Shown piece after piece: positions 1-64,000 of a DNA stretch of 64,000 nt. Origin of the DNA: Phycisphaeraceae bacterium D3-23 (GTDB lineage: Bacteria; Planctomycetota; Phycisphaerae; Phycisphaerales; Phycisphaeraceae); assembly GCA_039555135.1 (NCBI GenBank), contig CP114179.1:4154001-4218000 (forward strand), in the 5' to 3' direction. The notes below the pieces were generated by a model. That model was given only the letters and a program-made list of their open reading frames with translations, was not told the DNA's origin and made no database searches. The position numbers and the translations under genes are program-made. Within the stretch, counting starts at the first letter, position 1. Every line of letters begins with the position of its first letter.

Positions 1-75
1 CTGGACCAGCGAGGTGAACTTGAATCGGCCGCCGAGCTCGTTGATGATGCGGTCGTCTTTGAGGGCTTCGATCAT
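1..75 (-). CDS. rpoZ: RNA polymerase omega subunit, N-terminal part
   Basis: Only the first 25 codons are in the window; the gene runs off the left edge. The visible start (MIEALKDDR, then GGRFKFTSLVQ) matches the N-terminus of the omega subunits seen in planctomycetes, in which a short helix is followed by a GGRFKLTxLIQ-type segment. Omega is the small assembly subunit of RNA polymerase. The gene is divergent from pheT. A perfect TATAAT on the minus strand lies about 68 bases upstream of the ATG. Identity rests on a short fragment, so another protein with a similar start cannot be excluded. Confidence 0.7.
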   Translation of the reverse strand, partial: MIEALKDDRIINELGGRFKFTSLVQ

Positions 76-142
76 GGCGTGGGGGCTCCGGGGTGCGTGG
101 GGGCGGTGGGCTTGGGATCGTCCTTGGCCGGCCGAGCCACGC

Positions 143-171
143 ATTATAGCCCTGTCACGGGTCGATAGCAA
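143..171 (-). promoter_or_regulatory. sigma-70-type promoter of rpoZ
   Basis: The minus strand reads TTGCTA, a 17-base spacer, then TATAAT (148-143). Transcription would start near 136, giving a leader of about 60 bases before the rpoZ ATG at 75. Confidence 0.6.
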
Positions 172-241
172 AGCTGCCCGGGCGCGGGCGGCCGGGTGGG
201 TTTGGCAGGTTCAGGCGACTTGCCGGGCGCGGCGGGGGGGG

Positions 242-247
242 TACCCT
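242..247 (+). promoter_or_regulatory. -10 element of pheT, probably leaderless
   Basis: TACCCT ends 7 bases before the pheT ATG at 255, and TTGCCG at 220-225 is a possible -35 (16-base spacer). Transcription would start at or next to the start codon. No Shine-Dalgarno sequence is visible. Confidence 0.45.
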
Positions 248-254
248 GTGCGGC

Positions 255-2303
255 ATGAAGATCAGTCTGCGTTGGCTCAACACGTACCTGGACCGCGACA
301 TCGATGCTCAGGAGGCGGAGCGTCTGTTGACGGACGCGGGCTTCCCGATCGAGGGGACCGAACCCGTGCTCGGCGGTTCGGACCTGATGCTGGATGTCGA
401 GGTAACGAGCAACCGGCCCGATATGCTCAGCCATGTGGGTGTGGCACGCGAGATCGCCGCTCGGACCGGCTGCACGCTCAAGCGGCCGGAGGGTGAGTTG
501 CCCGCAGCATCGGGTGATGAGATCACCTCACTCATTACGGTCGAGAACCAGGAGCAGGGTCTGTGTCCGATGTATTCCGCTCGGATGATCCGGGGCGTCA
601 AGGTCGGGCCCAGCCCGGACTGGTTGGCCAGGGCGCTGGCGTCGATCGGGCAGGACAGCATCAACAACGTCGCCGACATCACCAACTACGTGCTGATGGA
701 GCTGGGCCAGCCGCTGCACGCATTCGACTACGCCAAGCTGGCTGGCCCGGAGATCATCGTCCGCAAGGCGGTGCGTGGTGAGAAGATCGCGGCGCTCAAT
801 GCCGAGACCTATGAGCTCAACGGCAGCCACCTGGTCATCGCCGACGCGGATCGGCCCGTCGCGATCGCGGGGGTGATGGGCGGCGAGGTGAGTAAGGTGA
901 CCGAGCAGACGGCAGATGTCTTGCTCGAAGCGGCGCGCTTTGATCCGGTATCGGTGCGTCGGACGGTCCGCGACTTGAAGGTGAAGGTGAAGGAGAAGCT
1001 GGGCACGGAGTCGAGCTTCCGCTATGAACGCATCGTTGATCCGACGGGTGTCGAGCGCGCGAGCCGACGCGCTTGCGAGCTGATCCTGGAGATCGCCGGC
1101 GGCGAGCTGGTGCCGGGTGTGATCCGCCAGGGCATCGAAGACCCCGCCCCGGCGGCGGTTCAGCTGCGGCCCGGCCGAACATGCAGCATCCTGGGCGTGG
1201 ACCTCCCGGCAGAGGCACAGGCCGCGCACCTCAATGCGTTGGGGATCGAGACGACCGTCAACGGCAAGACACTCCGCGCGACGATTCCCAGCCATCGGCC
1301 CGACCTTTTGCGTGAGGTGGACCTGATCGAAGAGGTCGCCCGCCAGCACGGGATGGACAATATCCCGCTGAAAGACACGATCGACATCGTCGCGCACCAC
1401 CCGCAGGGCAGTGTGCAGGCCCGGCGGGTGATGACTGAGGTGCTGGTCGCGCACGGCTACCACGAGACTGTGACGTCGTCGCTGATTTCGCTGAAGGATG
1501 CGCAGCCGTTTGTGCTGGAGGGGGCCGAGCCGGCGTCGCTGACTGCGGATATCCGCCGGCTGGATAACACGCTGCGGCCGGCGGTCTTGCCGAGTTTACT
1601 GAGCTGCCGGAAGCTGAATCAGGACCGGGGCAACAAGGGGGTCAAGCTGTTTGAGTTGGCTGCGGGCTGGGGCAAGCGCGGCGGGAAGATCGGTGAGGGA
1701 CGGCAACTCGCGATGCTGCGTGATGCCGATGATGCGCAGTCGGCCGTGTCGCAGTTGAAGGGTACGGTCGCGGAACTGGTCCATGCACTCGGCGGCGACA
1801 GCGCGGCGGAGGCGTTGGTATTCGAGCCGATCGACGACCCTTGGTACAGCGTCGCGGTGTTGGTCAAGCTTGGCTGCGAGATGGCGGGCAGCGTCGGGCT
1901 GCTCAAGCCGGCGTTGACCGATCACTTCGCGTTGCAGACGCCGGTGGCTTCGGCGCTGCTGTGTCTGGAAAGCTTCGCGGCGCTCTACCCGCCCAGCCAC
2001 AGCGCGGTCGCGCTGCCGAACATCCCGGCGATCGAGCGCGACCTGTCGGTGGTGGTCGATGAGCAGGTGCCTTGGGCGGCGATTGAGGACGCGATCGCGG
2101 GCGCGAAGCCGGACCTGCTGGAGACGACGGCCTTTGTTGGGACGTACCGCGGCAAGCAGGTGGGCAAGGGCAAGAAGAGCGTGACGCTGCGGATGCAGTT
2201 CCGCGACCCGGAGCGGACGCTGCGCCACGAGCAGGTCGACCCGCAGGTGGCGTCGGTGGTGTCGGCGCTGTCGGAGAAGGTGAAGGCCGAGCTGCGGTCG
2301 TAG
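255..2303 (+). CDS. pheT: Phenylalanyl-tRNA synthetase beta subunit, short form
   Basis: Beta subunit of the alpha2-beta2 enzyme that charges tRNA-Phe in the cytoplasm. At 682 residues it is about 110 shorter than E. coli PheT. The N-terminal helix (MKISLRWLNTYL) leads almost directly into the VEVTSNRPDMLSHVGVARE segment near residue 55, so the EMAP/tRNA-binding-type insert normally found around residues 40-150 is missing. B3/B4 and B5 regions follow (HRPDLLREVDLIEEVARQHG, near 350), and the C-terminus carries an FDX-ACB anticodon-binding domain (NIPAIERDLSVVVD onward). pheS is not adjacent. The start is fixed by homology and by the -10-like hexamer just upstream. The gene converges on the ComF gene across an inverted repeat. 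Confidence 0.95.
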   Translation: MKISLRWLNTYLDRDIDAQEAERLLTDAGFPIEGTEPVLGGSDLMLDVEVTSNRPDMLSHVGVAREIAARTGCTLKRPEGELPAASGDEITSLITVENQEQGLCPMYSARMIRGVKVGPSPDWLARALASIGQDSINNVADITNYVLMELGQPLHAFDYAKLAGPEIIVRKAVRGEKIAALNAETYELNGSHLVIADADRPVAIAGVMGGEVSKVTEQTADVLLEAARFDPVSVRRTVRDLKVKVKEKLGTESSFRYERIVDPTGVERASRRACELILEIAGGELVPGVIRQGIEDPAPAAVQLRPGRTCSILGVDLPAEAQAAHLNALGIETTVNGKTLRATIPSHRPDLLREVDLIEEVARQHGMDNIPLKDTIDIVAHHPQGSVQARRVMTEVLVAHGYHETVTSSLISLKDAQPFVLEGAEPASLTADIRRLDNTLRPAVLPSLLSCRKLNQDRGNKGVKLFELAAGWGKRGGKIGEGRQLAMLRDADDAQSAVSQLKGTVAELVHALGGDSAAEALVFEPIDDPWYSVAVLVKLGCEMAGSVGLLKPALTDHFALQTPVASALLCLESFAALYPPSHSAVALPNIPAIERDLSVVVDEQVPWAAIEDAIAGAKPDLLETTAFVGTYRGKQVGKGKKSVTLRMQFRDPERTLRHEQVDPQVASVVSALSEKVKAELRS

Positions 2304-2340
2304 CGTTTTGCTATGACATAGGCGCGCCCTTGTTTTGTCT

Positions 2341-2408
2341 AGCCGTCGCCCAATGGGCGGCGATTGCGTCACACGTCATGACAACGCGCCGCCCGTCGGG
2401 CGACGGCT
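2341..2408. repeat. Inverted repeat of two REP-like hairpins
   Basis: The arms are 2341-2362 and 2387-2408, 22 bases each with 20 matching when one is inverted. Each arm is itself nearly self-complementary (GTCGCCC...GGGCGGC). Outside the arms, CTTGTTT and AAACAAG continue the symmetry. The element lies between the convergent ends of pheT and the ComF gene, and could act as a bidirectional terminator or be a REP/BIME-type mobile element. Confidence 0.7.
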
Positions 2409-2444
2409 AAACAAGGCGCTCCCCTCCCCAGTTCATGCACGTAG

Positions 2445-3206
2445 TCAGATCGCCTTGAAGCCCTTACCTTTCGAGTCCGCCACGGCGGCGACGGCGAGGT
2501 GGATCGAACGTGCGCCGTGCCGCTTCAAGAGCTTAGTGCACTCGGCTGCGGTCGCGCCGGTGGTCTTGACATCGTCGACGAGCAGCACCTGCCAGCCCGT
2601 GAGGTCGATCGGTGCGATCGCGACGGACCCTTGCACGTTGGCATGGCGGTTGGAGTGGACCACGGCCGTCTGCGGGTGGGTGAGTCGTGTACGTTTGAGC
2701 AGGTTCATGCAGCGCCAGCCGTTGGCTTTGGCGAGCGCCTCCGCGATGAGGTGGGCTTGGTTAAAACCGCGCCGCCAGCGCCTGGCCCAGTGCATCGGGA
2801 CGGCGGTGACGAGCATCCTGTCCGGGTCGATCGGTTGGCCGACGCGCGGCGCAAGCTGCTCACCCATCCAGCGTGCCCACGACCACTGCCCGCCGAACTT
2901 CATGGCCTTGACCCAGCCGTCGACCGGTTCGTGATAGGCGGATAGCCGGGTGACCCGGTCCCAGGGCTGGCGTTTGTGTCGGCAGAACGCGCAGCCGTTG
3001 GCGGTGACCGAGCCGGGCCCAGCCGATGCGCCGCAGCGGGGGCAGTAGTCGTTGGGGTCGTCGGCGAGCCAGGGCTCCTCGAGCGCTTCGAGCGCGAGCC
3101 GGACCTCGCTGGGCCAGGCGGCTTCGAGCCCTGTCGTCGCGTGCCGCTTCGTCGTGTGCGCCGCGCCGCGGAGCCGGTGGATCGTGTTGCGCAGGGCCGG
3201 TGCCAT
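2445..3206 (-). CDS. comF: ComF-family phosphoribosyltransferase-like protein
   Basis: 253 residues. The N-terminal half has a zinc-binding CPRCG...CAFCRHK motif (about residues 54-77), as in ComF/GntX proteins. The C-terminal half is a type I PRTase domain with the PRPP-binding acidic loop VLLVDDVKTTGATAAEC (near 210). A conserved VPMHWARRWRRGFNQAHLIA segment is also typical of ComF. The family is linked to DNA uptake in competent bacteria and to unknown salvage roles elsewhere. The ATG at 3206 is chosen because a minus-strand TATAAC lies 6 bases upstream. The longer reading frame runs into the divergent gene and is an artefact. Confidence 0.85.
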   Translation of the reverse strand: MAPALRNTIHRLRGAAHTTKRHATTGLEAAWPSEVRLALEALEEPWLADDPNDYCPRCGASAGPGSVTANGCAFCRHKRQPWDRVTRLSAYHEPVDGWVKAMKFGGQWSWARWMGEQLAPRVGQPIDPDRMLVTAVPMHWARRWRRGFNQAHLIAEALAKANGWRCMNLLKRTRLTHPQTAVVHSNRHANVQGSVAIAPIDLTGWQVLLVDDVKTTGATAAECTKLLKRHGARSIHLAVAAVADSKGKGFKAI

Positions 3207-3212
3207 GGACCC

Positions 3213-3220
3213 GTTATACT
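3213..3220. promoter_or_regulatory. Overlapping back-to-back -10 elements (bidirectional promoter)
   Basis: The sequence gttatact gives TATACT on the plus strand (3215-3220) and TATAAC on the minus strand (3218-3213), sharing the same TATA core. The plus element ends 7 bases before the GTG at 3228. The minus element ends 6 bases before the ATG at 3206. Both genes would therefore be transcribed from one symmetric site as leaderless messages. Confidence 0.6.
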
Positions 3221-3227
3221 CCGCCGC

Positions 3228-4079
3228 GTGAACGATTCCCAGCCCCATTTCGACGATCCGGCGGGCACGCCGCCAGCGATTCAGCCGCTCATCATCGGTG
3301 CCCCCTTTGGCAACTACATCCAGCCGGCCGGCTGTACCGCGACGCTGGGCACCTTCACCGCCGCGCGGCGGGGTGGGCTCATCAACCGCGCGTGGCGGAT
3401 CATGCTCACCGTCCGCTACTACCGACGCATGCGGGCGTGGGTCAACAAGATCGGGCTGCGCAACCCCGGCATCGACTGGCTTTGTGCGAAGGTCGAAGCC
3501 GGCAAGATCGACGTGAGCGACAAGCTCGTCAGCATCCACGGCTTCACACCGGACGACTGGTTCACGCTCCTCGACAAGGCCGCGGCCCTCAAGCCGCTGG
3601 CGATCGAGATGAATATGAGCTGCCCCAACGTCGGGCACATCAGTTGGCCCCCGGAACTTTTTGAAAAGGCGGTGGCGACGGGGGTGCCGATTATCGCCAA
3701 GATCCCGCCGGTGAACTACGACACCATGGTCGAGCAGGCCGTCGCGGCGGGTGTGCGGATGCTGCACTGCTGCAACACACTGCCCAACCCCGGCGGCGGG
3801 ATGAGCGGTACGCCGCTCAAACACGTCGCGCTGCAGTGCATCCAGGACCTGAAGAAGAAACTGGCACCGTACTGGGACGAGCTCACCATCATCGGCGGCG
3901 GCGGCATCTACACCCCCGAGGATGTCGATGCCTACGCCGACCTGGGCGTGAAGCACGTGGCGATCGCGACGAAGCTGTTCAACCCGAAGTATCTGCTGAG
4001 CACGGCCGGGGTCAACCCGCTACGTGATCGGGCGGGGGAGCGGTTGAAGATGCAAACATCGTTGGAGGCAGATCTGTGA
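3228..4079 (+). CDS. Dihydroorotate dehydrogenase-like flavoprotein
   Basis: 283 residues from a GTG start, the first start codon after the shared -10 element. It has the PyrD-type TIM-barrel signatures: LIIGAPFGN near the start, GTFT, WVNKIGLRNPG (about 75), EMNMSCPN (about 128) with the substrate-loop region, the flavin-contacting lysine segment PIIAKIPPV, and the C-terminal phosphate-binding stretch IIGGGGIYTPEDVDAYADLG. True PyrD oxidises dihydroorotate in pyrimidine synthesis. This protein is shorter than class 2 enzymes and could instead be a relative of unknown substrate. Its stop overlaps the start of the pectate lyase gene by 4 bases, an odd pairing for a pyrimidine gene. Confidence 0.75.
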   Translation: MNDSQPHFDDPAGTPPAIQPLIIGAPFGNYIQPAGCTATLGTFTAARRGGLINRAWRIMLTVRYYRRMRAWVNKIGLRNPGIDWLCAKVEAGKIDVSDKLVSIHGFTPDDWFTLLDKAAALKPLAIEMNMSCPNVGHISWPPELFEKAVATGVPIIAKIPPVNYDTMVEQAVAAGVRMLHCCNTLPNPGGGMSGTPLKHVALQCIQDLKKKLAPYWDELTIIGGGGIYTPEDVDAYADLGVKHVAIATKLFNPKYLLSTAGVNPLRDRAGERLKMQTSLEADL

Positions 4080-5500
4080 AGCGTTTGTTTTACATTGCTC
4101 AGATTCTCGCGGTTTGTCTTGTAGGCGGGTCGATGCACGCCGAGACGCGCGAGGACGCACTGGCGGCGATGCGGCGTGCGGCGGAGTACTGCGACGCCCA
4201 CCTTGCGGTTGAGGGCGGCTATGTCTGGGCGTACGCGGCCGACCTCTCGAAGCGCGAAGGCGAGGGTGAGGTCGGCGAGACGACGGTGTGGGTGCAGCCG
4301 CCGGGGACGCCCGCAGTCGGGATGATGTACCTGCGATGTTACGAGGCGACGGGCGACGACTACTACCTCGGGCTTGCGCTCAAGGCCGGGCGTGTCCTGC
4401 TGCGTGGCCAGATGGAGACGGGTGGCTGGGGCGCGAAGGTCGAGCTTGCCCCGGCAGAACGCTCGCAGTTTCGGTACCGGCTGGGGGAGGAGCGACGCGC
4501 CCGACGGGCGCGGACCACCAGCTCGTTCGACGACAACCAGACGCAGTCGGCCCTGCGCCTGCTGATGCGGCTGGACGCGGCGCTCGGCTTCGAGGACGAG
4601 GCGATCCACGAGGCGTGCCAGTACGCGATTGAGCACATCATTGAAGCGCAGTACCCCGCCGGGGGCTGGCCGCAGGTGTTTGATGGCAATGTCGAGCTGG
4701 CCGAGCCGCCGGTGCTGGATGCGTCGTACCCGGAGTCGTGGTCACGCGAGTACACCGGGCACAATCGGTATTGGCGTTGGTACACGCTCAACGACGGGGC
4801 GATGCTGGACACGATCGACGTGTTGTTCGAGGCGGCCGAGGTCTACGACGACCCCGCGATGCGCGACGCCGCGATCGCGGGCGCGGATTTCCTGCTGCGT
4901 GCGCAGATGCCCGATCCCCAGCCCGGCTGGGCGCAGCAATACGACTACGACATGCACCCGGCTTGGGCCCGGCGGTTCGAGCCGCCCGCGATCACGGGCA
5001 GTGAGTCGCAGCACGTCATGCTCACGCTGATCGACGTCTACCACCGCACCGGCGATGCGAAGTACCTGGACGCGGTCGGCCAGGCGCTCGCCTACTTCAA
5101 GGCGTCGCGTCTCTCTGGCGGCGGGCTGGCGCGGTTCTACGAGCTCGAGACCAACCGCCCGCTTTTTATGACACGCGACTACGAGCTGACCTATGACGCC
5201 GACGACGTGCCAGGGCACTACGCCTTTACGGTGTCGGATCGGCTTGACCGGATCGAGCGGCTCTACAATGAGGCCGTAGCGGATGGGCCATTGGACGCGG
5301 GGTCTGCGCGGGCGCAGTCGATCGATCGACTAGCCCGCCGGGCACGCGAGGCGATGGACGCCCAAGCCGCGTACGGCCCGTGGCTTACCGAAGGGCCGAT
5401 GCGTTTCGCCGGCCCCGCCGACCGTGTGATCGACATGGCGGAGTATGTCCGGCGGATGGACGATCTGGCAGCTTTCCTCGCCGCGACCCGGCCGGAGTAG
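4076..5500 (+). CDS. Secreted pectate lyase-like protein
   Basis: 474 residues with a signal peptide (about 1-23, ending SMHA). The body resembles the pectate lyase family found in planctomycetes (PL10-type alpha/alpha fold): repeated helical motifs, TSSFDDNQTQSALRLL near 145, QYPAGGWPQVF near 197, and HNRYWRWYTLNDG near 230. The predicted role is beta-elimination of polygalacturonate outside the cytoplasm. Translation starts at a GTG overlapping the previous stop (GTGA), with GGAGG 7 bases upstream, so the gene is translationally coupled to the PyrD-like gene. The substrate is inferred from the family only. Confidence 0.75.
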   Translation: MKRLFYIAQILAVCLVGGSMHAETREDALAAMRRAAEYCDAHLAVEGGYVWAYAADLSKREGEGEVGETTVWVQPPGTPAVGMMYLRCYEATGDDYYLGLALKAGRVLLRGQMETGGWGAKVELAPAERSQFRYRLGEERRARRARTTSSFDDNQTQSALRLLMRLDAALGFEDEAIHEACQYAIEHIIEAQYPAGGWPQVFDGNVELAEPPVLDASYPESWSREYTGHNRYWRWYTLNDGAMLDTIDVLFEAAEVYDDPAMRDAAIAGADFLLRAQMPDPQPGWAQQYDYDMHPAWARRFEPPAITGSESQHVMLTLIDVYHRTGDAKYLDAVGQALAYFKASRLSGGGLARFYELETNRPLFMTRDYELTYDADDVPGHYAFTVSDRLDRIERLYNEAVADGPLDAGSARAQSIDRLARRAREAMDAQAAYGPWLTEGPMRFAGPADRVIDMAEYVRRMDDLAAFLAATRPE

Positions 5501-5557
5501 CCGGCCCTAGCGCGATTGCGCAGCGGGTCACTGCCGGGCGACTGTCGCTAGTGTTTC

Positions 5558-6139
5558 TTACTCTGCGGGCGATTCTTCGAGTACTTCCTCAGGGGCGTCG
5601 GCCGGCTGGGCAGGCGCGCTGCCGGGCTCCCGGGCAGAGGCGATCAAGTCCTGTAGTACCGTTTCGGACGACGCGAACTCACGCGCGGTCGCCCAGGCGG
5701 TGAGCTGGTGGAAGTAGCCGTCGGTCTTGATCACCGTGTGCAGGTAGACGATGCTGATCCCGTCGATCGTGCCACGGATGGTGTACTGGATCGCGGGCTG
5801 CCCGTGGATCGTCATCGAGCGGGGCCCGGTCTCCTGCATCCCGGTGACCGAGTCGTGGATCCAGTAGCGCACGTCATCGGAATACTCCTGAGCGGTCCCG
5901 TCAAAGTCGGCCACGGGCTCACTCAGCACGAGCAGATACAGCTCCTTGGTGCGGTGCGCGATCTCGAGGTCACCATCATCGTGGAGGTCGTAGTCGATCC
6001 ACTGCCCGGGGGCGTCCACCGCGAGGACTTTGCCGACCGAGTGGAACGTCTTGGGGCTCGATGACCCGAGGTTGCCGCAGGCGACCAGGGTCATCATGAG
6101 GAACAAAGACAAGGTAATCGTCGTGAAAGCGAAGCGCAT
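5558..6139 (-). CDS. Putative lipoprotein of unknown function
   Basis: 193 residues. A type II signal peptide ends in the lipobox LVACG near residue 21, so the mature protein should be lipid-anchored. The rest is a single small domain resembling the extracytoplasmic domains that bind or chaperone (alternating strands, VGKVLAVDAPGQW...), with a proline/glutamate-rich acidic tail. I recognise no catalytic motif. It stands alone and is convergent with the pectate lyase gene. A weak TATAGC lies on the minus strand upstream, with AAGGGG before the ATG. Confidence 0.7.
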   Translation of the reverse strand: MRFAFTTITLSLFLMMTLVACGNLGSSSPKTFHSVGKVLAVDAPGQWIDYDLHDDGDLEIAHRTKELYLLVLSEPVADFDGTAQEYSDDVRYWIHDSVTGMQETGPRSMTIHGQPAIQYTIRGTIDGISIVYLHTVIKTDGYFHQLTAWATAREFASSETVLQDLIASAREPGSAPAQPADAPEEVLEESPAE

Positions 6140-6261
6140 GGTGCAAGCCCCTTGAAGCTATAGGTAGGTGTCGGCGCGATGGTAATGCTGGGCCAATGCT
6201 AGGCCGCACCGGCGGATTGAGCAACTCTACCTATTGTGAGGGCGGTGACGCGGGGCCGGCC

Positions 6262-7287
6262 CTAGACCCGGTCTTTCGGGTTGATAGGGCGGGTGACCTT
6301 GAAGACGCGGTTGCCCTTGAATTGGCCGAGTTGGCCGATGAATTTGCGACGGCCCTCGACCTGAAGCGTGAGCGCTGCGCCCGAGGGCTTCTCGGTGAGG
6401 ATGAGGTCGCCGACTTCGAGGTTGCGCAGGTCCGAGACTTTGATGGTGGTGTCCGCCAGGATTGTCGAGACCTGGAGCTTGGCCGCGTCGAGGTGCCCCG
6501 TCAGCCGGTCACGCAGCTCGCTGTCCTTGGTCGAGCGCTTGTACGCGGCCCAAGTCTGGTTGCTCAGCTTCTCGATCACCGGCTCGATCACGTTGTACGG
6601 GATACACAGCGACATCGTGCCCGCGCGGCCGCCCATCTTCAGCTCGAACCCGACAACGACAACGACCTCGTTGGGCGGGACGATCTGGACGAGCGCGGGG
6701 TTGGACTCGGTCTCGCCCAGCTGGAAGCCGATGTCCATGACGCCGGCCCAGGACTCCTGCATCGCGGTCATCGCCCGGTCGAGGATCTTGCCCACCAGCC
6801 GCATCTCGATCGCGGTGAGCGGGCGCTGCGGGATGAACAGGTCGGCGTTGGAGCCGCCCAGCAGCCGATCGATGACGGGGTAGATGATGAGCGGGCTGAT
6901 CTCGAGGCAGATCGTGCCCTCGAGCGGCTCGCAGGTGATCAGGTTGAAGCAGGTCGGGTTGGGCAGCGAGTGGGTGAACTCGCTGAAAGTCATCTGCTCG
7001 ATGTTGGCGACCTTGACCTCCATGATCGTGCGCAGGAAGCCCGACAGCGCCGCGCCGAAGTTTCGGCTGAACGACTCGTGAAGGGTCTCGAGTGCGCGCA
7101 TCTGGTCCTTCGAGACGCGCTCGGGCCGCTTGAAGTCGTAGTCTCGGATCTCGACGTCGTCGGCGATCGGCCGACGGTCGAGCGTGAAGACGCGTGGCCC
7201 ATCGGGCTCGCCCCTCCCGGCCGAGGCCCCGTCATCTACGGTCGCCAGCAGGGCATCTACTTCGTTTTGGTCAAGCACATCAGCCAT
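6262..7287 (-). CDS. fliM: Flagellar motor switch protein FliM
   Basis: 341 residues. The N-terminus LDQNEVDALLATV is the CheY-binding motif (canonical LSQxEIDALL). The central CheC-like domain includes FLRTIMEVKVANIEQMTFSEF and MEIxLxLGxS-like segments. The C-terminal SpoA domain covers about residues 255-330 (LQVSTILADTTIKVSDLRNL...GDLI). FliM forms the C-ring with FliG and FliN and sets rotation direction. No other flagellar gene is nearby, so the flagellar regulon must be scattered. The intact CheY-binding motif suggests chemotactic switching is functional. Confidence 0.92.
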   Translation of the reverse strand: MADVLDQNEVDALLATVDDGASAGRGEPDGPRVFTLDRRPIADDVEIRDYDFKRPERVSKDQMRALETLHESFSRNFGAALSGFLRTIMEVKVANIEQMTFSEFTHSLPNPTCFNLITCEPLEGTICLEISPLIIYPVIDRLLGGSNADLFIPQRPLTAIEMRLVGKILDRAMTAMQESWAGVMDIGFQLGETESNPALVQIVPPNEVVVVVGFELKMGGRAGTMSLCIPYNVIEPVIEKLSNQTWAAYKRSTKDSELRDRLTGHLDAAKLQVSTILADTTIKVSDLRNLEVGDLILTEKPSGAALTLQVEGRRKFIGQLGQFKGNRVFKVTRPINPKDRV

Positions 7288-7439
7288 CGGGGCCCCGCAG
7301 GGGTCAGAGTTACCCGGGTTATCGGCACAAGGCCGCGGCGGGCTGCAAATCCTGCGGCCGGATGGGCGGATCGTCGGCAGCGGGGGGCTGATAGCATGCC
7401 GGGCTTGGCGGATCGGCCATGAGAGGCGAAAATGGAATA

Positions 7440-7500
7440 GACCGACAACGCGAGCCGGTTATGCCCCCATGCGAGAGAACCCGATGGGGCTCGCGTACGT
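7440..7500 (+). promoter_or_regulatory. Possible structured leader before the DsbD-like gene
   Basis: The leader contains CGCGAGCC (about 7448) and GGCTCGCG (about 7489), with inner arms GCCCCCAT and ATGGGGC, so a stem-loop can form about 40 bases upstream of the start. Its function is unknown, and it may equally be a terminator remnant without a T-run. Confidence 0.3.
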
Positions 7501-7535
7501 TTGACTTTCCCCGCCGCGACGACACTCCCCCCGAG

Positions 7536-10001
7536 ATGAAACCACCGATGACACGTGCCCCCTTGTTTGCCCACCTGCTTGCTTTGGCTGTTGCGCTGCT
7601 CGTGACTGTGCAGGCCGGGGCCCAGTTCCAGCAAGACCCGGTGACATGGTCGGCCCTATTGTCGCAGGACCAGGCCAGGCCCGGCGACGAAGTGATCGTG
7701 GCGGTCAAGGCGGATGTGACCGATCAGCCCGACGCGCAGGGTAAGCGCTGGCACTTCTACCCACGGGCCGGCGAACACAGAGGCCGAGAGGTGGCCTCGA
7801 CCATCACGCCGATGTTGGACGAATTGCCCTTGCGTTTTGGTGCGGTCCAGTGGCCGGCACCTCACGACATCATCAACGCGGAAGGCAAGCCCCAGCCGGC
7901 CTACGAGGGCGTTCAGTATTTCTACGTGCCAGTCGTGATCGCCGACAATGCTGAGCCCGGCCCGATCACGCTGCCAGTCACGGTGTACTTCCAGGCGTGC
8001 AGCAGTTTCTGTATGGCACCCAAAGAGGTCATCGTCGAGGCGACGCTGGAGGTGCTCGCGAGGGACGCAGATGTCCCGGCGAGCCGGGCCGACGACGCGG
8101 CCTTCGCCGGGTTTGATGCGGATGCGTTTACGGCGATGACCGCCGACGAAAGTGTCGAGTCCGAGTCGGTGAGCGTCCGGCTGGATTGGAACGTCGAAGA
8201 CATCTCGCCGACCGGGCAGGCGATCCTCGCGGTCGTGCTCGACATGGGTGAGGGTTGGCACATCAACCCTGACAAAGCACAGGCCTCGGAAGGCATGCTC
8301 CCGATGTCCGTCTCGCTGGGCGGTGTCGAGGACACACTGATCGTCGGCGCGTCGCAGTACCCCGAGGCGCACACGATCAAGTTCAACGGCGAAACAGTCA
8401 CCAGCTACGACGGACAGACGGTCGTTTACATCCCCGTGATCGTCCGGGAGGGCGTTGACCCGGGCACGATCGATGCGCTGGTTTCTGTGACTTACCAGGC
8501 CTGCACCGGCGGCGAAGGCGACGCCATGACCGGCATCTGTGAATTGGAGACGACGGTCGAACTCGCAGCGCGGCTGGAGGTTGTCGCACTCGGCGAAGCC
8601 AGCGCGATGCCTGAGCAGCCCGAATTGTTCGCCGGGTTCGATGCGGCCGTCTGGCCCGACCTCGCCAAGGGCATCGGCACCGCCGGCGACGCTGTGGAAG
8701 AAGAGGACGCTGGCCTAATCCTGGACCTCTACTTCTTCACCATCGACCTGAGCAACGGCGGCATCCTTGCGATGGGCGGGCTCTTCCTCGCCGCGATCTT
8801 CGGCGGCCTGCTCTTGAACTTCACACCCTGCGTCCTGCCCGTCATCCCGATCAAGATTATGTCGCTCTCCAAGTCCGGCGGCGACCGGGGTAAGACGATG
8901 TTCCTGGGCTTTGTCATGTTCGCCGGCGTCGTGACGTTTTGGCTGGCGATCGGCGCGGCCATTGCGTTTGTCAAGAACTTCAACGCCGTCAACCAGCTCT
9001 TCCAGCAGCCGTTCTTCACCCTCGGCATCGGCATCATCATCGCCGTCATGGCGATCGGGATGTGCGGGCTGTTCACCGTTGGTTTGCCCCAATGGGTCTA
9101 CCGCATCAACCCCAAGCACGACAGCTTGCATGGCTCGTTCGGCTTCGGCGTGATGACGGCCGTCCTCGCGACGCCCTGCACCGCGCCGTTCATGGGCGCG
9201 GCCGTCGCCGCCTCGACCAAGCTGGGTTCGTCGGCAATCACCCTGGCCGTCTTCGCCGCCGTCGGCGTCGGCATGGGCGGGCCGTACCTGATCCTCGCGG
9301 CCTTCCCCAAGCTCGTCGACCGCGTGCCCAAGTCCGGCGCGGGCAGCGAGTTGCTCAAACAGGTCATGGGTCTCCTCATGCTCGGCGCGGCCGTGTTCTT
9401 CATCGGCAACGCCGTCGTCGGGCTCACCAGCGACGGCTCCGCCGCCGCCTCCCGCGTGTACTGGTGGGCGGTCGGCGCGTGCATCCTCGTCGCCGGGGTC
9501 TGGCTGGTCTACAAGATCAACACGATCGGCTCGGCCGGTGCCAAACGCGCGGTCTTCACAGTGATCGGTGTCCTCGTCATCCTCCTGGGCGGCGCGACGG
9601 GCTACGCGATGAGCCGGCCCGACTACACCATCCAGTGGGTCTACTACACGCCCGAGATATTGCAGGATGAACTCGACAAGGGCAACGTCGTGGTGATCGA
9701 CTTCACCGCCGAGTGGTGCCTGAACTGCAAGACGCTTGAGAAGGCCGTGCTCAACCCCGAGCCGGTGTCCAGCGAGCTCGCCCGCGCGGGGATCGTGCCG
9801 ATCAAGGTCGACATCACCAGCAGCGCGAACGTCGATGGCAACGCGCTCTTGCAGGAGATGGAACGCAACACGATCCCGCTGCTCGTGGTGATGGCGCCCG
9901 ACGGCGAGATCGTGTTCAAGGCCGACACCTACACCGCGGACCAGGTGATCCGCGCGATCCGCGAGGCCGAGGCGATGGCCGGCCGTCAGGCGCAGCGCTA
10001 G
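7536..10001 (+). CDS. dsbD: DsbD-like thiol:disulfide interchange protein
   Basis: 821 residues from the ATG at 7536; an alternative ATG is at 7548. A signal peptide ends at VQAGAQ. Two tandem DsbD-alpha-like periplasmic domains follow, each with a cysteine pair (YFQACSSFCMAP and YQACTGG...GICELE). Next is an eight-helix membrane domain with the conserved cysteines in NFTPCVLPVIPIK and ATPCTAPFMG. The C-terminus is a thioredoxin-like domain with the active site WCLNC. The protein would carry electrons from cytoplasmic thioredoxin across the inner membrane to periplasmic thiol proteins. The duplicated N-terminal domain makes it longer than E. coli DsbD (565 residues). The upstream 39 codons of the open frame look non-coding and are excluded. 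Confidence 0.88.
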   Translation: MKPPMTRAPLFAHLLALAVALLVTVQAGAQFQQDPVTWSALLSQDQARPGDEVIVAVKADVTDQPDAQGKRWHFYPRAGEHRGREVASTITPMLDELPLRFGAVQWPAPHDIINAEGKPQPAYEGVQYFYVPVVIADNAEPGPITLPVTVYFQACSSFCMAPKEVIVEATLEVLARDADVPASRADDAAFAGFDADAFTAMTADESVESESVSVRLDWNVEDISPTGQAILAVVLDMGEGWHINPDKAQASEGMLPMSVSLGGVEDTLIVGASQYPEAHTIKFNGETVTSYDGQTVVYIPVIVREGVDPGTIDALVSVTYQACTGGEGDAMTGICELETTVELAARLEVVALGEASAMPEQPELFAGFDAAVWPDLAKGIGTAGDAVEEEDAGLILDLYFFTIDLSNGGILAMGGLFLAAIFGGLLLNFTPCVLPVIPIKIMSLSKSGGDRGKTMFLGFVMFAGVVTFWLAIGAAIAFVKNFNAVNQLFQQPFFTLGIGIIIAVMAIGMCGLFTVGLPQWVYRINPKHDSLHGSFGFGVMTAVLATPCTAPFMGAAVAASTKLGSSAITLAVFAAVGVGMGGPYLILAAFPKLVDRVPKSGAGSELLKQVMGLLMLGAAVFFIGNAVVGLTSDGSAAASRVYWWAVGACILVAGVWLVYKINTIGSAGAKRAVFTVIGVLVILLGGATGYAMSRPDYTIQWVYYTPEILQDELDKGNVVVIDFTAEWCLNCKTLEKAVLNPEPVSSELARAGIVPIKVDITSSANVDGNALLQEMERNTIPLLVVMAPDGEIVFKADTYTADQVIRAIREAEAMAGRQAQR

Positions 10002-10025
10002 CCAGCTTCCCGTGCAAGGCGGCGC

Positions 10026-10054
10026 TCGACACCGGCCCCTCTGCGTGGGATACT
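10026..10054 (+). promoter_or_regulatory. Promoter of ridA, leaderless
   Basis: TCGACA (10026-10031), 17-base spacer, GATACT (10049-10054), then 6 bases to the ATG at 10061. This is a good sigma-70-type match placed so that the transcript begins about at the start codon. Confidence 0.6.
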
Positions 10055-10060
10055 GCGGGC

Positions 10061-10528
10061 ATGAACATCCAAGAAAAACTAGCGGGGCTGGGGCTTACGC
10101 TCCCGCCGGCGGTCAAGCCCGTGGCGAGTTATGTGCCTTCACTCGAGAGCGGCCGACACCTCTTCCTCTCGGGCCAGCTCCCGATGAAAGACGGCAAGCT
10201 CGTCGCGACCGGCCCGGTCGGTTCGGCCGACGGCCCAGCGCTCGAAGAGGCCCAGCAGGCCGCGCAGCAGTGCGCCCTCAACGCGATCGCCCAGATCGAC
10301 GACGCGCTCAAGGGCGACTGGTCCCGGCTTCGGCGGTTCGTCCGGCTGGGCGTGTTTGTCGCCGCCGGGCCTGACTTCACCGAGCACCACCTGGTCGCCA
10401 ACGGCGCGAGCGAGCTGCTGGGCAAGGTCTTTGGGCCTCTGGGCGAGCACGCCCGCTCGGCCGTGGGTGTGCCCTCGTTGCCGCTGGGGGCGTCGGTCGA
10501 GGTCGATTTTGTAATCGCATTGGACTAA
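10061..10528 (+). CDS. RidA/YjgF-family protein
   Basis: 155 residues, the usual length for the longer YjgF/RutC-type subgroup. Family marks include the N-terminal strand with LFLSGQLPMKDGKLVATGPVG, the helix QQAAQQCALNAIAQIDDAL, and the C-terminal SLPLGASVEVDFVIAL. RidA proteins form trimers and hydrolyse reactive enamine/imine intermediates released by PLP enzymes. The C-terminal arginine of true RidA (usually in RxxxxV) is not obvious; the segment reads ARSAVGVPSLPLGA, so it may belong to a different subfamily. It lies downstream of the DsbD-like gene but has its own promoter. Confidence 0.85.
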   Translation: MNIQEKLAGLGLTLPPAVKPVASYVPSLESGRHLFLSGQLPMKDGKLVATGPVGSADGPALEEAQQAAQQCALNAIAQIDDALKGDWSRLRRFVRLGVFVAAGPDFTEHHLVANGASELLGKVFGPLGEHARSAVGVPSLPLGASVEVDFVIALD

Positions 10529-10657
10529 CCGACACGCGGCCCGGGCCGCGCGGTCGGCATCAAACCGTAACACAGCACTTGACTCAAGTGCGAGATTGAC
10601 GGACACTTAGCGTCTGTCGGTCCCCCCAGTAATATCCGTGTTTGGAGACGTATCGGT

Positions 10658-11965
10658 ATGGCAAGAGCACGTAGTAACGGTGGCGCTTATGCATGGGCGC
10701 TGGTGGTGTTCGGTTGTGGGTTCGTCGTGGCGCTCCTGGTCGCGATCATCTTCTACACGAAGATCGAGCAGGCCAACAACGCGAAGGAGACGGCCGAGCA
10801 GCGGCTTGGCACCTACGTCAACCTGAGTCAGGACACCGACGCGCTGGCCCCTTGGGTCGGCGACGAGTCGCGCGGCAACCAGTCGGCCTTCCGCCTGATG
10901 CAGAATGAAATCCTCCGCTACCGTGAGGATGTGCAGGCTTGGGAAGCGCAGATCGCACTGCTCAAGCGTCAGAACAGCGAAGCCGACGCCACGCTGGCCC
11001 GGAACCTTGAAACGATCGCGGCCCGTGAAGACGCGCTCCAGCGTCAGCAGGTCGAGGCCCAGGCCGTGCTCGAAGAGGCGCAGACCCAGGCCCGCGGCAT
11101 CGAAGCCCAGCTCCGGTCCCTGACCGAGGAGCGTGACGCGCTGGAGCAGACTGTTCGCGAAGCGATGCAGAATGCCGATGCGTCGTCTCGGACCCAGATT
11201 GCAGCCCTCAACGATGAGATCGCCGCGCTGGAAAACGAAGCGAATGACAACGACAGCACGATCCGTGCCCAGGCCCAGTACATCGCCGATCTTGAGAAGA
11301 TCAAGAACGAGCTGATCTTCCCCGACGTGACCACCGCCGACGGCGAGATCCTCTCCGTCTTCAACAGCGGCGGCCAGCTCTTCATCAACCGCGGCCGTAA
11401 GCAGGGCGTCCTGCTCGGGCTCACCTTCGAGGTGTTCGACGCCAACGAAGTGATCCAGCTCTCTGAGATCGGCGCACCCCGCGGCAAGGCCACCATCGAG
11501 GTCTACGACCTGCAGGACGACACCGCGACCTGCCGCGTCGTCCGACGCAGCCGGGGCGCACAGATCGTCGAGGGCGATGTGATCGCTAACATCGTCTACG
11601 ACCCCAACAAGGTATTCACCTTCTACGTCTTCGGCGACTTCGACATCGAGTACAACGGCGGCCCCAACGACATCGGCCGCATCCAGAACCTCGTCACCGA
11701 ATGGGGCGGCCTCTTGGCCGAGCTTGAGATCGATGAGGACGAGCTTCCCGTGCTCTCGCCACAGATCGACTTCCTGATCTTGGGCCAGACGCCGATCTTC
11801 CCCGACGAAACCGACTCGCTCGACCCCGAAGATATCCGTGTGTGGCAAGCCCAGGTGCGTGAATACGAGGCCTACCAGGCACTTCTGGACGACGCCAAGC
11901 GGATGCGGATCCCGGTGCTGAACCAGAACCGCTTCATCGACCTCGTGGGCTACTACGAGCGTTGA
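10658..11965 (+). CDS. Membrane-anchored coiled-coil protein, function unknown
   Basis: 435 residues. One transmembrane helix lies near the N-terminus (about 11-33, ALVVFGCGFVVALLVAIIFY). A long coiled coil spans about 35-220, rich in E, Q, A and R. The C-terminal half is a globular beta-rich domain (about 230-430) that includes INRGRKQGVLLGLTFEVFD, resembling the small barrel found in flagellar-assembly and septum proteins. I do not recognise a named family; planctomycete genomes carry such proteins. The ATG at 10658 has GGAGAC about 10 bases upstream. The topology suggests a cytoplasmic N-terminus and a periplasmic coiled coil. A strong terminator follows the gene. Confidence 0.75.
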   Translation: MARARSNGGAYAWALVVFGCGFVVALLVAIIFYTKIEQANNAKETAEQRLGTYVNLSQDTDALAPWVGDESRGNQSAFRLMQNEILRYREDVQAWEAQIALLKRQNSEADATLARNLETIAAREDALQRQQVEAQAVLEEAQTQARGIEAQLRSLTEERDALEQTVREAMQNADASSRTQIAALNDEIAALENEANDNDSTIRAQAQYIADLEKIKNELIFPDVTTADGEILSVFNSGGQLFINRGRKQGVLLGLTFEVFDANEVIQLSEIGAPRGKATIEVYDLQDDTATCRVVRRSRGAQIVEGDVIANIVYDPNKVFTFYVFGDFDIEYNGGPNDIGRIQNLVTEWGGLLAELEIDEDELPVLSPQIDFLILGQTPIFPDETDSLDPEDIRVWQAQVREYEAYQALLDDAKRMRIPVLNQNRFIDLVGYYER

Positions 11966-12020
11966 TGGCAAGCTGATTCCGAGGCGGGCCCCGCCTGCCA
12001 AAGGTAAGACGCAGCAACCG

Positions 12021-12055
12021 ACAGCCGTGGGCCCGTTCCCACGGCTGTTTCTTTT
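12021..12055 (+). terminator. Rho-independent terminator
   Basis: ACAGCCGTGGG pairs perfectly with CCCACGGCTGT across a 6-base loop, followed by TTTCTTTT. It ends the coiled-coil membrane protein gene and overlaps the first codons of the longest downstream open frame, which argues for a later start of the acyltransferase. Confidence 0.9.
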
Positions 12056-12101
12056 CAAACGGCCTAAGCCCGCCCAAGCACGCGACCCGGCACCCCCGCC
12101 A

Positions 12102-13124
12102 ATGGCAAGACCCGGCCCGGTGATGATGTGGACCCAGTACCTCGCGCTGCGCAGCATCGCGGCGGCGATCACGGCGTTCGACGTCGACCTCAATCTCAAA
12201 TCCTTCGGCGCGATCGCCAATACGATCTGCCGATTGCCTTGGCCCAAGATCGCGCAGCGGCATGTCTCGCGCAGCGCCGCGCACCTCCGCCTGTCCTTCC
12301 CCGACTGGCCCGAGGAGCGCGTGATGGAGGTGGCCGAGGGATCGCTCAGGCACCTCGTCCAGTTCTTTGTCGATGTGCTCCACACGCCCCGGCTGATCCA
12401 CCGGGACAACTGGCCCGACCGGCTTGATACCCACGCGATGGGCGAGGCGATCGAGGTGCTCAACTCCGACCGGCCCGTCTTGCTCGTCACGGGCCATGTC
12501 GGCAACTTCGAGATCCTGGGCTACGCGCTATCGACCTTCGGCTACCCGCTCGCCGCGCTCGCCCGGCCGCTGGACAACCCGCTCATCTACGACTGGCTGC
12601 TGGGCATCCGCGAGAAGCGGGGCACGAAGATCATCACCAAGTGGGACGCGACCGAGCAGATGACGGACGTGCTCAACAGCGGCGGCGCGCTGGGCTTTAT
12701 CGCCGACCAGAACGCGGGCGATCGCGGGATGTTTGTGCCTTTCATGGGCCGGCTGGCCAGCGCCTACAAATCGATCGGCCTGCTGGCGATGCGATACAAC
12801 GCGACGATCGTCTGCGGGTATGCACTGCGGCGTGACCAGCGTTTTACCTACGATATGGGCACGACCGATATCATCTACCCCGAAGATTGGGCCGACCAGC
12901 CCGACCCGCTGTTCTACATCACCGCCCGCTACACCCGCGCGATCGAGTTGATGATCCGAAAGAGTCCTGAGCAGTACTGGTGGATGCACCGCCGGTGGAA
13001 GAGCCGGCCGCGCCACGAGCGGCTGGGCAAGTCGATGCCTGGGGCGATGCGGCGCAACCTCGAAGCGCTGCCGTGGATGACGCCGGACCTCTTGGAGCGG
13101 GTGTCGATCCCGGTGGAGGCGTAG
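12102..13124 (+). CDS. Lipid A biosynthesis lauroyl/myristoyl acyltransferase family
   Basis: About 340 residues from the ATG at 12102; ATG codons at 12123 and 12126 are equally possible. It carries the HtrB/LpxL motif GHVGNFE (HX4E catalytic pair, near residue 130), then GALGFIADQNAGDRG and VPFMGRLAS, and the C-terminal EQYWWMHRRWKSRP segment typical of this family. It would transfer an acyl chain to a lipid A precursor at the inner membrane. An N-terminal hydrophobic helix is weak here. The open frame extends upstream to 12027, but that start lies inside a terminator hairpin. Confidence 0.85.
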   Translation: MARPGPVMMWTQYLALRSIAAAITAFDVDLNLKSFGAIANTICRLPWPKIAQRHVSRSAAHLRLSFPDWPEERVMEVAEGSLRHLVQFFVDVLHTPRLIHRDNWPDRLDTHAMGEAIEVLNSDRPVLLVTGHVGNFEILGYALSTFGYPLAALARPLDNPLIYDWLLGIREKRGTKIITKWDATEQMTDVLNSGGALGFIADQNAGDRGMFVPFMGRLASAYKSIGLLAMRYNATIVCGYALRRDQRFTYDMGTTDIIYPEDWADQPDPLFYITARYTRAIELMIRKSPEQYWWMHRRWKSRPRHERLGKSMPGAMRRNLEALPWMTPDLLERVSIPVEA

Positions 13125-13155
13125 CGCGGACCGCGCGTGGACAAGTCTTCCCCAC

Positions 13156-13183
13156 TTTACGCCGGGCGTCGCTTCGCTACGAT
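13156..13183 (+). promoter_or_regulatory. Promoter of pyrB, near-leaderless
   Basis: TTTACG (13156-13161), 16-base spacer, TACGAT (13178-13183), then 9 bases to the ATG at 13193. The predicted transcript starts 0-3 bases before the start codon. Confidence 0.5.
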
Positions 13184-13192
13184 GCAGCCCTC

Positions 13193-14167
13193 ATGGCCAC
13201 CACCGCCCCCGCTAACACGACCGCCACGTGGACCCGCCGACACCTGACGGGTATCGAGCCCCTCAGCGCCGAGGAGGCCCGCCTGCTCCTGGCCAAGGCC
13301 CGCGCGTACCACGGCGTCTCGACCAGCCGAGCCGTGCCCAAGTGCCAGGACCTGCACGGCAAAGTGGTCGTCAACCTCTTCTACGAAGACTCGACCCGCA
13401 CCCGCGCGAGCTTCCGGCTCGCCGCCAGCCGGCTCTCGGCCGATGTTTTGGACATGTCCGCCTCGGGCTCCAGCGTCTCCAAGGGCGAGACCCTGATCGA
13501 CACCGCAAGAAACATCGAGGCGATGGGCGTCGACACGATCGTCTGCCGGCACAGCCAGAGCGGGGCGGCGCTGCAGCTCGCCGAGCACGTGTCGTGCGCC
13601 GTGGTCAACGCAGGCGACGGCCAGCACGAACACCCGACCCAGGCCCTGCTCGACGCGTTCACGATCGCCCAGCGACTGGAGCTCGAAGAGACCTTCGACT
13701 TCACCGGGCTGTCGGTCGCCATCGTCGGCGACATCGCGCACAGCCGGGTCGCACGGTCCAACATCCACCTGCTCACTAAGCTCGGCGCTAGCGTCGTCCT
13801 CGTCGGCCCGCCGACGCTCGTGCCCGCGTCGCTCGCCGCGCCGTTCGGCGGGAGGGTGACGGTATCGCACAACCTCAATGCCGTGCTCGCCGAGGTGGAC
13901 GTCATCAACATGCTGCGGGTGCAGTTCGAGCGCATCGCCGGGCCCGCCTTCCCCAGCCAGCGCGAGTACACCGCGCTGTTCGGCCTGACCCAGAAGCGGG
14001 TGAAGCTCGCCAAGCCCGACCTCGTCGTGATGCACCCGGGCCCGATGAACCGCGGGCTGGAGATCGAGTCCGTCGTCGCCGACGGGCCCAACTCCGTGAT
14101 CCTCAAGCAGGTCGCCAACGGCCTCGCCGTCCGAATGGCGGCGCTCGCGCTTGTAACCGTGCAGTAA
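13193..14167 (+). CDS. pyrB: Aspartate carbamoyltransferase catalytic subunit
   Basis: 324 residues. The carbamoyl-phosphate loop FYEDSTRTRASF (about 62-73) and the HPTQALLDAF motif (about 147) are intact, as are SVSKGETLIDTARN and HPGPMNRGLEI. It catalyses the committed step of pyrimidine synthesis, aspartate plus carbamoyl phosphate to carbamoyl aspartate. No pyrI or pyrC is adjacent. The start is set by a -10-like TACGAT just upstream; the longer open frame overlaps the acyltransferase gene out of frame. Confidence 0.95.
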   Translation: MATTAPANTTATWTRRHLTGIEPLSAEEARLLLAKARAYHGVSTSRAVPKCQDLHGKVVVNLFYEDSTRTRASFRLAASRLSADVLDMSASGSSVSKGETLIDTARNIEAMGVDTIVCRHSQSGAALQLAEHVSCAVVNAGDGQHEHPTQALLDAFTIAQRLELEETFDFTGLSVAIVGDIAHSRVARSNIHLLTKLGASVVLVGPPTLVPASLAAPFGGRVTVSHNLNAVLAEVDVINMLRVQFERIAGPAFPSQREYTALFGLTQKRVKLAKPDLVVMHPGPMNRGLEIESVVADGPNSVILKQVANGLAVRMAALALVTVQ

Positions 14168-14228
14168 AATCACCCACCCGCTCCCCCGATCGACGCACAT
14201 TGTTTTCCGATAGCCTGTCGACCCCGCC

Positions 14229-14846
14229 ATGCCGCCAACAGACTCCGTACAACACGACTACCCCGGGCTGCTCGTGATCCTGTCGGGCCCCTCGGGCGCG
14301 GGCAAGACCACGATCTCCCGCGCGGTCCGCGAGCTGATGGACGTCGCGTTCAGCGTCTCGCTCACTACCCGCCCGCTCAGCGCCGAAGATACCGACGGCG
14401 AGGACTATCTCTTCGTCAACGAACGCGAATTCAAAGAGCAGGTCAAGCTCGCCCAGCTCCTCGAATGGGCTCAGGTCCACGGCAATTTCTATGGCACCCC
14501 GCGTGAACCCGTCGTCGAAGCGCTCGAGGCGGGCGAGATTGTCTTGCTCGAGATCGATGTGCAGGGCGCACGCCAGGTCAAGGAAAACCTGCCCGACGCG
14601 GTCGGCATCTTCGTAGAGCCCCCCAGCGAAGAGGAACTACTCGCCCGCTTGCGCGCCCGCAAACGCGAGGACGAGGCGACGATCCAGAAGCGTTTCCAAC
14701 GCGCGACCGCCGAGATGGCGCAGGCGCATGAGCTGGGCATCTACGACCTGACCATCGTCAACTGCGATCTGGAAAAAGCGATCCAGCAGGCGATCACGTT
14801 TATCGAAGAGCAGCACGCCATGCGGCAGGCCCGGGCACAGTCCTGA
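14229..14846 (+). CDS. gmk: Guanylate kinase
   Basis: 205 residues, normal for the family. The P-loop GPSGAGKTT is near residue 20. The GMP-binding region includes SLTTRPLSAEDTDGEDYLFV and the glutamate-rich LLEWAQVHGNFYGTPREPV; LLEIDVQGARQVKE is also conserved. It converts GMP to GDP with ATP in the cytoplasm. TAGCCT about 12 bases upstream may be the -10 of a short-leader transcript. Confidence 0.95.
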   Translation: MPPTDSVQHDYPGLLVILSGPSGAGKTTISRAVRELMDVAFSVSLTTRPLSAEDTDGEDYLFVNEREFKEQVKLAQLLEWAQVHGNFYGTPREPVVEALEAGEIVLLEIDVQGARQVKENLPDAVGIFVEPPSEEELLARLRARKREDEATIQKRFQRATAEMAQAHELGIYDLTIVNCDLEKAIQQAITFIEEQHAMRQARAQS

Positions 14847-14914
14847 AAGTACGGCCGTTTTTCGCCCTCGCGTCCCGCTTGTTTCATCCCGCGACTTGAT
14901 GGGCCGACCCCGGG

Positions 14915-14920
14915 TAAACT
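14915..14920 (+). promoter_or_regulatory. -10 element of the GmhB-like gene, leaderless
   Basis: TAAACT ends 6 bases before the ATG at 14927. No Shine-Dalgarno sequence is present. A TTGATG at 14896 is too close (13 bases) to be a good -35. Confidence 0.45.
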
Positions 14921-14926
14921 GTAACG

Positions 14927-16273
14927 ATGCGCCCGGCCGTCTTTCTAGACCGAGATAACACGATCATCCACAACGACGGGGACCTCGGGGACCCCAAGCG
15001 TGTGGTATTGATGAAGGGTGTCGCGCCGGCGATCGCGTCGCTGCGCGGGCTGGGTTTCCGAGTCGTGGTCGTGACCAATCAGGGCGGTGTCGCGCGTGGT
15101 CTCTACACCGAAGAAGATGTCCACGCCGTTCACGACCGCATCGCGCAGCTCATCGAGCGCCAGGCCAACGGCGCTGCGATCGACGCGTTCTACTACTGCC
15201 CTTACCACCCCAATGGCGTGGTCGAGCCGTACAAACGCGAGCACCCCAGCCGGAAGCCCGCGCCCGGGATGCTGATACAGGCCGCGCAGGACCTCGACCT
15301 GGACCTGCGTACGAGCTGGATGGTGGGGGACCAAATGCGTGATGTCGAGGCGGGCCGCGCCGCGGGGACGCGGACGATCCTGCTGCTCGACCCCGTGAAG
15401 GCCCCGCCGATGGCAGGCGAACCGGAGGGCCCGGACTACGACGCGGCTGACTTGGTCGAGGCCGTGCGCATCATCGCGCAGCTCAGAACACCCGAGCCCC
15501 TGTCGGAGTCGAGTCAGCACCGCAAGCCCGGCGAGCCGCGCCGCCGCAAGTGGGACGCGCAGCGCATCGCCGAGATCCAGAAGCCCCGCGAAGCGCCCAG
15601 TGCACCGCAGGAGTCCGCCCCCGGTCGGGCCACGCCCCAGCCGCCCGATGCGCAGTCGTCTCATGCCACGAACGGTGCAGGCAAACCGTCGACGTCGTCG
15701 GTCTTCCGCCCCTGGGCTGTGGGCGACGGCGGCGAGGCGAAACCGATGGCCACCTCGCCGTTCCGTAAGCGGTTCTTCCGCGACGAGGAGGACGGCGCGG
15801 ACGCCCCTGAAACGAAGACGGTTGCCACGCCGCATGAGCCGCCTGCTACTGCCGCGACATCCGCGTCAATCTTGCCGTCTGCGAAAGCGGACCCCGTTGC
15901 GCCGATCGCGAAACCAGAGGAGCATCCGACCGCCCAGCCCATAGAAGCAGATCCTGCGCAAGCAGAGTCGCCGCCCGAGCGTCCCCGACGATCGAAGGCG
16001 GCACGAGACAGCACCGACAATGATGATTCGCCGCCCGCCGTGCCGGACAAAGTCCTGCGCATGATTCTCCAGGAACTGCGCTCCCAGCGTGGCACGACGG
16101 ACGAATTCAGCTACCTCACGATCATCGCCGTTGTCCTCCAGCTCATCGCGATTGTGTGTCTGCTCGGCGCGCTATGGATGGGCGGAGCGGACGTCGCGCT
16201 CTTCATGCGCTGGCTTGGCGTCGGCCTTATGGCCCAACTCGGCGTGATCGCGACGCTGATGTTTGGGAAGTAA
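14927..16273 (+). CDS. gmhB: GmhB-like HAD phosphatase fused to a membrane anchor
   Basis: 448 residues. Residues 1-170 form a HAD-IIIA domain like D,D-heptose 1,7-bisphosphate phosphatase: FLDRDNTI (nucleophile Asp), VVVTNQGG, CPYHPNG, and SWMVGDQMRDVEAGRAAG. The zinc loop is partly altered: C and H of CPYHP are present, but the later Cys pair reads EHPSRKP. Residues about 190-375 are a low-complexity Pro/Ala/Glu linker, and the last 60 residues hold two hydrophobic helices (about 393-414 and 424-446). GmhB normally is a soluble protein of about 190 residues. The next two genes are LPS glycosyltransferases, supporting a role in ADP-heptose supply. Confidence 0.82.
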   Translation: MRPAVFLDRDNTIIHNDGDLGDPKRVVLMKGVAPAIASLRGLGFRVVVVTNQGGVARGLYTEEDVHAVHDRIAQLIERQANGAAIDAFYYCPYHPNGVVEPYKREHPSRKPAPGMLIQAAQDLDLDLRTSWMVGDQMRDVEAGRAAGTRTILLLDPVKAPPMAGEPEGPDYDAADLVEAVRIIAQLRTPEPLSESSQHRKPGEPRRRKWDAQRIAEIQKPREAPSAPQESAPGRATPQPPDAQSSHATNGAGKPSTSSVFRPWAVGDGGEAKPMATSPFRKRFFRDEEDGADAPETKTVATPHEPPATAATSASILPSAKADPVAPIAKPEEHPTAQPIEADPAQAESPPERPRRSKAARDSTDNDDSPPAVPDKVLRMILQELRSQRGTTDEFSYLTIIAVVLQLIAIVCLLGALWMGGADVALFMRWLGVGLMAQLGVIATLMFGK

Positions 16274-16372
16274 GGTCTGGGCTCTAAAGTCTAGGGAAGA
16301 GATGCAACGAAACCGATGAAACAGCCTTCTGTATTGCCCCTAGCTCTTAGACCCTAGCCCCTCCCCGATCCC
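16273..16372. repeat. CTAG-rich spacer with imperfect inverted repeat
   Basis: The spacer contains gggctctaaagtctaggg near 16279 and the opposing ccctagctcttagaccctag near 16336. CTAG/CTAAG words recur here, before 23629 and before 55227. No open frame or clear promoter is visible. Confidence 0.45.
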
Positions 16373-17455
16373 ATGCCCAACCCCGCCCAGAACACGCCGA
16401 GCGAGAACCTGCTGGTCGTCATGCCGACCTGGCTTGGCGACTGTGTCATGGCGACGCCGACGCTCCGCGCACTGCGCGGGCGCTATCCCGATGCGCGCAT
16501 CACCGCGCTGGTCCGCCACGACATTCGGCCGATCCTTGACGGGCTGGACTCTGTGGACCGCATCCTCTCGGTCCGCCAGCGCGACAAGGACGGCTCAAAG
16601 AAGAAGACGCGGCGCAGACGCTCGCTCGTCGCACTCGCGCGTCGTTTGTCCAAGGGCGGGTTTGATACGGCCGTGCTCCTGCCCAACAGCTTCAAGTCCG
16701 CTGCGCTCGTCTCCGTCGCCGCGATCCCCCGCCGGGTCGGCTACGACCGCGACGGCCGGGGCATGCTCCTCACCGACCGGCTCATCCCCCGCCGACACCG
16801 TGGCAAGTTTTTGCCCGTCTCGACGCTCGATTACTACCTCGGGCTCGCCCGCTACCTCGGCGCCGAAGACACCGACCACGCGATGGAACTCGCGACCCGG
16901 CCCGAGTCGGACGAGGCCGCTCTGAAGAAACTGCGCGGCGCGGGTTTTGATCCGGACCAGGGCGAGTTACTCCTCATCAATCCCGGCGCGCAGAAGGCCA
17001 TGAAACGCTGGCCCGCCGAACGTTTTGGCGCATTGGTCGATACCACTGCCGAGCGACTCGGGCTGACACCCGCTGTGACCGGCTCGCCCGCCGAGCGTGA
17101 GGTCCTGGACGCCGTGATCGCCGCCGCGAAGACGCCGGTGCTCGACCTGCCCAAGCTCGGGATGGATCTGCATCGGCTCAAGAGCGTAGTGAAGATGTCG
17201 CGGCTGATGGTGACCAACGACACGGGCCCGCGGCATATCGCGGCGGCATTCGATACCCCGGTGGTGACGTTGTTTGGCCCGACGACGCCGCAGTGGACGC
17301 AGATCGGTTTCGAGGACGAGGTCCAGGTGACGCCTGCATCGCGCAGCGCGTCGGAGCCCGCGACAATGGAGCAGATCACGGTGGAGCAGGTTGTGGATGC
17401 GGTGTGCACCCTGCATACGCGTACAGCGGGCAAGCCGATCGGGCACGGGGCATGA
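16373..17455 (+). CDS. waaF: GT9 glycosyltransferase, LPS heptosyltransferase II-like
   Basis: 360 residues. The N-terminus VVMPTWLGDCVMATPTLRALRGRYP is the GT9 opening motif. A central GELLLINPGAQKAMKRWP and the C-terminal MVTNDTGPRHIAAAF...LFGPTTP (ADP-heptose site) fit WaaF. It would add a heptose from ADP-heptose to the inner LPS core on the cytoplasmic face. Positions between the GmhB-like gene and the GT4 gene, with a 4-base overlap (ATGA) to the latter, indicate an LPS-core operon. Confidence 0.85.
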   Translation: MPNPAQNTPSENLLVVMPTWLGDCVMATPTLRALRGRYPDARITALVRHDIRPILDGLDSVDRILSVRQRDKDGSKKKTRRRRSLVALARRLSKGGFDTAVLLPNSFKSAALVSVAAIPRRVGYDRDGRGMLLTDRLIPRRHRGKFLPVSTLDYYLGLARYLGAEDTDHAMELATRPESDEAALKKLRGAGFDPDQGELLLINPGAQKAMKRWPAERFGALVDTTAERLGLTPAVTGSPAEREVLDAVIAAAKTPVLDLPKLGMDLHRLKSVVKMSRLMVTNDTGPRHIAAAFDTPVVTLFGPTTPQWTQIGFEDEVQVTPASRSASEPATMEQITVEQVVDAVCTLHTRTAGKPIGHGA

Positions 17456-18696
17456 GCGACGACCAGCCGAGCGGTAAGGACGATGCGTCGCCGATGCGGA
17501 TCGCGGTGGTCATCGAGAGCTTCGACCCGCGGCAGGGCGGCAACGAGCGCTCGACCCGCGAGATCGTCGAGCGCCTCGCGCAGCGCGGCCATGCCGTGAC
17601 GCTGATCTGCGGCTGCTGCGACCCTTCGACGATCCCCGAGGGCGTCGCACACATGAGCTTCGGCAAACGTAAGCCGAGCACGGCGCTGCAGCTGATGCGC
17701 TTCCGCACCTGGGCGATGCACGAGCTGGCGGTCGGCCTGTTCGACACGAGCATGTCGGTGACGATGGCGGTCCCCGCGGCCGTGATGCAGCCGCGTGGCG
17801 GGACGATCCGCGAGACGATCGAGCGCAACATCGCACTGCGCGGCTCCGCGCTGGCGCAGAAAGCCAAGCGGCTTGCCATCGCGATCAACCCCAAGCAGCG
17901 CACGCTGCTCGCGCTCGAGCGTAAGACGCTGCAGGACCCGTCGGTCCATGCAGTCGCGGCGTTGAGTGGCTACGTCAAGCGGCAGCTGGCTGAGCACTAC
18001 GCGCTGCACGATGACGAGGTGGTGGTGATCCCCAACGGCGCGGTCGTCGAGCCGATGGGTGACGCCGAGCGGGATGATGTGCGCGGCCGGGTCCGTCGTG
18101 CGTTCCGGATCCCAGATGAGGCGACGCTCTTCGTTTTCGCCGCACAGAACCCTCGGTTGAAAGGCTTTGGCCCGCTCATCGCCGCGCTGCGCCGACTCAA
18201 GGATGACGGTGTCGAGGCGGTCGTGCTGCTGGCCGGCAAGTACCGCTACACGCACGTATCCTGGATCGCACAAATGGGCGTGCGCGACCGGGTCCGCATG
18301 GTCGGCCCGACCGACGACATGCGGTCGCTGTACGCCGCGGCGGATGTGACCGTCCTGCCGACCTTCTACGACCCGGCGAGCAAGGTCGTGCTCGAGTCGC
18401 TCATGCTCGGCACCCCGGCCATCAGCACCCACTACAACGGCGCGAGCGAGTTCCTCACAGAGGACGGCGGACAGTACTCCGGCCCGCCGCGCGGCCGGGT
18501 GATTGATGAACCGGCCGACCACGCCGCCCTGGCCGCCGCGATGGCGGAGTTGTGCGACCCCGAGGCCCTGGCGGCTTGCCGGGCGGTGATGGGGGATGTC
18601 GCCGAGCAGGTGAGCATGGCCACCCACGTAACGGCTTTGGAGACACTTTTGCGGCGTGCGGCGAGGCAGGCAACGGGGGGGGGCGAGCCGGCGTAA
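17452..18696 (+). CDS. GT4-family glycosyltransferase (WaaG-like)
   Basis: 414 residues from the ATG overlapping the previous stop. The N-terminus RIAVVIESFDPRQGGNERSTREIVERLA is a GT-B donor-side opening. VVVIPNGAV (about 185), FAAQNPRLKGFGPLIAAL (about 223), LPTFYDPASKVVLESLMLGTPAI (about 302, the EX7E region) and a following NGASEFL are GT4 signatures. It resembles WaaG-type LPS core glucosyltransferases, but the sugar cannot be read from the sequence. Confidence 0.85.
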   Translation: MSDDQPSGKDDASPMRIAVVIESFDPRQGGNERSTREIVERLAQRGHAVTLICGCCDPSTIPEGVAHMSFGKRKPSTALQLMRFRTWAMHELAVGLFDTSMSVTMAVPAAVMQPRGGTIRETIERNIALRGSALAQKAKRLAIAINPKQRTLLALERKTLQDPSVHAVAALSGYVKRQLAEHYALHDDEVVVIPNGAVVEPMGDAERDDVRGRVRRAFRIPDEATLFVFAAQNPRLKGFGPLIAALRRLKDDGVEAVVLLAGKYRYTHVSWIAQMGVRDRVRMVGPTDDMRSLYAAADVTVLPTFYDPASKVVLESLMLGTPAISTHYNGASEFLTEDGGQYSGPPRGRVIDEPADHAALAAAMAELCDPEALAACRAVMGDVAEQVSMATHVTALETLLRRAARQATGGGEPA

Positions 18697-18715
18697 AACG
18701 GGGCGGTTTGCCGGG

Positions 18716-18745
18716 TTGCGGGCCCGGGTCGGGTTCGGTTATACT
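18716..18745 (+). promoter_or_regulatory. Promoter of rpsL-rpsG
   Basis: TTGCGG (18716-18721), 18-base spacer, TATACT (18740-18745). The transcript would start near 18752, giving a 40-base leader to rpsL. Confidence 0.55.
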
Positions 18746-18792
18746 GATCGGCTCGATACGTCGAACTAACCCCGCTTGCGCCTGAGCTACCT

Positions 18793-19167
18793 ATGCCTAC
18801 GATTAACCAGCTGGTCAAGAACCCCCGCCGGACCCCCATCTTCAAGTCCAAGGTCAAGGACCTGGACAAGTGCCCCCAGCGGCGCGGTGTGTGTCTGCAG
18901 GTCAAGACCGTGACCCCCAAGAAGCCCAACTCCGCGCTCCGCAAGGTCGCCCGTGTCCGCCTGTCCAACGGCAAGGAAGTCACGGCCTACATCGGCGGCG
19001 AAGGCCACAACCTCCAGGAACACAGCATCGTGCTGGTCCGCGGCGGCCGTGTCCGCGACCTCCCCGGGGTGCGGTACCACGTCGTCCGCGGTGCGCTCGA
19101 CACCCTCGGCGTCGAAGGCCGCAAGAAGGGCCGCAGCAAGTACGGCGTCAAGCGGCCCAAGGGCTAA
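18793..19167 (+). CDS. rpsL: 30S ribosomal protein S12
   Basis: 124 residues, aligning to E. coli S12 without gaps. The decoding-site loop [12 protein letters not shown] is intact (Lys43/Lys44, counting Met). The second loop reads [14 protein letters not shown], so the position that is Lys88 in E. coli (Lys87 without Met) is Arg here; this substitution gives streptomycin resistance when selected in other bacteria. S12 sits at the decoding centre of the 30S subunit. It is first in a short str operon with rpsG; fusA and tuf are not downstream. Confidence 0.98.
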
Positions 19168-19183
19168 GCACTGCCACTCGTAG

Positions 19184-19220
19184 GACAGGCATTCCTGCCT
19201 GTCATCAGGCCAAAGGCCTG
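19184..19220 (+). repeat. Tandem hairpins between rpsL and rpsG
   Basis: GACAGGCA-TTCC-TGCCTGTC (19184-19203) is a perfect 8-bp hairpin, followed by CAGGCC-AAA-GGCCTG (19206-19220). A third hairpin, CCCCGGC/GCCGGGG, is at 19263-19282. They could be REP-type repeats, mRNA processing sites, or part of the S7 autoregulatory region, which in E. coli lies between these genes. Confidence 0.55.
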
Positions 19221-19336
19221 GATCAATAAACCATCCAACAGATTTCGTTTCACGGCAGTAATCCCCGGCAACGTCGCCGGGGGTGAAGGGCAGACCAAAT
19301 ACCTGACCAAGCCGTCTGACACACAGGAGCCCAACC

Positions 19337-19813
19337 ATGGGTCGCGGATTTACCAAGTCGGAAGAGCAGCTCAAGCCGGACCCCCAGTACGGCGACAAGA
19401 CGCTTGCTCGTTTCATCAACTGCATCATGCTCGACGGCAAGAAGTCCGTCGCCCAGCGCATCATCTACGACGCCTTCGCCGAGATCGAGAAGCGTAACAA
19501 CGGCGAGATGGACGCGATCGAAGTGTTTCACAAGGCCTTGGAAAACGTCCGCCCCAATGTCGAAGTCCGCTCCAAGCGCGTTGGCGGTGCGAACTACCAG
19601 GTGCCCATGCAGGTGAGCAAGAAGCGTCAGCAGTCGCTCGCCTTCCGCTGGATCATCAACACCTGCCGGGCCGAGCGCGGCAAGCCCATGTACCTGCGTC
19701 TTTCGAAAGAGCTGGCCGACGCCGCCCGTGGCGAAGGCAAGTCCGTCAACCAACGCGACCAGACCCACCGCATGGCCGAGGCCAACAAGGCGTTTGCGCA
19801 CTTCGCGTGGTAA
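19337..19813 (+). CDS. rpsG: 30S ribosomal protein S7
   Basis: 158 residues, normal for S7. Signature stretches include FINCIMLDGKKSVAQRIIYDAF, ALENVRPNVEVRSKRVGGANYQVP and the C-terminal HRMAEANKAFAHFAW. S7 nucleates assembly of the 30S head and contacts E-site tRNA. A good Shine-Dalgarno (AGGAG, 19323-19327) precedes the ATG. A terminator follows. Confidence 0.98.
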   Translation: MGRGFTKSEEQLKPDPQYGDKTLARFINCIMLDGKKSVAQRIIYDAFAEIEKRNNGEMDAIEVFHKALENVRPNVEVRSKRVGGANYQVPMQVSKKRQQSLAFRWIINTCRAERGKPMYLRLSKELADAARGEGKSVNQRDQTHRMAEANKAFAHFAW

Positions 19814-19842
19814 GCATGACGTTCACGATTTAGAACCTGCCA

Positions 19843-19873
19843 CAACCCTCGCGAATCGCGGGGGTTGTTTTTT
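19843..19873 (+). terminator. Rho-independent terminator of rpsL-rpsG
   Basis: CAACCCTCGCG and CGCGGGGGTTG pair across AAT, followed by six T residues. Confidence 0.9.
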
Positions 19874-19979
19874 ATCTACGATCGCGGATGCCCTCCCCCG
19901 GCCTGGTTGCTTCAGCAACCTGGCGACCCATACTCAACCCAGAAAACGAACGACTACAAACTACGGGAACTCCCGCCCT

Positions 19980-20007
19980 TTGACGCCGCCCGTCGCCACG
20001 CTACAAT
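19980..20007 (+). promoter_or_regulatory. Promoter of the SAM-riboswitch operon
   Basis: TTGACG (19980-19985), 16-base spacer, TACAAT (20002-20007). Transcription from about 20014 would include the whole riboswitch. The 500-base stretch between rpsG and the next gene is filled by the terminator, this promoter and the riboswitch leader. Confidence 0.65.
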
Positions 20008-20030
20008 GCGTTGTTCACAACCGAATACCC

Positions 20031-20156
20031 TGCTTTTATCCAGAGTGACCGAGGGACTAGGCCCATTGACGTCACCGCAACCGCGCAGTAAACCCGCTGC
20101 GAGAGGTGCGAATTCCTACCCCGCCCGTACCCACGGCCGGGGGCAGATAAGGAGCG
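20031..20156 (+). promoter_or_regulatory. SAM-I (S-box) riboswitch
   Basis: The core matches the S-box pattern in order. P1: GCTTTTATC (20032-20040) with GATAAGGAGC (20146-20155). P2: GTGAC (20045-20049) with GTCAC (20071-20075), flanking GAGGGACTAGGCCC and followed by CGCAACC. P3: CGCAG (20084-20088) with CTGCG (20097-20101). The conserved joint is GGTGCGAATTCC (20105-20116). P4: CCCCG (20119-20123) with CGGGG (20138-20142). It should sense S-adenosylmethionine and repress the downstream operon. The expression platform may be the CCGGGGGGCTT/AAGCCCCTCGG stem near 20213-20243, which lacks a clear T-run, so translational or Rho-linked control is possible. Confidence 0.92.
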
Positions 20157-20312
20157 GCATAGGGACTCGGCTTGCCCGCAAGCCACACGTCACCGCCCCT
20201 CGTTGTCTGCGACACCGGGGGGCTTGTTCGTTAAAGCCCCTCGGCCGTTCGATTGACCAGCGAGACCACACTCGCTCACGTTTCGTGCTCCGATGAGCCA
20301 GAGAGTTTGACC

Positions 20313-21563
20313 ATGAGCTACGCCCGATGCCTGAAAGCCAAAGAGTGCGGGGCCGAGTACCCGCTCGAGCCGCGCACGATCTGTGACAACGACTTCTCGC
20401 CCGTCGAGGTGCAGTACGACTACGACGCGATGCGCGGCAAGGTCACGCGCGAGTCGATCGAGCAAGGCCCGCGCTCGCTGTGGCGCTACAAAGACCTGCT
20501 GCCCATCGAGGGCGAGCCCCGCGCCGGGTTCAACTCCGGCTGGACCCCGCTCATTAAGGCCGACCGCCTCGCAAAGAAGCTCGGCGTCGATGAGCTCTAC
20601 ATCAAGGATGACTCGGCTAACTACCCGAGCTTCTCCTACAAAGACCGCGTCGTCTCCGTTGCGATCACCAAGGCCGTCGAGTTCGGCTTCGACACCGTCG
20701 GCTGCGCGAGCACCGGCAACCTCGCGCACTCCGTCGCGGCCCACGCCGCGACGGCCGGGCTCAAGTCCTGCGTCCTCGTGCCCCACGACCTCGAAGAAGG
20801 CAAAATCGTCGGCAGCCGCGTCTTTGGCCCGCAGCTCGTGAAGATCAAGGGCAACTACGACGACGTCAACCGATTGTGCGCCCAGATCGCCGACAAGTAC
20901 GGCTGGGCGATCGTGAACGTGAATCTTCGGCCGTACTACACCGAGGGCGCGAAGACGCATGGCTTCGAGATCGCCGAGCAGCTCGGCTGGCGTTTGCCTA
21001 AGCACACCGTGCTGCCCGTCGCCGGCGGGACGATCCTGCCCAAGGTGTGGAAGGCGTACCAGGAGTTCATCACGCTCGGTCTGGTCGAGGACAACAAGCC
21101 CGCGATGTACGGCGCGCAGGCCGCGGGCTGCAACCCGATCGCCAAGGCCGTCGCCGAGGGCAGCGACCTGTTCCACCCGCAGAAGCCCGACACGATCGCC
21201 AAGTCGATCGCCATCGGCAACCCGGCCGACGGGTACTACGTGATCCAGCACCTCAAAGAGTCAGGGGGTTATGCCGCCAGCGCGACCGACCCCGAGATCC
21301 TCGCCGCCATCCGATTACTCGCCGAGACCGAAGGCATCTTCACCGAGCCGGCGGGCGGGACGACGTTGGCGTGTGCAATCAAGCTGATCGAAGAAGGCCG
21401 GATCCCCAGGGACGAGCCGATCTGTGTGTGTATCACCGGCAACGGGCTCAAGACGATCGAGTGCATGGACGGCCAATTCGAGCACGTCGAGCCGATCGAG
21501 GCGAAGCTGTCGGCGTTTGATGCCGTCGCGTCGCAGACGGTAGAGGCGGCGGTCGTGGGCTGA
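20313..21563 (+). CDS. thrC: Threonine synthase homologue under SAM-riboswitch control
   Basis: 416 residues, PLP fold-type II. The N-terminus CLKAKECGAEYPL is the short zinc-ribbon-like segment of archaeal/plant-type ThrC. The PLP lysine is in PSFSYKDRVVS (Lys110), then GCASTGNLAHSVAAHAA, the phosphate-binding segment around PVAGGTILPK, and AGGTTLA near the end. Threonine synthase turns O-phosphohomoserine into threonine by beta/gamma chemistry. A SAM riboswitch and the following sulfur-carrier genes argue that this copy makes homocysteine by gamma-replacement on O-phosphohomoserine, or is a threonine synthase caught up in methionine control. The start is the ATG after the 300-base leader. 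Function beyond the family level is inference. Confidence 0.88.
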   Translation: MSYARCLKAKECGAEYPLEPRTICDNDFSPVEVQYDYDAMRGKVTRESIEQGPRSLWRYKDLLPIEGEPRAGFNSGWTPLIKADRLAKKLGVDELYIKDDSANYPSFSYKDRVVSVAITKAVEFGFDTVGCASTGNLAHSVAAHAATAGLKSCVLVPHDLEEGKIVGSRVFGPQLVKIKGNYDDVNRLCAQIADKYGWAIVNVNLRPYYTEGAKTHGFEIAEQLGWRLPKHTVLPVAGGTILPKVWKAYQEFITLGLVEDNKPAMYGAQAAGCNPIAKAVAEGSDLFHPQKPDTIAKSIAIGNPADGYYVIQHLKESGGYAASATDPEILAAIRLLAETEGIFTEPAGGTTLACAIKLIEEGRIPRDEPICVCITGNGLKTIECMDGQFEHVEPIEAKLSAFDAVASQTVEAAVVG

Positions 21564-21680
21564 TCGTAAGCCGTCGCCGTGCCATCGTCCGAAAACCCCG
21601 ACCTGTCCGCGCGTTGCGGCAGGGCCTAGAATGTCAACGAAAATGCGGCCGAGTTGGTCTGCCGCAATGGAGCCAGCCAG

Positions 21681-21965
21681 ATGTCCGAGCAAGTCACCGT
21701 TACCGTCCCCGCCGCGCTGCGGCCTCAGGTCGAAGGCCAGGAATCTGTCGCCGCCGACGGGGCGACCGTCGGCGAAGTCCTCACGGGACTCCGCACCCAG
21801 TACCCGTCCTTCGGCGACAAGCTTTTTCCTGGCGGCGGCGAGCAGATCAACCGCTCAATCAACATCTACGTCAACGAGGAAGATATCCGCTTCCTCGATA
21901 ACTTCGGCACACCCGTCACGGCCAAAGACCAGGTCGATATCATCCTCGCCATCGCCGGCGGCTAA
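21681..21965 (+). CDS. ThiS/MoaD-type sulfur carrier protein
   Basis: 94 residues, ubiquitin-like beta-grasp. VTVPAALRPQ opens the fold and NIYVNEEDIRFLDNFGTPV is the usual MoaD/CysO strand region. The protein ends in ILAIAGG, so the terminal Gly-Gly needed for adenylation and thiocarboxylation is already exposed and no processing protease is required. GGAG at 21669 precedes the ATG by 8 bases. Between the ThrC homologue and the E1-type gene, it is best read as the sulfur donor of this operon, like CysO or Wolinella HcyS, rather than a thiamine or molybdopterin carrier. Confidence 0.88.
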   Translation: MSEQVTVTVPAALRPQVEGQESVAADGATVGEVLTGLRTQYPSFGDKLFPGGGEQINRSINIYVNEEDIRFLDNFGTPVTAKDQVDIILAIAGG

Positions 21966-22064
21966 GCCGACCCCCGGAACAATGGAGGGAGAGATCGTGT
22001 TCGCTGTCGACGTCAGTTTCCGATGCTCGGCCGAACCTGTCCCCCAACCTCGAAGGAGCGCACC

Positions 22065-22319
22065 ATGGCAACCACGACCCGCAAGTGCTGGCTGACGTTT
22101 GAAGGCGGCGCGCAGAACCAGCCCCGCCTCTGGGAGATGTCCCGCAAGTTCCCGACCGTCGTCTTCGATATCCGCCAGGCCAGTGTGCAGGAAGATATCG
22201 GCATCATGGCGGTGCTGTTCGAGGGCGAAGAAGAAGACGTCCAAGCCGCGCTGGACAACCTCGTCGCCAACGGCGTGAAGGTCGACCCCGTCGAGGGCGG
22301 CTCGCTCGTCGCGCCTTAG
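22065..22319 (+). CDS. Stand-alone NIL-domain protein
   Basis: 84 residues. The pattern RKCWLTFEGGAQNQPRLWEM, then FDIRQASVQEDIGIMAVLFEG and AALDNLVANGVKVDP, matches the NIL domain (ferredoxin-like fold), otherwise found at the C-terminus of methionine ABC transporter ATPases and fused to ferredoxins in homocysteine synthesis from aspartate semialdehyde. There it is associated with methionine binding or sulfur transfer. Here it is free-standing, with AAGGAG 6 bases before the ATG. It may bind methionine as an allosteric sensor or escort sulfur; neither is shown by sequence. Confidence 0.85.
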   Translation: MATTTRKCWLTFEGGAQNQPRLWEMSRKFPTVVFDIRQASVQEDIGIMAVLFEGEEEDVQAALDNLVANGVKVDPVEGGSLVAP

Positions 22320-22341
22320 CGCGACCCAACAAGATAGAACC

Positions 22342-23568
22342 ATGACCGCAATCGAAACCAACGACATCGAACCACAAGCCCAAGACATCCCCGGAGACCT
22401 TGCCCGCTACCACCGGCAGATGCTGCTGCCCGGCTTCGGCGAGGAAGGCCAGCGCAAACTGCTCGGCGCGACCGCGCTGGTCGTCGGGTGCGGCGCGCTC
22501 GGCACCGTCATCGCCAACATGCTCGCCCGCGCGGGGGTGGGCCACCTCATCATCGTCGACCGCGACTTTATCGAGATGACCAACCTCCAGCGGCAGGTGC
22601 TGTTCGATGAGGACGATGTCGCCAACGCAATCCCCAAGGCCGAGGCCGCGAAACGCAAGATCGCGAAGATCAACTCGCAGGTCATAGTCTCGGCCGTCGT
22701 CGATGATGTGAACCACACCAATATCGAGTGGCTTGCCGGCGTGAAGCCCGATGGCAGCGACGCGGTGGAGTCACCAGCCGGCAAGAAAGTCGACATCATC
22801 GTCGACGGCGTCGACAACTTCGAGACGCGCTACCTCGCCAACGACTGCGCTGTCAAGCACGGCATCCCCTACGTCTACGGCGGCGCTGTCGGCACCGTCG
22901 GCGCAAGCTACCCCATCCTCCCCCATACGGCAGAGCGCAGTTCCGACACGGCCGAGCCCGCTTCAGCGGGCCGGGGCCTTGGCAACACCCCCTGGGAACA
23001 GCAAAACCGCGCCACCCCCTGCCTCCGCTGCATCTTCGAGCAGGCACCGCCGCCCGGGCTCAACCCGACGTGTGATACCGCCGGCGTCATCGGCCCAGCG
23101 GTCTCGATCGTTGCAAACTTCCAGGTCCTCGAAACGCTCAAGATCCTCACCGGCAACCTCGACGCGGTCAGCCCGACGATGCTCAACCTCGACCTCTGGG
23201 GCAACACCGTCCGCCAGTTCAAGGTCGCCAAGGCCTACGACATCAGCGACTGCCGATGCTGCCACCACCGCGACTTCGAGTTCCTCGACGGCAAGTTCGC
23301 CAGCGGCACGACCACGCTCTGCGGCCGAAACGCCGTGCAGATCACGCAGAAACTCGGCGACGGCCAGAAGCTCGACTTCGCCGAGATCACCAAGCGTTTG
23401 GAACAGCACGGCAGCGTCAACGGCAGCAAGTTCATGCTCCGCGCCGACATCACCGACAATGGCGAGCCCTACGAACTCACCCTCTTCACCGACGGCCGCG
23501 CGATCATCAAGGGCACGCAGAAACCAAGCGTCGCCAAGTCGATCTATGCGAAGTACGTCGGGGCGTAG
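22342..23568 (+). CDS. ThiF/MoeB-type E1-like adenylyltransferase
   Basis: 408 residues. ATP-binding GCGALGTVIANMLARAGVG (about residue 51), the DRDFIEMTNLQRQ motif with catalytic Arg, and the DNFETRYLANDCAVKHGIPYVYGG stretch define an E1-like enzyme. Zinc ligands are CLRC (near 227) and CRCC (near 308). NPTCDTAGVIGP holds the possible sulfur-relay cysteine (near 241). A roughly 95-residue C-terminal domain ends YAKYVGA, as in many free-standing ThiF proteins. An unusual insert (about 196-224, SSDTAEPASAGRG...) lies before the first CxxC; its DNA contains a CCCGCTTCAGCGGG hairpin. It should adenylate the Gly-Gly carrier encoded two genes upstream. Confidence 0.9.
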   Translation: MTAIETNDIEPQAQDIPGDLARYHRQMLLPGFGEEGQRKLLGATALVVGCGALGTVIANMLARAGVGHLIIVDRDFIEMTNLQRQVLFDEDDVANAIPKAEAAKRKIAKINSQVIVSAVVDDVNHTNIEWLAGVKPDGSDAVESPAGKKVDIIVDGVDNFETRYLANDCAVKHGIPYVYGGAVGTVGASYPILPHTAERSSDTAEPASAGRGLGNTPWEQQNRATPCLRCIFEQAPPPGLNPTCDTAGVIGPAVSIVANFQVLETLKILTGNLDAVSPTMLNLDLWGNTVRQFKVAKAYDISDCRCCHHRDFEFLDGKFASGTTTLCGRNAVQITQKLGDGQKLDFAEITKRLEQHGSVNGSKFMLRADITDNGEPYELTLFTDGRAIIKGTQKPSVAKSIYAKYVGA

Positions 23569-23601
23569 CGGCTGAAATTTTTCATACTTCTTTCTAGGCC
23601 C

Positions 23602-23623
23602 TAGGCCCTAGCGCCTAACCACT
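23602..23623 (+). repeat. CTAG-rich dispersed repeat, copy 1
   Basis: The 22-base string taggccctagcgcctaacca plus ct is identical to 55201-55222, and is preceded in both places by further CTAGG units. CTAG is rare in most bacterial DNA, so the pair stands out. Confidence 0.6.
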
Positions 23624-23628
23624 ATCCC

Positions 23629-24822
23629 ATGATCTACCTCGACAACGCCGCGACCAGTTTCCCCAAAGCCCCCGGCATGGCCGAGGCGATAACGAAGTTC
23701 CTTGCCGAGGACGCCGCGAACCCCGGGCGGGCCGGGCACCGCATGGCCGTCGCGGCGGAGGAGATGATCGACCGCACGCGGCTGCAGCTTGCCCGGCTGC
23801 TCAATGCCCCGACGCATGAGCGGATCGTCTTTACGCTCAACGGGACCGATGCGCTGAACATCGCGATCAAGGGCGTGGTCGCCTCGTGCTCCGCCAGCGG
23901 CACAGTGCCGCATGTCATCACTACTGTGCTCGAACACAACTCGGTCAGCCGGCCGCTGCAGGCGATGAGCGACGCGGGGCGGATTACGCTGACACGTGTT
24001 GATTGTGATGACGACGGGTTTGTCGATGCCGAAAACATCCGCAGCGCGATCACACCCGCGACGAAACTGGTCGTCATGACCCACGCGAGCAATGTCACCG
24101 GCACGATCCAGGACGCCGCAGCGGTCGGCGCGATCGCACGTGAGGCGGATGTTTTGTTCTGCCTCGACGCGGCGCAGACGGTCGGCGTCGTGCCGCTCGA
24201 TGTGCAGGCGATGAATGTCGACCTGCTCGCGTTCCCCGGCCACAAGTCGCTGCTTGGCCCGACCGGCACCGGGGCGCTCTACGTCGGCGAACGTGTACCC
24301 GCCGCGTCGGAAGATGTCGCGGGGCAGCCCGGCCGACTCGCGCCCTTCCGCGAGGGCGGCACCGGCGGCGACTCGGCGACGCCCGTCCAGCCCGCGCTCT
24401 ACCCTTACTACCTCGAAGGCGGTACGCCCAACACCGTCGGCATCGCCGGGCTCTCGGCGTCGCTGGACTATGTCACGAATCACGGCATCGTCGACACGCT
24501 CAAGCACGAGCAGCAACTCGTGCAGAAGATCATCGACTTTGTCGATGGGCACGACGCCATGACGCTCTACGGCAACACCGACGCCTCGAATCGCGTCGGC
24601 ACGGTCTCGTTCAACATCGACGGCTTCGACGCGCCCGATGTCGGCAGCATCCTCGACGACAGCTTCGAGATCGCGGTTCGGCCCGGCCTGCACTGCGCGC
24701 CCTACGCGCATCAACGCCTGGGCACGTTCCCCGTCGGCTCGGTGCGTGTGAGTCCCGGGGCGTTTACGACGGATGAAGAAGTCGATGCACTGATCGATGC
24801 GCTCGGGCAGATTGTGGGATAG
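23629..24822 (+). CDS. Cysteine desulfurase (class V aminotransferase)
   Basis: 397 residues. It opens with MIYLDNAATSFPK, has THASNVTGT and the PLP lysine in FPGHKSLLGPTG (Lys206), and the catalytic cysteine in RPGLHCAPYAHQ (Cys356). The closing GSVRVSPGAFTTDEEVDAL is typical of the SufS-like cysteine desulfurase subgroup found beside ThiF and selenium/sulfur genes. It would take sulfur from cysteine as a persulfide and pass it to the E1/carrier pair. It lies 60 bases after the E1 gene, last in the riboswitch operon. Confidence 0.9.
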   Translation: MIYLDNAATSFPKAPGMAEAITKFLAEDAANPGRAGHRMAVAAEEMIDRTRLQLARLLNAPTHERIVFTLNGTDALNIAIKGVVASCSASGTVPHVITTVLEHNSVSRPLQAMSDAGRITLTRVDCDDDGFVDAENIRSAITPATKLVVMTHASNVTGTIQDAAAVGAIAREADVLFCLDAAQTVGVVPLDVQAMNVDLLAFPGHKSLLGPTGTGALYVGERVPAASEDVAGQPGRLAPFREGGTGGDSATPVQPALYPYYLEGGTPNTVGIAGLSASLDYVTNHGIVDTLKHEQQLVQKIIDFVDGHDAMTLYGNTDASNRVGTVSFNIDGFDAPDVGSILDDSFEIAVRPGLHCAPYAHQRLGTFPVGSVRVSPGAFTTDEEVDALIDALGQIVG

Positions 24823-24848
24823 CAGACGCATCTACACATACGAAAACC

Positions 24849-24874
24849 GGACTGGTTGCTGCTGCAACCAGTCC
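24849..24874. terminator. Perfect hairpin between convergent genes
   Basis: GGACTGGTTGC, loop TGCT, GCAACCAGTCC: 11 perfect pairs. It lies between the desulfurase end and the end of the Gcw_chp-like gene. On the minus strand it is followed by GGTTTTCG, a weak T-run. It could be a bidirectional terminator or a REP-like repeat. Confidence 0.6.
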
Positions 24875-24920
24875 AGTGATCCAAGAAGAGACGTGTTTTT
24901 GAGCACCCAACTTCCGGGGG

Positions 24921-25802
24921 TTACCACTCCCGGCTGAGCCCGATCGAGCCGAAGACCTGGAACTCGTCGCTGCTGCCGGTGACGTCGTCGGTCAGCCCTG
25001 CGTCGTCGTTGAGGAAAAGGACGGTGACCCCCGCGGTCAGGTCCCACGCGCCGACCCATTCTTCGCTGTCGAGGATCACGCTCATGGGGACGGTGACGAA
25101 GAACCCGACGCTGGCGTATCCGAAGACTTCGTTGTCGCCCGTGGCGTCGGTGTAGTAGTCGTCGAGCGAGAGCCCGACGACGACCGGGACCGACGCGCTG
25201 ATGTCTTCATTGATGTCGAAGCCGAAGGTGCCGCCGAGTTCGAGGTAGGTGTCCTCGGTGCCGCCGTTGTCCTGGACCTCGAAGGCGACGAAGACGTGCG
25301 GCTCGAACGTGACATCTTCGCCAAACTGCCCGGTATCTGCCATGGCGAGGCCGACACCGATCTCGTGGATGTCGCTGAAGGAGTCGCTGGGGGAGAAGTA
25401 GCCGGTGTAGTTGAGGTCGAGGGTGAGGATATCGGTGAGTTCGATCGTGACGCCGGCATAGACATCCTGTTCATACCAGCTCTTGGGGCCGGTCGGGGCG
25501 CCCATGGTCGAGACAGAGTGGAACGATTCCCACACGCCGAAGTACGCGCCAACGCCGTCGGTGATAGGGACGCCGATGGTCGCGCCGGGCTGGAAGATAA
25601 AGCCCGAGTCCTGCTGCTCGTAGCCGCGGAAGAAGTATTGGCTGACGACGTCGAGCGTGATCTCAAGCGAGAGTGCCGCACCGATGGCGTCATCGATCGG
25701 CGGGTGGTCTTCGACGTCGTGGGCCAGCGCGGGTAGGGCGGTGGTCGCGCAGAACAGCGAGGCGGCCAGTCGGCCGAGTGTAGAACGCATAAGCGATTGC
25801 AT
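24921..25802 (-). CDS. Gcw_chp/TorF-like outer-membrane protein
   Basis: 293 residues with a signal peptide (about 1-27, ending LPALA). The mature protein is a series of amphipathic beta strands. LEITLDVVSQYFFRGYEQQDSGFIFQP at the start of the mature part resembles the Gcw_chp (TorF) family, whose first strand reads xSxYxFRGxS. The C-terminus ends in aromatic SREW, as outer-membrane barrels often do. That family is often found with nitrogen-regulation genes. The sigma-54-type promoter and upstream palindrome found here fit such control. The transported substrate is unknown. Confidence 0.72.
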   Translation of the reverse strand: MQSLMRSTLGRLAASLFCATTALPALAHDVEDHPPIDDAIGAALSLEITLDVVSQYFFRGYEQQDSGFIFQPGATIGVPITDGVGAYFGVWESFHSVSTMGAPTGPKSWYEQDVYAGVTIELTDILTLDLNYTGYFSPSDSFSDIHEIGVGLAMADTGQFGEDVTFEPHVFVAFEVQDNGGTEDTYLELGGTFGFDINEDISASVPVVVGLSLDDYYTDATGDNEVFGYASVGFFVTVPMSVILDSEEWVGAWDLTAGVTVLFLNDDAGLTDDVTGSSDEFQVFGSIGLSREW

Positions 25803-25857
25803 GTTGAGTCACTCCGTGAGAGGAAAGCCGCCCACAGCGGGCGGGTCACGGGTGTAA

Positions 25858-25874
25858 ATGCAAGGGGGATGCCA
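25858..25874 (-). promoter_or_regulatory. Sigma-54 (RpoN) promoter
   Basis: The minus strand reads TGGCATCCCCCTTGCAT, matching TGGCAC-N5-TTGCW with the invariant GG and GC 10 bases apart. Transcription would start near 25847, about 45 bases before the Gcw_chp-like ATG at 25802. Confidence 0.75.
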
Positions 25875-25988
25875 CAGGATGAGCGAATGGTGAAGGGGCG
25901 TCGTTACAGCTGTGAGTACCGCTGTAGGCACTTTTTCACGGGCAGCCCTGAGAGATTCGAAAAACGCACTGCTTGCGAACTAAGCAAT

Positions 25989-26003
25989 GGCACGCTTGGT
26001 GCC
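25989..26003. promoter_or_regulatory. Candidate enhancer-binding site
   Basis: GGCAC-GCTTG-GTGCC is a perfect inverted repeat similar in layout to NtrC sites (GCACC-N5-GGTGC). It lies about 115-130 bases upstream of the sigma-54 -24 element, the usual enhancer distance. A second repeat, TACAGC-N10-GCTGTA, is near 25905-25926. Confidence 0.45.
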
Positions 26004-26020
26004 TATCGAAGACGCTGTCT

Positions 26021-27556
26021 TTAGGCAGGTGCCCGGCCACGGTAGAGCTCTTGTACGCGCTGGGCTTGGTCGCGCCGTACGGTTTCAAGGGTTAGCCGGG
26101 CGATGTCGTAATCGCCCTGATCCTCGGGGACGAGCTTGCAATGTTCCTGAATCACAGCGTAGAGGAACTTGAAGGCGTCGCGTGGCTGGTGCATCTGATC
26201 GAGCGCATCAATCAGCATGGTGGGCGTGACCGAGTCCTCGAACAGCGACGCGAGCGTGGGCTTGGGCTCGCGATCGGGGTCGGCGCAGGCCTGGAGCCGC
26301 TGGCTGCACAGGTCGTACAGCGTCGCGCCCGACCATGTGAGTCGATCGACCATGTTCTGCTTGTCGAGCCGGGCCTCCTGGAAGAAGGTCGCGGACTCTC
26401 GGCCCAGCTCGTAGCGCAGCTCGAGGGGCAGCAGCAGCTTGAGCCCGACGCCGTCCTGCTTGAGGAACTTGTTGTCGAACATCGGCCAGGTAATTTGTTT
26501 CATCCGGTCGATGTCGCCGTGGACGAGGGTGGGCTCGTCCATGCGGTCGATGAAGATGACCATGCCGGCGAAGCCCATCTCTTTGAGCGCGGAGACGAAA
26601 CGGCGCGTGAGCTGGTAACGGGTGTCGCTGAGGTCGTTGCCCTTGGTGGGGCGGGGCAGGGGCTGGCCTCCGAGGTGGCTTGGCCGGAGCAGTTCGAGCA
26701 TCGCGCGGAGGTCGGCGGACGATCGCGAGACGGCGGGCATCTCTTTGCGGACGGCGAAGGCCTTGCCCCAGATCGAGAGCCAACGCCAGGCCGCGTAGGC
26801 CATGAACAAGATCGCCAGGCCGGCCCCGGTGATGATGGCGGGGACCATCCAGCTCGGCGGGTCGTCCATGATCGCCTCGGCCCCCCACAATGCGGCGGCG
26901 GCGACCGTAAAAACGATCGCGAGCGTCGAGACAAACCAGAGCGCGATGCGCTGGCCGATGCGGAGTTTGCGTTTAAGCTTGCGGAAGCGTGGGAGGGCGG
27001 GCCCGCTACGAGGCTCGTCGTAGAGCGCGGCGAGGATGGCGAGGTCGATGCGCGTCTGCTTGCTGAGCGAGCGCATCGCCTTGGCCGAGGTATCGAGGTG
27101 GGGCACGGGCTCGTCGTGTTCGTTCTTTGCCGACGTATCCTCGATGATCGCGCTGACCATCTTTGTCATCGCGCGGGCGAGGATCGCGTCCTGGTGGTCT
27201 TCGAGCCGAAAGCCCTTGAGCATCGCGGCGGTGTCTTGGCGTTTGTGCTGAAGCAGCTTGTCGAGGACGGGGTTGAGGTCGTCGTAGGCGACGACGAGGA
27301 CGGGCTTGCCAGAGGCGTTGTTGTGCTCGTTGATCTTGCGGCCGAGCATCAGGCGGATGGCGGTCTTGCCGCTGCCCTTTTCGCCGAAGACGACGGCGGT
27401 GGCGGGCTGATCGATCTGGCCCAGGATCTTGGGGAAGTCCGGGTGGTCGGTGGTGCCCCCTGCGAGTCGGCCAAAGATCGGGTCCAGCCGGGCTTCCTCC
27501 GCGGTGAAGGGATTATCGGTGATGCCGTGATGTCTGAGGAAGGTGTCAACGTTCAT
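26021..27556 (-). CDS. KAP-like P-loop ATPase with two internal membrane helices
   Basis: 511 residues. The Walker A motif GEKGSGKTAIR is near residue 58. Two transmembrane helices lie between it and the Walker B-like GMVIFIDRMDEP (near 336): IALWFVSTLAIVFTVAAAAL (about 205-224) and WMVPAIITGAGLAILFMAYAAW (about 235-257). A membrane insertion inside the P-loop domain is the hallmark of KAP NTPases (Kidins220/PifA), some of which exclude phages. The N-terminus FLRHHGITDNPFT resembles ExeA-type AAA ATPases, so that family is the alternative. No effector gene is adjacent. The TTG/ATG choice is clear (ATG at 27556). Confidence 0.68.
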   Translation of the reverse strand: MNVDTFLRHHGITDNPFTAEEARLDPIFGRLAGGTTDHPDFPKILGQIDQPATAVVFGEKGSGKTAIRLMLGRKINEHNNASGKPVLVVAYDDLNPVLDKLLQHKRQDTAAMLKGFRLEDHQDAILARAMTKMVSAIIEDTSAKNEHDEPVPHLDTSAKAMRSLSKQTRIDLAILAALYDEPRSGPALPRFRKLKRKLRIGQRIALWFVSTLAIVFTVAAAALWGAEAIMDDPPSWMVPAIITGAGLAILFMAYAAWRWLSIWGKAFAVRKEMPAVSRSSADLRAMLELLRPSHLGGQPLPRPTKGNDLSDTRYQLTRRFVSALKEMGFAGMVIFIDRMDEPTLVHGDIDRMKQITWPMFDNKFLKQDGVGLKLLLPLELRYELGRESATFFQEARLDKQNMVDRLTWSGATLYDLCSQRLQACADPDREPKPTLASLFEDSVTPTMLIDALDQMHQPRDAFKFLYAVIQEHCKLVPEDQGDYDIARLTLETVRRDQAQRVQELYRGRAPA

Positions 27557-27667
27557 GGTTTGGCCAGGGTGCGTTGGGGTGCGGTGCTGTATAAGATACC
27601 GGCTGCGCGCTGATCCGCCCTGTTTTCTTTGTTCTCAACACCGCTCTCAATCTTACGCACGATCCAT

Positions 27668-29282
27668 ATGCCCAGCTTCCCCGACCTCCCGACGTTCAGA
27701 CGGCTTGCGATGGAGGCCGTGTCTGCCGGGCCCCGGCTGGTGCCGGTGTATCGTCGTCTGTTCAGCGACTCGCTGACGCCCGTGCTCGCCTACCGCCGAC
27801 TGGTCCGGCCCGACGACCGGATGGCGCCCAGCTTCCTGCTCGAGTCGGTCGAGGGTGGTGAGCGTGCCGCGCGCTACAGCTTTGTTGGTGCACAGCCCTT
27901 GCTTGAGGTCCTCGCCACCGGCCACGATGTCACGCTCCGCGACCACCGTCCCAGCACCGTTGAATCGGTACGCACCTACCACAGCGACGACCCACTGGGC
28001 GAGATGGATCGGCTGACCGCCGACTGGCAACTCGTCAAGGTCGAGGGGCTGCCCGACTTCACCGGCGGGTGGGTCGGCTTCGCGGGCTACGACACGGTGC
28101 GCTACCTCGAAGGCGGCAAGCTCACCGAAGCGCCGGCCGATGATCGGGGCCTGCCTGACCTGCATATGCAGCTGTACAACGATGTGGTTGCGTTCGACCA
28201 CTTCCAGAAGTGCGTGCTGGTGATCACACACGTGCGTGTGCAGCCGGGTGATGATCTCGACGCCGCGTACCAGCTCGGGCGGGATCAGCTTGATCGTTTG
28301 GCGCAGCGTTTGACGGTCCCGGCGGTCGACGATGCGGGGGGCGCGGCGAAGAGCTATCGACCGGCCACGTCGATCTTGCAGCGCCGCCGCCGGCGCGCTG
28401 CCCGAGAGCTCGATGGGCGCGGGGGGGTATCAGGACGCGGTGCGCAAGGCGAAGGAGTACATCGCGGCGGGCGATGTGTTCCAGGTTGTGCCCAGCCAGC
28501 GTTTCCGTGTGGAGACCCGGGCCGATCCGTTCGATGTGTACCGCGCGTTGCGTGTGATCAACCCGTCGCCGTACATGGTGTACCTGCAGATCGAGGGCGG
28601 GATGCTGGTGGCGTCGAGCCCAGAGATTTTGTGCAGGGTTAAGGACGGGGGCGTGGTCAACCGCCCGCTTGCGGGGACGCGTCGGCGGGGCGCGACCGTG
28701 GACGAGGATCAGGCGTTGGAACAAGAACTGCTGGGCGACCCCAAAGACCTGGCCGAGCACGTGATGCTGGTGGACCTTGGCCGAAACGACATCGGCCGCG
28801 TCGCGCTGGCGGGGTCGGTGGCGATGCCCGCCTTGATGGAGGTCGAGCGTTACAGCCACGTGATGCACCTGAGCTCGACGGTGACCGGCGAGCTGCGCAG
28901 CGGGCTGACGTGCTGGGATGCGCTGCGCTACACGCTGCCGGTGGGGACGGTGAGCGGCGCGCCCAAGGTCCGTGCGATGCAGATCATCGACGAGCTTGAG
29001 CCGGTGAAGCGCGGGCCCTACGCCGGGGCGGTGGGCTACGCGGACTTCGCGGGGAACATGGACATGGCGATCGCACTGCGGACGATGGTTGTGATGCCGA
29101 GCGGCGACGATTCGGGCGGCGGCTGGACGGTCGATATCCAGGCGGGCGCAGGGATCGTCGCGGACTCGGACCCGGACCTCGAGCACGAAGAGACGGTGAA
29201 CAAGTCGGCTGCGCTGGCCAAGGCCGTGCAACTCGCCGAGCAGGCCTTTGGGCAGACCCCGGGCCAGACGGGTCGTGCTTGA
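27668..29282 (+). pseudogene. trpE: Anthranilate synthase component I, interrupted by a frameshift
   Basis: The N-terminal part (27668 to about 28370) reads VPVYRRLFSDSLTPVLAYRRL, FLLESVEGGERAARYSFVG and GGWVGFAGYDTVRYLE, the TrpE tryptophan-binding domain. The catalytic part (about 28395-29282, shifted by one base) reads [61 protein letters not shown] and DIQAGAGIV, the chorismate-binding domain. The frame changes within 28365-28400, in a GC-rich linker (gcgccgccgccggcgcgc), between two otherwise perfect domains. A sequencing or assembly error is most likely; a real inactivating mutation or a split enzyme is possible. trpG is not adjacent. Confidence 0.85.
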
Positions 29283-29377
29283 CCCTGACGCGCGATCGGG
29301 TGAGAATACATCAACGGGCCCCGCCCGATCCTGCCAGACCCCCCGCGTGATTCACTACCGAAAGAAGAAGGCATCCC

Positions 29378-29776
29378 ATGGTCGACCAAGCCGAAGAGCT
29401 GCGTCTGAACGGCGCGAAGATCCTGATTGTGGACGACGACCCCGAGATCCGGGCTGCAATCGACCACGCGCTTCAAGCCGAGGGGGCCCTGACCCAGGTC
29501 TGCGGCGACGGCAACTCGGCGGTCCGTATCATCGAGACCGACCCACCCGACCTCGTTCTGCTGGACATGATGCTGCCCAAGCGGTCGGGTTTCCTGGTGC
29601 TGGAGAAGATCAAGACGTTCGAAGACTGCCCGAAAGTGGTCATGGTGACCGCCAACGAGGGCAAACGGCACCAGGTCTACGCCGAGGCCTTGGGGGTTGA
29701 TGGCTACCTGCTCAAGCCCGTTCGGCTGGAACGGCTGATCGCGCTGGCCGAGGAACTGGTCGTGGAAGGCCAGTAG
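29378..29776 (+). CDS. Single-domain response regulator (receiver only)
   Basis: 132 residues, one REC domain. The acidic pocket is Asp19-Asp21 in ILIVDDDPE, the phosphoacceptor is Asp63 in VLLDMMLP, the switch threonine is in VMVTAN, and the lysine is in LLKPV. No output domain is present, so it must act by protein contact, like CheY or Spo0F. No kinase gene is adjacent. AGAAGAAGG precedes the ATG. With a CheY-binding FliM in the same window, a motility role is possible but unproven. Confidence 0.9.
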   Translation: MVDQAEELRLNGAKILIVDDDPEIRAAIDHALQAEGALTQVCGDGNSAVRIIETDPPDLVLLDMMLPKRSGFLVLEKIKTFEDCPKVVMVTANEGKRHQVYAEALGVDGYLLKPVRLERLIALAEELVVEGQ

Positions 29777-29832
29777 TGGCGGCGGGGCGGCGTAAGCGGG
29801 CGGTCCTGCAGGCGTCTTTCCCAGTACCGGGC

Positions 29833-29861
29833 TTTCGGGCGGTTGCGGCTTCGCGTATAAT
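29833..29861 (+). promoter_or_regulatory. Promoter with consensus -10
   Basis: TTTCGG (29833-29838), 17-base spacer, TATAAT (29856-29861). The transcript would start near 29868, with a 64-base leader to the gene at 29932. Confidence 0.6.
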
Positions 29862-29931
29862 GCCACCGCCCCAAGGTCGCTTCTGCCAAGGGGTTGCGAG
29901 CGATCGATAGGCCATAACCCATGGAGTGCGC

Positions 29932-30813
29932 ATGATGCCTCAGACACGCCGCGGTGCGAAAGACAAACCCGTCAACCTCCTCACGATGCTCGCCGCCGCC
30001 GGCCTGCTCTTTGCTGGCTCGGGCGTCCTGCTCGCCGCCACACCCGTGAGCGACCTCGCCCCTGTCGCGAGGCAAGGGGACGACGACGAGGAAGAAGTCG
30101 ACCTGCTCACCGCAGAAGATATCAACCTGATCCAGGTCTACGAGATCGATATGGACACCGAGCCCCGGGTCCTCATCGACCGCGATGTGTTGCAGGAGTT
30201 CCTCGACGACCCCGCCTTCGCCGGCCGCGAGGGCATGCCCAGCGGTCGCAACGAGCATCGCGAGTTCCTCCGGCTCGAGGGCTGGCAGCAGCTCGAACTC
30301 TTCTTCCGTATGAGGGCCCGCGACTACTACGGCTCGGTCCGTGTCCGCGAAGAGCCCGACACGATGCGCGCCTGGCAGCGACTCAACGGCCGCTATATCA
30401 ACCAGTACTTCCTACGCACGTTCGCGAACAAGCCGCTGGGCCCTGACATCGAGCTCCGTTACCAGGGCCGACCCATCAGCGAGATCCCCCTGATCGGCCC
30501 GGGCCGTAACGGCGACGCGATTGCCTACACCAACTTCTACATCCTCTCGCAGATGACGGCCAACGGCATCCCGTTCATCGACCGCGACCACCCCGAAGAA
30601 TCTATCCTCGTCCAGTGGGGCTTGCCCCGCGAGGACGCGAAGTTCCGCGCGCCCGACATCGACGGCTGGCGTGCCCAGTTCCGCGGGATGGATGATGAAG
30701 ACCCGCGGCGCGAAGAGCTCCTCGCCTGGGTCAACTCGATCGTCGCGGTCAACCAAGGCTCGCAGTACGGCGTCGAATTCCTGCCGACCCTCCTCCGTGA
30801 AGACGACGAATAA
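29932..30813 (+). CDS. Exported protein of unknown function
   Basis: 293 residues from the ATG at 29932, which has GGAG 5 bases upstream; a GTG at 29926 is an alternative. A hydrophobic segment (about 18-37, MLAAAGLLFAGSGVLLAA) is a signal peptide or anchor. An acidic stretch DDDEEEVD follows, then a soluble region with FYGINT-free, heme-free sequence and no catalytic motif I recognise. ADP/NTP motifs and CxxCH are absent. Its own consensus promoter and the next lipoprotein gene in the same direction suggest a cell-envelope pair. Confidence 0.7.
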   Translation: MMPQTRRGAKDKPVNLLTMLAAAGLLFAGSGVLLAATPVSDLAPVARQGDDDEEEVDLLTAEDINLIQVYEIDMDTEPRVLIDRDVLQEFLDDPAFAGREGMPSGRNEHREFLRLEGWQQLELFFRMRARDYYGSVRVREEPDTMRAWQRLNGRYINQYFLRTFANKPLGPDIELRYQGRPISEIPLIGPGRNGDAIAYTNFYILSQMTANGIPFIDRDHPEESILVQWGLPREDAKFRAPDIDGWRAQFRGMDDEDPRREELLAWVNSIVAVNQGSQYGVEFLPTLLREDDE

Positions 30814-30820
30814 AAGCGGC

Positions 30821-30860
30821 TATACCGGCCTGAACCACCCGGCCGCGAAAGGCCGGTATA
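30821..30860 (+). repeat. Inverted repeat between two exported-protein genes
   Basis: TATACCGGCCT (30821-30831) and AGGCCGGTATA (30850-30860) are perfect 11-base arms around an 18-base loop. The right arm carries TATACG and is followed by AAAGGAA, the ribosome-binding site of the next gene. It could attenuate or process the mRNA. Confidence 0.65.
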
Positions 30861-30875
30861 CGAAAGGAACGCTCT

Positions 30876-32324
30876 GTGCGTAAGAAGATTCTCGCAATGC
30901 TCCCCGTGGGTCTGGTCGCCCTGTCCCTCACCGGCTGCGCCGACAACCCCAACACCCAGCTCTCCGACGAAATCGAAGCGTTGACCGATCGGTACGCGCT
31001 GGCCCGGACTTCGGGCTTTGGGTTGACCGGCCCACGCACGTACACCGTTGCGCATTCTGTCGATAGCGCCCAGGTGCCCGCCGACATGTCGAGCCAGGCG
31101 GTCAAGCTCGACGAGCTGTTGGCGATGCGGCCCGATATCCAGGCGGCGTATGACGACCCCGCCGCACAGCCGGGGCAGAAGGCCGTCCTCGCGCGGATGC
31201 TCGCCGAGATCGACCTGGCCCACGCCTACTACCTGGGCCAAGTCGCAGAGAACAGTTACGACCAGGCCAAGACCGGCACGACCGCGCTCCAGCCGTACGC
31301 CAACAAGGTGGACCTGATGCTCGGCGTGATCGCGATGCGTCAGGGCGACCGCGCCACGATCATCGACACGCTCCAGACCGGCAACGCCGGCAACAACATG
31401 CAGATTGAAGGCGTCCAGCAACTCGAAGCCCGTGTCCAGGCGATCCAAAGCCGAATCGACGCCGCACTGGAAGAGGTCCGCAAACACGAAGCGGAGGCGG
31501 AAGACGCGAACCGCGATGTCGGCTCCTACGACGAGCTCCAACTCGAACTGGCCGTCGAAGCACGCCCCCAAACGGGCGAGGCGCAGTTCAGTACCCTCAA
31601 CCAATCGGTCGATGCCTGGCTCCAGGCCCGCCTCGCGGAAATCAAGGCCGAGTCCCACACCCTCCTCGCCGCCGCGCACACGCAGAGCGCGGAGATGAAC
31701 CAGCACGACCTCCAGATGGTCCAGAGCGTGGTGGCGGGGCTTGAAGAAAGCATCAGCAAGGTCCGCGACGAAATGACTCGCCTGCGCGGCGAAGTGACTG
31801 CAGCCCAGCGTGAGAAGGACGCTGCCGCGACCGAACTCGACAATGAGTACCAAGAGGTCAACGGCCAGATGCAGCAGCTGGTCTTCAGCCGTCTGACCCA
31901 AGCCATCGACAAGGCCGCGGGCGCGGCCGCCCTCTACGGCGGGATCACCGCGACCGGCGGCGCACAGGAAGCCATGCAACGTGAGCAGCTCACCGCGATG
32001 CTTGTCCAACTCCAGCTCTACCACCAGTACGCCATCGAAACCAGCGGATATAAATCCGCTATTGACGGGCTGCTCGCCAACGGCGAAATCGTGCTTGGGC
32101 GATCCCTGGCCAGCGACCTTGAAACACTCAGCAGCGATCTCGAAGCCCAACTCGCTGCGATCAAGGCCGAGGCCGCGCCTGTCCAAGACGCCGCCGCCGA
32201 CCTGGCCGGCATCCTGGTCAACCGGGCCGCCGCAGGGTCGCTTGCTGCGGACCTGCTCACCGAGCAGTCTGATCGGCTCGAAGCTATCCGCTCGGGGCTG
32301 GCCGAATTGCCTTACGGCTCGTAA
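30876..32324 (+). CDS. Lipoprotein with long coiled coil, function unknown
   Basis: 482 residues from a GTG start with AAAGGAA 6 bases upstream. A type II signal peptide ends in LSLTGCAD (lipidated Cys at about 21). Long charged helices dominate (about 175-215 and 270-345), predicted to form coiled coils, with Ala/Gln-rich helices toward the end. No enzymatic motif is visible. The mature protein should hang from a membrane into the periplasm. A strong bidirectional terminator follows. Confidence 0.75.
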   Translation: MRKKILAMLPVGLVALSLTGCADNPNTQLSDEIEALTDRYALARTSGFGLTGPRTYTVAHSVDSAQVPADMSSQAVKLDELLAMRPDIQAAYDDPAAQPGQKAVLARMLAEIDLAHAYYLGQVAENSYDQAKTGTTALQPYANKVDLMLGVIAMRQGDRATIIDTLQTGNAGNNMQIEGVQQLEARVQAIQSRIDAALEEVRKHEAEAEDANRDVGSYDELQLELAVEARPQTGEAQFSTLNQSVDAWLQARLAEIKAESHTLLAAAHTQSAEMNQHDLQMVQSVVAGLEESISKVRDEMTRLRGEVTAAQREKDAAATELDNEYQEVNGQMQQLVFSRLTQAIDKAAGAAALYGGITATGGAQEAMQREQLTAMLVQLQLYHQYAIETSGYKSAIDGLLANGEIVLGRSLASDLETLSSDLEAQLAAIKAEAAPVQDAAADLAGILVNRAAAGSLAADLLTEQSDRLEAIRSGLAELPYGS

Positions 32325-32353
32325 ACCACGCGATCCCCGCTTATCAAAAACAT

Positions 32354-32382
32354 CACCCCGCCAAACCCGGCGGGGTGTTTTT
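32354..32382. terminator. Bidirectional Rho-independent terminator
   Basis: CACCCCGCC pairs perfectly with GGCGGGGTG across six bases, followed by TTTTT on the plus strand. The minus strand also has a T-run just after the stem (ATGTTTTTG), so it can end the gyrA/STAS transcript as well. Confidence 0.9.
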
Positions 32383-32417
32383 GTATCCGCTGCGATGGAT
32401 CCAGCCGCACGTTCAGT

Positions 32418-32456
32418 GCTACACGCCGAAGCCGAGTCCGCGAAGCGCCTGGTACG
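32418..32456 (+). repeat. 39-base dispersed repeat, copy 1
   Basis: The stretch matches the minus strand of 55017-55055 at 34 of 39 positions. Read in one frame both encode LHA(E/D)AESAKRLVR, and all the differences fall at third codon positions. Confidence 0.55.
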
Positions 32457-32471
32457 CCGCGATGCACCCAA

Positions 32472-32813
32472 CTACTTCTGCGCCAGCTGCAGCTCCGTCA
32501 GCGCAATCGACGTATCCTGCGAGAAGTGAAACACCTTGTCCAGCCCAGTCATGATGAAGACCGACCAGACCGCGTCGGTCGGCCCCGCCAAGCGGATGGG
32601 CGTGTCACGCTCGATCATCGCCTTGCGCAGGCGCAGCAGCTGTGACAGGTTCGAGCTGTTGATCTGCGCCACATCGGACAGGTCGATCACCAGCGCGGGC
32701 GGCTCCTCCATACCGATCAGCCGGTCGGTGAGCGGGCGCAGCTCGTCAGAAAAGCCCGGCTCATCGGTGAGCTGAACCAACCAGATCCGTTCCGACCATT
32801 CTTGGATAGCCAT
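32472..32813 (-). CDS. STAS-domain protein (anti-sigma factor antagonist-like)
   Basis: 113 residues. The STAS core reads ALVIDLSDVAQINSSNLSQLLRLR; the residue usually phosphorylated in SpoIIAA-type proteins falls in the INSSN loop and is a serine here. Such proteins release sigma factors from anti-sigma kinases or serve as scaffold modules. AAGGAG 7 bases before the ATG is a good ribosome-binding site. The gene follows gyrA by 22 bases on the same strand and is probably cotranscribed. No partner kinase is in the window. Confidence 0.85.
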   Translation of the reverse strand: MAIQEWSERIWLVQLTDEPGFSDELRPLTDRLIGMEEPPALVIDLSDVAQINSSNLSQLLRLRKAMIERDTPIRLAGPTDAVWSVFIMTGLDKVFHFSQDTSIALTELQLAQK

Positions 32814-32834
32814 GGGGGGACTCCTTCGTTTTGA

Positions 32835-35483
<2,649 letters not shown>

Positions 35484-35634
35484 GATCGGAGGGCGGCTCC
35501 ATGCGGGCGTGTTGAAACTCCTATTCTACCGTAAACCGTGTTGATTCGCTGGATTACGGCCCATCTGACACGGCCGGAAACTCTTGATTCAAAGCGAGTT
35601 ACACTAATCTCGAAACTCGCCGCACATCGCTTTG

Positions 35635-35640
35635 AAGGAG
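35635..35640 (+). promoter_or_regulatory. Shine-Dalgarno fixing a TTG start
   Basis: AAGGAG lies 8 bases before a TTG at 35649. The longer open frame has no such site at its ATG, and a -10-like TACACT at 35601-35606 lies between the two candidate starts. Confidence 0.7.
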
Positions 35641-35648
35641 CATCCGTT

Positions 35649-37427
35649 TTGACCCACCCCGCCGACGCCGACCCCGTGTTTGCCCGTACCCGTGCGCTCT
35701 CGCCACGCCGCACGACGACCGCCGCGCAGGACAACCCGGGTCTGGTCGATGAACAGCTCGCGCACTTCGGGATCGACCCGCAGAGCGAGTTCGGCAAGGC
35801 CCTCGCCGACGCCGCGCAGCACCTCTACGGCTGCCAGCATGACATCGATCGGCTGTGGGAAGTCACGGTCAGAAGCATCAACGAGCTCGACCCCGAAGAC
35901 CGCATCGCGTGGTTCAACGCCAAAAAGTTCCTCGCGTTCCAGTTCGCCAAGCTGCTCGACAACCTGCAGAACCCGTTCCGCAAGGTGTACCAGGGTCTCG
36001 GCTACAGCCAGGGCACGGTCGCCGCGAAGGGGCCCTACGCGATGATCGACAACATCAGCGCGATCTTCTCCGCCAACCCCGTCATCGCGCGCACCGCGAC
36101 GTACGTCTACGCCTGCGCCGAGTGGATCGCCGATGCGTTCGAGGGTAAGGAGCTGCTGCACGAGATCTACTCGCGCCTGCTCAACCCGACGTCGATCTCG
36201 CTGGCCAACCACATCGTGGACGTCGAGTGCGGGCCCAACGCGGCGGATTACTTCGCATGGAACTTTAACTCGGGGATGGCCGCGATCGATGCGACGCTGT
36301 CGCACGTGCTGGGCCGGGATGATGTGCTCATCACGAGCAAGAACCTCTACGGCGGGGCGTACCAGCTTATCCACGACTGGTTCGCCAAGCCCGGCAACCT
36401 CGCGATCGGTGTCGAGCGTTTCGATGGCAACGACGCCGAGTCGTTCCTCGGTGCGCTGAAGGCCGCACGTGAGCGCTACGCCGACCGACTTTCGCAGGGC
36501 CGGCAGGTTTATCTGTACATCGAGTCGCCCTGCAACCCGCACGGCTACATGCTCGACGTCCCCGAGATCTGCAAGGCCGCGCACAAGGAAGGCATCCGCG
36601 TCATCCTCGACGCGACCGTCGCGACGCCCGTGCTGCTCCAGCCGCTGCGCCACGAGGACGACGCCGCCCGGCCCGACTTTGTCATCCACAGCTACACCAA
36701 GGACCTTTCGGGCACCGGCTCGGTCATCGCAGGCGTCGTGATCGGCAAGAACGAGGACATGTTCGCACCCAAGGGGCATACCGATGGCCCGGTGCCTTGG
36801 GACCAGACAATGTTCTGGAACGTCTACTACATCAAGGGCGCATTCCTGAATGCCGACGCGGCGTTCGAGGTGTTGCAGGGCATGCGGACCCTCGAACAGC
36901 GCATCCTGTGCAAGTGCATCAACACCGCGATCCTCGCGCGCTTCCTGAACGACCACCCCGATATCCAGGTCAACTGCAACGTGCTGCAGAGCGACCCCAA
37001 CAGCGCGGTGCGTGAGAAGCTCAGCTTCCTCGGGCTCTCTGCGCCGCTGTTCACCACCGAGATGGAGCGTGTCCCGGCCGACGCGTTTCGCCGATTCTTT
37101 GATGTGCTCTCGCCGACGTTTGACCACATGATCTCGCTGGGCCAGACGAATACGATCGTGAACTGCCCGGCGCTGACGACGCACTCGGAGCTCGACGAGT
37201 CCGCGCTGCGTGCGGCGGACATCGCGCCGACGACGATCCGCTTCGCGGTGGGCAACGAGAACCCCAAGGACCTGATGGACCACCTGGTCAACGCGGCGAA
37301 GCTGGCGATCGACCCGGATGTGCCCGGCTTCTCCGACAAGTTCCCATCGGCCGACGAGCGCAACCGGGTGTCGGCGGAGATTTACACGGATGTACACAAG
37401 CGGTTTATCGAATCGCGGATGGCGTAG
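35649..37427 (+). CDS. Large transsulfuration-family PLP enzyme
   Basis: 592 residues from the TTG start. The C-terminal 400 residues are a Cys/Met-metabolism PLP enzyme: SKNLYGGAYQL, YLYIESPCNPHGYMLD, VILDATVATPVLLQPL and the PLP lysine in HSYTKDLSGTGS (Lys351). Cystathionine gamma-synthases, lyases and O-acetylhomoserine sulfhydrylases are about 400 residues, so the N-terminal 170 residues are an extension of unknown role. The usual GH after the lysine motif is replaced by GT. Substrate cannot be read; gamma-elimination or gamma-replacement on a homoserine ester is likely. It is divergent from gyrA and ends at a large inverted repeat. Confidence 0.78.
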   Translation: MTHPADADPVFARTRALSPRRTTTAAQDNPGLVDEQLAHFGIDPQSEFGKALADAAQHLYGCQHDIDRLWEVTVRSINELDPEDRIAWFNAKKFLAFQFAKLLDNLQNPFRKVYQGLGYSQGTVAAKGPYAMIDNISAIFSANPVIARTATYVYACAEWIADAFEGKELLHEIYSRLLNPTSISLANHIVDVECGPNAADYFAWNFNSGMAAIDATLSHVLGRDDVLITSKNLYGGAYQLIHDWFAKPGNLAIGVERFDGNDAESFLGALKAARERYADRLSQGRQVYLYIESPCNPHGYMLDVPEICKAAHKEGIRVILDATVATPVLLQPLRHEDDAARPDFVIHSYTKDLSGTGSVIAGVVIGKNEDMFAPKGHTDGPVPWDQTMFWNVYYIKGAFLNADAAFEVLQGMRTLEQRILCKCINTAILARFLNDHPDIQVNCNVLQSDPNSAVREKLSFLGLSAPLFTTEMERVPADAFRRFFDVLSPTFDHMISLGQTNTIVNCPALTTHSELDESALRAADIAPTTIRFAVGNENPKDLMDHLVNAAKLAIDPDVPGFSDKFPSADERNRVSAEIYTDVHKRFIESRMA

Positions 37428-37438
37428 ATCCACTTCTC

Positions 37439-37513
37439 GGGTGCCACATAGCGCAGCTATGTGCGATGACCAGTAGACATGTAGGCAACACATAGCTGCG
37501 CTATGTGGCACCC
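37439..37513. repeat. Perfect 25-base inverted repeat
   Basis: The arms 37439-37463 and 37489-37513 are exact reverse complements around a 25-base loop. Each arm contains its own hairpin, CACATAGC-gca-GCTATGTG. The element sits between convergent genes, like the repeat at 2341-2408, and has the form of a REP pair (BIME). Confidence 0.85.
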
Positions 37514-37519
37514 ATCGCT

Positions 37520-38125
37520 CTAATCAAACCGATCCAGCACGACGACTTCATTGAGCTCAAGCTGCCCCGGCTTCTTCCACGCCGGGGCGGTGGCCTTGCC
37601 GACGACGACGATGAAGCCGATGACATGGTCCTCGGGCAACCGGATCAGCTTAGCAACGGCGTCGCTATCGAACCCGATCATCGGGCACGAGTCGTAGCCC
37701 ATCGCCTTGGCCGCGAGCATCAGCGTCTGGCCCGCGATGCCGCAGGACCGCATCGCCTCGTCGCGTTGGAGCTGGTCTTTGCCGTCGTAGAACGGGCCCA
37801 TCCAGTTGACGAGCATCTCCGCGGCCGCGGGCGGGGCGTCGCGCCAGTACCGCGCCGGCTCTTTCGCCCATGCGTTGAGGTCGGCGGTGAGCACGACGAG
37901 CAGCGACGCGTCGGTGATCTGGGCCTGCTCCATGGCGGCTGCGCGGACCTGCTGGCGCATGGCCGGGTCGCGCACGAGGACGAACCGCCAGTTCTGCATA
38001 TTGAACGAAGTGGGCGACTGCACGGTCGCCGCCATGAGCTTGTCGATGTCCGCGTCGGGCATCACGTGCTCGGGGTCGTATGCTTTGACGGCTCGGCGTT
38101 GGTAGATCGCGTCGAAAGTGTCCAA
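37520..38125 (-). CDS. Nitroreductase-family flavoprotein
   Basis: 201 residues. FDAIYQRRAVKAYDP is the FMN-binding RR(S/A)x+R-type opening; SPTSFNMQNWRFVLVRD and the C-terminal GYDSCPMIGFD...LPEDHVIGFIVVVGK are family marks. Such enzymes reduce nitro groups or quinones with NAD(P)H. The predicted start is TTG at 38125. A TATACT on the minus strand (38169-38164) can serve as -10, giving a 30-base leader. Confidence 0.9.
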   Translation of the reverse strand: MDTFDAIYQRRAVKAYDPEHVMPDADIDKLMAATVQSPTSFNMQNWRFVLVRDPAMRQQVRAAAMEQAQITDASLLVVLTADLNAWAKEPARYWRDAPPAAAEMLVNWMGPFYDGKDQLQRDEAMRSCGIAGQTLMLAAKAMGYDSCPMIGFDSDAVAKLIRLPEDHVIGFIVVVGKATAPAWKKPGQLELNEVVVLDRFD

Positions 38126-38278
38126 GGGGGCGCTCGCTGGGGCTTTGGGGTTGGTCCGGCGGAGTATAGCCCGAGCATCGGGCCCCGTGCGTTGACGCCG
38201 ACGCGCGAGTCACTACGCTATGGCGTTCGGCCCGGGACGTAGACCCGCCACGCCCACACCACCCCCCGCGAGATCGCC

Positions 38279-39370
38279 ATGGAAGCCGGTATCGTCGGCC
38301 TGCCCAACGTCGGCAAGTCGACCCTCTTCAACGCACTGACCTCCAGCTCCGGCGCGGAGTCCGCGAACTACCCGTTCTGCACGATCGAGCCCAACGTCGG
38401 CGTCGTCCCGATCCCCGACGTGCGCATGGACACGATCACGCGCTATATCCCGCCGCAGAAGGTGATCCCCGCCGTGCTCCGGCTGGTCGATATCGCCGGC
38501 ATCGTCAAGGGCGCCTCCGAGGGTGAGGGGCTGGGCAACAAGTTCCTCAGCAACATCCGAAACGTCGACGCGATCCTCCACGTTGTGCGCTGCTTCGAAG
38601 ACGACGACATCACGCATGTCGATGGCAGCGTTGATCCGATCCGTGATATCGAGGTGATCGAGACCGAGTTGATGCTCGCCGACCTGCAGTCCGTCGAGAC
38701 CGCGATGAACAAGGCCAAACGCACCGCGCGCACCGGCGACAAGGAAGCCAAGGCGCTGCTCGCCGTCCTCGAACGTGCGCAGCAGGCGCTGGGCGAAGGC
38801 AAACCGATCCGCGGGCTCGGGCTGACCGACGACGAGCTGGAACTCACTAAGAGCTTCGGATTTTTGTCTGGGAAGAAGGTGCTTTACGTCGCCAATGTGG
38901 ATGAAGAGGATGTGCTGGGCGAGGGCGAGCTGGTGATGCGCGTGCGGGAGCGGGCCGAGCAGGAGGGCGGCGCAGTGGTGCCCGTTTGCGCGAAGCTCGA
39001 GTCGGAGCTGATCGAGCTTGAGGGCGACGACCGCGTGGAGATGCTCGAAGCGGTTGGGCTCGAACAGCCCGCGCTGCATCAACTCGCGGCCGCATCGTAC
39101 GAGCTGCTCGGTCTGCAGAGCTACTTCACCGCCGGTGAAAAAGAAGTCCGAGCCTGGACGATCCCCGTCGGCGCGACGGCCCCGCAGTCGGCGGGCGTGA
39201 TCCATACCGACTTTGAACGCGGCTTCATCCGCGTCGAGGTCTACTCCGTCGACGACCTGGAGCAGTACAAGACCGAGAAGGCGATCCGTGACGCGGGCAA
39301 GATGCGCGTCGAGGGCAAGGGCTACGTCGTACAGGACGGCGACATTTGCCACTTCCTGTTCAACGTGTAA
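38279..39370 (+). CDS. ychF: GTPase/ATPase YchF (OLA1)
   Basis: 363 residues, full length. P-loop [15 protein letters not shown] near residue 6, then [12 protein letters not shown], the switch [20 protein letters not shown], and the atypical G4 motif NVDE (ATP-preferring). The C-terminal TGS domain includes [39 protein letters not shown]. It is a universally conserved ribosome-associated ATPase involved in stress and redox responses. Confidence 0.97.
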
Positions 39371-39445
39371 AGCGGCGCGACTGCACGAGACGCCGTCGGG
39401 GTTTGAGCGTACGATGCGTCTATCTGTCTCTGTGTGAGCGCTGCG

Positions 39446-40366
39446 ATGCCTGACCTCCAACTGCCTTCCCGGGTGAAGATCGTCGAGGTCGGCCCGCGCG
39501 ACGGGCTGCAGAACGAGAAGCAGCCGATCGACACGGCGACGAAGATCGAACTCATCAACCGCCTCGCGTCGGCGGGGCTTGGGTACATCGAGGCCGGTAG
39601 TTTTGTGAACCCCAAGTGGGTGCCGCAGATGGCGGGCAGCGCGGATGTCTTCGCGGGGATCGATCGGCGAGCCGGCGTGACCTACGCGGCGCTGACGCCG
39701 AACTACAAGGGTTTTGAGCGTGCTCTCGAAGCGAAGGCCGACGAGGTCGCGATCTTTGCGTCGGCATCCGAGTCGTTTAGTCAGAAGAACATCAACTGCT
39801 CGATCGCCGAGAGCTTGGAGCGTTTTGCGCCGGTGATGGCGGCCGCGCAGACTGCGGGGTTGCGGGTGCGCGGGTATGTGTCGTGTATCGCGGGCTGTCC
39901 GTATGAGGGCGATGTGTCGGTGGATCGGGTGCGCGGAGTTGTTGCTTCGCTCATCGAGCTGGGCTGCTACGAAGTGTCGCTCGGCGACACGATCGGCGTC
40001 GGCACGCCGGGCCAGGTGCAATCGGTCATCGCGGCCTGCACGCAAGACAGCGCCGTCGAGCACCTCGCGGTCCACTTCCACGACACCTACGGCCAGGCTC
40101 TGGCCAACATCTTCGCCGCGCTGCAGATGGGCGTCTCCGTCGTCGATAGTTCCGTCGCGGGGCTGGGCGGCTGCCCCTACGCGGCGGGGGCGTCGGGCAA
40201 CGTCGCGACGGAGGATCTGGTCTACATGCTCAACGGCTTGAAGATCGAACACGGTATCAGCCTCGACACACTCATCGAAGCAGGCCGGTTTATTGCTGGT
40301 AGACTGGATCGCGCCAACGGGTCGAAAGTAGCGCAGGCGAAACAGCCCGCCGAAACGGCCGACTGA
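39446..40366 (+). CDS. mvaB: Hydroxymethylglutaryl-CoA lyase
   Basis: 306 residues from the ATG at 39446; a GTG at 39434 is an alternative. [16 protein letters not shown] holds the catalytic Arg/Asp, [12 protein letters not shown] and the C-terminal [19 protein letters not shown] loop with the active cysteine are intact, and [11 protein letters not shown] supplies the metal-binding histidines. It splits HMG-CoA to acetyl-CoA and acetoacetate. The next genes encode an acetoacetate CoA-transferase, so this starts a ketone-body/leucine and aromatic degradation run. TACGAT at 39410-39415 may be its -10. Confidence 0.93.
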
Positions 40367-40423
40367 ATCGTCCGCGGGCCGGACGGTTGATCGCTTGTCA
40401 GGCAACACGAGAAGGAGCGTTCC

Positions 40424-41122
40424 ATGTCGGGTTTTGACAAAGTCGTGACGAGCTACGAGGCGGCGATGGCCGGGCTCCAGGACAACATGACGATCATCGC
40501 CGGGGGCTTTGGGCTCTGCGGGATCCCCGAAGGGCTGATCACGCAGATCAAGAAGATGGGGACGACAGGCCTCACCGTCGTCTCTAACAACGCCGGCGTC
40601 GACGGCTTCGGGCTCGGGCTGCTGCTCGAAGACCGACAAATCAAGAAGATGGTCGCGTCGTACGTCGGCGAAAACGAGCTGTTCGAGAAGCAACTCCTGT
40701 CGGGCGAGCTGGAAGTTGAGCTGACCCCGCAGGGCACCCTGGCCGAGAAGATCCGCGCGGGTGGGGCGGGCATCCCCGCGTTCTTCACGGCGACGGGCTA
40801 CGGCACGCCGGTCGGCGAGGGCAAGGAAGCCCGCGAGTATCACGGCCGACCGCACATCCTCGAAGAATCCATCACCGGCGACTTCGCGCTGGTCAAGGGC
40901 TGGAAGGCCGACCGCTTCGGCAACGTGATCTACCGCCAGACGGCGCAGAACTTCAACCCGATGGTGGCGACAGCCGGGAAAGTTACAGTGGTTGAAGTTG
41001 AAGAGATCGTCGAGCCCGGCACGCTGGACCCCAACCACATCCACACCCCGGGCATCTACGTGGATCGCGTGATCAAGGGCACGTTTGAAAAACGCATCGA
41101 GCAGCGCACCATAAGCAGCTAG
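40424..41122 (+). CDS. scoA: 3-oxoacid CoA-transferase subunit A
   Basis: 232 residues. [15 protein letters not shown] near the N-terminus and [17 protein letters not shown] are SCOT alpha marks; [16 protein letters not shown] is typical of the succinyl-CoA-dependent subgroup. With subunit B it moves CoA from succinyl-CoA to acetoacetate. AGAAGGAG precedes the ATG at 40424. It lies between the HMG-CoA lyase and subunit B genes. Confidence 0.94.
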
Positions 41123-41175
41123 GCGTTTGGCCGTGATCGGCTCGCTCCACTGAACATACACCCAAGGACTCAGCC

Positions 41176-41832
41176 ATGTCTCTCACCCGCGAACAACTCG
41201 CGCAGCGCGTCGCACGCGAGCTCAAAGACGGCTACTACGTCAACCTCGGCATCGGTATCCCCACGCTCGTCGCCAACTACGTGCCCGACGGGATCGAGGT
41301 CATGCTGCAATCGGAGAACGGGCTCCTCGGGATGGGGCCGTTCCCGACCGAGGACGAGGTCGATGCCGACCTGATCAATGCCGGCAAGCAGACCGTGACC
41401 ACCGCGACGGGCGCGTCGATCTTTTCCTCGGCCGAGTCGTTCGCGATGATCCGCGGCGGGCACGTGGACCTGACCGTGCTGGGCGCATTCGAGATCGACG
41501 TTGAGGGCAACATCGCGAGCTGGATGATCCCCGGCAAGCTCATCAAGGGGATGGGTGGCGCGATGGACCTCGTCGCGGGTGCCGACAACATCATTGTCAC
41601 GATGACGCACGCGGATAAGCGCGGCAACTCGAAGCTCCTGCCCAAGTGTACGCTCCCGTTGACCGGTGCGGCCTGCATTAACCGGGTGGTCACCGACCTG
41701 GCGTACCTCGAAATCCAGGGCGGCAAATTCCACCTGAAAGAACGTGCCCCCGGCGTCAGCGTCGAGGAGATCGCCGAGAAAACTGCGGGAGAATTGGTCG
41801 TCCCGGACGACGTGCCCGAGATGGAATTTTAG
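41176..41832 (+). CDS. scoB: 3-oxoacid CoA-transferase subunit B
   Basis: 218 residues. The catalytic glutamate is in LQSENGLLGMGPFP (about residue 52), followed by GGHVDLTVLGAFEID and the CTLPLTGAACINRVVTDLAYLE segment. It completes the acetoacetate:succinyl-CoA transferase, feeding acetoacetyl-CoA into central metabolism. The pair is the exit step for acetoacetate made by the FAH-type hydrolase encoded downstream. Confidence 0.95.
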   Translation: MSLTREQLAQRVARELKDGYYVNLGIGIPTLVANYVPDGIEVMLQSENGLLGMGPFPTEDEVDADLINAGKQTVTTATGASIFSSAESFAMIRGGHVDLTVLGAFEIDVEGNIASWMIPGKLIKGMGGAMDLVAGADNIIVTMTHADKRGNSKLLPKCTLPLTGAACINRVVTDLAYLEIQGGKFHLKERAPGVSVEEIAEKTAGELVVPDDVPEMEF

Positions 41833-41847
41833 GGTGTTTGCTTGACA

Positions 41848-41875
41848 TTGACATCCGGCCTAGCGCTGCGATAAT
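41848..41875 (+). promoter_or_regulatory. Strong promoter of the aromatic-degradation genes
   Basis: TTGACA (41848-41853), 16-base spacer, GATAAT (41870-41875). A second TTGACA directly precedes it (41842-41847). It splits the hppD-onward operon from the scoAB genes and gives a leader of about 65 bases. Confidence 0.75.
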
Positions 41876-41947
41876 GATGCTAGCGAGGCCGCCCATACGC
41901 GCCTGCCCGCGGGCCCCGCTTCACTTGGCAAGAATTGGACATCCAAC

Positions 41948-43096
41948 ATGACTTCTCCCGCTGGAACCTCCCAGGATCAGGCCGGGCTATCCGTACAGCC
42001 GGACCCCGCGACCCAGGACGGTGGCAACCCGCTTGGGCTCCGTAACATCGACCATGTCGAGTTCTGGGTCGACGACGCCGAGCACTGGGCATCGAGCTAC
42101 GAACGCTGCTACGGCATGCTCCGCCGCGCATTCGGCGACACCCAATCCGGCGTCGATGGCAAGCGTTCGTACGTCGTCGGCCAGGGCCGGATCAACTTCG
42201 TCTTCAGCCAGCCCGAGGGCGACTCGAAGCAGGCGGGTGTCCTCCGCGACCACCTCGACAAGCACGGCTGTGCGGTACGCGATGTCGCGTTCCGTGTCGA
42301 CGACCCGGCCGCGGCGCTCAAGCAGGCCGTCGCCGCCGGTGCGCCCGAGCACAGCGCCTACACCGACGCAGGCGGCTACGGCCACACCGCCATCAAAACC
42401 TACGGCGACACCGTCCACTCCTTCATCACACGCACCGGCGGCTGCGTCGGCACCTTCGCGCCCGGCTACGAGAACCTGCCCGGCGGGATCGAGGACGGTG
42501 ACATCAACTTCATGATGATCGACCACGTCGTCGCCAACGTCGAGGTTATGGACGAGTGGGCCAACTTCTACGAACGGGTCTTCGGCTTCAAGGAGATCGG
42601 CTACTTCGACATCAACTCCGGCAAGTCCGCGCTCATGAGCAAAGTCCTCGGCGGGACCGACGGCTACATCAAGATGCCCATCAACGAACCCACCGGCAAG
42701 AACAGCCAGATACAGATCTACCTCGACGACAACAACGGCCCGGGCGTCCAGCACATCGCGCTCTTGACCAGCGACATCATCCGCGCGACCGCCGCGATGC
42801 GCCGCGAAGGCGTTGACTTCCTGGAAGTCCCCGACACGTATTACGAAGAGGTGCCCAAACGTGTGCCACTTCTCAAGGAGGACTTGGCCAAGCTGCAGGA
42901 ACTGAAGATCCTCGTTGACCAAGACTGCCCGGATGGCTACCTGCTGCAGCTCTTCACGCAGCCGGTGTTTGATCGGCCGACGCTGTTCCACGAGATCATC
43001 CAGCGACGCGGCAACTCCGAGGGCTTCGGCGAGGGCAACTTCCAGGCCCTGTTCGAGGCGATCGAACGCGAGCAGGCGAAGCGCGGGCTGCTCTAA
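41948..43096 (+). CDS. hppD: 4-Hydroxyphenylpyruvate dioxygenase
   Basis: 382 residues, two vicinal-oxygen-chelate domains. Iron ligands are predicted in DHVVANVEVMDEW (His), QHIALLTSDI (His) and the C-terminal LLQLFTQPVFDRPTLFHEIIQRR (Glu). The C-terminal helix with GFGEGNFQALFEAIEREQ is diagnostic. It converts 4-hydroxyphenylpyruvate to homogentisate. The first gene after the strong promoter; the tyrosine aminotransferase that should feed it is not in the window. Confidence 0.96.
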   Translation: MTSPAGTSQDQAGLSVQPDPATQDGGNPLGLRNIDHVEFWVDDAEHWASSYERCYGMLRRAFGDTQSGVDGKRSYVVGQGRINFVFSQPEGDSKQAGVLRDHLDKHGCAVRDVAFRVDDPAAALKQAVAAGAPEHSAYTDAGGYGHTAIKTYGDTVHSFITRTGGCVGTFAPGYENLPGGIEDGDINFMMIDHVVANVEVMDEWANFYERVFGFKEIGYFDINSGKSALMSKVLGGTDGYIKMPINEPTGKNSQIQIYLDDNNGPGVQHIALLTSDIIRATAAMRREGVDFLEVPDTYYEEVPKRVPLLKEDLAKLQELKILVDQDCPDGYLLQLFTQPVFDRPTLFHEIIQRRGNSEGFGEGNFQALFEAIEREQAKRGLL

Positions 43097-43101
43097 TCAC
43101 C

Positions 43102-43890
43102 ATGGACCTGCGCATCGCACAATCCGCCGCCCACGTCACGATCGGCTCGTTCCGTGACTTCTATGCCTTCGAGCAGCACGTCTCGACGTGTCGCGCCAAA
43201 CGCGGGCTCGAGATGGTGCCGCAGTGGTACGAGCAGCCGGTGTTTTACTTCTCGAACCACCGGTCGATCGTGGGCGACGGCGCAGAAGTGTTCGCGCCCC
43301 TCGGCTGCAACGAGCTGGACTTTGAGCTGGAGATCGGTGTCGTGATCGGAAAAGCCGGCCGCGACATCGCCGAAGCCGACGCGTGGGACCATGTCCTCGG
43401 ATTTACGATCGTCAACGACTTGAGCGCCCGCGACCTGCAGCGGGCCGAGATGAAGGTCGGGCTTGGCCCATCGAAGGGCAAGGATTTTGCTACGGCGGTC
43501 GGGCCAGAAGTGGTGCCGCTCAAAGCGTTGCGCGACGCGATCAACAGTGACGGCAGGGTCTCGCTCGCGATGTCGTGCGATGTCAACGGCAAACGGCTTT
43601 CGCAAGGCAACGCGGCCGACATGCACTTCACCTGGCCACAAATCATCGCCCACGCCTCGCGCGATACGGAACTCCGGCCCGGCGACCTGCTGGGCTCGGG
43701 CACCGTCGGCACGGGCTGTATCCTCGAGCTCGGCCCCGACAACACCGGCGGCTGGCTCAAGCCTGGCGACGGCGTCACCATGCAGATCGAACGGCTGGGC
43801 ACACTCACGACGCGCATCGTCGAGCGGGCAGCACAAGGCAATCAACCTAACGAGTCGGCCCCGGCGCAGGCCCCGGCCGACGAAGGATAA
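43102..43890 (+). CDS. Fumarylacetoacetate hydrolase-family protein
   Basis: 262 residues. The FAH fold is shown by ELDFELEIGVVIGKAGRDI, FTIVNDLSARDLQ, GPSKGKDFATAVGPEVV and GDLLGSGTVGTGCILELGP. This is the short form, not the 420-residue eukaryote-like FahA. Context between hppD and hmgA indicates it splits fumarylacetoacetate into fumarate and acetoacetate. The maleylacetoacetate isomerase gene is missing. The start is 5 bases after hppD. The last 20 residues are a Pro/Ala-rich tail. Confidence 0.9.
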   Translation: MDLRIAQSAAHVTIGSFRDFYAFEQHVSTCRAKRGLEMVPQWYEQPVFYFSNHRSIVGDGAEVFAPLGCNELDFELEIGVVIGKAGRDIAEADAWDHVLGFTIVNDLSARDLQRAEMKVGLGPSKGKDFATAVGPEVVPLKALRDAINSDGRVSLAMSCDVNGKRLSQGNAADMHFTWPQIIAHASRDTELRPGDLLGSGTVGTGCILELGPDNTGGWLKPGDGVTMQIERLGTLTTRIVERAAQGNQPNESAPAQAPADEG

Positions 43891-43893
43891 CCC

Positions 43894-45081
43894 ATGCCGC
43901 ACTACATGAAACTCGGCAGCGTGCCGCGCAAGCGACACATCAAGCACACCCGCCCCAAGGCTGAGAGCCACCTGGGCGAAGGCATCTACTACGAGCATGT
44001 GGTCACGACCGAGGGCTTCAACCGCGCGTATTCGATCCTGTACCACCTGCGCCCGCCGACCCGGGTCCGCAAGATGGAACACGTCGGACAGGTCCCGCTC
44101 AAGGCCGCCGACCCGGTCGAGCTGCGTCACCACCACATCGTGACCGGCGACATGCCGCGCACCGGCGACCCCGTCACCGGCCGCGTGCCGATGATGTTCA
44201 ACAACGACCTGGCCGCCTACCGCTGCCGGCCGGCCGAAGAGCAATCGACAATCTTCCGCAACGGCGCGGCCGACGAAGTCGTCTACATCCACGAAGGCGG
44301 CGGCTGGCTCGAAAGTAACTACGGCAAGGTCCGCTACAAGCCGATGGACTACGTCGTCATTCCGCGCACGACGAACTACCGCTTCGTGCCCGACGATGTG
44401 AGCAAGGAAGACTACCTCGTCATCGAGTCGTTCGGCTCGATCCGCATCCCCGACCACTACCACAACCCCGACGGCCAGCTCATGCTCGGGATGCCGTACT
44501 ACGAGCGCGACTTCCACGGGCCTTCGGAACTCGTCACGATCGACGACCCGACCGACACCGATGTCGTCATCAAAGACCACGACCGGCTGACGCGCGTCAC
44601 GCACTGCAGCCACCCGTTCGATGTCGTCGGCTGGGACGGGCTGGTCTATCCGTACACATTCAACGCGATGGACTTTGAGCCGTTGACCGGCACGATCCAC
44701 CTCCCGCCGCCCGTGCAGCAGACATTCGAGGCGCGTGGGTATGTGCTGTGTACGTTCGCGCCGCGTCACCTCGACCACCACCCCGAGGCGGTCAAGGTGC
44801 CTTATGTGCACAGCAACGTCGAGGCCGACGAGGTGTTGTTTTACTCACGCGGCAACTTCGCGTCGCGACGCGGCGTCACGCACGGCTCGATGACGCTTCA
44901 CCCCGGCGGCATCCCGCACGGGCCCCACCCCGGCACGATCATGGCGTCGATGGACCACGAACGCACCGAAGAACTCGCGGTCATGTTCGACACCGACCGC
45001 AAGCTGCACATCACGCCCGAGGCGCTGGGCATGGACGACCCACAGTACCCGTTCTCGTGGCTGGACGACCCCCAGAACTGA
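43894..45081 (+). CDS. hmgA: Homogentisate 1,2-dioxygenase
   Basis: 395 residues, cupin fold. EGIYYEHVVTTEGFNRAYSILYH opens the family alignment. The C-terminal metal site includes PRHLDHHPEAVKVPYVHSNVEADEVLFY and LHPGGIPHGPHPGTI, which supply the His/Glu iron ligands. It opens the homogentisate ring to maleylacetoacetate. It is 3 bases from the FAH gene, clearly one operon. A GGCCAAGGG/CCCTTGGCC hairpin (45090-45115) follows. Confidence 0.94.
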   Translation: MPHYMKLGSVPRKRHIKHTRPKAESHLGEGIYYEHVVTTEGFNRAYSILYHLRPPTRVRKMEHVGQVPLKAADPVELRHHHIVTGDMPRTGDPVTGRVPMMFNNDLAAYRCRPAEEQSTIFRNGAADEVVYIHEGGGWLESNYGKVRYKPMDYVVIPRTTNYRFVPDDVSKEDYLVIESFGSIRIPDHYHNPDGQLMLGMPYYERDFHGPSELVTIDDPTDTDVVIKDHDRLTRVTHCSHPFDVVGWDGLVYPYTFNAMDFEPLTGTIHLPPPVQQTFEARGYVLCTFAPRHLDHHPEAVKVPYVHSNVEADEVLFYSRGNFASRRGVTHGSMTLHPGGIPHGPHPGTIMASMDHERTEELAVMFDTDRKLHITPEALGMDDPQYPFSWLDDPQN

Positions 45082-45089
45082 GTCCCCCA

Positions 45090-45115
45090 GGCCAAGGGAC
45101 TTAAGCCCCTTGGCC
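45090..45115 (+). terminator. Hairpin after hmgA
   Basis: GGCCAAGGG pairs with CCCTTGGCC across 8 bases; only TTGTTT follows 9 bases later, so it is a weak or partial terminator, or an mRNA-stability hairpin inside the operon. Confidence 0.4.
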
Positions 45116-45143
45116 CGGCATCTTGTTTCAATCTCGGAGCCCT

Positions 45144-45764
45144 ATGCAGATCAACCCCGACGACCTCCAGCCCCACGAGTTCTACCGCTACCTCGTGCAG
45201 GTCATCACCCCGCGACCCATCGCGTGGGTCTCGACGGTTTCGCCGAGCGGTGTGACGAACCTTGCGCCGTTTAGTTTTTTCAACGGCGTCGGCGCGAACC
45301 CGCCGAGCGTCGTGTTTTCGCCCGTGAATAACCGGAAGGGTGAAAAGAAAGACACGCTCAAAAACATTGAAGCCAACGGGCAATTCGTCGTCAACATCGT
45401 TTCGCACACCCTGGCCCAGCAGATGAACCAGACGGCGTACGAGTACGGTTACGAGGTCAGCGAGTTCGAGCAGGCGGGGATCGCGACGCTGCCCAGCGAC
45501 CGCGTCGCGCCGCCGCGCGTGGCCGAAACGCCGGTCGCGATGGAGTGTGAGTTGATCCAGATCGTTAATGTCGGCGAGGGCCCGCTGGGCGCAAACCTTG
45601 TGATCGGGCGGATCGTCATGATGCACCTGGCCCAGGGGGTATGCAGCGATGATGGCGTCCTCGACCCGGCGGCGCTCGACACCATCGGCCGCATGGGCGG
45701 TGCCGACTACAGCACAACCCGCGACCGCTTCGAGATGCCCCGGCCCACCGGCCCTAAGGCCTGA
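45144..45764 (+). CDS. Flavin reductase-family (DIM6/NTAB) flavoprotein
   Basis: 206 residues from the ATG at 45144, preceded by CGGAG. The FMN-binding split-barrel is shown by ITPRPIAWVSTVSPSGVTNLAPFSFFNGVG and NIVSHTLAQQMNQTA. Homologues often sit next to hmgA and tryptophan dioxygenase in Bacteroidetes; their role in aromatic degradation is not established. A hydrolase-like replacement for kynurenine formamidase is unlikely from the fold. Confidence 0.85.
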   Translation: MQINPDDLQPHEFYRYLVQVITPRPIAWVSTVSPSGVTNLAPFSFFNGVGANPPSVVFSPVNNRKGEKKDTLKNIEANGQFVVNIVSHTLAQQMNQTAYEYGYEVSEFEQAGIATLPSDRVAPPRVAETPVAMECELIQIVNVGEGPLGANLVIGRIVMMHLAQGVCSDDGVLDPAALDTIGRMGGADYSTTRDRFEMPRPTGPKA

Positions 45765-45788
45765 CTCACTCTACCGCCGCCGCACACC

Positions 45789-46892
45789 ATGGCTCGACGC
45801 AATACCCAAGACGTGAACTACACCGAGTACCTCCGGCTGGACCGCATCCTCGATGCGCAGTACCCCGAGAGCGCGAAGTTCGGCGAGCCCGCGCACGACG
45901 AAACGCTTTTCATCATCACGCACCAGGCCTACGAGCTTTGGTTCAAGCAGATCCTGCATGAGCTCCACTCGGTCCAGCGGCTCTTCAATACCGACACGCT
46001 CGACGACCGCGACCTTGGGACCATCGTCCAGCGCGTCGAGCGCGTCGTCGCGATTCTCAAACTTTTGATCGAGCAGATCGGCGTCCTCGAGACGATGACC
46101 CCGCTCGACTTCCTCGACTTCCGCGACCTGCTCGTCCCGGCCTCGGGGTTCCAGAGCATCCAGTTCAAAGAGCTCGAGATCACGCTCGGGCTCAAGTCCG
46201 CGCAGCGCATCGCCTACGACCGCCACAGCTTCTGCACCCGCCTATCGGCGGAGGAGCGTTGCCACCTCGCCAAACTCGAATCCACCGCGAGCTTGTTCGA
46301 GCTTCTGCAGGGCTGGCTGGAGCGCATGCCGTTCCTCAGCTTCGGTGAATTCAAGTTCTGGCAGGCGTATAGCGACGCCGTCGACCGAATGCTCGCGGGC
46401 GACCGGGAGATCATTACCGGGAACCCCGCGCTGAGCGAAGAACAGACCGCGAAGCAACTCGATGGGCTGGCCACGACCCGCTCGCTCTTCGACTCGCTGC
46501 TCCACGAAGAAAACTATCAACCACTGCTCGATGAGGGCTTCTTCCGCATGTCACGGCACGCGGTGTTGTCCGCGTTGTTCATTCATCTCTACCGCGACGA
46601 GCCGATCCTGCATCTGCCGTTCCAGGCGTTGAGCGGGTTGGCCGAGGTCGATGAGCAACTCACCACCTGGCGTCAACGCCACGCGATGATGGTCCACCGC
46701 ATGCTCGGCGGCAAGATCGGCACGGGCGGCTCATCGGGCCACGAGTACCTCAGCAATACCGCGTCGCAGAACCGCGTGTTCCGCGACCTGTTCCATCTCT
46801 CGACGTTCCTGATCCCACGCTCCGAGTTGCCGACGCTGCCCGAGGACTTACGACAGGAACTCGGCTTCCGTTTCCGCCCGCCCAACGTTTAG
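45789..46892 (+). CDS. kynA: Tryptophan 2,3-dioxygenase
   Basis: 367 residues, the long form. The opening VNYTEYLRLDRILDAQYP, the haem-pocket FIITHQAYELWFKQILHEL (distal His) and the C-terminal MVHRMLGGKIGTGGSSGHEYL (substrate carboxylate loop) are intact. It oxidises tryptophan to N-formylkynurenine. It is followed by a kynureninase-like gene, but kynurenine formamidase is not in the window. Confidence 0.95.
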   Translation: MARRNTQDVNYTEYLRLDRILDAQYPESAKFGEPAHDETLFIITHQAYELWFKQILHELHSVQRLFNTDTLDDRDLGTIVQRVERVVAILKLLIEQIGVLETMTPLDFLDFRDLLVPASGFQSIQFKELEITLGLKSAQRIAYDRHSFCTRLSAEERCHLAKLESTASLFELLQGWLERMPFLSFGEFKFWQAYSDAVDRMLAGDREIITGNPALSEEQTAKQLDGLATTRSLFDSLLHEENYQPLLDEGFFRMSRHAVLSALFIHLYRDEPILHLPFQALSGLAEVDEQLTTWRQRHAMMVHRMLGGKIGTGGSSGHEYLSNTASQNRVFRDLFHLSTFLIPRSELPTLPEDLRQELGFRFRPPNV

Positions 46893-46909
46893 CCTGCCCG
46901 GAGATTCGA

Positions 46910-48097
46910 TTGCTCTCGTACAAGCAATACTTTGGGACCGCGCTCGAGGCGATGGAAGACACGCTGCACTTCGCGGCGCACAGCCATCACCTCTGGCCGG
47001 ACGTGACACGCGATGCAATGTTGGTGTGCTGGCGCGACGGCGCGGGGCTCAACGACGCGAAGTGGGGCCGTGTATTTGGCGAAGTGATCCCCGAGGCGCA
47101 GCGGCACATCGCGAACACGCTGTCGCTGCCGAAACCCGAGCAGATTGTCTTCGGGCCGAATGTACACGGTTTTTTTCTGCGGCTGCTGTCGTGCCTGCCG
47201 GCAGACTCCCCGCCGCGCATCCTTTCGACCGACGGCGAGTTCCACAGCTTTTCGCGTCAGGCGAAACGGCTTGCAGAGGACCGGCTGATCGCGTTGGACA
47301 GTGTGCCGTGCGACCCGTTCGATACGCTCTGTGATCGACTGTGTTCAGCGCTTGCGGACAATACATATGACTTGGTCTATCTCAGCCAGGTGTTTTTTGA
47401 TAGTGGGCGCGCGCTGCCGTGGATCGAGAAGATTCTCGGGGCGGTGCGGGATGCCGATACGTTGATCGCCATCGATGGTTACCACGGCTTCATGGCGCTG
47501 CCGACGGATCTCTCCGGCATCGCCGACCGTGTGTTCTATCTGGCGGGCGGCTACAAGTACGCGATGAGCGGGGAGGGCTGCTGCTTTATGGCGGTCCCGC
47601 CGGGGTGCAAGCTGCGACCGCGTGACACCGGGTGGTACGCGAGTTTTTCGACGCTCGCCGGGCAAGCCGATCGTGTGGCGTATGCCGATGACGGCTGGCG
47701 TTTCGCCGGCGCGACGTTCGACCCGGCAGGCGTCTACCGGATGAACGCGGTGTTCCGCTGGCTTGACGAGATCGGACTGACGGTGGGTGCGATGCACCAG
47801 CGGGCGGCCGCGCTCCAGTCGCAGTTCCTGGACCGGCTTACCGCACTGAAGCATCCACAGCTCAACGCCGACACGCTGCTGGGCGGGCCCGGTGATGGGC
47901 AGGGCAGATTCCTGACATTCGACCTCGGCAGCGCCGGGGCCGCGCTATCATTCACCAACGCACTTGAAAAAGCGGGCGTCCGCATCGACAGCCGAGCTGG
48001 CCGGGTCCGTTTCGGTTTTGGCTTGTACCACGACCCGGCCGACATCGATGCGTTAACTCAGCGCATCCAACACCTCCACACCGGAGCCGCCCCATGA
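46910..48097 (+). CDS. kynU: Kynureninase-like class V PLP enzyme
   Basis: 395 residues from a TTG start with GGAG about 7 bases upstream. HFAAHSHHLWPDVTRDAML at the start and the PLP lysine in LAGGYKYAMSGEG (near 222) fit kynureninase-like enzymes, as does the C-terminal RIDSRAGRVRFGFGLYHD. Kynureninase cleaves kynurenine to anthranilate and alanine. It overlaps phhA by 4 bases (ATGA). Other class V lyases cannot be excluded; context favours kynurenine. Confidence 0.8.
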   Translation: MLSYKQYFGTALEAMEDTLHFAAHSHHLWPDVTRDAMLVCWRDGAGLNDAKWGRVFGEVIPEAQRHIANTLSLPKPEQIVFGPNVHGFFLRLLSCLPADSPPRILSTDGEFHSFSRQAKRLAEDRLIALDSVPCDPFDTLCDRLCSALADNTYDLVYLSQVFFDSGRALPWIEKILGAVRDADTLIAIDGYHGFMALPTDLSGIADRVFYLAGGYKYAMSGEGCCFMAVPPGCKLRPRDTGWYASFSTLAGQADRVAYADDGWRFAGATFDPAGVYRMNAVFRWLDEIGLTVGAMHQRAAALQSQFLDRLTALKHPQLNADTLLGGPGDGQGRFLTFDLGSAGAALSFTNALEKAGVRIDSRAGRVRFGFGLYHDPADIDALTQRIQHLHTGAAP

Positions 48098-49032
48098 ATG
48101 TGACCTCCGACGCCACCCCGACCGCGGGGCTGACCACCGCCAAGGCCCCGTACATTGAGAATGCCAAACGCAACGGCGAGATGTTTATCGCCCAGCCCTA
48201 CGAGCTCTACTCCGAGGAGAACCAGGACACCTGGCGACGGCTGTACGCGAAGATTCGACCCTACTGGGAGAAGTACTCGAACCCGAAGTTCATGCAGGGC
48301 GTCGAGAACCTGATGCTCGACCCGGATCGTATCCCGCGGATGCAGGAGATCAACGACAAGCTCAACCCGCTAACAGGGTTCAAGGCCGAGGCCGTCGCGG
48401 GCTACATCCCGGCGTACATCTTCTTCGACTGCATCCGCCGACGCATCTTCCCGACGACGATCACGATCCGCGACGGAGCGAAGCTCGACTACCTCCCCGA
48501 GCCCGACATCTTCCACGACGTTGCGGGCCACGTCCCGATGCACACGGATACACGTTTCGCGGATGTGCTTGTCCGTTTCGGCGAGGTCGCGCGTGAGGCG
48601 GCGCTCCGCGCGCAGTCGATGAGCGAGGGCGCAGAACGCCTGCACCTGGTCGAGAGCAACATCAAGGCGCTGGCTCGGTTCTTCTGGTTTACCGTCGAGT
48701 TCGGGCTCATGAAGCAGCCCAAGTCCCAGTGGGGCGTGTGCGCCTACGGCAGCGGGCTGCTCAGTTCCACCGGCGAGTTGGAGTACTGCGTGACCTCCCC
48801 AAAGGTCCAACGCTATCCCGCGCAGCTCGAGTGGGTCATCAACCAGTACTTCGAGATCGACCACTACCAGCCGCTGCTGTTTGTGATAGACCACTTCGAG
48901 CACCTGTTCAGCATGGTTGACGAGTTGGAAACATGGCTGCACGACGGCAAGCTTGACAACGTCAGCCCCGGCGAGCCGGCGATCAATGAGGAAGACTTGA
49001 AGTCGTTCCTGGAGGCGGATGTGAAAAGTTAG
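48094..49032 (+). CDS. phhA: Phenylalanine 4-monooxygenase
   Basis: 312 residues. The aromatic hydroxylase iron site is in DIFHDVAGHVPMHTD (two His), with the glutamate in WFTVEFGLMK. GVCAYGSGLLSSTGELEY is a family mark. It makes tyrosine from phenylalanine using tetrahydropterin. Bacterial PhhA is usually about 260-300 residues, so length is normal. Last gene of the degradation operon; no pterin dehydratase (phhB) follows. Confidence 0.96.
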   Translation: MNVTSDATPTAGLTTAKAPYIENAKRNGEMFIAQPYELYSEENQDTWRRLYAKIRPYWEKYSNPKFMQGVENLMLDPDRIPRMQEINDKLNPLTGFKAEAVAGYIPAYIFFDCIRRRIFPTTITIRDGAKLDYLPEPDIFHDVAGHVPMHTDTRFADVLVRFGEVAREAALRAQSMSEGAERLHLVESNIKALARFFWFTVEFGLMKQPKSQWGVCAYGSGLLSSTGELEYCVTSPKVQRYPAQLEWVINQYFEIDHYQPLLFVIDHFEHLFSMVDELETWLHDGKLDNVSPGEPAINEEDLKSFLEADVKS

Positions 49033-49042
49033 CTGTTACGGC

Positions 49043-50239
49043 TTACTCATCCAGCAGCATCCGCTCGCGCTGCAGCATGACGTGCAGGGTCTGGCAGACG
49101 AGGTCGGCCTGCTTGTGCGTGAGGTGGTTGTGGAACGGCAGGGCGAGGGTGCGGTCGCTGATGGACTCGGCGATCGGGAAGTCGCCGGGGCCGAAGCCGA
49201 ATCGCTCGCGGTAGAAGGGCTGGAGGTGGATGCACGGGAAGTAGTTCGCTGCGCCGATGTCGTGGCGTCGCATGCCCGCGATCACGCGGTCGCGCGCTTC
49301 GCGGTTGTACTGCGTGCCCAGGCGGACGACGTAGACGAACCAAGACAGCTTCGACTCTTCGCCGGGCATCGCGGCGGGGAGAATCAGGTCCGGCTGGTCG
49401 AGCAGCATGTCGGTGTAGCGATCGGCGACATGCCGACGCGCATCGAGCATGGCGTCGAGCCGGTCCATCTGCACGACGCCCAATGCCGCGGCGATTTCGG
49501 ACAGCCGGTAGTTGTAGCCCAGCCGGGGGTGGTCGAGCCAGGCCCCGGTGTCAGGGGTGGCGTGTGCTTCATCTTCCGCGGGCGCGAGCACGGCGCTCAT
49601 CTGCGCCCGGCCCTGGTTGCGGAGTGAGCGGCACAGCTCGGCGAGGTGGTCGTCGTCGGTAACGATCATGCCGCCCTCGCCGGTGGTGATCTGCTTGTTG
49701 GGGTAGAAGCCGAAGACGCTGGCGCGTCCGAACCCGCCGACGGCGCGGTCGCCCAGCCGGCCGCCGAGCCCCTCGCAGGCGTCTTCGATGAGTGGGACTT
49801 CATGCTTGCGGGCGACGGCCTCAATCGCGTCCATGTGTTTGGACTGGCCGAAGACCTCGACGGCGATGATGGCCTTGGTCTTCGGCGTGATCGCCGCGTC
49901 GAGCTTGGCCGGGTCCATGTTGAGCGACTGCGGGCAGATATCGACAAACTTCGGGGTCGCGCCGACCATCAGGATGCAGTTGGCCGAGGCGATGAAGGAG
50001 AACGGCGTCGTGACGACTTCGTCGCCCGGACCGACGCCGAGCGCGGCGAGGACGAGGTGCAGCCCGGCCGTACCCGAGGAGACGGCGATGCCTTGCCGAC
50101 GCTCGCAGCGCTGCGCGACTTTGCTTTCGAACAGCTCCTGCTGCGGGCCGATGCTGAGTCGGCCCGACCGCAGGACTTCGACGACGGCGTCGACCTCCGC
50201 GTCGGTGATATCGGGTCGGCTAAGGGGGATGTCGCTCAT
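49043..50239 (-). CDS. DegT/DnrJ/EryC1 sugar aminotransferase
   Basis: 398 residues. IPLSRPDITDAEVDAVVEVL, TPFSFIASANCILMVGATPKFVDI, the ED pair LIEDACEGLG, and the PLP lysine in FGFYPNKQITTGEGGMI are canonical. RLGYNYRLSEIAAALG closes the active site. These enzymes transaminate keto-sugar nucleotides for polysaccharide or LPS sugars. No sugar-nucleotide gene is adjacent, so the product is unknown. Convergent with phhA, 10 bases apart. Confidence 0.92.
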   Translation of the reverse strand: MSDIPLSRPDITDAEVDAVVEVLRSGRLSIGPQQELFESKVAQRCERRQGIAVSSGTAGLHLVLAALGVGPGDEVVTTPFSFIASANCILMVGATPKFVDICPQSLNMDPAKLDAAITPKTKAIIAVEVFGQSKHMDAIEAVARKHEVPLIEDACEGLGGRLGDRAVGGFGRASVFGFYPNKQITTGEGGMIVTDDDHLAELCRSLRNQGRAQMSAVLAPAEDEAHATPDTGAWLDHPRLGYNYRLSEIAAALGVVQMDRLDAMLDARRHVADRYTDMLLDQPDLILPAAMPGEESKLSWFVYVVRLGTQYNREARDRVIAGMRRHDIGAANYFPCIHLQPFYRERFGFGPGDFPIAESISDRTLALPFHNHLTHKQADLVCQTLHVMLQRERMLLDE

Positions 50240-50305
50240 GCGTGGGTTCGTCGGTAGGGGCGGGGAATGCGAGTTGGTCGTGAAGCGGTGTTGTCGCGGC
50301 CACAG

Positions 50306-51871
50306 TCATCGGGTTTGCGCGGCGACGTCCCGTAGCGCCTCGCCCGTGCGGCCAAGGTGTTTGAGGTAGAGCCACGCGAGCTGGACTCGGAGCGAATCGT
50401 CAAGGGAGGTCTGGCCAGCGACGATCTGAGAGATGCGCTGCCACTGTGCCGCGTCGAGCGGGACGGCCCACCGCGCGCGGAGCAGAAGCGCCAGATCCTT
50501 TGCGTCGGTGTCCGTCGGCTCGGGCAGGGCGCGGGCGAGTTCGAACAAGTCGACACCGTTCGCACGGACCAGGCCCAGCAGGATGATGTGTGCGGTGGTC
50601 AGCTCACCGCGTGGGCGGGGCTCGGCCCGGGCAAGCAACTCGGGCAGCACCTCGACCGCGGCGGAGGTCTCGAGCTCGGCCAACGCCTGGACCGCATCGA
50701 TCGCGCTGGCGGCCCGACGGCCACGCGACCGTTCGGGGCCCTGATCAAAAGCACTGAGCACGGCGAGAAGGATCGCCTCACGTGATTCCCCGGCATGGTC
50801 ATGTGCGTACCGCGTCGCCCAGAGCAGAGCCATCGGGTGGCCGTGCGCGACGAGCTCGGTCACGGACTGCTCGGCCTCGCGGTCGTCCGCCGCGATCGCC
50901 CGGCCCGCGGCGGCGATCAACCCGAACAGCGCGTCGGCCTCATCAAACAGCAGTGCATACAGATCGGGCGTAGCGTACGGCGCGGCCTCGAGCGCGACCA
51001 GGGCGAGCCGGATGCGCTGCGCCGCGTCGTCGGTTTCATTGAAGAACGCAGCCCACTGCGCGGCGGGGGCGCGGTCCGTCGCCGGCAGGAAACGCAGGGC
51101 CGTACGCAGTGCCACGAGGCGCAGCCGGCCATCCGCGGCGTCGTCTTGGGCAAGTGCCAAAGCCCAGGGGCCGATCGCGTTGAAGTCATGGCGGAGCGCG
51201 ACTTCGAGGAGTTGTGCCCGAACCGGGTCGCGCGTCGCGTCGGGGCCGATGACCGCGAGTTTTTCGAGCTCGCTGCTTGCGCTCGTGTCGCCGCGCTGCA
51301 TCAGCAGCAGCGCCGCAAGGCCATGGCGCAGAACCTGTGCGGTGTTGGGTTCGTCGTTGTCACGGATCAGGGATTCCAGGAGCATCGCGTCGTCGATCGC
51401 GCCGCCGCCCGCGACGACGTGGACCGCGAGGGCCTGCCGCGAGGCCGGGTCGAGCCCCTCCCAGCCCAGCACCTGCACGAGGTCGGCCTGGGCGAGCACG
51501 CCGCTGTCGATGGCCGCGCCGAGTAGTTCGACGATCTCGTTGGTGTCTTCGATCTCGGCGACCGACACGAGGTCGAGGTGGCCGTTGGGGCTGACCTCCG
51601 CACTGCCGAGATGGCCGTGGACCCGCTGGGGCGCGTGGGGCGATGCGATCAGTGCGTCAAACAGCGGCGACAACTCGGGGTCTTGCAGGTGGCGAAGCGA
51701 AAGCAGCAGGGCGTTGTGTCGGCCGTCGCGGTAGGGCTCCATCGTCTGCGAAAGCAAGTAGACCGCCGCGTTGTAGGCACGCTCATCATCCTGCGCCTGT
51801 GCCGGCAGCGACGTCAGTACGACGCCGAGCATCAGCAGCCAGAAGCGCAGTTTCGCGGGGATCAATCGCAT
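50306..51871 (-). CDS. Exported helical-repeat protein, function unknown
   Basis: 521 residues from the ATG at 51871, which lies 6 bases after a minus-strand TACACT. A signal peptide ends at LPAQAQ. The rest is almost all alpha-helical, Ala/Leu-rich and made of irregular two-helix units, suggesting a HEAT/TPR-like solenoid. No catalytic motif is seen. The longer open frame to 52138 overlaps hisC and is rejected. Confidence 0.75.
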   Translation of the reverse strand: MRLIPAKLRFWLLMLGVVLTSLPAQAQDDERAYNAAVYLLSQTMEPYRDGRHNALLLSLRHLQDPELSPLFDALIASPHAPQRVHGHLGSAEVSPNGHLDLVSVAEIEDTNEIVELLGAAIDSGVLAQADLVQVLGWEGLDPASRQALAVHVVAGGGAIDDAMLLESLIRDNDEPNTAQVLRHGLAALLLMQRGDTSASSELEKLAVIGPDATRDPVRAQLLEVALRHDFNAIGPWALALAQDDAADGRLRLVALRTALRFLPATDRAPAAQWAAFFNETDDAAQRIRLALVALEAAPYATPDLYALLFDEADALFGLIAAAGRAIAADDREAEQSVTELVAHGHPMALLWATRYAHDHAGESREAILLAVLSAFDQGPERSRGRRAASAIDAVQALAELETSAAVEVLPELLARAEPRPRGELTTAHIILLGLVRANGVDLFELARALPEPTDTDAKDLALLLRARWAVPLDAAQWQRISQIVAGQTSLDDSLRVQLAWLYLKHLGRTGEALRDVAAQTR

Positions 51872-51877
51872 CGGCGT

Positions 51878-51883
51878 AGTGTA
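51878..51883 (-). promoter_or_regulatory. -10 element, leaderless
   Basis: TACACT on the minus strand ends 6 bases before the ATG at 51871 of the helical-repeat protein. Confidence 0.5.
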
Positions 51884-51933
51884 TCCGCCGGGCGTGCGGG
51901 GTGGGGCGGATCGCGGTGCGGGATGCCCCGGCA

Positions 51934-51962
51934 TTGACCCGCTCTGCGTTGCACGCGACACT
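51934..51962 (+). promoter_or_regulatory. Promoter of hisC-hisB, near-leaderless
   Basis: TTGACC (51934-51939), 17-base spacer, GACACT (51957-51962), then 9 bases to the ATG at 51972. Together with the divergent TACACT at 51878-51883, this forms a compact promoter region between two genes. Confidence 0.65.
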
Positions 51963-51971
51963 ACCCCGCTT

Positions 51972-53060
51972 ATGCCCGCACCCCGCAAGAACATCCAGCG
52001 ACTCGCCGCGTACGCGCCGGGCGAACAGCCTTCGCCGAGCGTGAAGGTCGTCAAGCTCAACACAAACGAGAGCCCGTACCCGCCGTCGCCCAAAGCGCTC
52101 GACGCGCTCAGGGACGTGTCGGCCGAGGCACTGCGCATCTACCCGCCGCCGCTGGCGCAGCCGTTCCGTAGCACCGCCGCCGAGATACACGGCATCTCGC
52201 CCGAGCAGGTGATCGCGACCAACGGTGGGGACGAGTTGTTACGCCTGCTCATCACGTCCTACTGCAACCCTGCGGCTGGGAACAATTGCGGCGGGGGGCT
52301 TGGTGTGACGACACCGAGCTACTCGCTGTACCCGGTGCTTGCGGCGATCCACGACACGCCGGTCTGTACGGTCGAGCGCGACGCCGACTTTGCGCTCCCC
52401 AGTGACCTTGCACAGCGATGGAACGATGCGGGCTGTGCGCTAGCGATGCTGGTCAACCCACATGCGCCGACGGGGATCTGCACGGATGTCGAGACGCTCC
52501 GCGAGATCGCGTTAAAGTTCAACGGGCTGCTGATGATCGACGAGGCGTATGTCGATTTCGCGCAGGCCGATGCGCTCCCGCTGGTGCGAGACGGCATCGA
52601 CAATGTCATCCTCCTGCGCAGCATGAGCAAGGGCTACGGCCTCGCGGGGCTCCGCTTGGGCTATGGGGTGGGGACCGCGCCGATCATCGCCGCGCTTGAT
52701 AAGGCACGCGACAGCTATAACACCGACATCGTCTCGCAGCGCGTCGCCGCTGCGGCGCTCGAAGACCGAACGTATGCCCGGCTGGTATGGGACAAGGTCA
52801 TCGATGCAAGACGCGAGCTAACCGATGCGCTCCGCAAACGAGGCTTTGCCGCGATCGATAGCCAGACCAACTTCGTCCTCGCCACGCCCCCGGCCACGAC
52901 CGATAAGCCCGACGCCAAGGCGCTCTACACCCGGCTCAAAGAACGCGGCATCCTCGTCCGCTACTTCGATCAGCCCCGGCTCGACGATAAACTCCGTATC
53001 ACGATCGGCACCCCCGAACAGAACGACGCGCTGCTCGAAGCGCTCGACGACCTGATGTAA
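51972..53060 (+). CDS. hisC: Histidinol-phosphate aminotransferase
   Basis: 362 residues. KLNTNESPYPPSPKALDAL is the HisC opening; ATNGGDELLRLLI, NPHAPTGI, MIDEAYVDFA and the PLP lysine in RSMSKGYGLAGLRLGYG complete the active site. It transaminates imidazole acetol phosphate to histidinol phosphate. It is 8 bases upstream of hisB. The upstream promoter fixes the start. Confidence 0.94.
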   Translation: MPAPRKNIQRLAAYAPGEQPSPSVKVVKLNTNESPYPPSPKALDALRDVSAEALRIYPPPLAQPFRSTAAEIHGISPEQVIATNGGDELLRLLITSYCNPAAGNNCGGGLGVTTPSYSLYPVLAAIHDTPVCTVERDADFALPSDLAQRWNDAGCALAMLVNPHAPTGICTDVETLREIALKFNGLLMIDEAYVDFAQADALPLVRDGIDNVILLRSMSKGYGLAGLRLGYGVGTAPIIAALDKARDSYNTDIVSQRVAAAALEDRTYARLVWDKVIDARRELTDALRKRGFAAIDSQTNFVLATPPATTDKPDAKALYTRLKERGILVRYFDQPRLDDKLRITIGTPEQNDALLEALDDLM

Positions 53061-53068
53061 GCCACACC

Positions 53069-53668
53069 ATGCGCAACGCCACGATCCAACGCAAGACCAA
53101 CGAGACCGCCATCGACCTCGCGATCTCCCTCGACGCTGCCTCTGCGGGTGACTACAAGCACGCCACCGGCGTCGGGTTCTTCGACCACATGCTCGACCAC
53201 GTCGCGCGTCACGGCCGGCTGTCCTCGCACATCACCTGCGAGGGCGACACCCATGTCGACGACCACCACACCGTCGAGGATGTCGGCATCGCGCTTGGCG
53301 AAGCGATCCTGCAGGCCGTCGGCGACAAACGCGGCATCGAGCGCTACGGCCACGCGAGCGTCCCGATGGACGAGTCGCTGGCCAACGTGTCGCTCGACCT
53401 GTCGGGCCGGCCCGCGCTGGTGTTCAAGGTCGAGTCCAACAGCTTCAACGACCCGGCCGGGAAGATCGGCACATTCGACACGCAGCTCGTCAAAGAGTTC
53501 TTCAACGCCGTCGCCAACCACGCGAGGATGAACCTGCACGTCCACGTCCCCTGGGGCGAGAACAACCACCACATCGCCGAGGCCATCTTCAAGGCCTTCG
53601 GCCGTGCGCTCCGCGACGCGGTGAGCGTGACGGGAGATGATGTGCCGAGTACGAAGGGGGCGCTGTAG
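53069..53668 (+). CDS. hisB: Imidazoleglycerol-phosphate dehydratase
   Basis: 199 residues, the monofunctional form. GFFDHMLDHVARHG and the paired metal motifs THVDDHHTVEDVGI and GENNHHIAEAIFKAFGRAL are intact. It dehydrates IGP to imidazole acetol phosphate, the substrate of HisC next door. No phosphatase domain is fused, so histidinol-phosphate phosphatase is elsewhere. Confidence 0.96.
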   Translation: MRNATIQRKTNETAIDLAISLDAASAGDYKHATGVGFFDHMLDHVARHGRLSSHITCEGDTHVDDHHTVEDVGIALGEAILQAVGDKRGIERYGHASVPMDESLANVSLDLSGRPALVFKVESNSFNDPAGKIGTFDTQLVKEFFNAVANHARMNLHVHVPWGENNHHIAEAIFKAFGRALRDAVSVTGDDVPSTKGAL

Positions 53669-53754
53669 CAGTCCATGTCCGATCTGAAAGCGTGTTTGAA
53701 AATCCACTTCCAGTGCCGGCTGTTCAAATTTTCTTGTACAAGTCCTGAGAATGG

Positions 53755-54555
53755 CTAGGTGTTGAGGCGTCGGTATTCTGAGACGCAAGCCCGTATACCG
53801 GCCAATGAAACCAATCCGCCGCCAAGCGATGCGGCCGCTAGCCCGAGTTCAATAAGCCGGTTGTTTGATGGGCTGCTCGACAGGTACAGATCAAGTCCGA
53901 TCTTCCAATCGAGCCAAACCAGGCAGAACAGACATACGACTCCACCAGCGGTTAGCAAGAAGCCGACTGCGATCAGAGTAAACGTCCGAGCGAGTTTGGG
54001 TGTGCCGTTGCGGTGTAGATGCCATGCCAAGATGCTCGGCATGAGCGCGTTTGCGATGGGAATGGTGGGTGATAGCTTAATCGCGAGACCAAGCGTGGAA
54101 TAGTCGCGGCCGAATGGGTTAACGACGCCATCTTGACCAGCTGAGCTGAACAGCATCAATACAACTGTGGAAGCGGAAAGCAGAGTCAATGTCATCACCA
54201 CGAATACAAGTTTCCCAGTGCCACTGAGTTCAATACATGCTGATCTGTAGCATTGCAAGGCTACAAGATGGAAAACGGATCCAGCAAGCCATCCCAGCAA
54301 TAGCCACCATGTATTGATGCCGTAGAAGTCCGGGCCGTCAGGGTAATCAAAGGCCGCGAAGGGAGCCGACAGCGCAAACAAAACGAAGCCGCATGCAGTG
54401 AATACGATCGCATATCGCAGATTTGATCGCTTATGAGCATGCCTCTGATCAAACACACGACGTGGCGAACCGCACTCGGGACAAGAGGCGTCATGACTCA
54501 ACCCCTTTAGGCGATAGCCACAATCCGAACAAATCAATGGGATGGGTTCTTTCAC
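53755..54555 (-). CDS. Zinc-ribbon membrane protein, function unknown
   Basis: 266 residues from a GTG that overlaps the HIT-gene stop (GTGA). An N-terminal zinc ribbon (CSDCGYRLKGL...CPECG, residues 9-28) is followed by about six hydrophobic helices. This double layout is common in planctomycete membrane proteins of unknown role. The region is visibly more AT-rich than its neighbours, with less biased third positions, hinting at recent arrival or relaxed selection. Confidence 0.75.
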   Translation of the reverse strand: MKEPIPLICSDCGYRLKGLSHDASCPECGSPRRVFDQRHAHKRSNLRYAIVFTACGFVLFALSAPFAAFDYPDGPDFYGINTWWLLLGWLAGSVFHLVALQCYRSACIELSGTGKLVFVVMTLTLLSASTVVLMLFSSAGQDGVVNPFGRDYSTLGLAIKLSPTIPIANALMPSILAWHLHRNGTPKLARTFTLIAVGFLLTAGGVVCLFCLVWLDWKIGLDLYLSSSPSNNRLIELGLAAASLGGGLVSLAGIRACVSEYRRLNT

Positions 54556-55007
54556 CCTTGTAGATGCCGCCGGATTGAGTTCACCAAGTCGGACGCCAGC
54601 TCATGATCCACCTCCTCCGCCGGCCAACCACCTGACGGCAGGCCGTTACCGGGCACGGCGTCTTTCCGGTCGGTGCCGGGTTTGCGGGGGATGAGGTGGA
54701 AGTGGACGTGGGGGACTTCCTGGCCTGCGGGGGCGCCGTTGTTCTGGATGATGTTGTAGGCCGTGCTGCCCGTGGCTTCGAGGATCGCGCGGGCGAGTGC
54801 CGGCAGGGCGGCGCCGATCGCGGCGGCGTCCTCGGCGGGGAGTTGGTCGAGGGTTTCGTAGTGCTGCTTAGGGATGATGAGGGCGTGGCCTTCGCTGAGT
54901 GGGCCGACGTCGAGGAAGGCGAGGGCGCGGTCGTCTTCCCACAGCTTGTGGCAGGGGATGTCGCCGGCGACGATCTTGCAGAAGATGCAGGCGGGGTCGG
55001 TGGGCAT
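54552..55007 (-). CDS. HIT-family nucleotide-binding protein
   Basis: 151 residues. The histidine triad is VPHVHFHLIPRK (near 103), and the N-terminal CIFCKIVAGDIPCHKLWEDD fits the HINT/Hit branch. It would hydrolyse or bind nucleoside phosphoramidates. The ATG at 55007 is preferred because a TACGAT at 55020-55015 ends 7 bases upstream and would otherwise overlap the earlier ATG at 55016. It is translationally coupled to the zinc-ribbon gene. Confidence 0.9.
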   Translation of the reverse strand: MPTDPACIFCKIVAGDIPCHKLWEDDRALAFLDVGPLSEGHALIIPKQHYETLDQLPAEDAAAIGAALPALARAILEATGSTAYNIIQNNGAPAGQEVPHVHFHLIPRKPGTDRKDAVPGNGLPSGGWPAEEVDHELASDLVNSIRRHLQG

Positions 55008-55014
55008 AAGGCCC

Positions 55015-55020
55015 ATCGTA
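55015..55020 (-). promoter_or_regulatory. -10 element of the HIT gene, leaderless
   Basis: TACGAT on the minus strand ends 7 bases before the ATG at 55007. It overlaps the end of the second copy of the 39-base repeat. Confidence 0.45.
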
Positions 55021-55055
55021 CCAGACGCTTCGCAGACTCAGCATCGGCGTGGAGC
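55017..55055 (-). repeat. 39-base dispersed repeat, copy 2
   Basis: Minus-strand match to 32418-32456 (34/39). Differences are all at third positions of the frame encoding LHADAESAKRLVR. Next to it, CCCAGCCATGCAATGGCTGGG (about 55099-55119) is a further self-complementary element. Confidence 0.55.
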
Positions 55056-55131
55056 GGGGGAGGCGAAGCCCACCGATTGGACCTGTGGGACACCCAGCCA
55101 TGCAATGGCTGGGCTTCAGGGGTGTTGCCGT

Positions 55132-55164
55132 GCAAAAGAAAGCCCCGCACTCACATGCGGGGCT
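55132..55164 (-). terminator. Rho-independent terminator of the pil cluster
   Basis: On the minus strand AGCCCCGCA pairs with TGCGGGGCT across 6 bases and is followed by TTCTTTT, about 60 bases after the pilC stop. Confidence 0.85.
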
Positions 55165-55182
55165 GGGTTCCGTTTCAGTTTC

Positions 55183-55222
55183 TGCCTAGGCGCTAGGCGC
55201 TAGGCCCTAGCGCCTAACCACT
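55183..55222 (+). repeat. CTAG-rich dispersed repeat, copy 2
   Basis: Several CTAGG units (tgcctaggcgctaggcgc) lead into the 22-base string shared exactly with 23602-23623. It lies just outside the pilC stop codon. Confidence 0.6.
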
Positions 55223-55226
55223 CTCA

Positions 55227-56537
55227 CTACATCACCGCCTGCATCAGCTTGACCAGCGGGAGGAAGAGCGAGATGACGATGAAGCCGACGATGCCGCCGA
55301 GGACGACGACCATGACGGGCTCGAGCAGCGAGACGAGGCCCGCGACCGCGACGTCGACCTCTTCGTCGTAGTTGTCGGCGACCTTGGTGAGCATCTTGTC
55401 CAGGTCACCGGTTTCTTCGCCGACGTCGATCATGTTGACGACCAGCGCGTCGCAGACCTTGGCCTTGCGCAGCGGCTCGGCGAACGAGTCACCTTGCCGG
55501 ACCGAGTCGTGGACCTTCATGAGCGCTTTGGCGTAGACGTCGTTGCTGGTGGTTTCGGAAGTGATCTGGATCGCGTCGAGGATCGGGACGCCTGCGTTGA
55601 TGAGCGTGCCGAGGGTACGGGTGAACTTGGCGATCGTGGCCTTGCGGATGAGCCCGCCGAGGATGGGGACCCAGAGGATGAGACGGTCCATAAAGGCCTT
55701 GCCGCCCGAGGTTTTGCGTAGGAACTTGAGGCCGAAGTAGATCACGATGGGCGAGAGCAGGACCCAGAGGAGCCCGGGGATCATCGCGCCGTTGCCGCCC
55801 TTGGCCTTGGGCAGGATCGGGCCGGCGAGCCACTTGGAAAAGCCGATGAGCCCCTTGGTCATGGCGGGGAGGTCGGTGTCGAAGTCGTCAAAGATCTCGA
55901 CGAACTTGGGCACGATCAGGATCATGATGCCCAGCACGATCACCGCGGCGATCGAGATGACCGCGGCGGGGTAGATCATGGCGGAGATGATGCGCTTCTT
56001 GAGCTTTTCAGCTTTCTCGAGGAAGTCCGCGAGGCGCTGGAGGATCAGGTCGAGCACGCCGCCGACTTCGCCGGCCGCGATCATCTTGGTGTACAGCTTG
56101 TCGAAGGCCTTTGGGTGCTTGGCCATCGAGTCGGAGAGCGACGCACCGCCCGAGACGTCTTCATGGACGCCGGCCAGGGTGTTCTTCATCAGCCCGGGCT
56201 TTTGCTGCTGCTCGAGGATCGCAAGCGAGCGGAGGATCGGGAGCCCGGCGTCCTGCAGTGTGGAGAGCTGGCGCGTGAACTGGGTGAGGTTCTTCTTGCT
56301 GACCCCCCCGAAGTTGATGCTCAGGTCCATGCCCTTCTTCGAGCCGGACTTCTTGGTCGATGCGGCCGCGCCGCCGCCCGAGGACTTGCTCTTCTTGGAC
56401 TTCTGCTCTCGCACAGAGGTCGGGAAGTAGCCCTGGCTTCGGATGCGGGCGATCGCCTCCTCGCTCGAGGCCGCGTTGATCGTCCCCTTCTGGGGCTTGC
56501 CCGCTTCGTTCAGTGCTTCAAATTGGAAAGTTGGCAT
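55227..56537 (-). CDS. pilC: Type IV pilus/type II secretion inner-membrane protein PilC
   Basis: 436 residues from the ATG at 56537 (MPTFQFEALNEAGK). Two GspF domains: one around LTQFTRQLSTLQDAGLPILRSL (about 90) and one around FTRTLGTLINAGVPILDAI (about 300), each with its acidic GE motif (AGEVGG, VGEETG). Three transmembrane helices include VISIAAVIVLGIMILIV and VMVVVLGGIVGFIVISLFLP. A Lys/Ser-rich linker (about 47-75) is longer than usual. It is the platform protein contacted by PilB and PilT. GAGG precedes the ATG. Confidence 0.94.
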   Translation of the reverse strand: MPTFQFEALNEAGKPQKGTINAASSEEAIARIRSQGYFPTSVREQKSKKSKSSGGGAAASTKKSGSKKGMDLSINFGGVSKKNLTQFTRQLSTLQDAGLPILRSLAILEQQQKPGLMKNTLAGVHEDVSGGASLSDSMAKHPKAFDKLYTKMIAAGEVGGVLDLILQRLADFLEKAEKLKKRIISAMIYPAAVISIAAVIVLGIMILIVPKFVEIFDDFDTDLPAMTKGLIGFSKWLAGPILPKAKGGNGAMIPGLLWVLLSPIVIYFGLKFLRKTSGGKAFMDRLILWVPILGGLIRKATIAKFTRTLGTLINAGVPILDAIQITSETTSNDVYAKALMKVHDSVRQGDSFAEPLRKAKVCDALVVNMIDVGEETGDLDKMLTKVADNYDEEVDVAVAGLVSLLEPVMVVVLGGIVGFIVISLFLPLVKLMQAVM

Positions 56538-56608
56538 ACGTTGTGTCCTCGCCCACCCGGCTTGGAACTTCACTCAAACAAACACGCGATACACGCAAGT
56601 CGTCGCCA

Positions 56609-58348
56609 CTACTCGGCGACCAGCGTCTCCCGAACCACTTCATCGATCGTCGTCGCCCCGTCATACAAAGCGAGCAGACCCGACTGCCGCAACGTCCGCA
56701 TCCCGGCCTTGCGGCATTCCTGCGCGAGCTGCTGCGACGACGCGTCATTCATCACCAGGTCGCGCAGCTTGTCCGTCATCACCATGATCTCGAAGATACC
56801 CATCCGGCCGCGGTAGCCCGACTGGTTGCAGTAGTCGCAGCCCTTGCCGCGCGACAGCTGCCGGCCCGCCAGGTCGTCGGGCGTCAGGTCCAGACGCATC
56901 AGCTCGTCGTCGGTCGGCGTGTACATCTGCTTGCAACGGGTACAGATCTTGCGGACCAGACGCTGGGCGATAATGCCCTCGATCGTCGCGGTGATCAGGA
57001 AGTTTTCGAGGCCGAGGTCGATCAGTCGTGCGATCGAACTGGGGGCGTCGTTGGTATGCAGCGTGGAGAACACCAAGTGGCCCGTGAGCGAGGCCTGCAC
57101 CGCGATCTGCGCGGTCTCAAGGTCGCGGGTCTCGCCGATCAGGACGATGTCGGGGTCTTGACGCAGGAAGCTGCGCAGGGCCTTGGCAAACGTGAGGCCG
57201 ACGGCCTGGTTGATCTGCACCTGCACGAGCCCATCGATGTCGTACTCGACGGGGTCCTCGGCGGTCAGGATTTTTTCGCCGGGCTCGTTGAGCTCGTTGA
57301 GCGCGGAGTAGAGGGTCGTCGTCTTGCCCGAGCCGGTGGGGCCGGTGACGATGACGATGCCGTTGGGTTTCTTGATGAGCTGACGGACGACGGTGAGGTC
57401 GTCTTCGCGCAGCCCGCATTTTTCGAGGTCGAGCGAGACGTTTGATCGGTCGAGGACACGCATGACGCACGACTCGCCGAACATGGTCGGCAAGACCGCG
57501 ACGCGGAGGTCGACGGGGTTGCTGTTGACGACGAGTTCGATGCGGCCGTCTTGCGGGATGCGGCGCTCGGCGATGTCGAGGTTCGCCATGACCTTGATAC
57601 GGCTGACGATCGCGTTGGCCAGGTGCCGCGGCGGCGGGATCATCTCGTAGAGCACGCCATCGATGCGGTAACGCATCTTGAATTCGTCTTCGAAGGGCTC
57701 GAAGTGGATGTCCGAGGCCTTGTCCTTGATTGCCTGGAGCAGGACGAGGTTGAGCAGTCGCTTGACGCGGTTGTCCTCGACCTGGAGCGCGAGCTCTTCG
57801 AGGTCGACCGACGCGCCGTCACTGTCAAAAGACTCCAGTTCTTCGTCCTCAGACAGCTCGCTGATGAGGCCGGTGAGGGATTCGTCGTCGTCGCCGTAGA
57901 ACTGCTTGATCCGCTTGGAGAGTTGGTCGGCGGGGGCGATCATCGCCTCGACCTGGAACCCCATGAGCAGGCGGAGGTCGTCCAGGGCGCGGAAGTTGTC
58001 CGCCGACTTCATCGCGACGGTCAGCTTATTCGCCTTGGCGTCGTACATGACCGGCACAACCTGGTAGGCGTTGGCCATCTCGGCGGGGATCTGGTGGCGC
58101 ACATCGTCGGAGATATCGAAGTCTTCGAGGTCGATGACCTGCATCCCGTCCTGCGCGGCGCGGGCGAGGTTGACATCGTCCTCGTTGACGTAGCCCAACT
58201 CGATCAGGAGCTGGCCCAACGGGCGTTTCTTCTGCTGCTGGAGCGCGAGCCCCTCACGGACTTGGTCACGCGTGACCTTGCCCATCTTGGTCAGGATGCG
58301 GCCCAGGCGCAGCCCTTTGAGTTCACCAAGCTCGGTTTCTACGGCCAT
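56609..58348 (-). CDS. pilB: PilB/GspE extension ATPase, MshEN-containing
   Basis: 579 residues from the ATG at 58348. The N-terminal MshEN-type domain has two good repeats, RLGRILTKMGKVTRDQV and PLGQLLIELGYVNEDDV, the pattern that binds c-di-GMP in MshE. Walker A GPTGSGKTTTLYSAL is near 330, Asp box AEDPVEYDID, Walker B RQDPDIVLIGETRD, His box STLHTNDAPSSI, and a four-cysteine zinc motif (CTRC...CDYC) near 500. It powers pilus assembly or secretion. It lies between pilT and pilC. Confidence 0.94.
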   Translation of the reverse strand: MAVETELGELKGLRLGRILTKMGKVTRDQVREGLALQQQKKRPLGQLLIELGYVNEDDVNLARAAQDGMQVIDLEDFDISDDVRHQIPAEMANAYQVVPVMYDAKANKLTVAMKSADNFRALDDLRLLMGFQVEAMIAPADQLSKRIKQFYGDDDESLTGLISELSEDEELESFDSDGASVDLEELALQVEDNRVKRLLNLVLLQAIKDKASDIHFEPFEDEFKMRYRIDGVLYEMIPPPRHLANAIVSRIKVMANLDIAERRIPQDGRIELVVNSNPVDLRVAVLPTMFGESCVMRVLDRSNVSLDLEKCGLREDDLTVVRQLIKKPNGIVIVTGPTGSGKTTTLYSALNELNEPGEKILTAEDPVEYDIDGLVQVQINQAVGLTFAKALRSFLRQDPDIVLIGETRDLETAQIAVQASLTGHLVFSTLHTNDAPSSIARLIDLGLENFLITATIEGIIAQRLVRKICTRCKQMYTPTDDELMRLDLTPDDLAGRQLSRGKGCDYCNQSGYRGRMGIFEIMVMTDKLRDLVMNDASSQQLAQECRKAGMRTLRQSGLLALYDGATTIDEVVRETLVAE

Positions 58349-58451
58349 GCAACGGGCTCCAGCGTCATTGGGCTTCCGCCGATTCGCGCGTCTTTTTCCC
58401 GACTTGGCGGGTGGACGGTGCGGCGGTGTGGGGGTCTGGGCGACCCGCCGC

Positions 58452-58480
58452 ATCATAGCAGCGGGAATCTTGATCTACAA
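58452..58480 (-). promoter_or_regulatory. Promoter of the pilB-pilC pair
   Basis: On the minus strand TTGTAG (58480-58475), 17-base spacer, TATGAT (58457-58452). It would start a transcript about 100 bases before the pilB ATG, so pilB-pilC can be expressed separately from pilT. Confidence 0.55.
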
Positions 58481-58558
58481 CGGAAAACCAGCGATTCTTA
58501 CAATCGACACCCGGATTTCTGCGTAGACGTGCCGCCGTTACGGGCACGTCAGGGCGGG

Positions 58559-59707
58559 CTACTCAGCCGCTGCGGCGGGGGTCGCGGTAGTGTCGTCGAG
58601 CTCGGGTCGGCCGACCTGTCCGCCGGCGCGGTGGACCTTGTCGATCAGTTGTTCGGCGTTCTTGGCCCGGTCGATCATGTCTTCCGCGGAAATCATGCCT
58701 TGCTCGTACTGGCTCCAGAGGTGGTCATCCAGGAGCTGCATCCCGAACTTTTTGCCGGTCTGGATCGCCGAGTCGATGCGGAAGGATTTGTTGTCGCGGA
58801 TGAGGTGGGCGATCGCGGGGGTCACGAGCATAAACTCGTAGGAAGCGCACATGCCCTTCTTATCGATCCGCTTGATGAGGGTCTGCGAGAGTACCGCCAT
58901 GAGGCACGTCGAGAGCTGGATGCGGATCTGTGCCTGCTGGGTGGTGGGGAAGGCGTCGACGATGCGGTTGATCGTGGAGGCCGCGCCTGAGGTGTGCAGC
59001 GTGCCGAACACGAGGTGGCCCGTCTCGGCCGCGGTGATGGCGGATTCGATGGTCTCGAGGTCGCGCATCTCGCCGACGAGGATGATGTCGGGGTCTTGGC
59101 GAAGCGCACGTCGCAGGGCTTCGGAGAAGGAAGGCACGTCGACGCCGACCTCGCGCTGATTGACGATGGATCGTTTATGGGGCTGGTAATACTCGATCGG
59201 GTCTTCGACCGTGATGATGTGGCGGTCGAGGTTGATGTTGACGTGGTCGATCATCGACGCGAGGGTGGTCGTCTTGCCCGAGCCGGTCGGGCCGGTGACG
59301 AGGAAGAGCCCTCGGGGCCGGCGGATGAGGTCTTTGACGATTGGCGGCAGGCCGATGTGGTCGATGTCGAGCAGGCGGTTGGGGATCCGTCTGAGGACCA
59401 GCGAGACCGAGCCCTTCTGCTTGAAGATGGAGACGCGGAAGCGTGCGGAGTTGTCCGGGTCGTCCTGGTCGCCGTAGGCGAAGCCGAAGTCGCTGCCGCC
59501 TTCTTCCTGGAGCTCGGTCTGGGCGCGCTCGGGGGAGATGGCCTTCATGAGCGAGGTCGTGTCGGCGGTCTCGAGGTCGCGCGTCTTGAGCTCGATGAGC
59601 CGGCCACGCATGCGGACCGTCGGGGGCTTGCCCACGGTGAGGTGCAGGTCGCTCGCCTCTTGGCGGATGACGGTGTCGAGCAGGCGGTCGATGTGGAAGC
59701 TGGACAT
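58559..59707 (-). CDS. pilT: Twitching motility/retraction ATPase PilT
   Basis: 382 residues from the ATG at 59707. DLHLTVGKPPTVRMRG is the PilT N-terminal PAS-like start. Walker A GPTGSGKTTTLASMI near 145, RQDPDIILVGEMRDLETI, and the PilT-specific LIRDNKSFRIDSAIQTG with GMQLLDD follow. It depolymerises pili. A C-terminal tail of about 30 residues is Ala/Thr-rich. It sits between the two extension ATPase genes, all on the minus strand. Confidence 0.95.
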   Translation of the reverse strand: MSSFHIDRLLDTVIRQEASDLHLTVGKPPTVRMRGRLIELKTRDLETADTTSLMKAISPERAQTELQEEGGSDFGFAYGDQDDPDNSARFRVSIFKQKGSVSLVLRRIPNRLLDIDHIGLPPIVKDLIRRPRGLFLVTGPTGSGKTTTLASMIDHVNINLDRHIITVEDPIEYYQPHKRSIVNQREVGVDVPSFSEALRRALRQDPDIILVGEMRDLETIESAITAAETGHLVFGTLHTSGAASTINRIVDAFPTTQQAQIRIQLSTCLMAVLSQTLIKRIDKKGMCASYEFMLVTPAIAHLIRDNKSFRIDSAIQTGKKFGMQLLDDHLWSQYEQGMISAEDMIDRAKNAEQLIDKVHRAGGQVGRPELDDTTATPAAAAE

Positions 59708-59764
59708 TCGGTCTCGTCTTTCCCGGCGGCTCGGGGCCACCGCTTGGTGCGGGTCAATCTAACA

Positions 59765-61546
59765 TCAGGCGGCCAAGTCGTCGTCTTCGTTCGCAACATC
59801 GACGATGCCCTCGACCTGTGCGATGCGTGCGACTTCGCCCATCGTGGTCTTGCCTTCGAGGACCTTGAGCTTGCCGTCGCCCAGCAGGTTGCGCATGCCG
59901 TTGGCGTGGGCCGCGGCGCGGATCGAACTGACGGTCGCGCGTTTGAAGGCCAGGTCGCGGATCTCGGAGTTCATCTGCATCAGCTCATAGACCCCGCGTC
60001 GCCCGCGGAAGCCCGAGCCGCCGCAGCGTTTGCAGCCCTCCTGTTTCATGACGGGCTTGCCCTCGATGTCGGCCTTCTTGAAGCCGCACAGCGCCATGAA
60101 CTTCGGGTTGGGCGATTCGTCGGGGACCTTGCAGTGGTCGCACAGGATTCGCACCAGCCGCTGGGCGAGGATCGCCTGGATCGAGCTGGCGACGAGGAAG
60201 GGCTTGAGCCCCATATCGAGCAGGCGCGTGATCGCCGAGGGGGCGTCGTTGGTATGCAGCGTGGAGAAGACCATGTGCCCGGTCAGCGCGGCCTGCACGG
60301 CGATGTCGCCGACCTCGAGGTCGCGGATCTCGCCGACGAGGATGACGTTAGGGGCCTGACGCAGCATCGACCGGAGGATCGCCTGGAACGTCATGCCGAT
60401 GTCCGGCTGGACCTGGCACTGGTTGATCCCTTTGAAGTTGTATTCGATCGGGTCTTCGGCAGTGATGATCTTGCGGTCGGGGCGGTTGAGTTCCTGGAGC
60501 GCCGAGTAGAGGGTTGTCGTTTTGCCCGAGCCGGTCGGGCCGGTGACCAGGAAGATGCCGTTGGGTCGGTTGATGACCTCGTTGAAGGATTCGAGGGTGT
60601 CGTCCTGCATGCCGAGGTTGGCCAGGCCGATCTTCGCGGCCTCGGGGCGGAGGATACGCAGGACGACGGATTCGCCGTGGTAGGCGGGGCAGAACGAGAC
60701 GCGGAAGTCGATGGCTTCGCCGCCGATCTTCATCTTGATCCGGCCGTCTTGGGGGATACGTTTCTCTTCGACGCGCACGCCCGAGAGGATCTTGAGCCGG
60801 GCGATGACCGAGCCCTGCGTCCGCTTGGGGATCTTCTGTTTTTCCTGGCACACCCCGTCGATGCGGTAGCGCAGGCGGACACGGTCCTCGAAGGGCTCGA
60901 CATGGATGTCCGACGCGCGGGTCGTGACGCCTTCGGAGATGATCTGCGTGACGAGCTTGATGATTGGCGCCTGCTGGCCGTCGAGGTCATCTTCGTCGTC
61001 GGGTGCGCCGTCGCCCGCAAAGTCGACATCGATCGAAGAGTCGAGCGAGGTGTCGAGCGTCTTGTCGATCGACATATCGACCGTCAGCGCATCGATCGAC
61101 TTCTGGACTTCGCTGCTCAGGACGCTGTCGATGTACTCTTTGATCTTGCCCTTCGCGGCGAGCGACATGTCGATGTCGGCGTTCAGCCGGAACCGCAGGT
61201 CGTCGATCAGCGCGAGGTCCATCGGGTCGTGGACGAGGACCTTGATCCGGTTGCCTTCCTTGCCCAGGGGTAGGACGGTGTACTTGCGGATCAGTTCTTC
61301 GGGGATCAGTGGGATGTTTTCTTTGTCGATGACATTGGGCTGGTCGAGGTCGACATACTCCATGCCCAGCTGGGAGGCGATGGCCTTGGCGACGTCGTTC
61401 TCGCTGACGTAGTTGAGATCGACGAGGACTTCGCCGATGCGTTTGCGTGAGCCCTGGGAGATTTTGAGGCCCTCGTGGGCCTGCTGGTCGTCGATGAGTC
61501 CCCACTTGCGTAGGATTTCTGCGAGCTTATCGCGCTTACGAGCCAT
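59765..61546 (-). CDS. Second PilB/GspE-type ATPase
   Basis: 593 residues. The MshEN-like N-terminus is less regular (KLAEILRKWGLIDDQQ, RIGEVLVDLNYVSENDV), so nucleotide binding is uncertain. Walker A GPTGSGKTTTLYSAL, AEDPIEYNFKG, RQAPNVILVGEIRDLE, STLHTNDAPSAI and zinc motif CDHC...CKRC are intact. An acidic linker (DGAPDDEDDLDG) separates the N-terminal and ATPase parts. A second extension ATPase in one cluster suggests either a separate secretion system or a specialised pilus. It is the first gene of the cluster. Confidence 0.93.
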   Translation of the reverse strand: MARKRDKLAEILRKWGLIDDQQAHEGLKISQGSRKRIGEVLVDLNYVSENDVAKAIASQLGMEYVDLDQPNVIDKENIPLIPEELIRKYTVLPLGKEGNRIKVLVHDPMDLALIDDLRFRLNADIDMSLAAKGKIKEYIDSVLSSEVQKSIDALTVDMSIDKTLDTSLDSSIDVDFAGDGAPDDEDDLDGQQAPIIKLVTQIISEGVTTRASDIHVEPFEDRVRLRYRIDGVCQEKQKIPKRTQGSVIARLKILSGVRVEEKRIPQDGRIKMKIGGEAIDFRVSFCPAYHGESVVLRILRPEAAKIGLANLGMQDDTLESFNEVINRPNGIFLVTGPTGSGKTTTLYSALQELNRPDRKIITAEDPIEYNFKGINQCQVQPDIGMTFQAILRSMLRQAPNVILVGEIRDLEVGDIAVQAALTGHMVFSTLHTNDAPSAITRLLDMGLKPFLVASSIQAILAQRLVRILCDHCKVPDESPNPKFMALCGFKKADIEGKPVMKQEGCKRCGGSGFRGRRGVYELMQMNSEIRDLAFKRATVSSIRAAAHANGMRNLLGDGKLKVLEGKTTMGEVARIAQVEGIVDVANEDDDLAA

Positions 61547-61739
61547 CTAGACCTCACTAACAAAGAGGGGGGACCACACACGGCAGGGGTTGCCGCTCCA
61601 CTGATTATGGTCGGCTGTGCTCGACAAGGCAAGTGCGGGCCCGGGATTATGTGCGGCGGGCGGGGGGGTTGTTTCGCTGATTTCCTTTTCCTAATGCCAC
61701 GTGGGCGGTAAGCTCGGGGGACCTGTGCCGGAGCCCGCT

Positions 61740-63050
61740 ATGCCACGCGACACCCAAATGAAACGCGCCGTGTTGTTGATCCTGCTCAGCTTCACATGCT
61801 GGGCGGTGCTGGTATCGCCCGCACGGGCCGAGACACCGCCCGAGGACAAGGTCATCCGCCTGACGATCACGCTCCAGTCGGGGCAGGTCGTGACCGGCAC
61901 GATCACCGAATACGACGAGATCGGCTTTACGCTCACCGCGCCCAACGAAAACGCGGACGGCCCGGCCGACCACCGGCTGATGTGGACCGCGATCCCGGTC
62001 GACGCGTTTGACCGCTACTGGCGCTTCTACGAATCCCCCGAGGGCGACGGTGAAGCGCTGCTCCGGCTGGGCATCCTGCTGTCGCGCCACCGCAACGGGG
62101 CGCGGCTGTCGGGCGCTGCGTTCGACGAGGCGCTGCAAGCCGACGCGTCGCTGGCGGAACAGATTGAGCAGGCCCGCCGGGGCGAAGCGCCGGGCGAGGG
62201 GCCGCGTTTCGTCGGCATCGCCGACCCGACGATGTGGGGCGAACTCGACGACGAGCTCATGGGCCAGAGCGTCGAGCAACTCCGCGCGTTCTGTAGCCGG
62301 ACACAGGAGCAGCTGGAGCTCGACTTGAGTTTGTACGAATCACCGCGCTTCATGATCTGCACCGACCTCGATGCCGAGCAGGTCGAGCGGTGGGGCGAGA
62401 AACTCAGCGAGACCTACCGCGCCTGCGCCGAGCTCTTGGGCGAAGACCCGGACGGCAACCTCTTCCGCGGCAGGTGTCTCATCATGGTGTTCGGAGAACG
62501 CGCGGACTACCTGCGGTTTCAGCAGGTCATGCACGACACGGATGCCTTCCACGCCGGCGGGCTTTGCCACGGGTTCGGCAACGGCTTTGTGCATATCGCC
62601 GTGACGCGTCGGCCCTCGCAGCGCGAGACGTCGCACGTCATCATGCACGAAGTCGTCCACGGCTTCCTGCACCGCTACCGCTCGCCGGTGCATATCCCGG
62701 CCTGGGTCAACGAGGGGCTCGCCGAGTACATCGCGCATATGGTCGAGCCGCCGACGGGGGCCGGGCTTTACCGCCGGGCGCTACTGCGTCTGGAGGGCGA
62801 GCAGGGGCTTGGCGACGACTTTTTCGAGGGCGAGGACTTGCAGGCGTGGCAGTACGACGTGGCCGGGGCGTTGACGCAGTACATGCTCGAACGCAGCGTC
62901 GATCGGTACGCGGTCTTGATCGATGGGATCAAGGACGGCTCGCCCTGGGGCGAAGCGCTTGAGGAGGCCTACCGCATGGAGCACCGTCGGCTGGCGATGC
63001 GGTTCAAGCGTCGGCTTGACCAGGAACTCAACCGGCAGCTCGACCCGTAG
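61740..63050 (+). CDS. Secreted HExxH metallopeptidase-like protein
   Basis: 436 residues from the ATG at 61740; an ATG at 61758 is possible. A signal peptide ends at SPARA. After a beta-rich N-terminal region, the C-terminal half has MHEVVHGFLH (HExxH) and, 19 residues on, WVNEGLAEYIAHM, the gluzincin-like zinc ligand Glu. This is the layout of DUF1570-type proteins common in planctomycetes. Proteolytic activity is inferred from the motif only. Confidence 0.8.
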   Translation: MPRDTQMKRAVLLILLSFTCWAVLVSPARAETPPEDKVIRLTITLQSGQVVTGTITEYDEIGFTLTAPNENADGPADHRLMWTAIPVDAFDRYWRFYESPEGDGEALLRLGILLSRHRNGARLSGAAFDEALQADASLAEQIEQARRGEAPGEGPRFVGIADPTMWGELDDELMGQSVEQLRAFCSRTQEQLELDLSLYESPRFMICTDLDAEQVERWGEKLSETYRACAELLGEDPDGNLFRGRCLIMVFGERADYLRFQQVMHDTDAFHAGGLCHGFGNGFVHIAVTRRPSQRETSHVIMHEVVHGFLHRYRSPVHIPAWVNEGLAEYIAHMVEPPTGAGLYRRALLRLEGEQGLGDDFFEGEDLQAWQYDVAGALTQYMLERSVDRYAVLIDGIKDGSPWGEALEEAYRMEHRRLAMRFKRRLDQELNRQLDP

Positions 63051-63056
63051 CCCGGC

Positions 63057-63062
63057 TATCAT
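63057..63062 (+). promoter_or_regulatory. -10 element of coaE, leaderless
   Basis: TATCAT ends 6 bases before the ATG at 63069 and lies just after the stop of the previous gene. Confidence 0.5.
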
Positions 63063-63068
63063 GCGTTG

Positions 63069-63728
63069 ATGGCTCGGCGAGGTGGACAACCTGAAAAACG
63101 ACTCCCGGTGATCGGCCTGCTCGGCGCGCCGGGCTCGGGCAAGAGTACGGTCGCGCGGATGTTTGAGAGCGAACACTGCGAAGTGATTGATGCCGATCAG
63201 TTAGCGCGCGAGGCCTTGGATGACCATGAAATCCGAGACACATTGGTCGCGTGGTGGGGGAGTCGGGTCGCTTCGGGCGGGCAGATCGACCGGAAGGTCA
63301 TTGGGGAGATTGTCTTTGCCGATCCGAAGCAACGTCGTCGACTCGAAGGCCTGATCCATCCCTACGTGAATCGGCGGCGTGAAGAACTCCACGGTCAAAT
63401 TTTGAGTGATTGGCCCGAGCCGGTGTTTGCCATCGTCGAGGACTGCCCGCTGCTGCTCGAAGCCGGGCTTGATGGGGGCTGCGACTACCTGGTCTATATC
63501 GATTGTCCGCTGGAATTACGGCAGCAGCGGGTATTGGAGTCGCGGGGCTGGTCGGCCGATGTATTGGCGGCACGCGAGGCCGCGCAGTGGCCACTTGACA
63601 CCAAGCGGGCCCGGGCGGACTATACTGTTTCAAGCGTTGGCGACAGATTGGCGATCCAGGCCCAGGTCGACAGCGTACTCACCGATATCCGACAGTCTTT
63701 TGCCCGGGTGCGTGCGTCCGGGCGCTGA
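63069..63728 (+). CDS. coaE: Dephospho-CoA kinase
   Basis: 219 residues from the ATG at 63069. P-loop GLLGAPGSGKSTVARMF near residue 18, the DADQLAREAL motif, then LIHPYVNRRR, EDCPLLLEAGLD and YIDCPLELRQQRV. It adds the 3' phosphate in the last step of CoA synthesis. It is followed by the probable rho gene, a pairing seen in planctomycetes. Confidence 0.93.
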   Translation: MARRGGQPEKRLPVIGLLGAPGSGKSTVARMFESEHCEVIDADQLAREALDDHEIRDTLVAWWGSRVASGGQIDRKVIGEIVFADPKQRRRLEGLIHPYVNRRREELHGQILSDWPEPVFAIVEDCPLLLEAGLDGGCDYLVYIDCPLELRQQRVLESRGWSADVLAAREAAQWPLDTKRARADYTVSSVGDRLAIQAQVDSVLTDIRQSFARVRASGR

Positions 63729-63779
63729 GCGGTTCCGGTCATCCCTTTGGCTCGCAGGCCAACCCTTTTATTAGACCAT

Positions 63780-63894
63780 CCGTTTCCTTTGACGCGCTTC
63801 TTGCGCACCCCCTCCACGTTTTCCCCCACCCCATCCTGCACGCGATCGGCCCCTCCGGCCCCCGCGCTGCACGGCCGATCCGGAGATTCACACC
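63780..63894 (+). promoter_or_regulatory. C-rich leader of the last gene
   Basis: This leader is rich in C and poor in G over 63800-63840 (accccctcc, cccccacccc), the composition of Rho-utilisation (rut) sites. TTTGAC at 63788 could be a -35. GATCGGCC (63844-63851) and GGCCGATC (63873-63880) can pair just before the CGGAG ribosome-binding site. Confidence 0.4.
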
Positions 63895-64000
63895 ATGGCT
63901 GCAAAGTCACCCCGTAAGAAAAAAACTACTAAGAAATCCACCAAGAAGACCGCCGACAGTACGGCCGTCGAAGAACAGGATGCGCCCCACGACCCGCAGA
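63895..64000 (+). CDS. Lysine-rich N-terminus, probably transcription termination factor Rho
   Basis: 35 codons are visible before the window ends. The protein begins MAAKSPRKKKTTKKST, a basic tail, then turns acidic (EEQDAPHDP). Extended basic/disordered N-termini are typical of planctomycete and actinobacterial Rho, and coaE-rho adjacency is common in planctomycetes. The C-rich leader also fits Rho autoregulation. Other basic proteins (histone-like, topoisomerase tail) remain possible. CGGAG is 10 bases before the ATG. Confidence 0.55.
   Translation, partial: MAAKSPRKKKTTKKSTKKTADSTAVEEQDAPHDPQ

Follow-up and report, generated by a model that had tools for sequence, protein, structure and literature searches.

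The locus

The window analysed here is a 64,000-nucleotide stretch of the genome of Phycisphaeraceae bacterium D3-23 (contig CP114179.1, positions 4,154,001 to 4,218,000). It contains a SAM-I riboswitch followed on the same strand by five genes, encoding a ThrC-like enzyme, a ThiS-like carrier, a NIL protein, a ThiF-type E1 and a cysteine desulfurase (Table 1). A PLP enzyme, a ThiS-like carrier ending in GG and an E1 belong to the gene set of thiocarboxylate systems of the CysM/CysO/Mec+ or HcyS/HcyD type, and these three are present. The NIL protein consists of a NIL domain alone, and no ferredoxin domain is found in it by Pfam. A hairpin at 24846-24877 was considered as the end of the operon and rejected: its T tail lies on the minus strand.

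Table 1. Features of the SAM-I riboswitch locus (positions are those of the window)
Feature	Position	Strand	Length	Basis
Promoter-like site TTGACG-16-TACAAT	19980..20007	+		consensus scan; ∼26 nt 5′ of the aptamer
SAM-I (S-box) riboswitch aptamer	20033..20153	+		RF00162, 70.6 bits (gathering score 44.4)
Predicted intrinsic terminator	20195..20232	+		script and fold; stem 20195-20223, -19.4 kcal/mol alone, then TTGTTCGTT
ThrC-like fold-type II PLP enzyme, probable MetM-type homocysteine synthase	20313..21563 (ATG 20313)	+	416 aa	PF00291, TIGR00260, clade, motifs, structure model
ThiS-like sulfur carrier ending GG, probable MetO type	21681..21965	+	94 aa	PF02597, 48.6 bits; adjoins enzyme in 77/88 loci
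NIL-domain protein	22065..22319	+	84 aa	PF09383, 40.6 bits; within 6 kb in 35/88 loci
ThiF-family E1, probable carrier activator	22342..23568	+	408 aa	PF00899, 227 bits; within 6 kb in 29/88 loci
Class-V cysteine desulfurase family protein, probable sulfur source	23629..24822	+	397 aa	PF00266, 285 bits; TIGR01977, 404.7 bits, above cut-off; within 6 kb in 12/88 loci

The riboswitch and its leader

The SAM-I riboswitch is genuine. The original prediction had placed it at 20031-20156 and proposed a scan with the RF00162 covariance model as one check; that scan scored it well above the gathering score, with bounds differing by at most 3 bases, and the GGTGCGAATTCC joint named in the prediction is present in the aptamer. 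The match is complete, covering model positions 1-108 with both ends (E 1.8e-14; cmscan against Rfam 15 over the whole window), and is the sole Rfam match in the window to reach its gathering score. A genome-wide RF00162 search found no second match anywhere in the 4.62-Mb genome. The leader (20031-20330) folds at -124.2 kcal/mol (z = -4.0), a stability equalled by none of 200 shuffles.

The predicted intrinsic terminator lies in the interval that separates the aptamer from the start codon. When the leader is folded to minimum energy, the 5′ side of this hairpin is paired with the 3′ strand of P1 instead. An aptamer with a competing hairpin would be the layout of a transcription-attenuating S-box. 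The 20195-20223 hairpin is absent from the list returned by a simpler pattern scan for hairpins. In a survey of 69 leaders with the switch at most 450 nt from the gene, a strict search found a terminator in 22, compared with 7 of 690 mononucleotide shuffles; as terminators occur in just this fraction of leaders, the proposal of attenuation is confined to the window and its near relatives. The promoter-like site is favoured by its position alone, since the number of such sites is that expected by chance (one found, shuffle mean 1.0).

The ThrC-like enzyme

By profile and by fold, the product of the first gene resembles a threonine synthase. It clears the cut-off of the TIGR00260 thrC model (275 bits, cut-off 167.1) and falls below that of PRK08197 (291.2 bits, cut-off 303). 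The solved folds nearest to its AlphaFold2 model (mean pLDDT 93.7) are threonine synthases, the Arabidopsis enzyme (2c2b) aligning with Z 50.5 over 404 residues. Because the SAM-switched paralogue itself clears the thrC model, ‘threonine synthase’ is the name that automatic annotation would give it. The profile and the fold both speak for a second threonine synthase, whose repression by SAM would balance the threonine and methionine branches. So does a result reported in PMC12172450, where a Microcystis homologue of MetM has threonine synthase and deaminase activity in vitro and does not raise methionine in cells, which counts against the simple MetM reading for every homologue. MetM is the O-phosphohomoserine-using homocysteine synthase of Streptomyces, credited by the same article to Hasebe et al. 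2024 (AEM 90:e01247-24).

The genome, however, already holds another, separate ThrC (C1:781474-782529; 242 bits to the thrC model, cut-off 167.1), which is 31% identical to the SAM-switched enzyme. At E 1e-10, and among the matches listed, 41 of the 43 ortholog-bearing genomes of the class have two or more, some of the extra ones being fragments. The motifs of the SAM-switched clade are also unlike those of four solved bacterial threonine synthases: where these have N-S-x-N-P-x-R-x-E-G-Q-K-T, the clade has NVNLRP[YF]YxEGxKT. At this segment the window enzyme reads NVNLRPYYTEGAKT, departing from the threonine-synthase consensus, whereas the second ThrC of the same genome keeps N-S-F-N-P-F-R-L-E-G-Q-K-T. 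The residues N, V, N, L, R and P of the segment are invariant in 74 sequences (alignment A4, comprising the window and 73 of 75 proteins, with L111 and L122 left out). We take the altered segment to be one that contacts the substrate phosphate in Thermus ThrC. In the EPAS segment of the clade, A-S is replaced by AGG, and the clade sequences shown, Nonomuraea excepted, have one added residue ahead of the PLP-lysine motif, which is itself retained in the SAM-switched enzyme.

In the clade comparison the actinomycete Nonomuraea gerenzanensis served as a stand-in for the MetM of S. albulus. Its enzyme is 50.4% identical to that of the window. In a tree of 26 sequences it groups with the window clade, and the branch that separates them from other ThrC homologues has support 1.000. 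The label ‘threonine-synthase gene’ in the original prediction is thus probably wrong, given the second ThrC, the separate clade and the altered motifs, and a threonine synthase function for the SAM-switched enzyme is doubtful. With the conserved sulfur-carrier pairing and the lack of MetX and MetY in 37 of 43 ortholog-bearing genomes also weighing against it, the second-threonine-synthase explanation is very unlikely.

Distribution and conserved neighbourhood

A scan of GTDB genomes with an alignment of 14 of the 30 orthologs (A1) returned at least 590 relatives, of which 80 were kept. By record title these come from Planctomycetota (including Brocadia), Verrucomicrobiota, Acidobacteriota, Binatia, other ‘Deltaproteobacteria’, Elusimicrobia, Armatimonadetes, Omnitrophota and Caldimicrobium. 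Within the phylum of the window, 66 of 392 genomes have a match at E 1e-100. The neighbourhood was compared across 88 distinct ortholog loci, the window counted (91 loci minus 3 duplicates).

A SAM-I switch lies 5′ of the enzyme in 75 of these 88 loci, six of which (L079-L084) have an E1 gene between switch and enzyme. Five of the 13 switchless loci are on contigs that start at most 265 nt away, and eight have enough sequence. Six of the eight, missed by our own model R1, gave neither RF00162 nor another switch in an Rfam scan, and no RF00162 was found in the remaining two (L114 and L135). R1 detected a switch in 77 of 100 loci. Of the 14 selected aptamers from which it was built, 13 belong to ortholog loci apart from the window, and these loci match the model by construction. 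The count excludes two R1 matches, a weak second one in L081 (13.5 bits) and a truncated one in L140 (24.4 bits). RF00162 itself is found upstream in all 20 phycisphaeral loci scanned (of the 29 loci L003-L031), one being marginal at 44.6 bits, and in 6 of 8 loci of other groups.

The pairing of enzyme and carrier is similarly widespread, a ThiS-like gene adjoining the enzyme in 77 of the 88 loci. Three of the 11 exceptions have less than 230 nt of sequence left; the other eight have enough. Among ten distant ThrC homologues (33-37% identity, drawn from nine genomes, with L049 a 3.1-kb contig), none has the switch, by R1, and none a ThiS-like gene. The well-covered loci without a carrier (8/88) and those without a switch (8/88) count against the MetM reading. 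The carrier-free loci also lend some weight to a homocysteine synthase that uses free sulfide with O-phosphohomoserine, the carrier, E1 and desulfurase serving otherwise or only regulating, as does the use of sodium sulfide to mimic MetM activity recounted in PMC12172450. A carrier that adjoins the enzyme in so large a share of loci, across many phyla, argues against free sulfide, which is an unlikely donor.

Of 78 carrier reading frames scored, 55 end exactly in GG, 19 extend 1 to 8 residues past AGG and 4 are longer reading frames or fusions; carriers that extend past AGG would need trimming before activation. The carrier and the NIL domain share one reading frame in L137. An apparent enzyme-carrier fusion in L080 was rejected, the long reading frame being, by its coordinates, in the frame of the carrier and not of the enzyme.

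Within 6 kb of the enzyme, a CysM-like gene is found in 10 of the 88 loci, a JAMM protease in 3 and an aspartokinase in 3. The E1 and desulfurase are nearby in a minority of loci, which counts against the MetM reading. Individual neighbourhoods vary. In L046 (768-10053) and L047, both from order-mates, the SAM-switched enzyme stands beside CysM-like, JAMM protease, carrier-E1 and PAPS-reductase genes in a sulfur-assimilation island. The carrier-E1 of L046, its second carrier, is also fused to a rhodanese, and L046 has a sulfite/nitrite reductase as well. In an elusimicrobial locus (L114, 1845-2975) a CysM-like PLP enzyme and a ThiS domain form one fusion protein, whose gene is followed by those for TusA, the ThrC-like enzyme, another carrier and an E1. 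Three loci of Acidobacteria (L097, L108 and L110) have the switch and the enzyme, with no adjoining carrier found and an aspartokinase gene next.

Methionine pathway genes

In a search of 150 genomes of the class for the ortholog, MetY, MetX and MetA/HTS, 43 carry the ortholog (at least 54% identity) and 107 do not. MetX was called at E <1e-90, since no genome and none of 14 controls cleared the cut-off of the model itself. MetX/HTS is present in 6 of the 43 ortholog-bearing genomes, as against 66 of the 107 others, and MetY exceeds its cut-off in the same 6, as against 61 of the 107, so that 37 of the 43 have neither. A MetY-model match better than 1e-10 is absent from 32 of the 43 and from 3 of the 107. 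Within the four families that have the ortholog, an acyltransferase is found in 6 of 43 bearers and 10 of 12 non-bearers (Fisher 1.4e-5, kinship uncorrected), and three of these families (f1, f3 and f10) each include ortholog-bearers without MetX and MetY alongside non-bearers with MetX. The six ortholog-bearing genomes that keep both MetX and MetY count against the MetM reading. Acyltransferases are also absent from 41 of the 107 non-bearers, and their absence alone is therefore no pointer to the MetM route.

Searches of the genome that holds the window found no MetX and no HTS, and did find a homoserine dehydrogenase. Without O-acylhomoserine, the expected activated homoserine is O-phosphohomoserine, the substrate of ThrC-type enzymes. 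No homoserine kinase scores above cut-off in this genome, which counts against the MetM reading with respect to substrate supply: the thrB model matches along a short stretch, at 24 bits (cut-off 168), and the gene matched by the proposed-homoserine-kinase model, at 202 bits (cut-off 446), has a higher score as apgM. This apgM-like gene (C1:3430200-3431444, L147), below the cut-off of every model it matches, is the sole candidate homoserine kinase found in the genome. With respect to product release, the lack of any Prok-JAB (JAMM) protease match in the genome at E 0.001 likewise counts against the MetM reading.

The window also encodes, at 35538-37427 on the forward strand, a protein of 629 aa whose second part contains a Cys/Met-metabolism PLP domain, preceded by a long N-terminal extension. 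As the only strong PF01053 match of the genome (199.8 bits), it might be the source of homocysteine, leaving the SAM-switched operon with some other sulfur task. Yet it reaches just 184 bits against the MetY model TIGR01326 (cut-off 495.1), carries that long extension and has no SAM riboswitch at its gene in the window and genome scans, and 32 of the 43 ortholog-bearing genomes lack a TIGR01326 match better than 1e-10. Such a role for this protein is most improbable.

Proposed function

There is a strong probability that the 20.0-24.8 kb region is a SAM-repressed methionine operon, whose first gene encodes a MetM-type homocysteine synthase fed by a carrier thiocarboxylate; the gene is filed as a probable MetM. 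The computed observations behind this are the riboswitch, the gene families, the conserved neighbourhood, the replacement of MetX and MetY and the separate ThrC. The switch is most likely ordinary feedback control of methionine synthesis via a recently described route. According to the original prediction, repression at high SAM would be sensible only for a protein in the service of methionine, and the conserved context, the MetX/MetY replacement and the published MetM/MetO route agree with this.

We infer a single transcript controlled by attenuation. At high SAM, the aptamer would be bound and P1 closed, the terminator hairpin would form and the genes would remain untranscribed; at low SAM, the 5′ side of the terminator would be taken up in pairing with the 3′ strand of P1, letting transcription proceed. 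The first gene would not encode the main threonine synthase of the cell. Its product would use PLP chemistry to strip the phosphate from O-phosphohomoserine, after which a sulfur nucleophile would add at C-gamma. The ThiS-like, MetO-type carrier would hold the sulfur on its C-terminal glycine, in the form of a thiocarboxylate; the E1 would adenylate the carrier, and a persulfide source, either the cysteine desulfurase or another, would sulfurate it. Binding or release of an intermediate is a possible role for the NIL protein. Cysteine as the source of the sulfur is suggested by the order of the genes in the window and in 11 further loci.

A more tentative proposal, one that lies slightly on the doubtful side, is that the locus is a self-contained form of MetM/MetO. 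Desulfurase and E1 would move cysteine sulfur via the carrier thiocarboxylate to O-phosphohomoserine, a transsulfuration without cystathionine; the NIL protein would stand in for the JAMM protease, either binding the product or freeing it; and one SAM switch would govern all of it, MetX and MetY having been displaced in several planctomycete families.

The MetM-type reading would explain SAM control over a ‘threonine synthase’. It would extend the MetM/MetO route, credited in PMC12172450 to Streptomyces, with homologues in cyanobacteria, to many more lineages. Homocysteine synthases would then be the suggested products of the corresponding genes in Planctomycetota, Verrucomicrobiota, Acidobacteriota and other phyla. 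The reading offers a candidate methionine route for genomes without MetX and MetY, and names the NIL, E1, desulfurase and JAMM proteins as partners for sulfur-relay tests.

Comparison with known systems

In Mycobacterium tuberculosis, the CysM/CysO/Mec+ system employs a PLP enzyme that shares the fold type, together with a ThiS-like carrier and an E1, for cysteine synthesis. The likeness lies in this combination of PLP enzyme, carrier and E1, and L046 has CysM-like, JAMM and carrier-E1-rhodanese genes in a row. The window differs in its SAM control and in having a ThrC-like enzyme in place of CysM, and its genome has no Prok-JAB match. A protein-thiocarboxylate methionine synthesis in Wolinella, in which MetY acts with O-acylhomoserine, was reportedly described by Krishnamoorthy and Begley in 2011. 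It has in common with the window a carrier thiocarboxylate as the proposed sulfur donor for homocysteine, and differs in that MetX and MetY are missing from the genome of the window.

The Wolinella thiocarboxylate work is cited in PMC5764234, which describes the DUF39/NIL-ferredoxin homocysteine pathway as one in which homoserine is not an intermediate. A NIL-domain protein is common to that pathway, as described there, and to the window, where it lacks the ferredoxin domain.

The closest parallel is with MetM/MetO. According to PMC12172450, Streptomyces metM has the sulfur-carrier gene metO adjoining and a SAM riboswitch upstream, MetM averts methionine auxotrophy in S. albulus, and homologues also occur in cyanobacteria. 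On that account, the Streptomyces system and the window share a ThrC-like enzyme, an adjoining sulfur carrier and an upstream SAM riboswitch. Nonomuraea has the same order as the window, with RF00162 (68.7 bits) directly 5′ of the enzyme and a carrier ending in AVAGG directly 3′. Neither NIL nor E1 was found in its 9.2-kb stretch with the window proteins as queries, whereas the window continues on the same strand with genes for NIL, E1 and cysteine desulfurase. The MetM/MetO route was thus known already; what is new is the breadth of its distribution, the dedicated sulfur-relay genes and the replacement of MetX and MetY.
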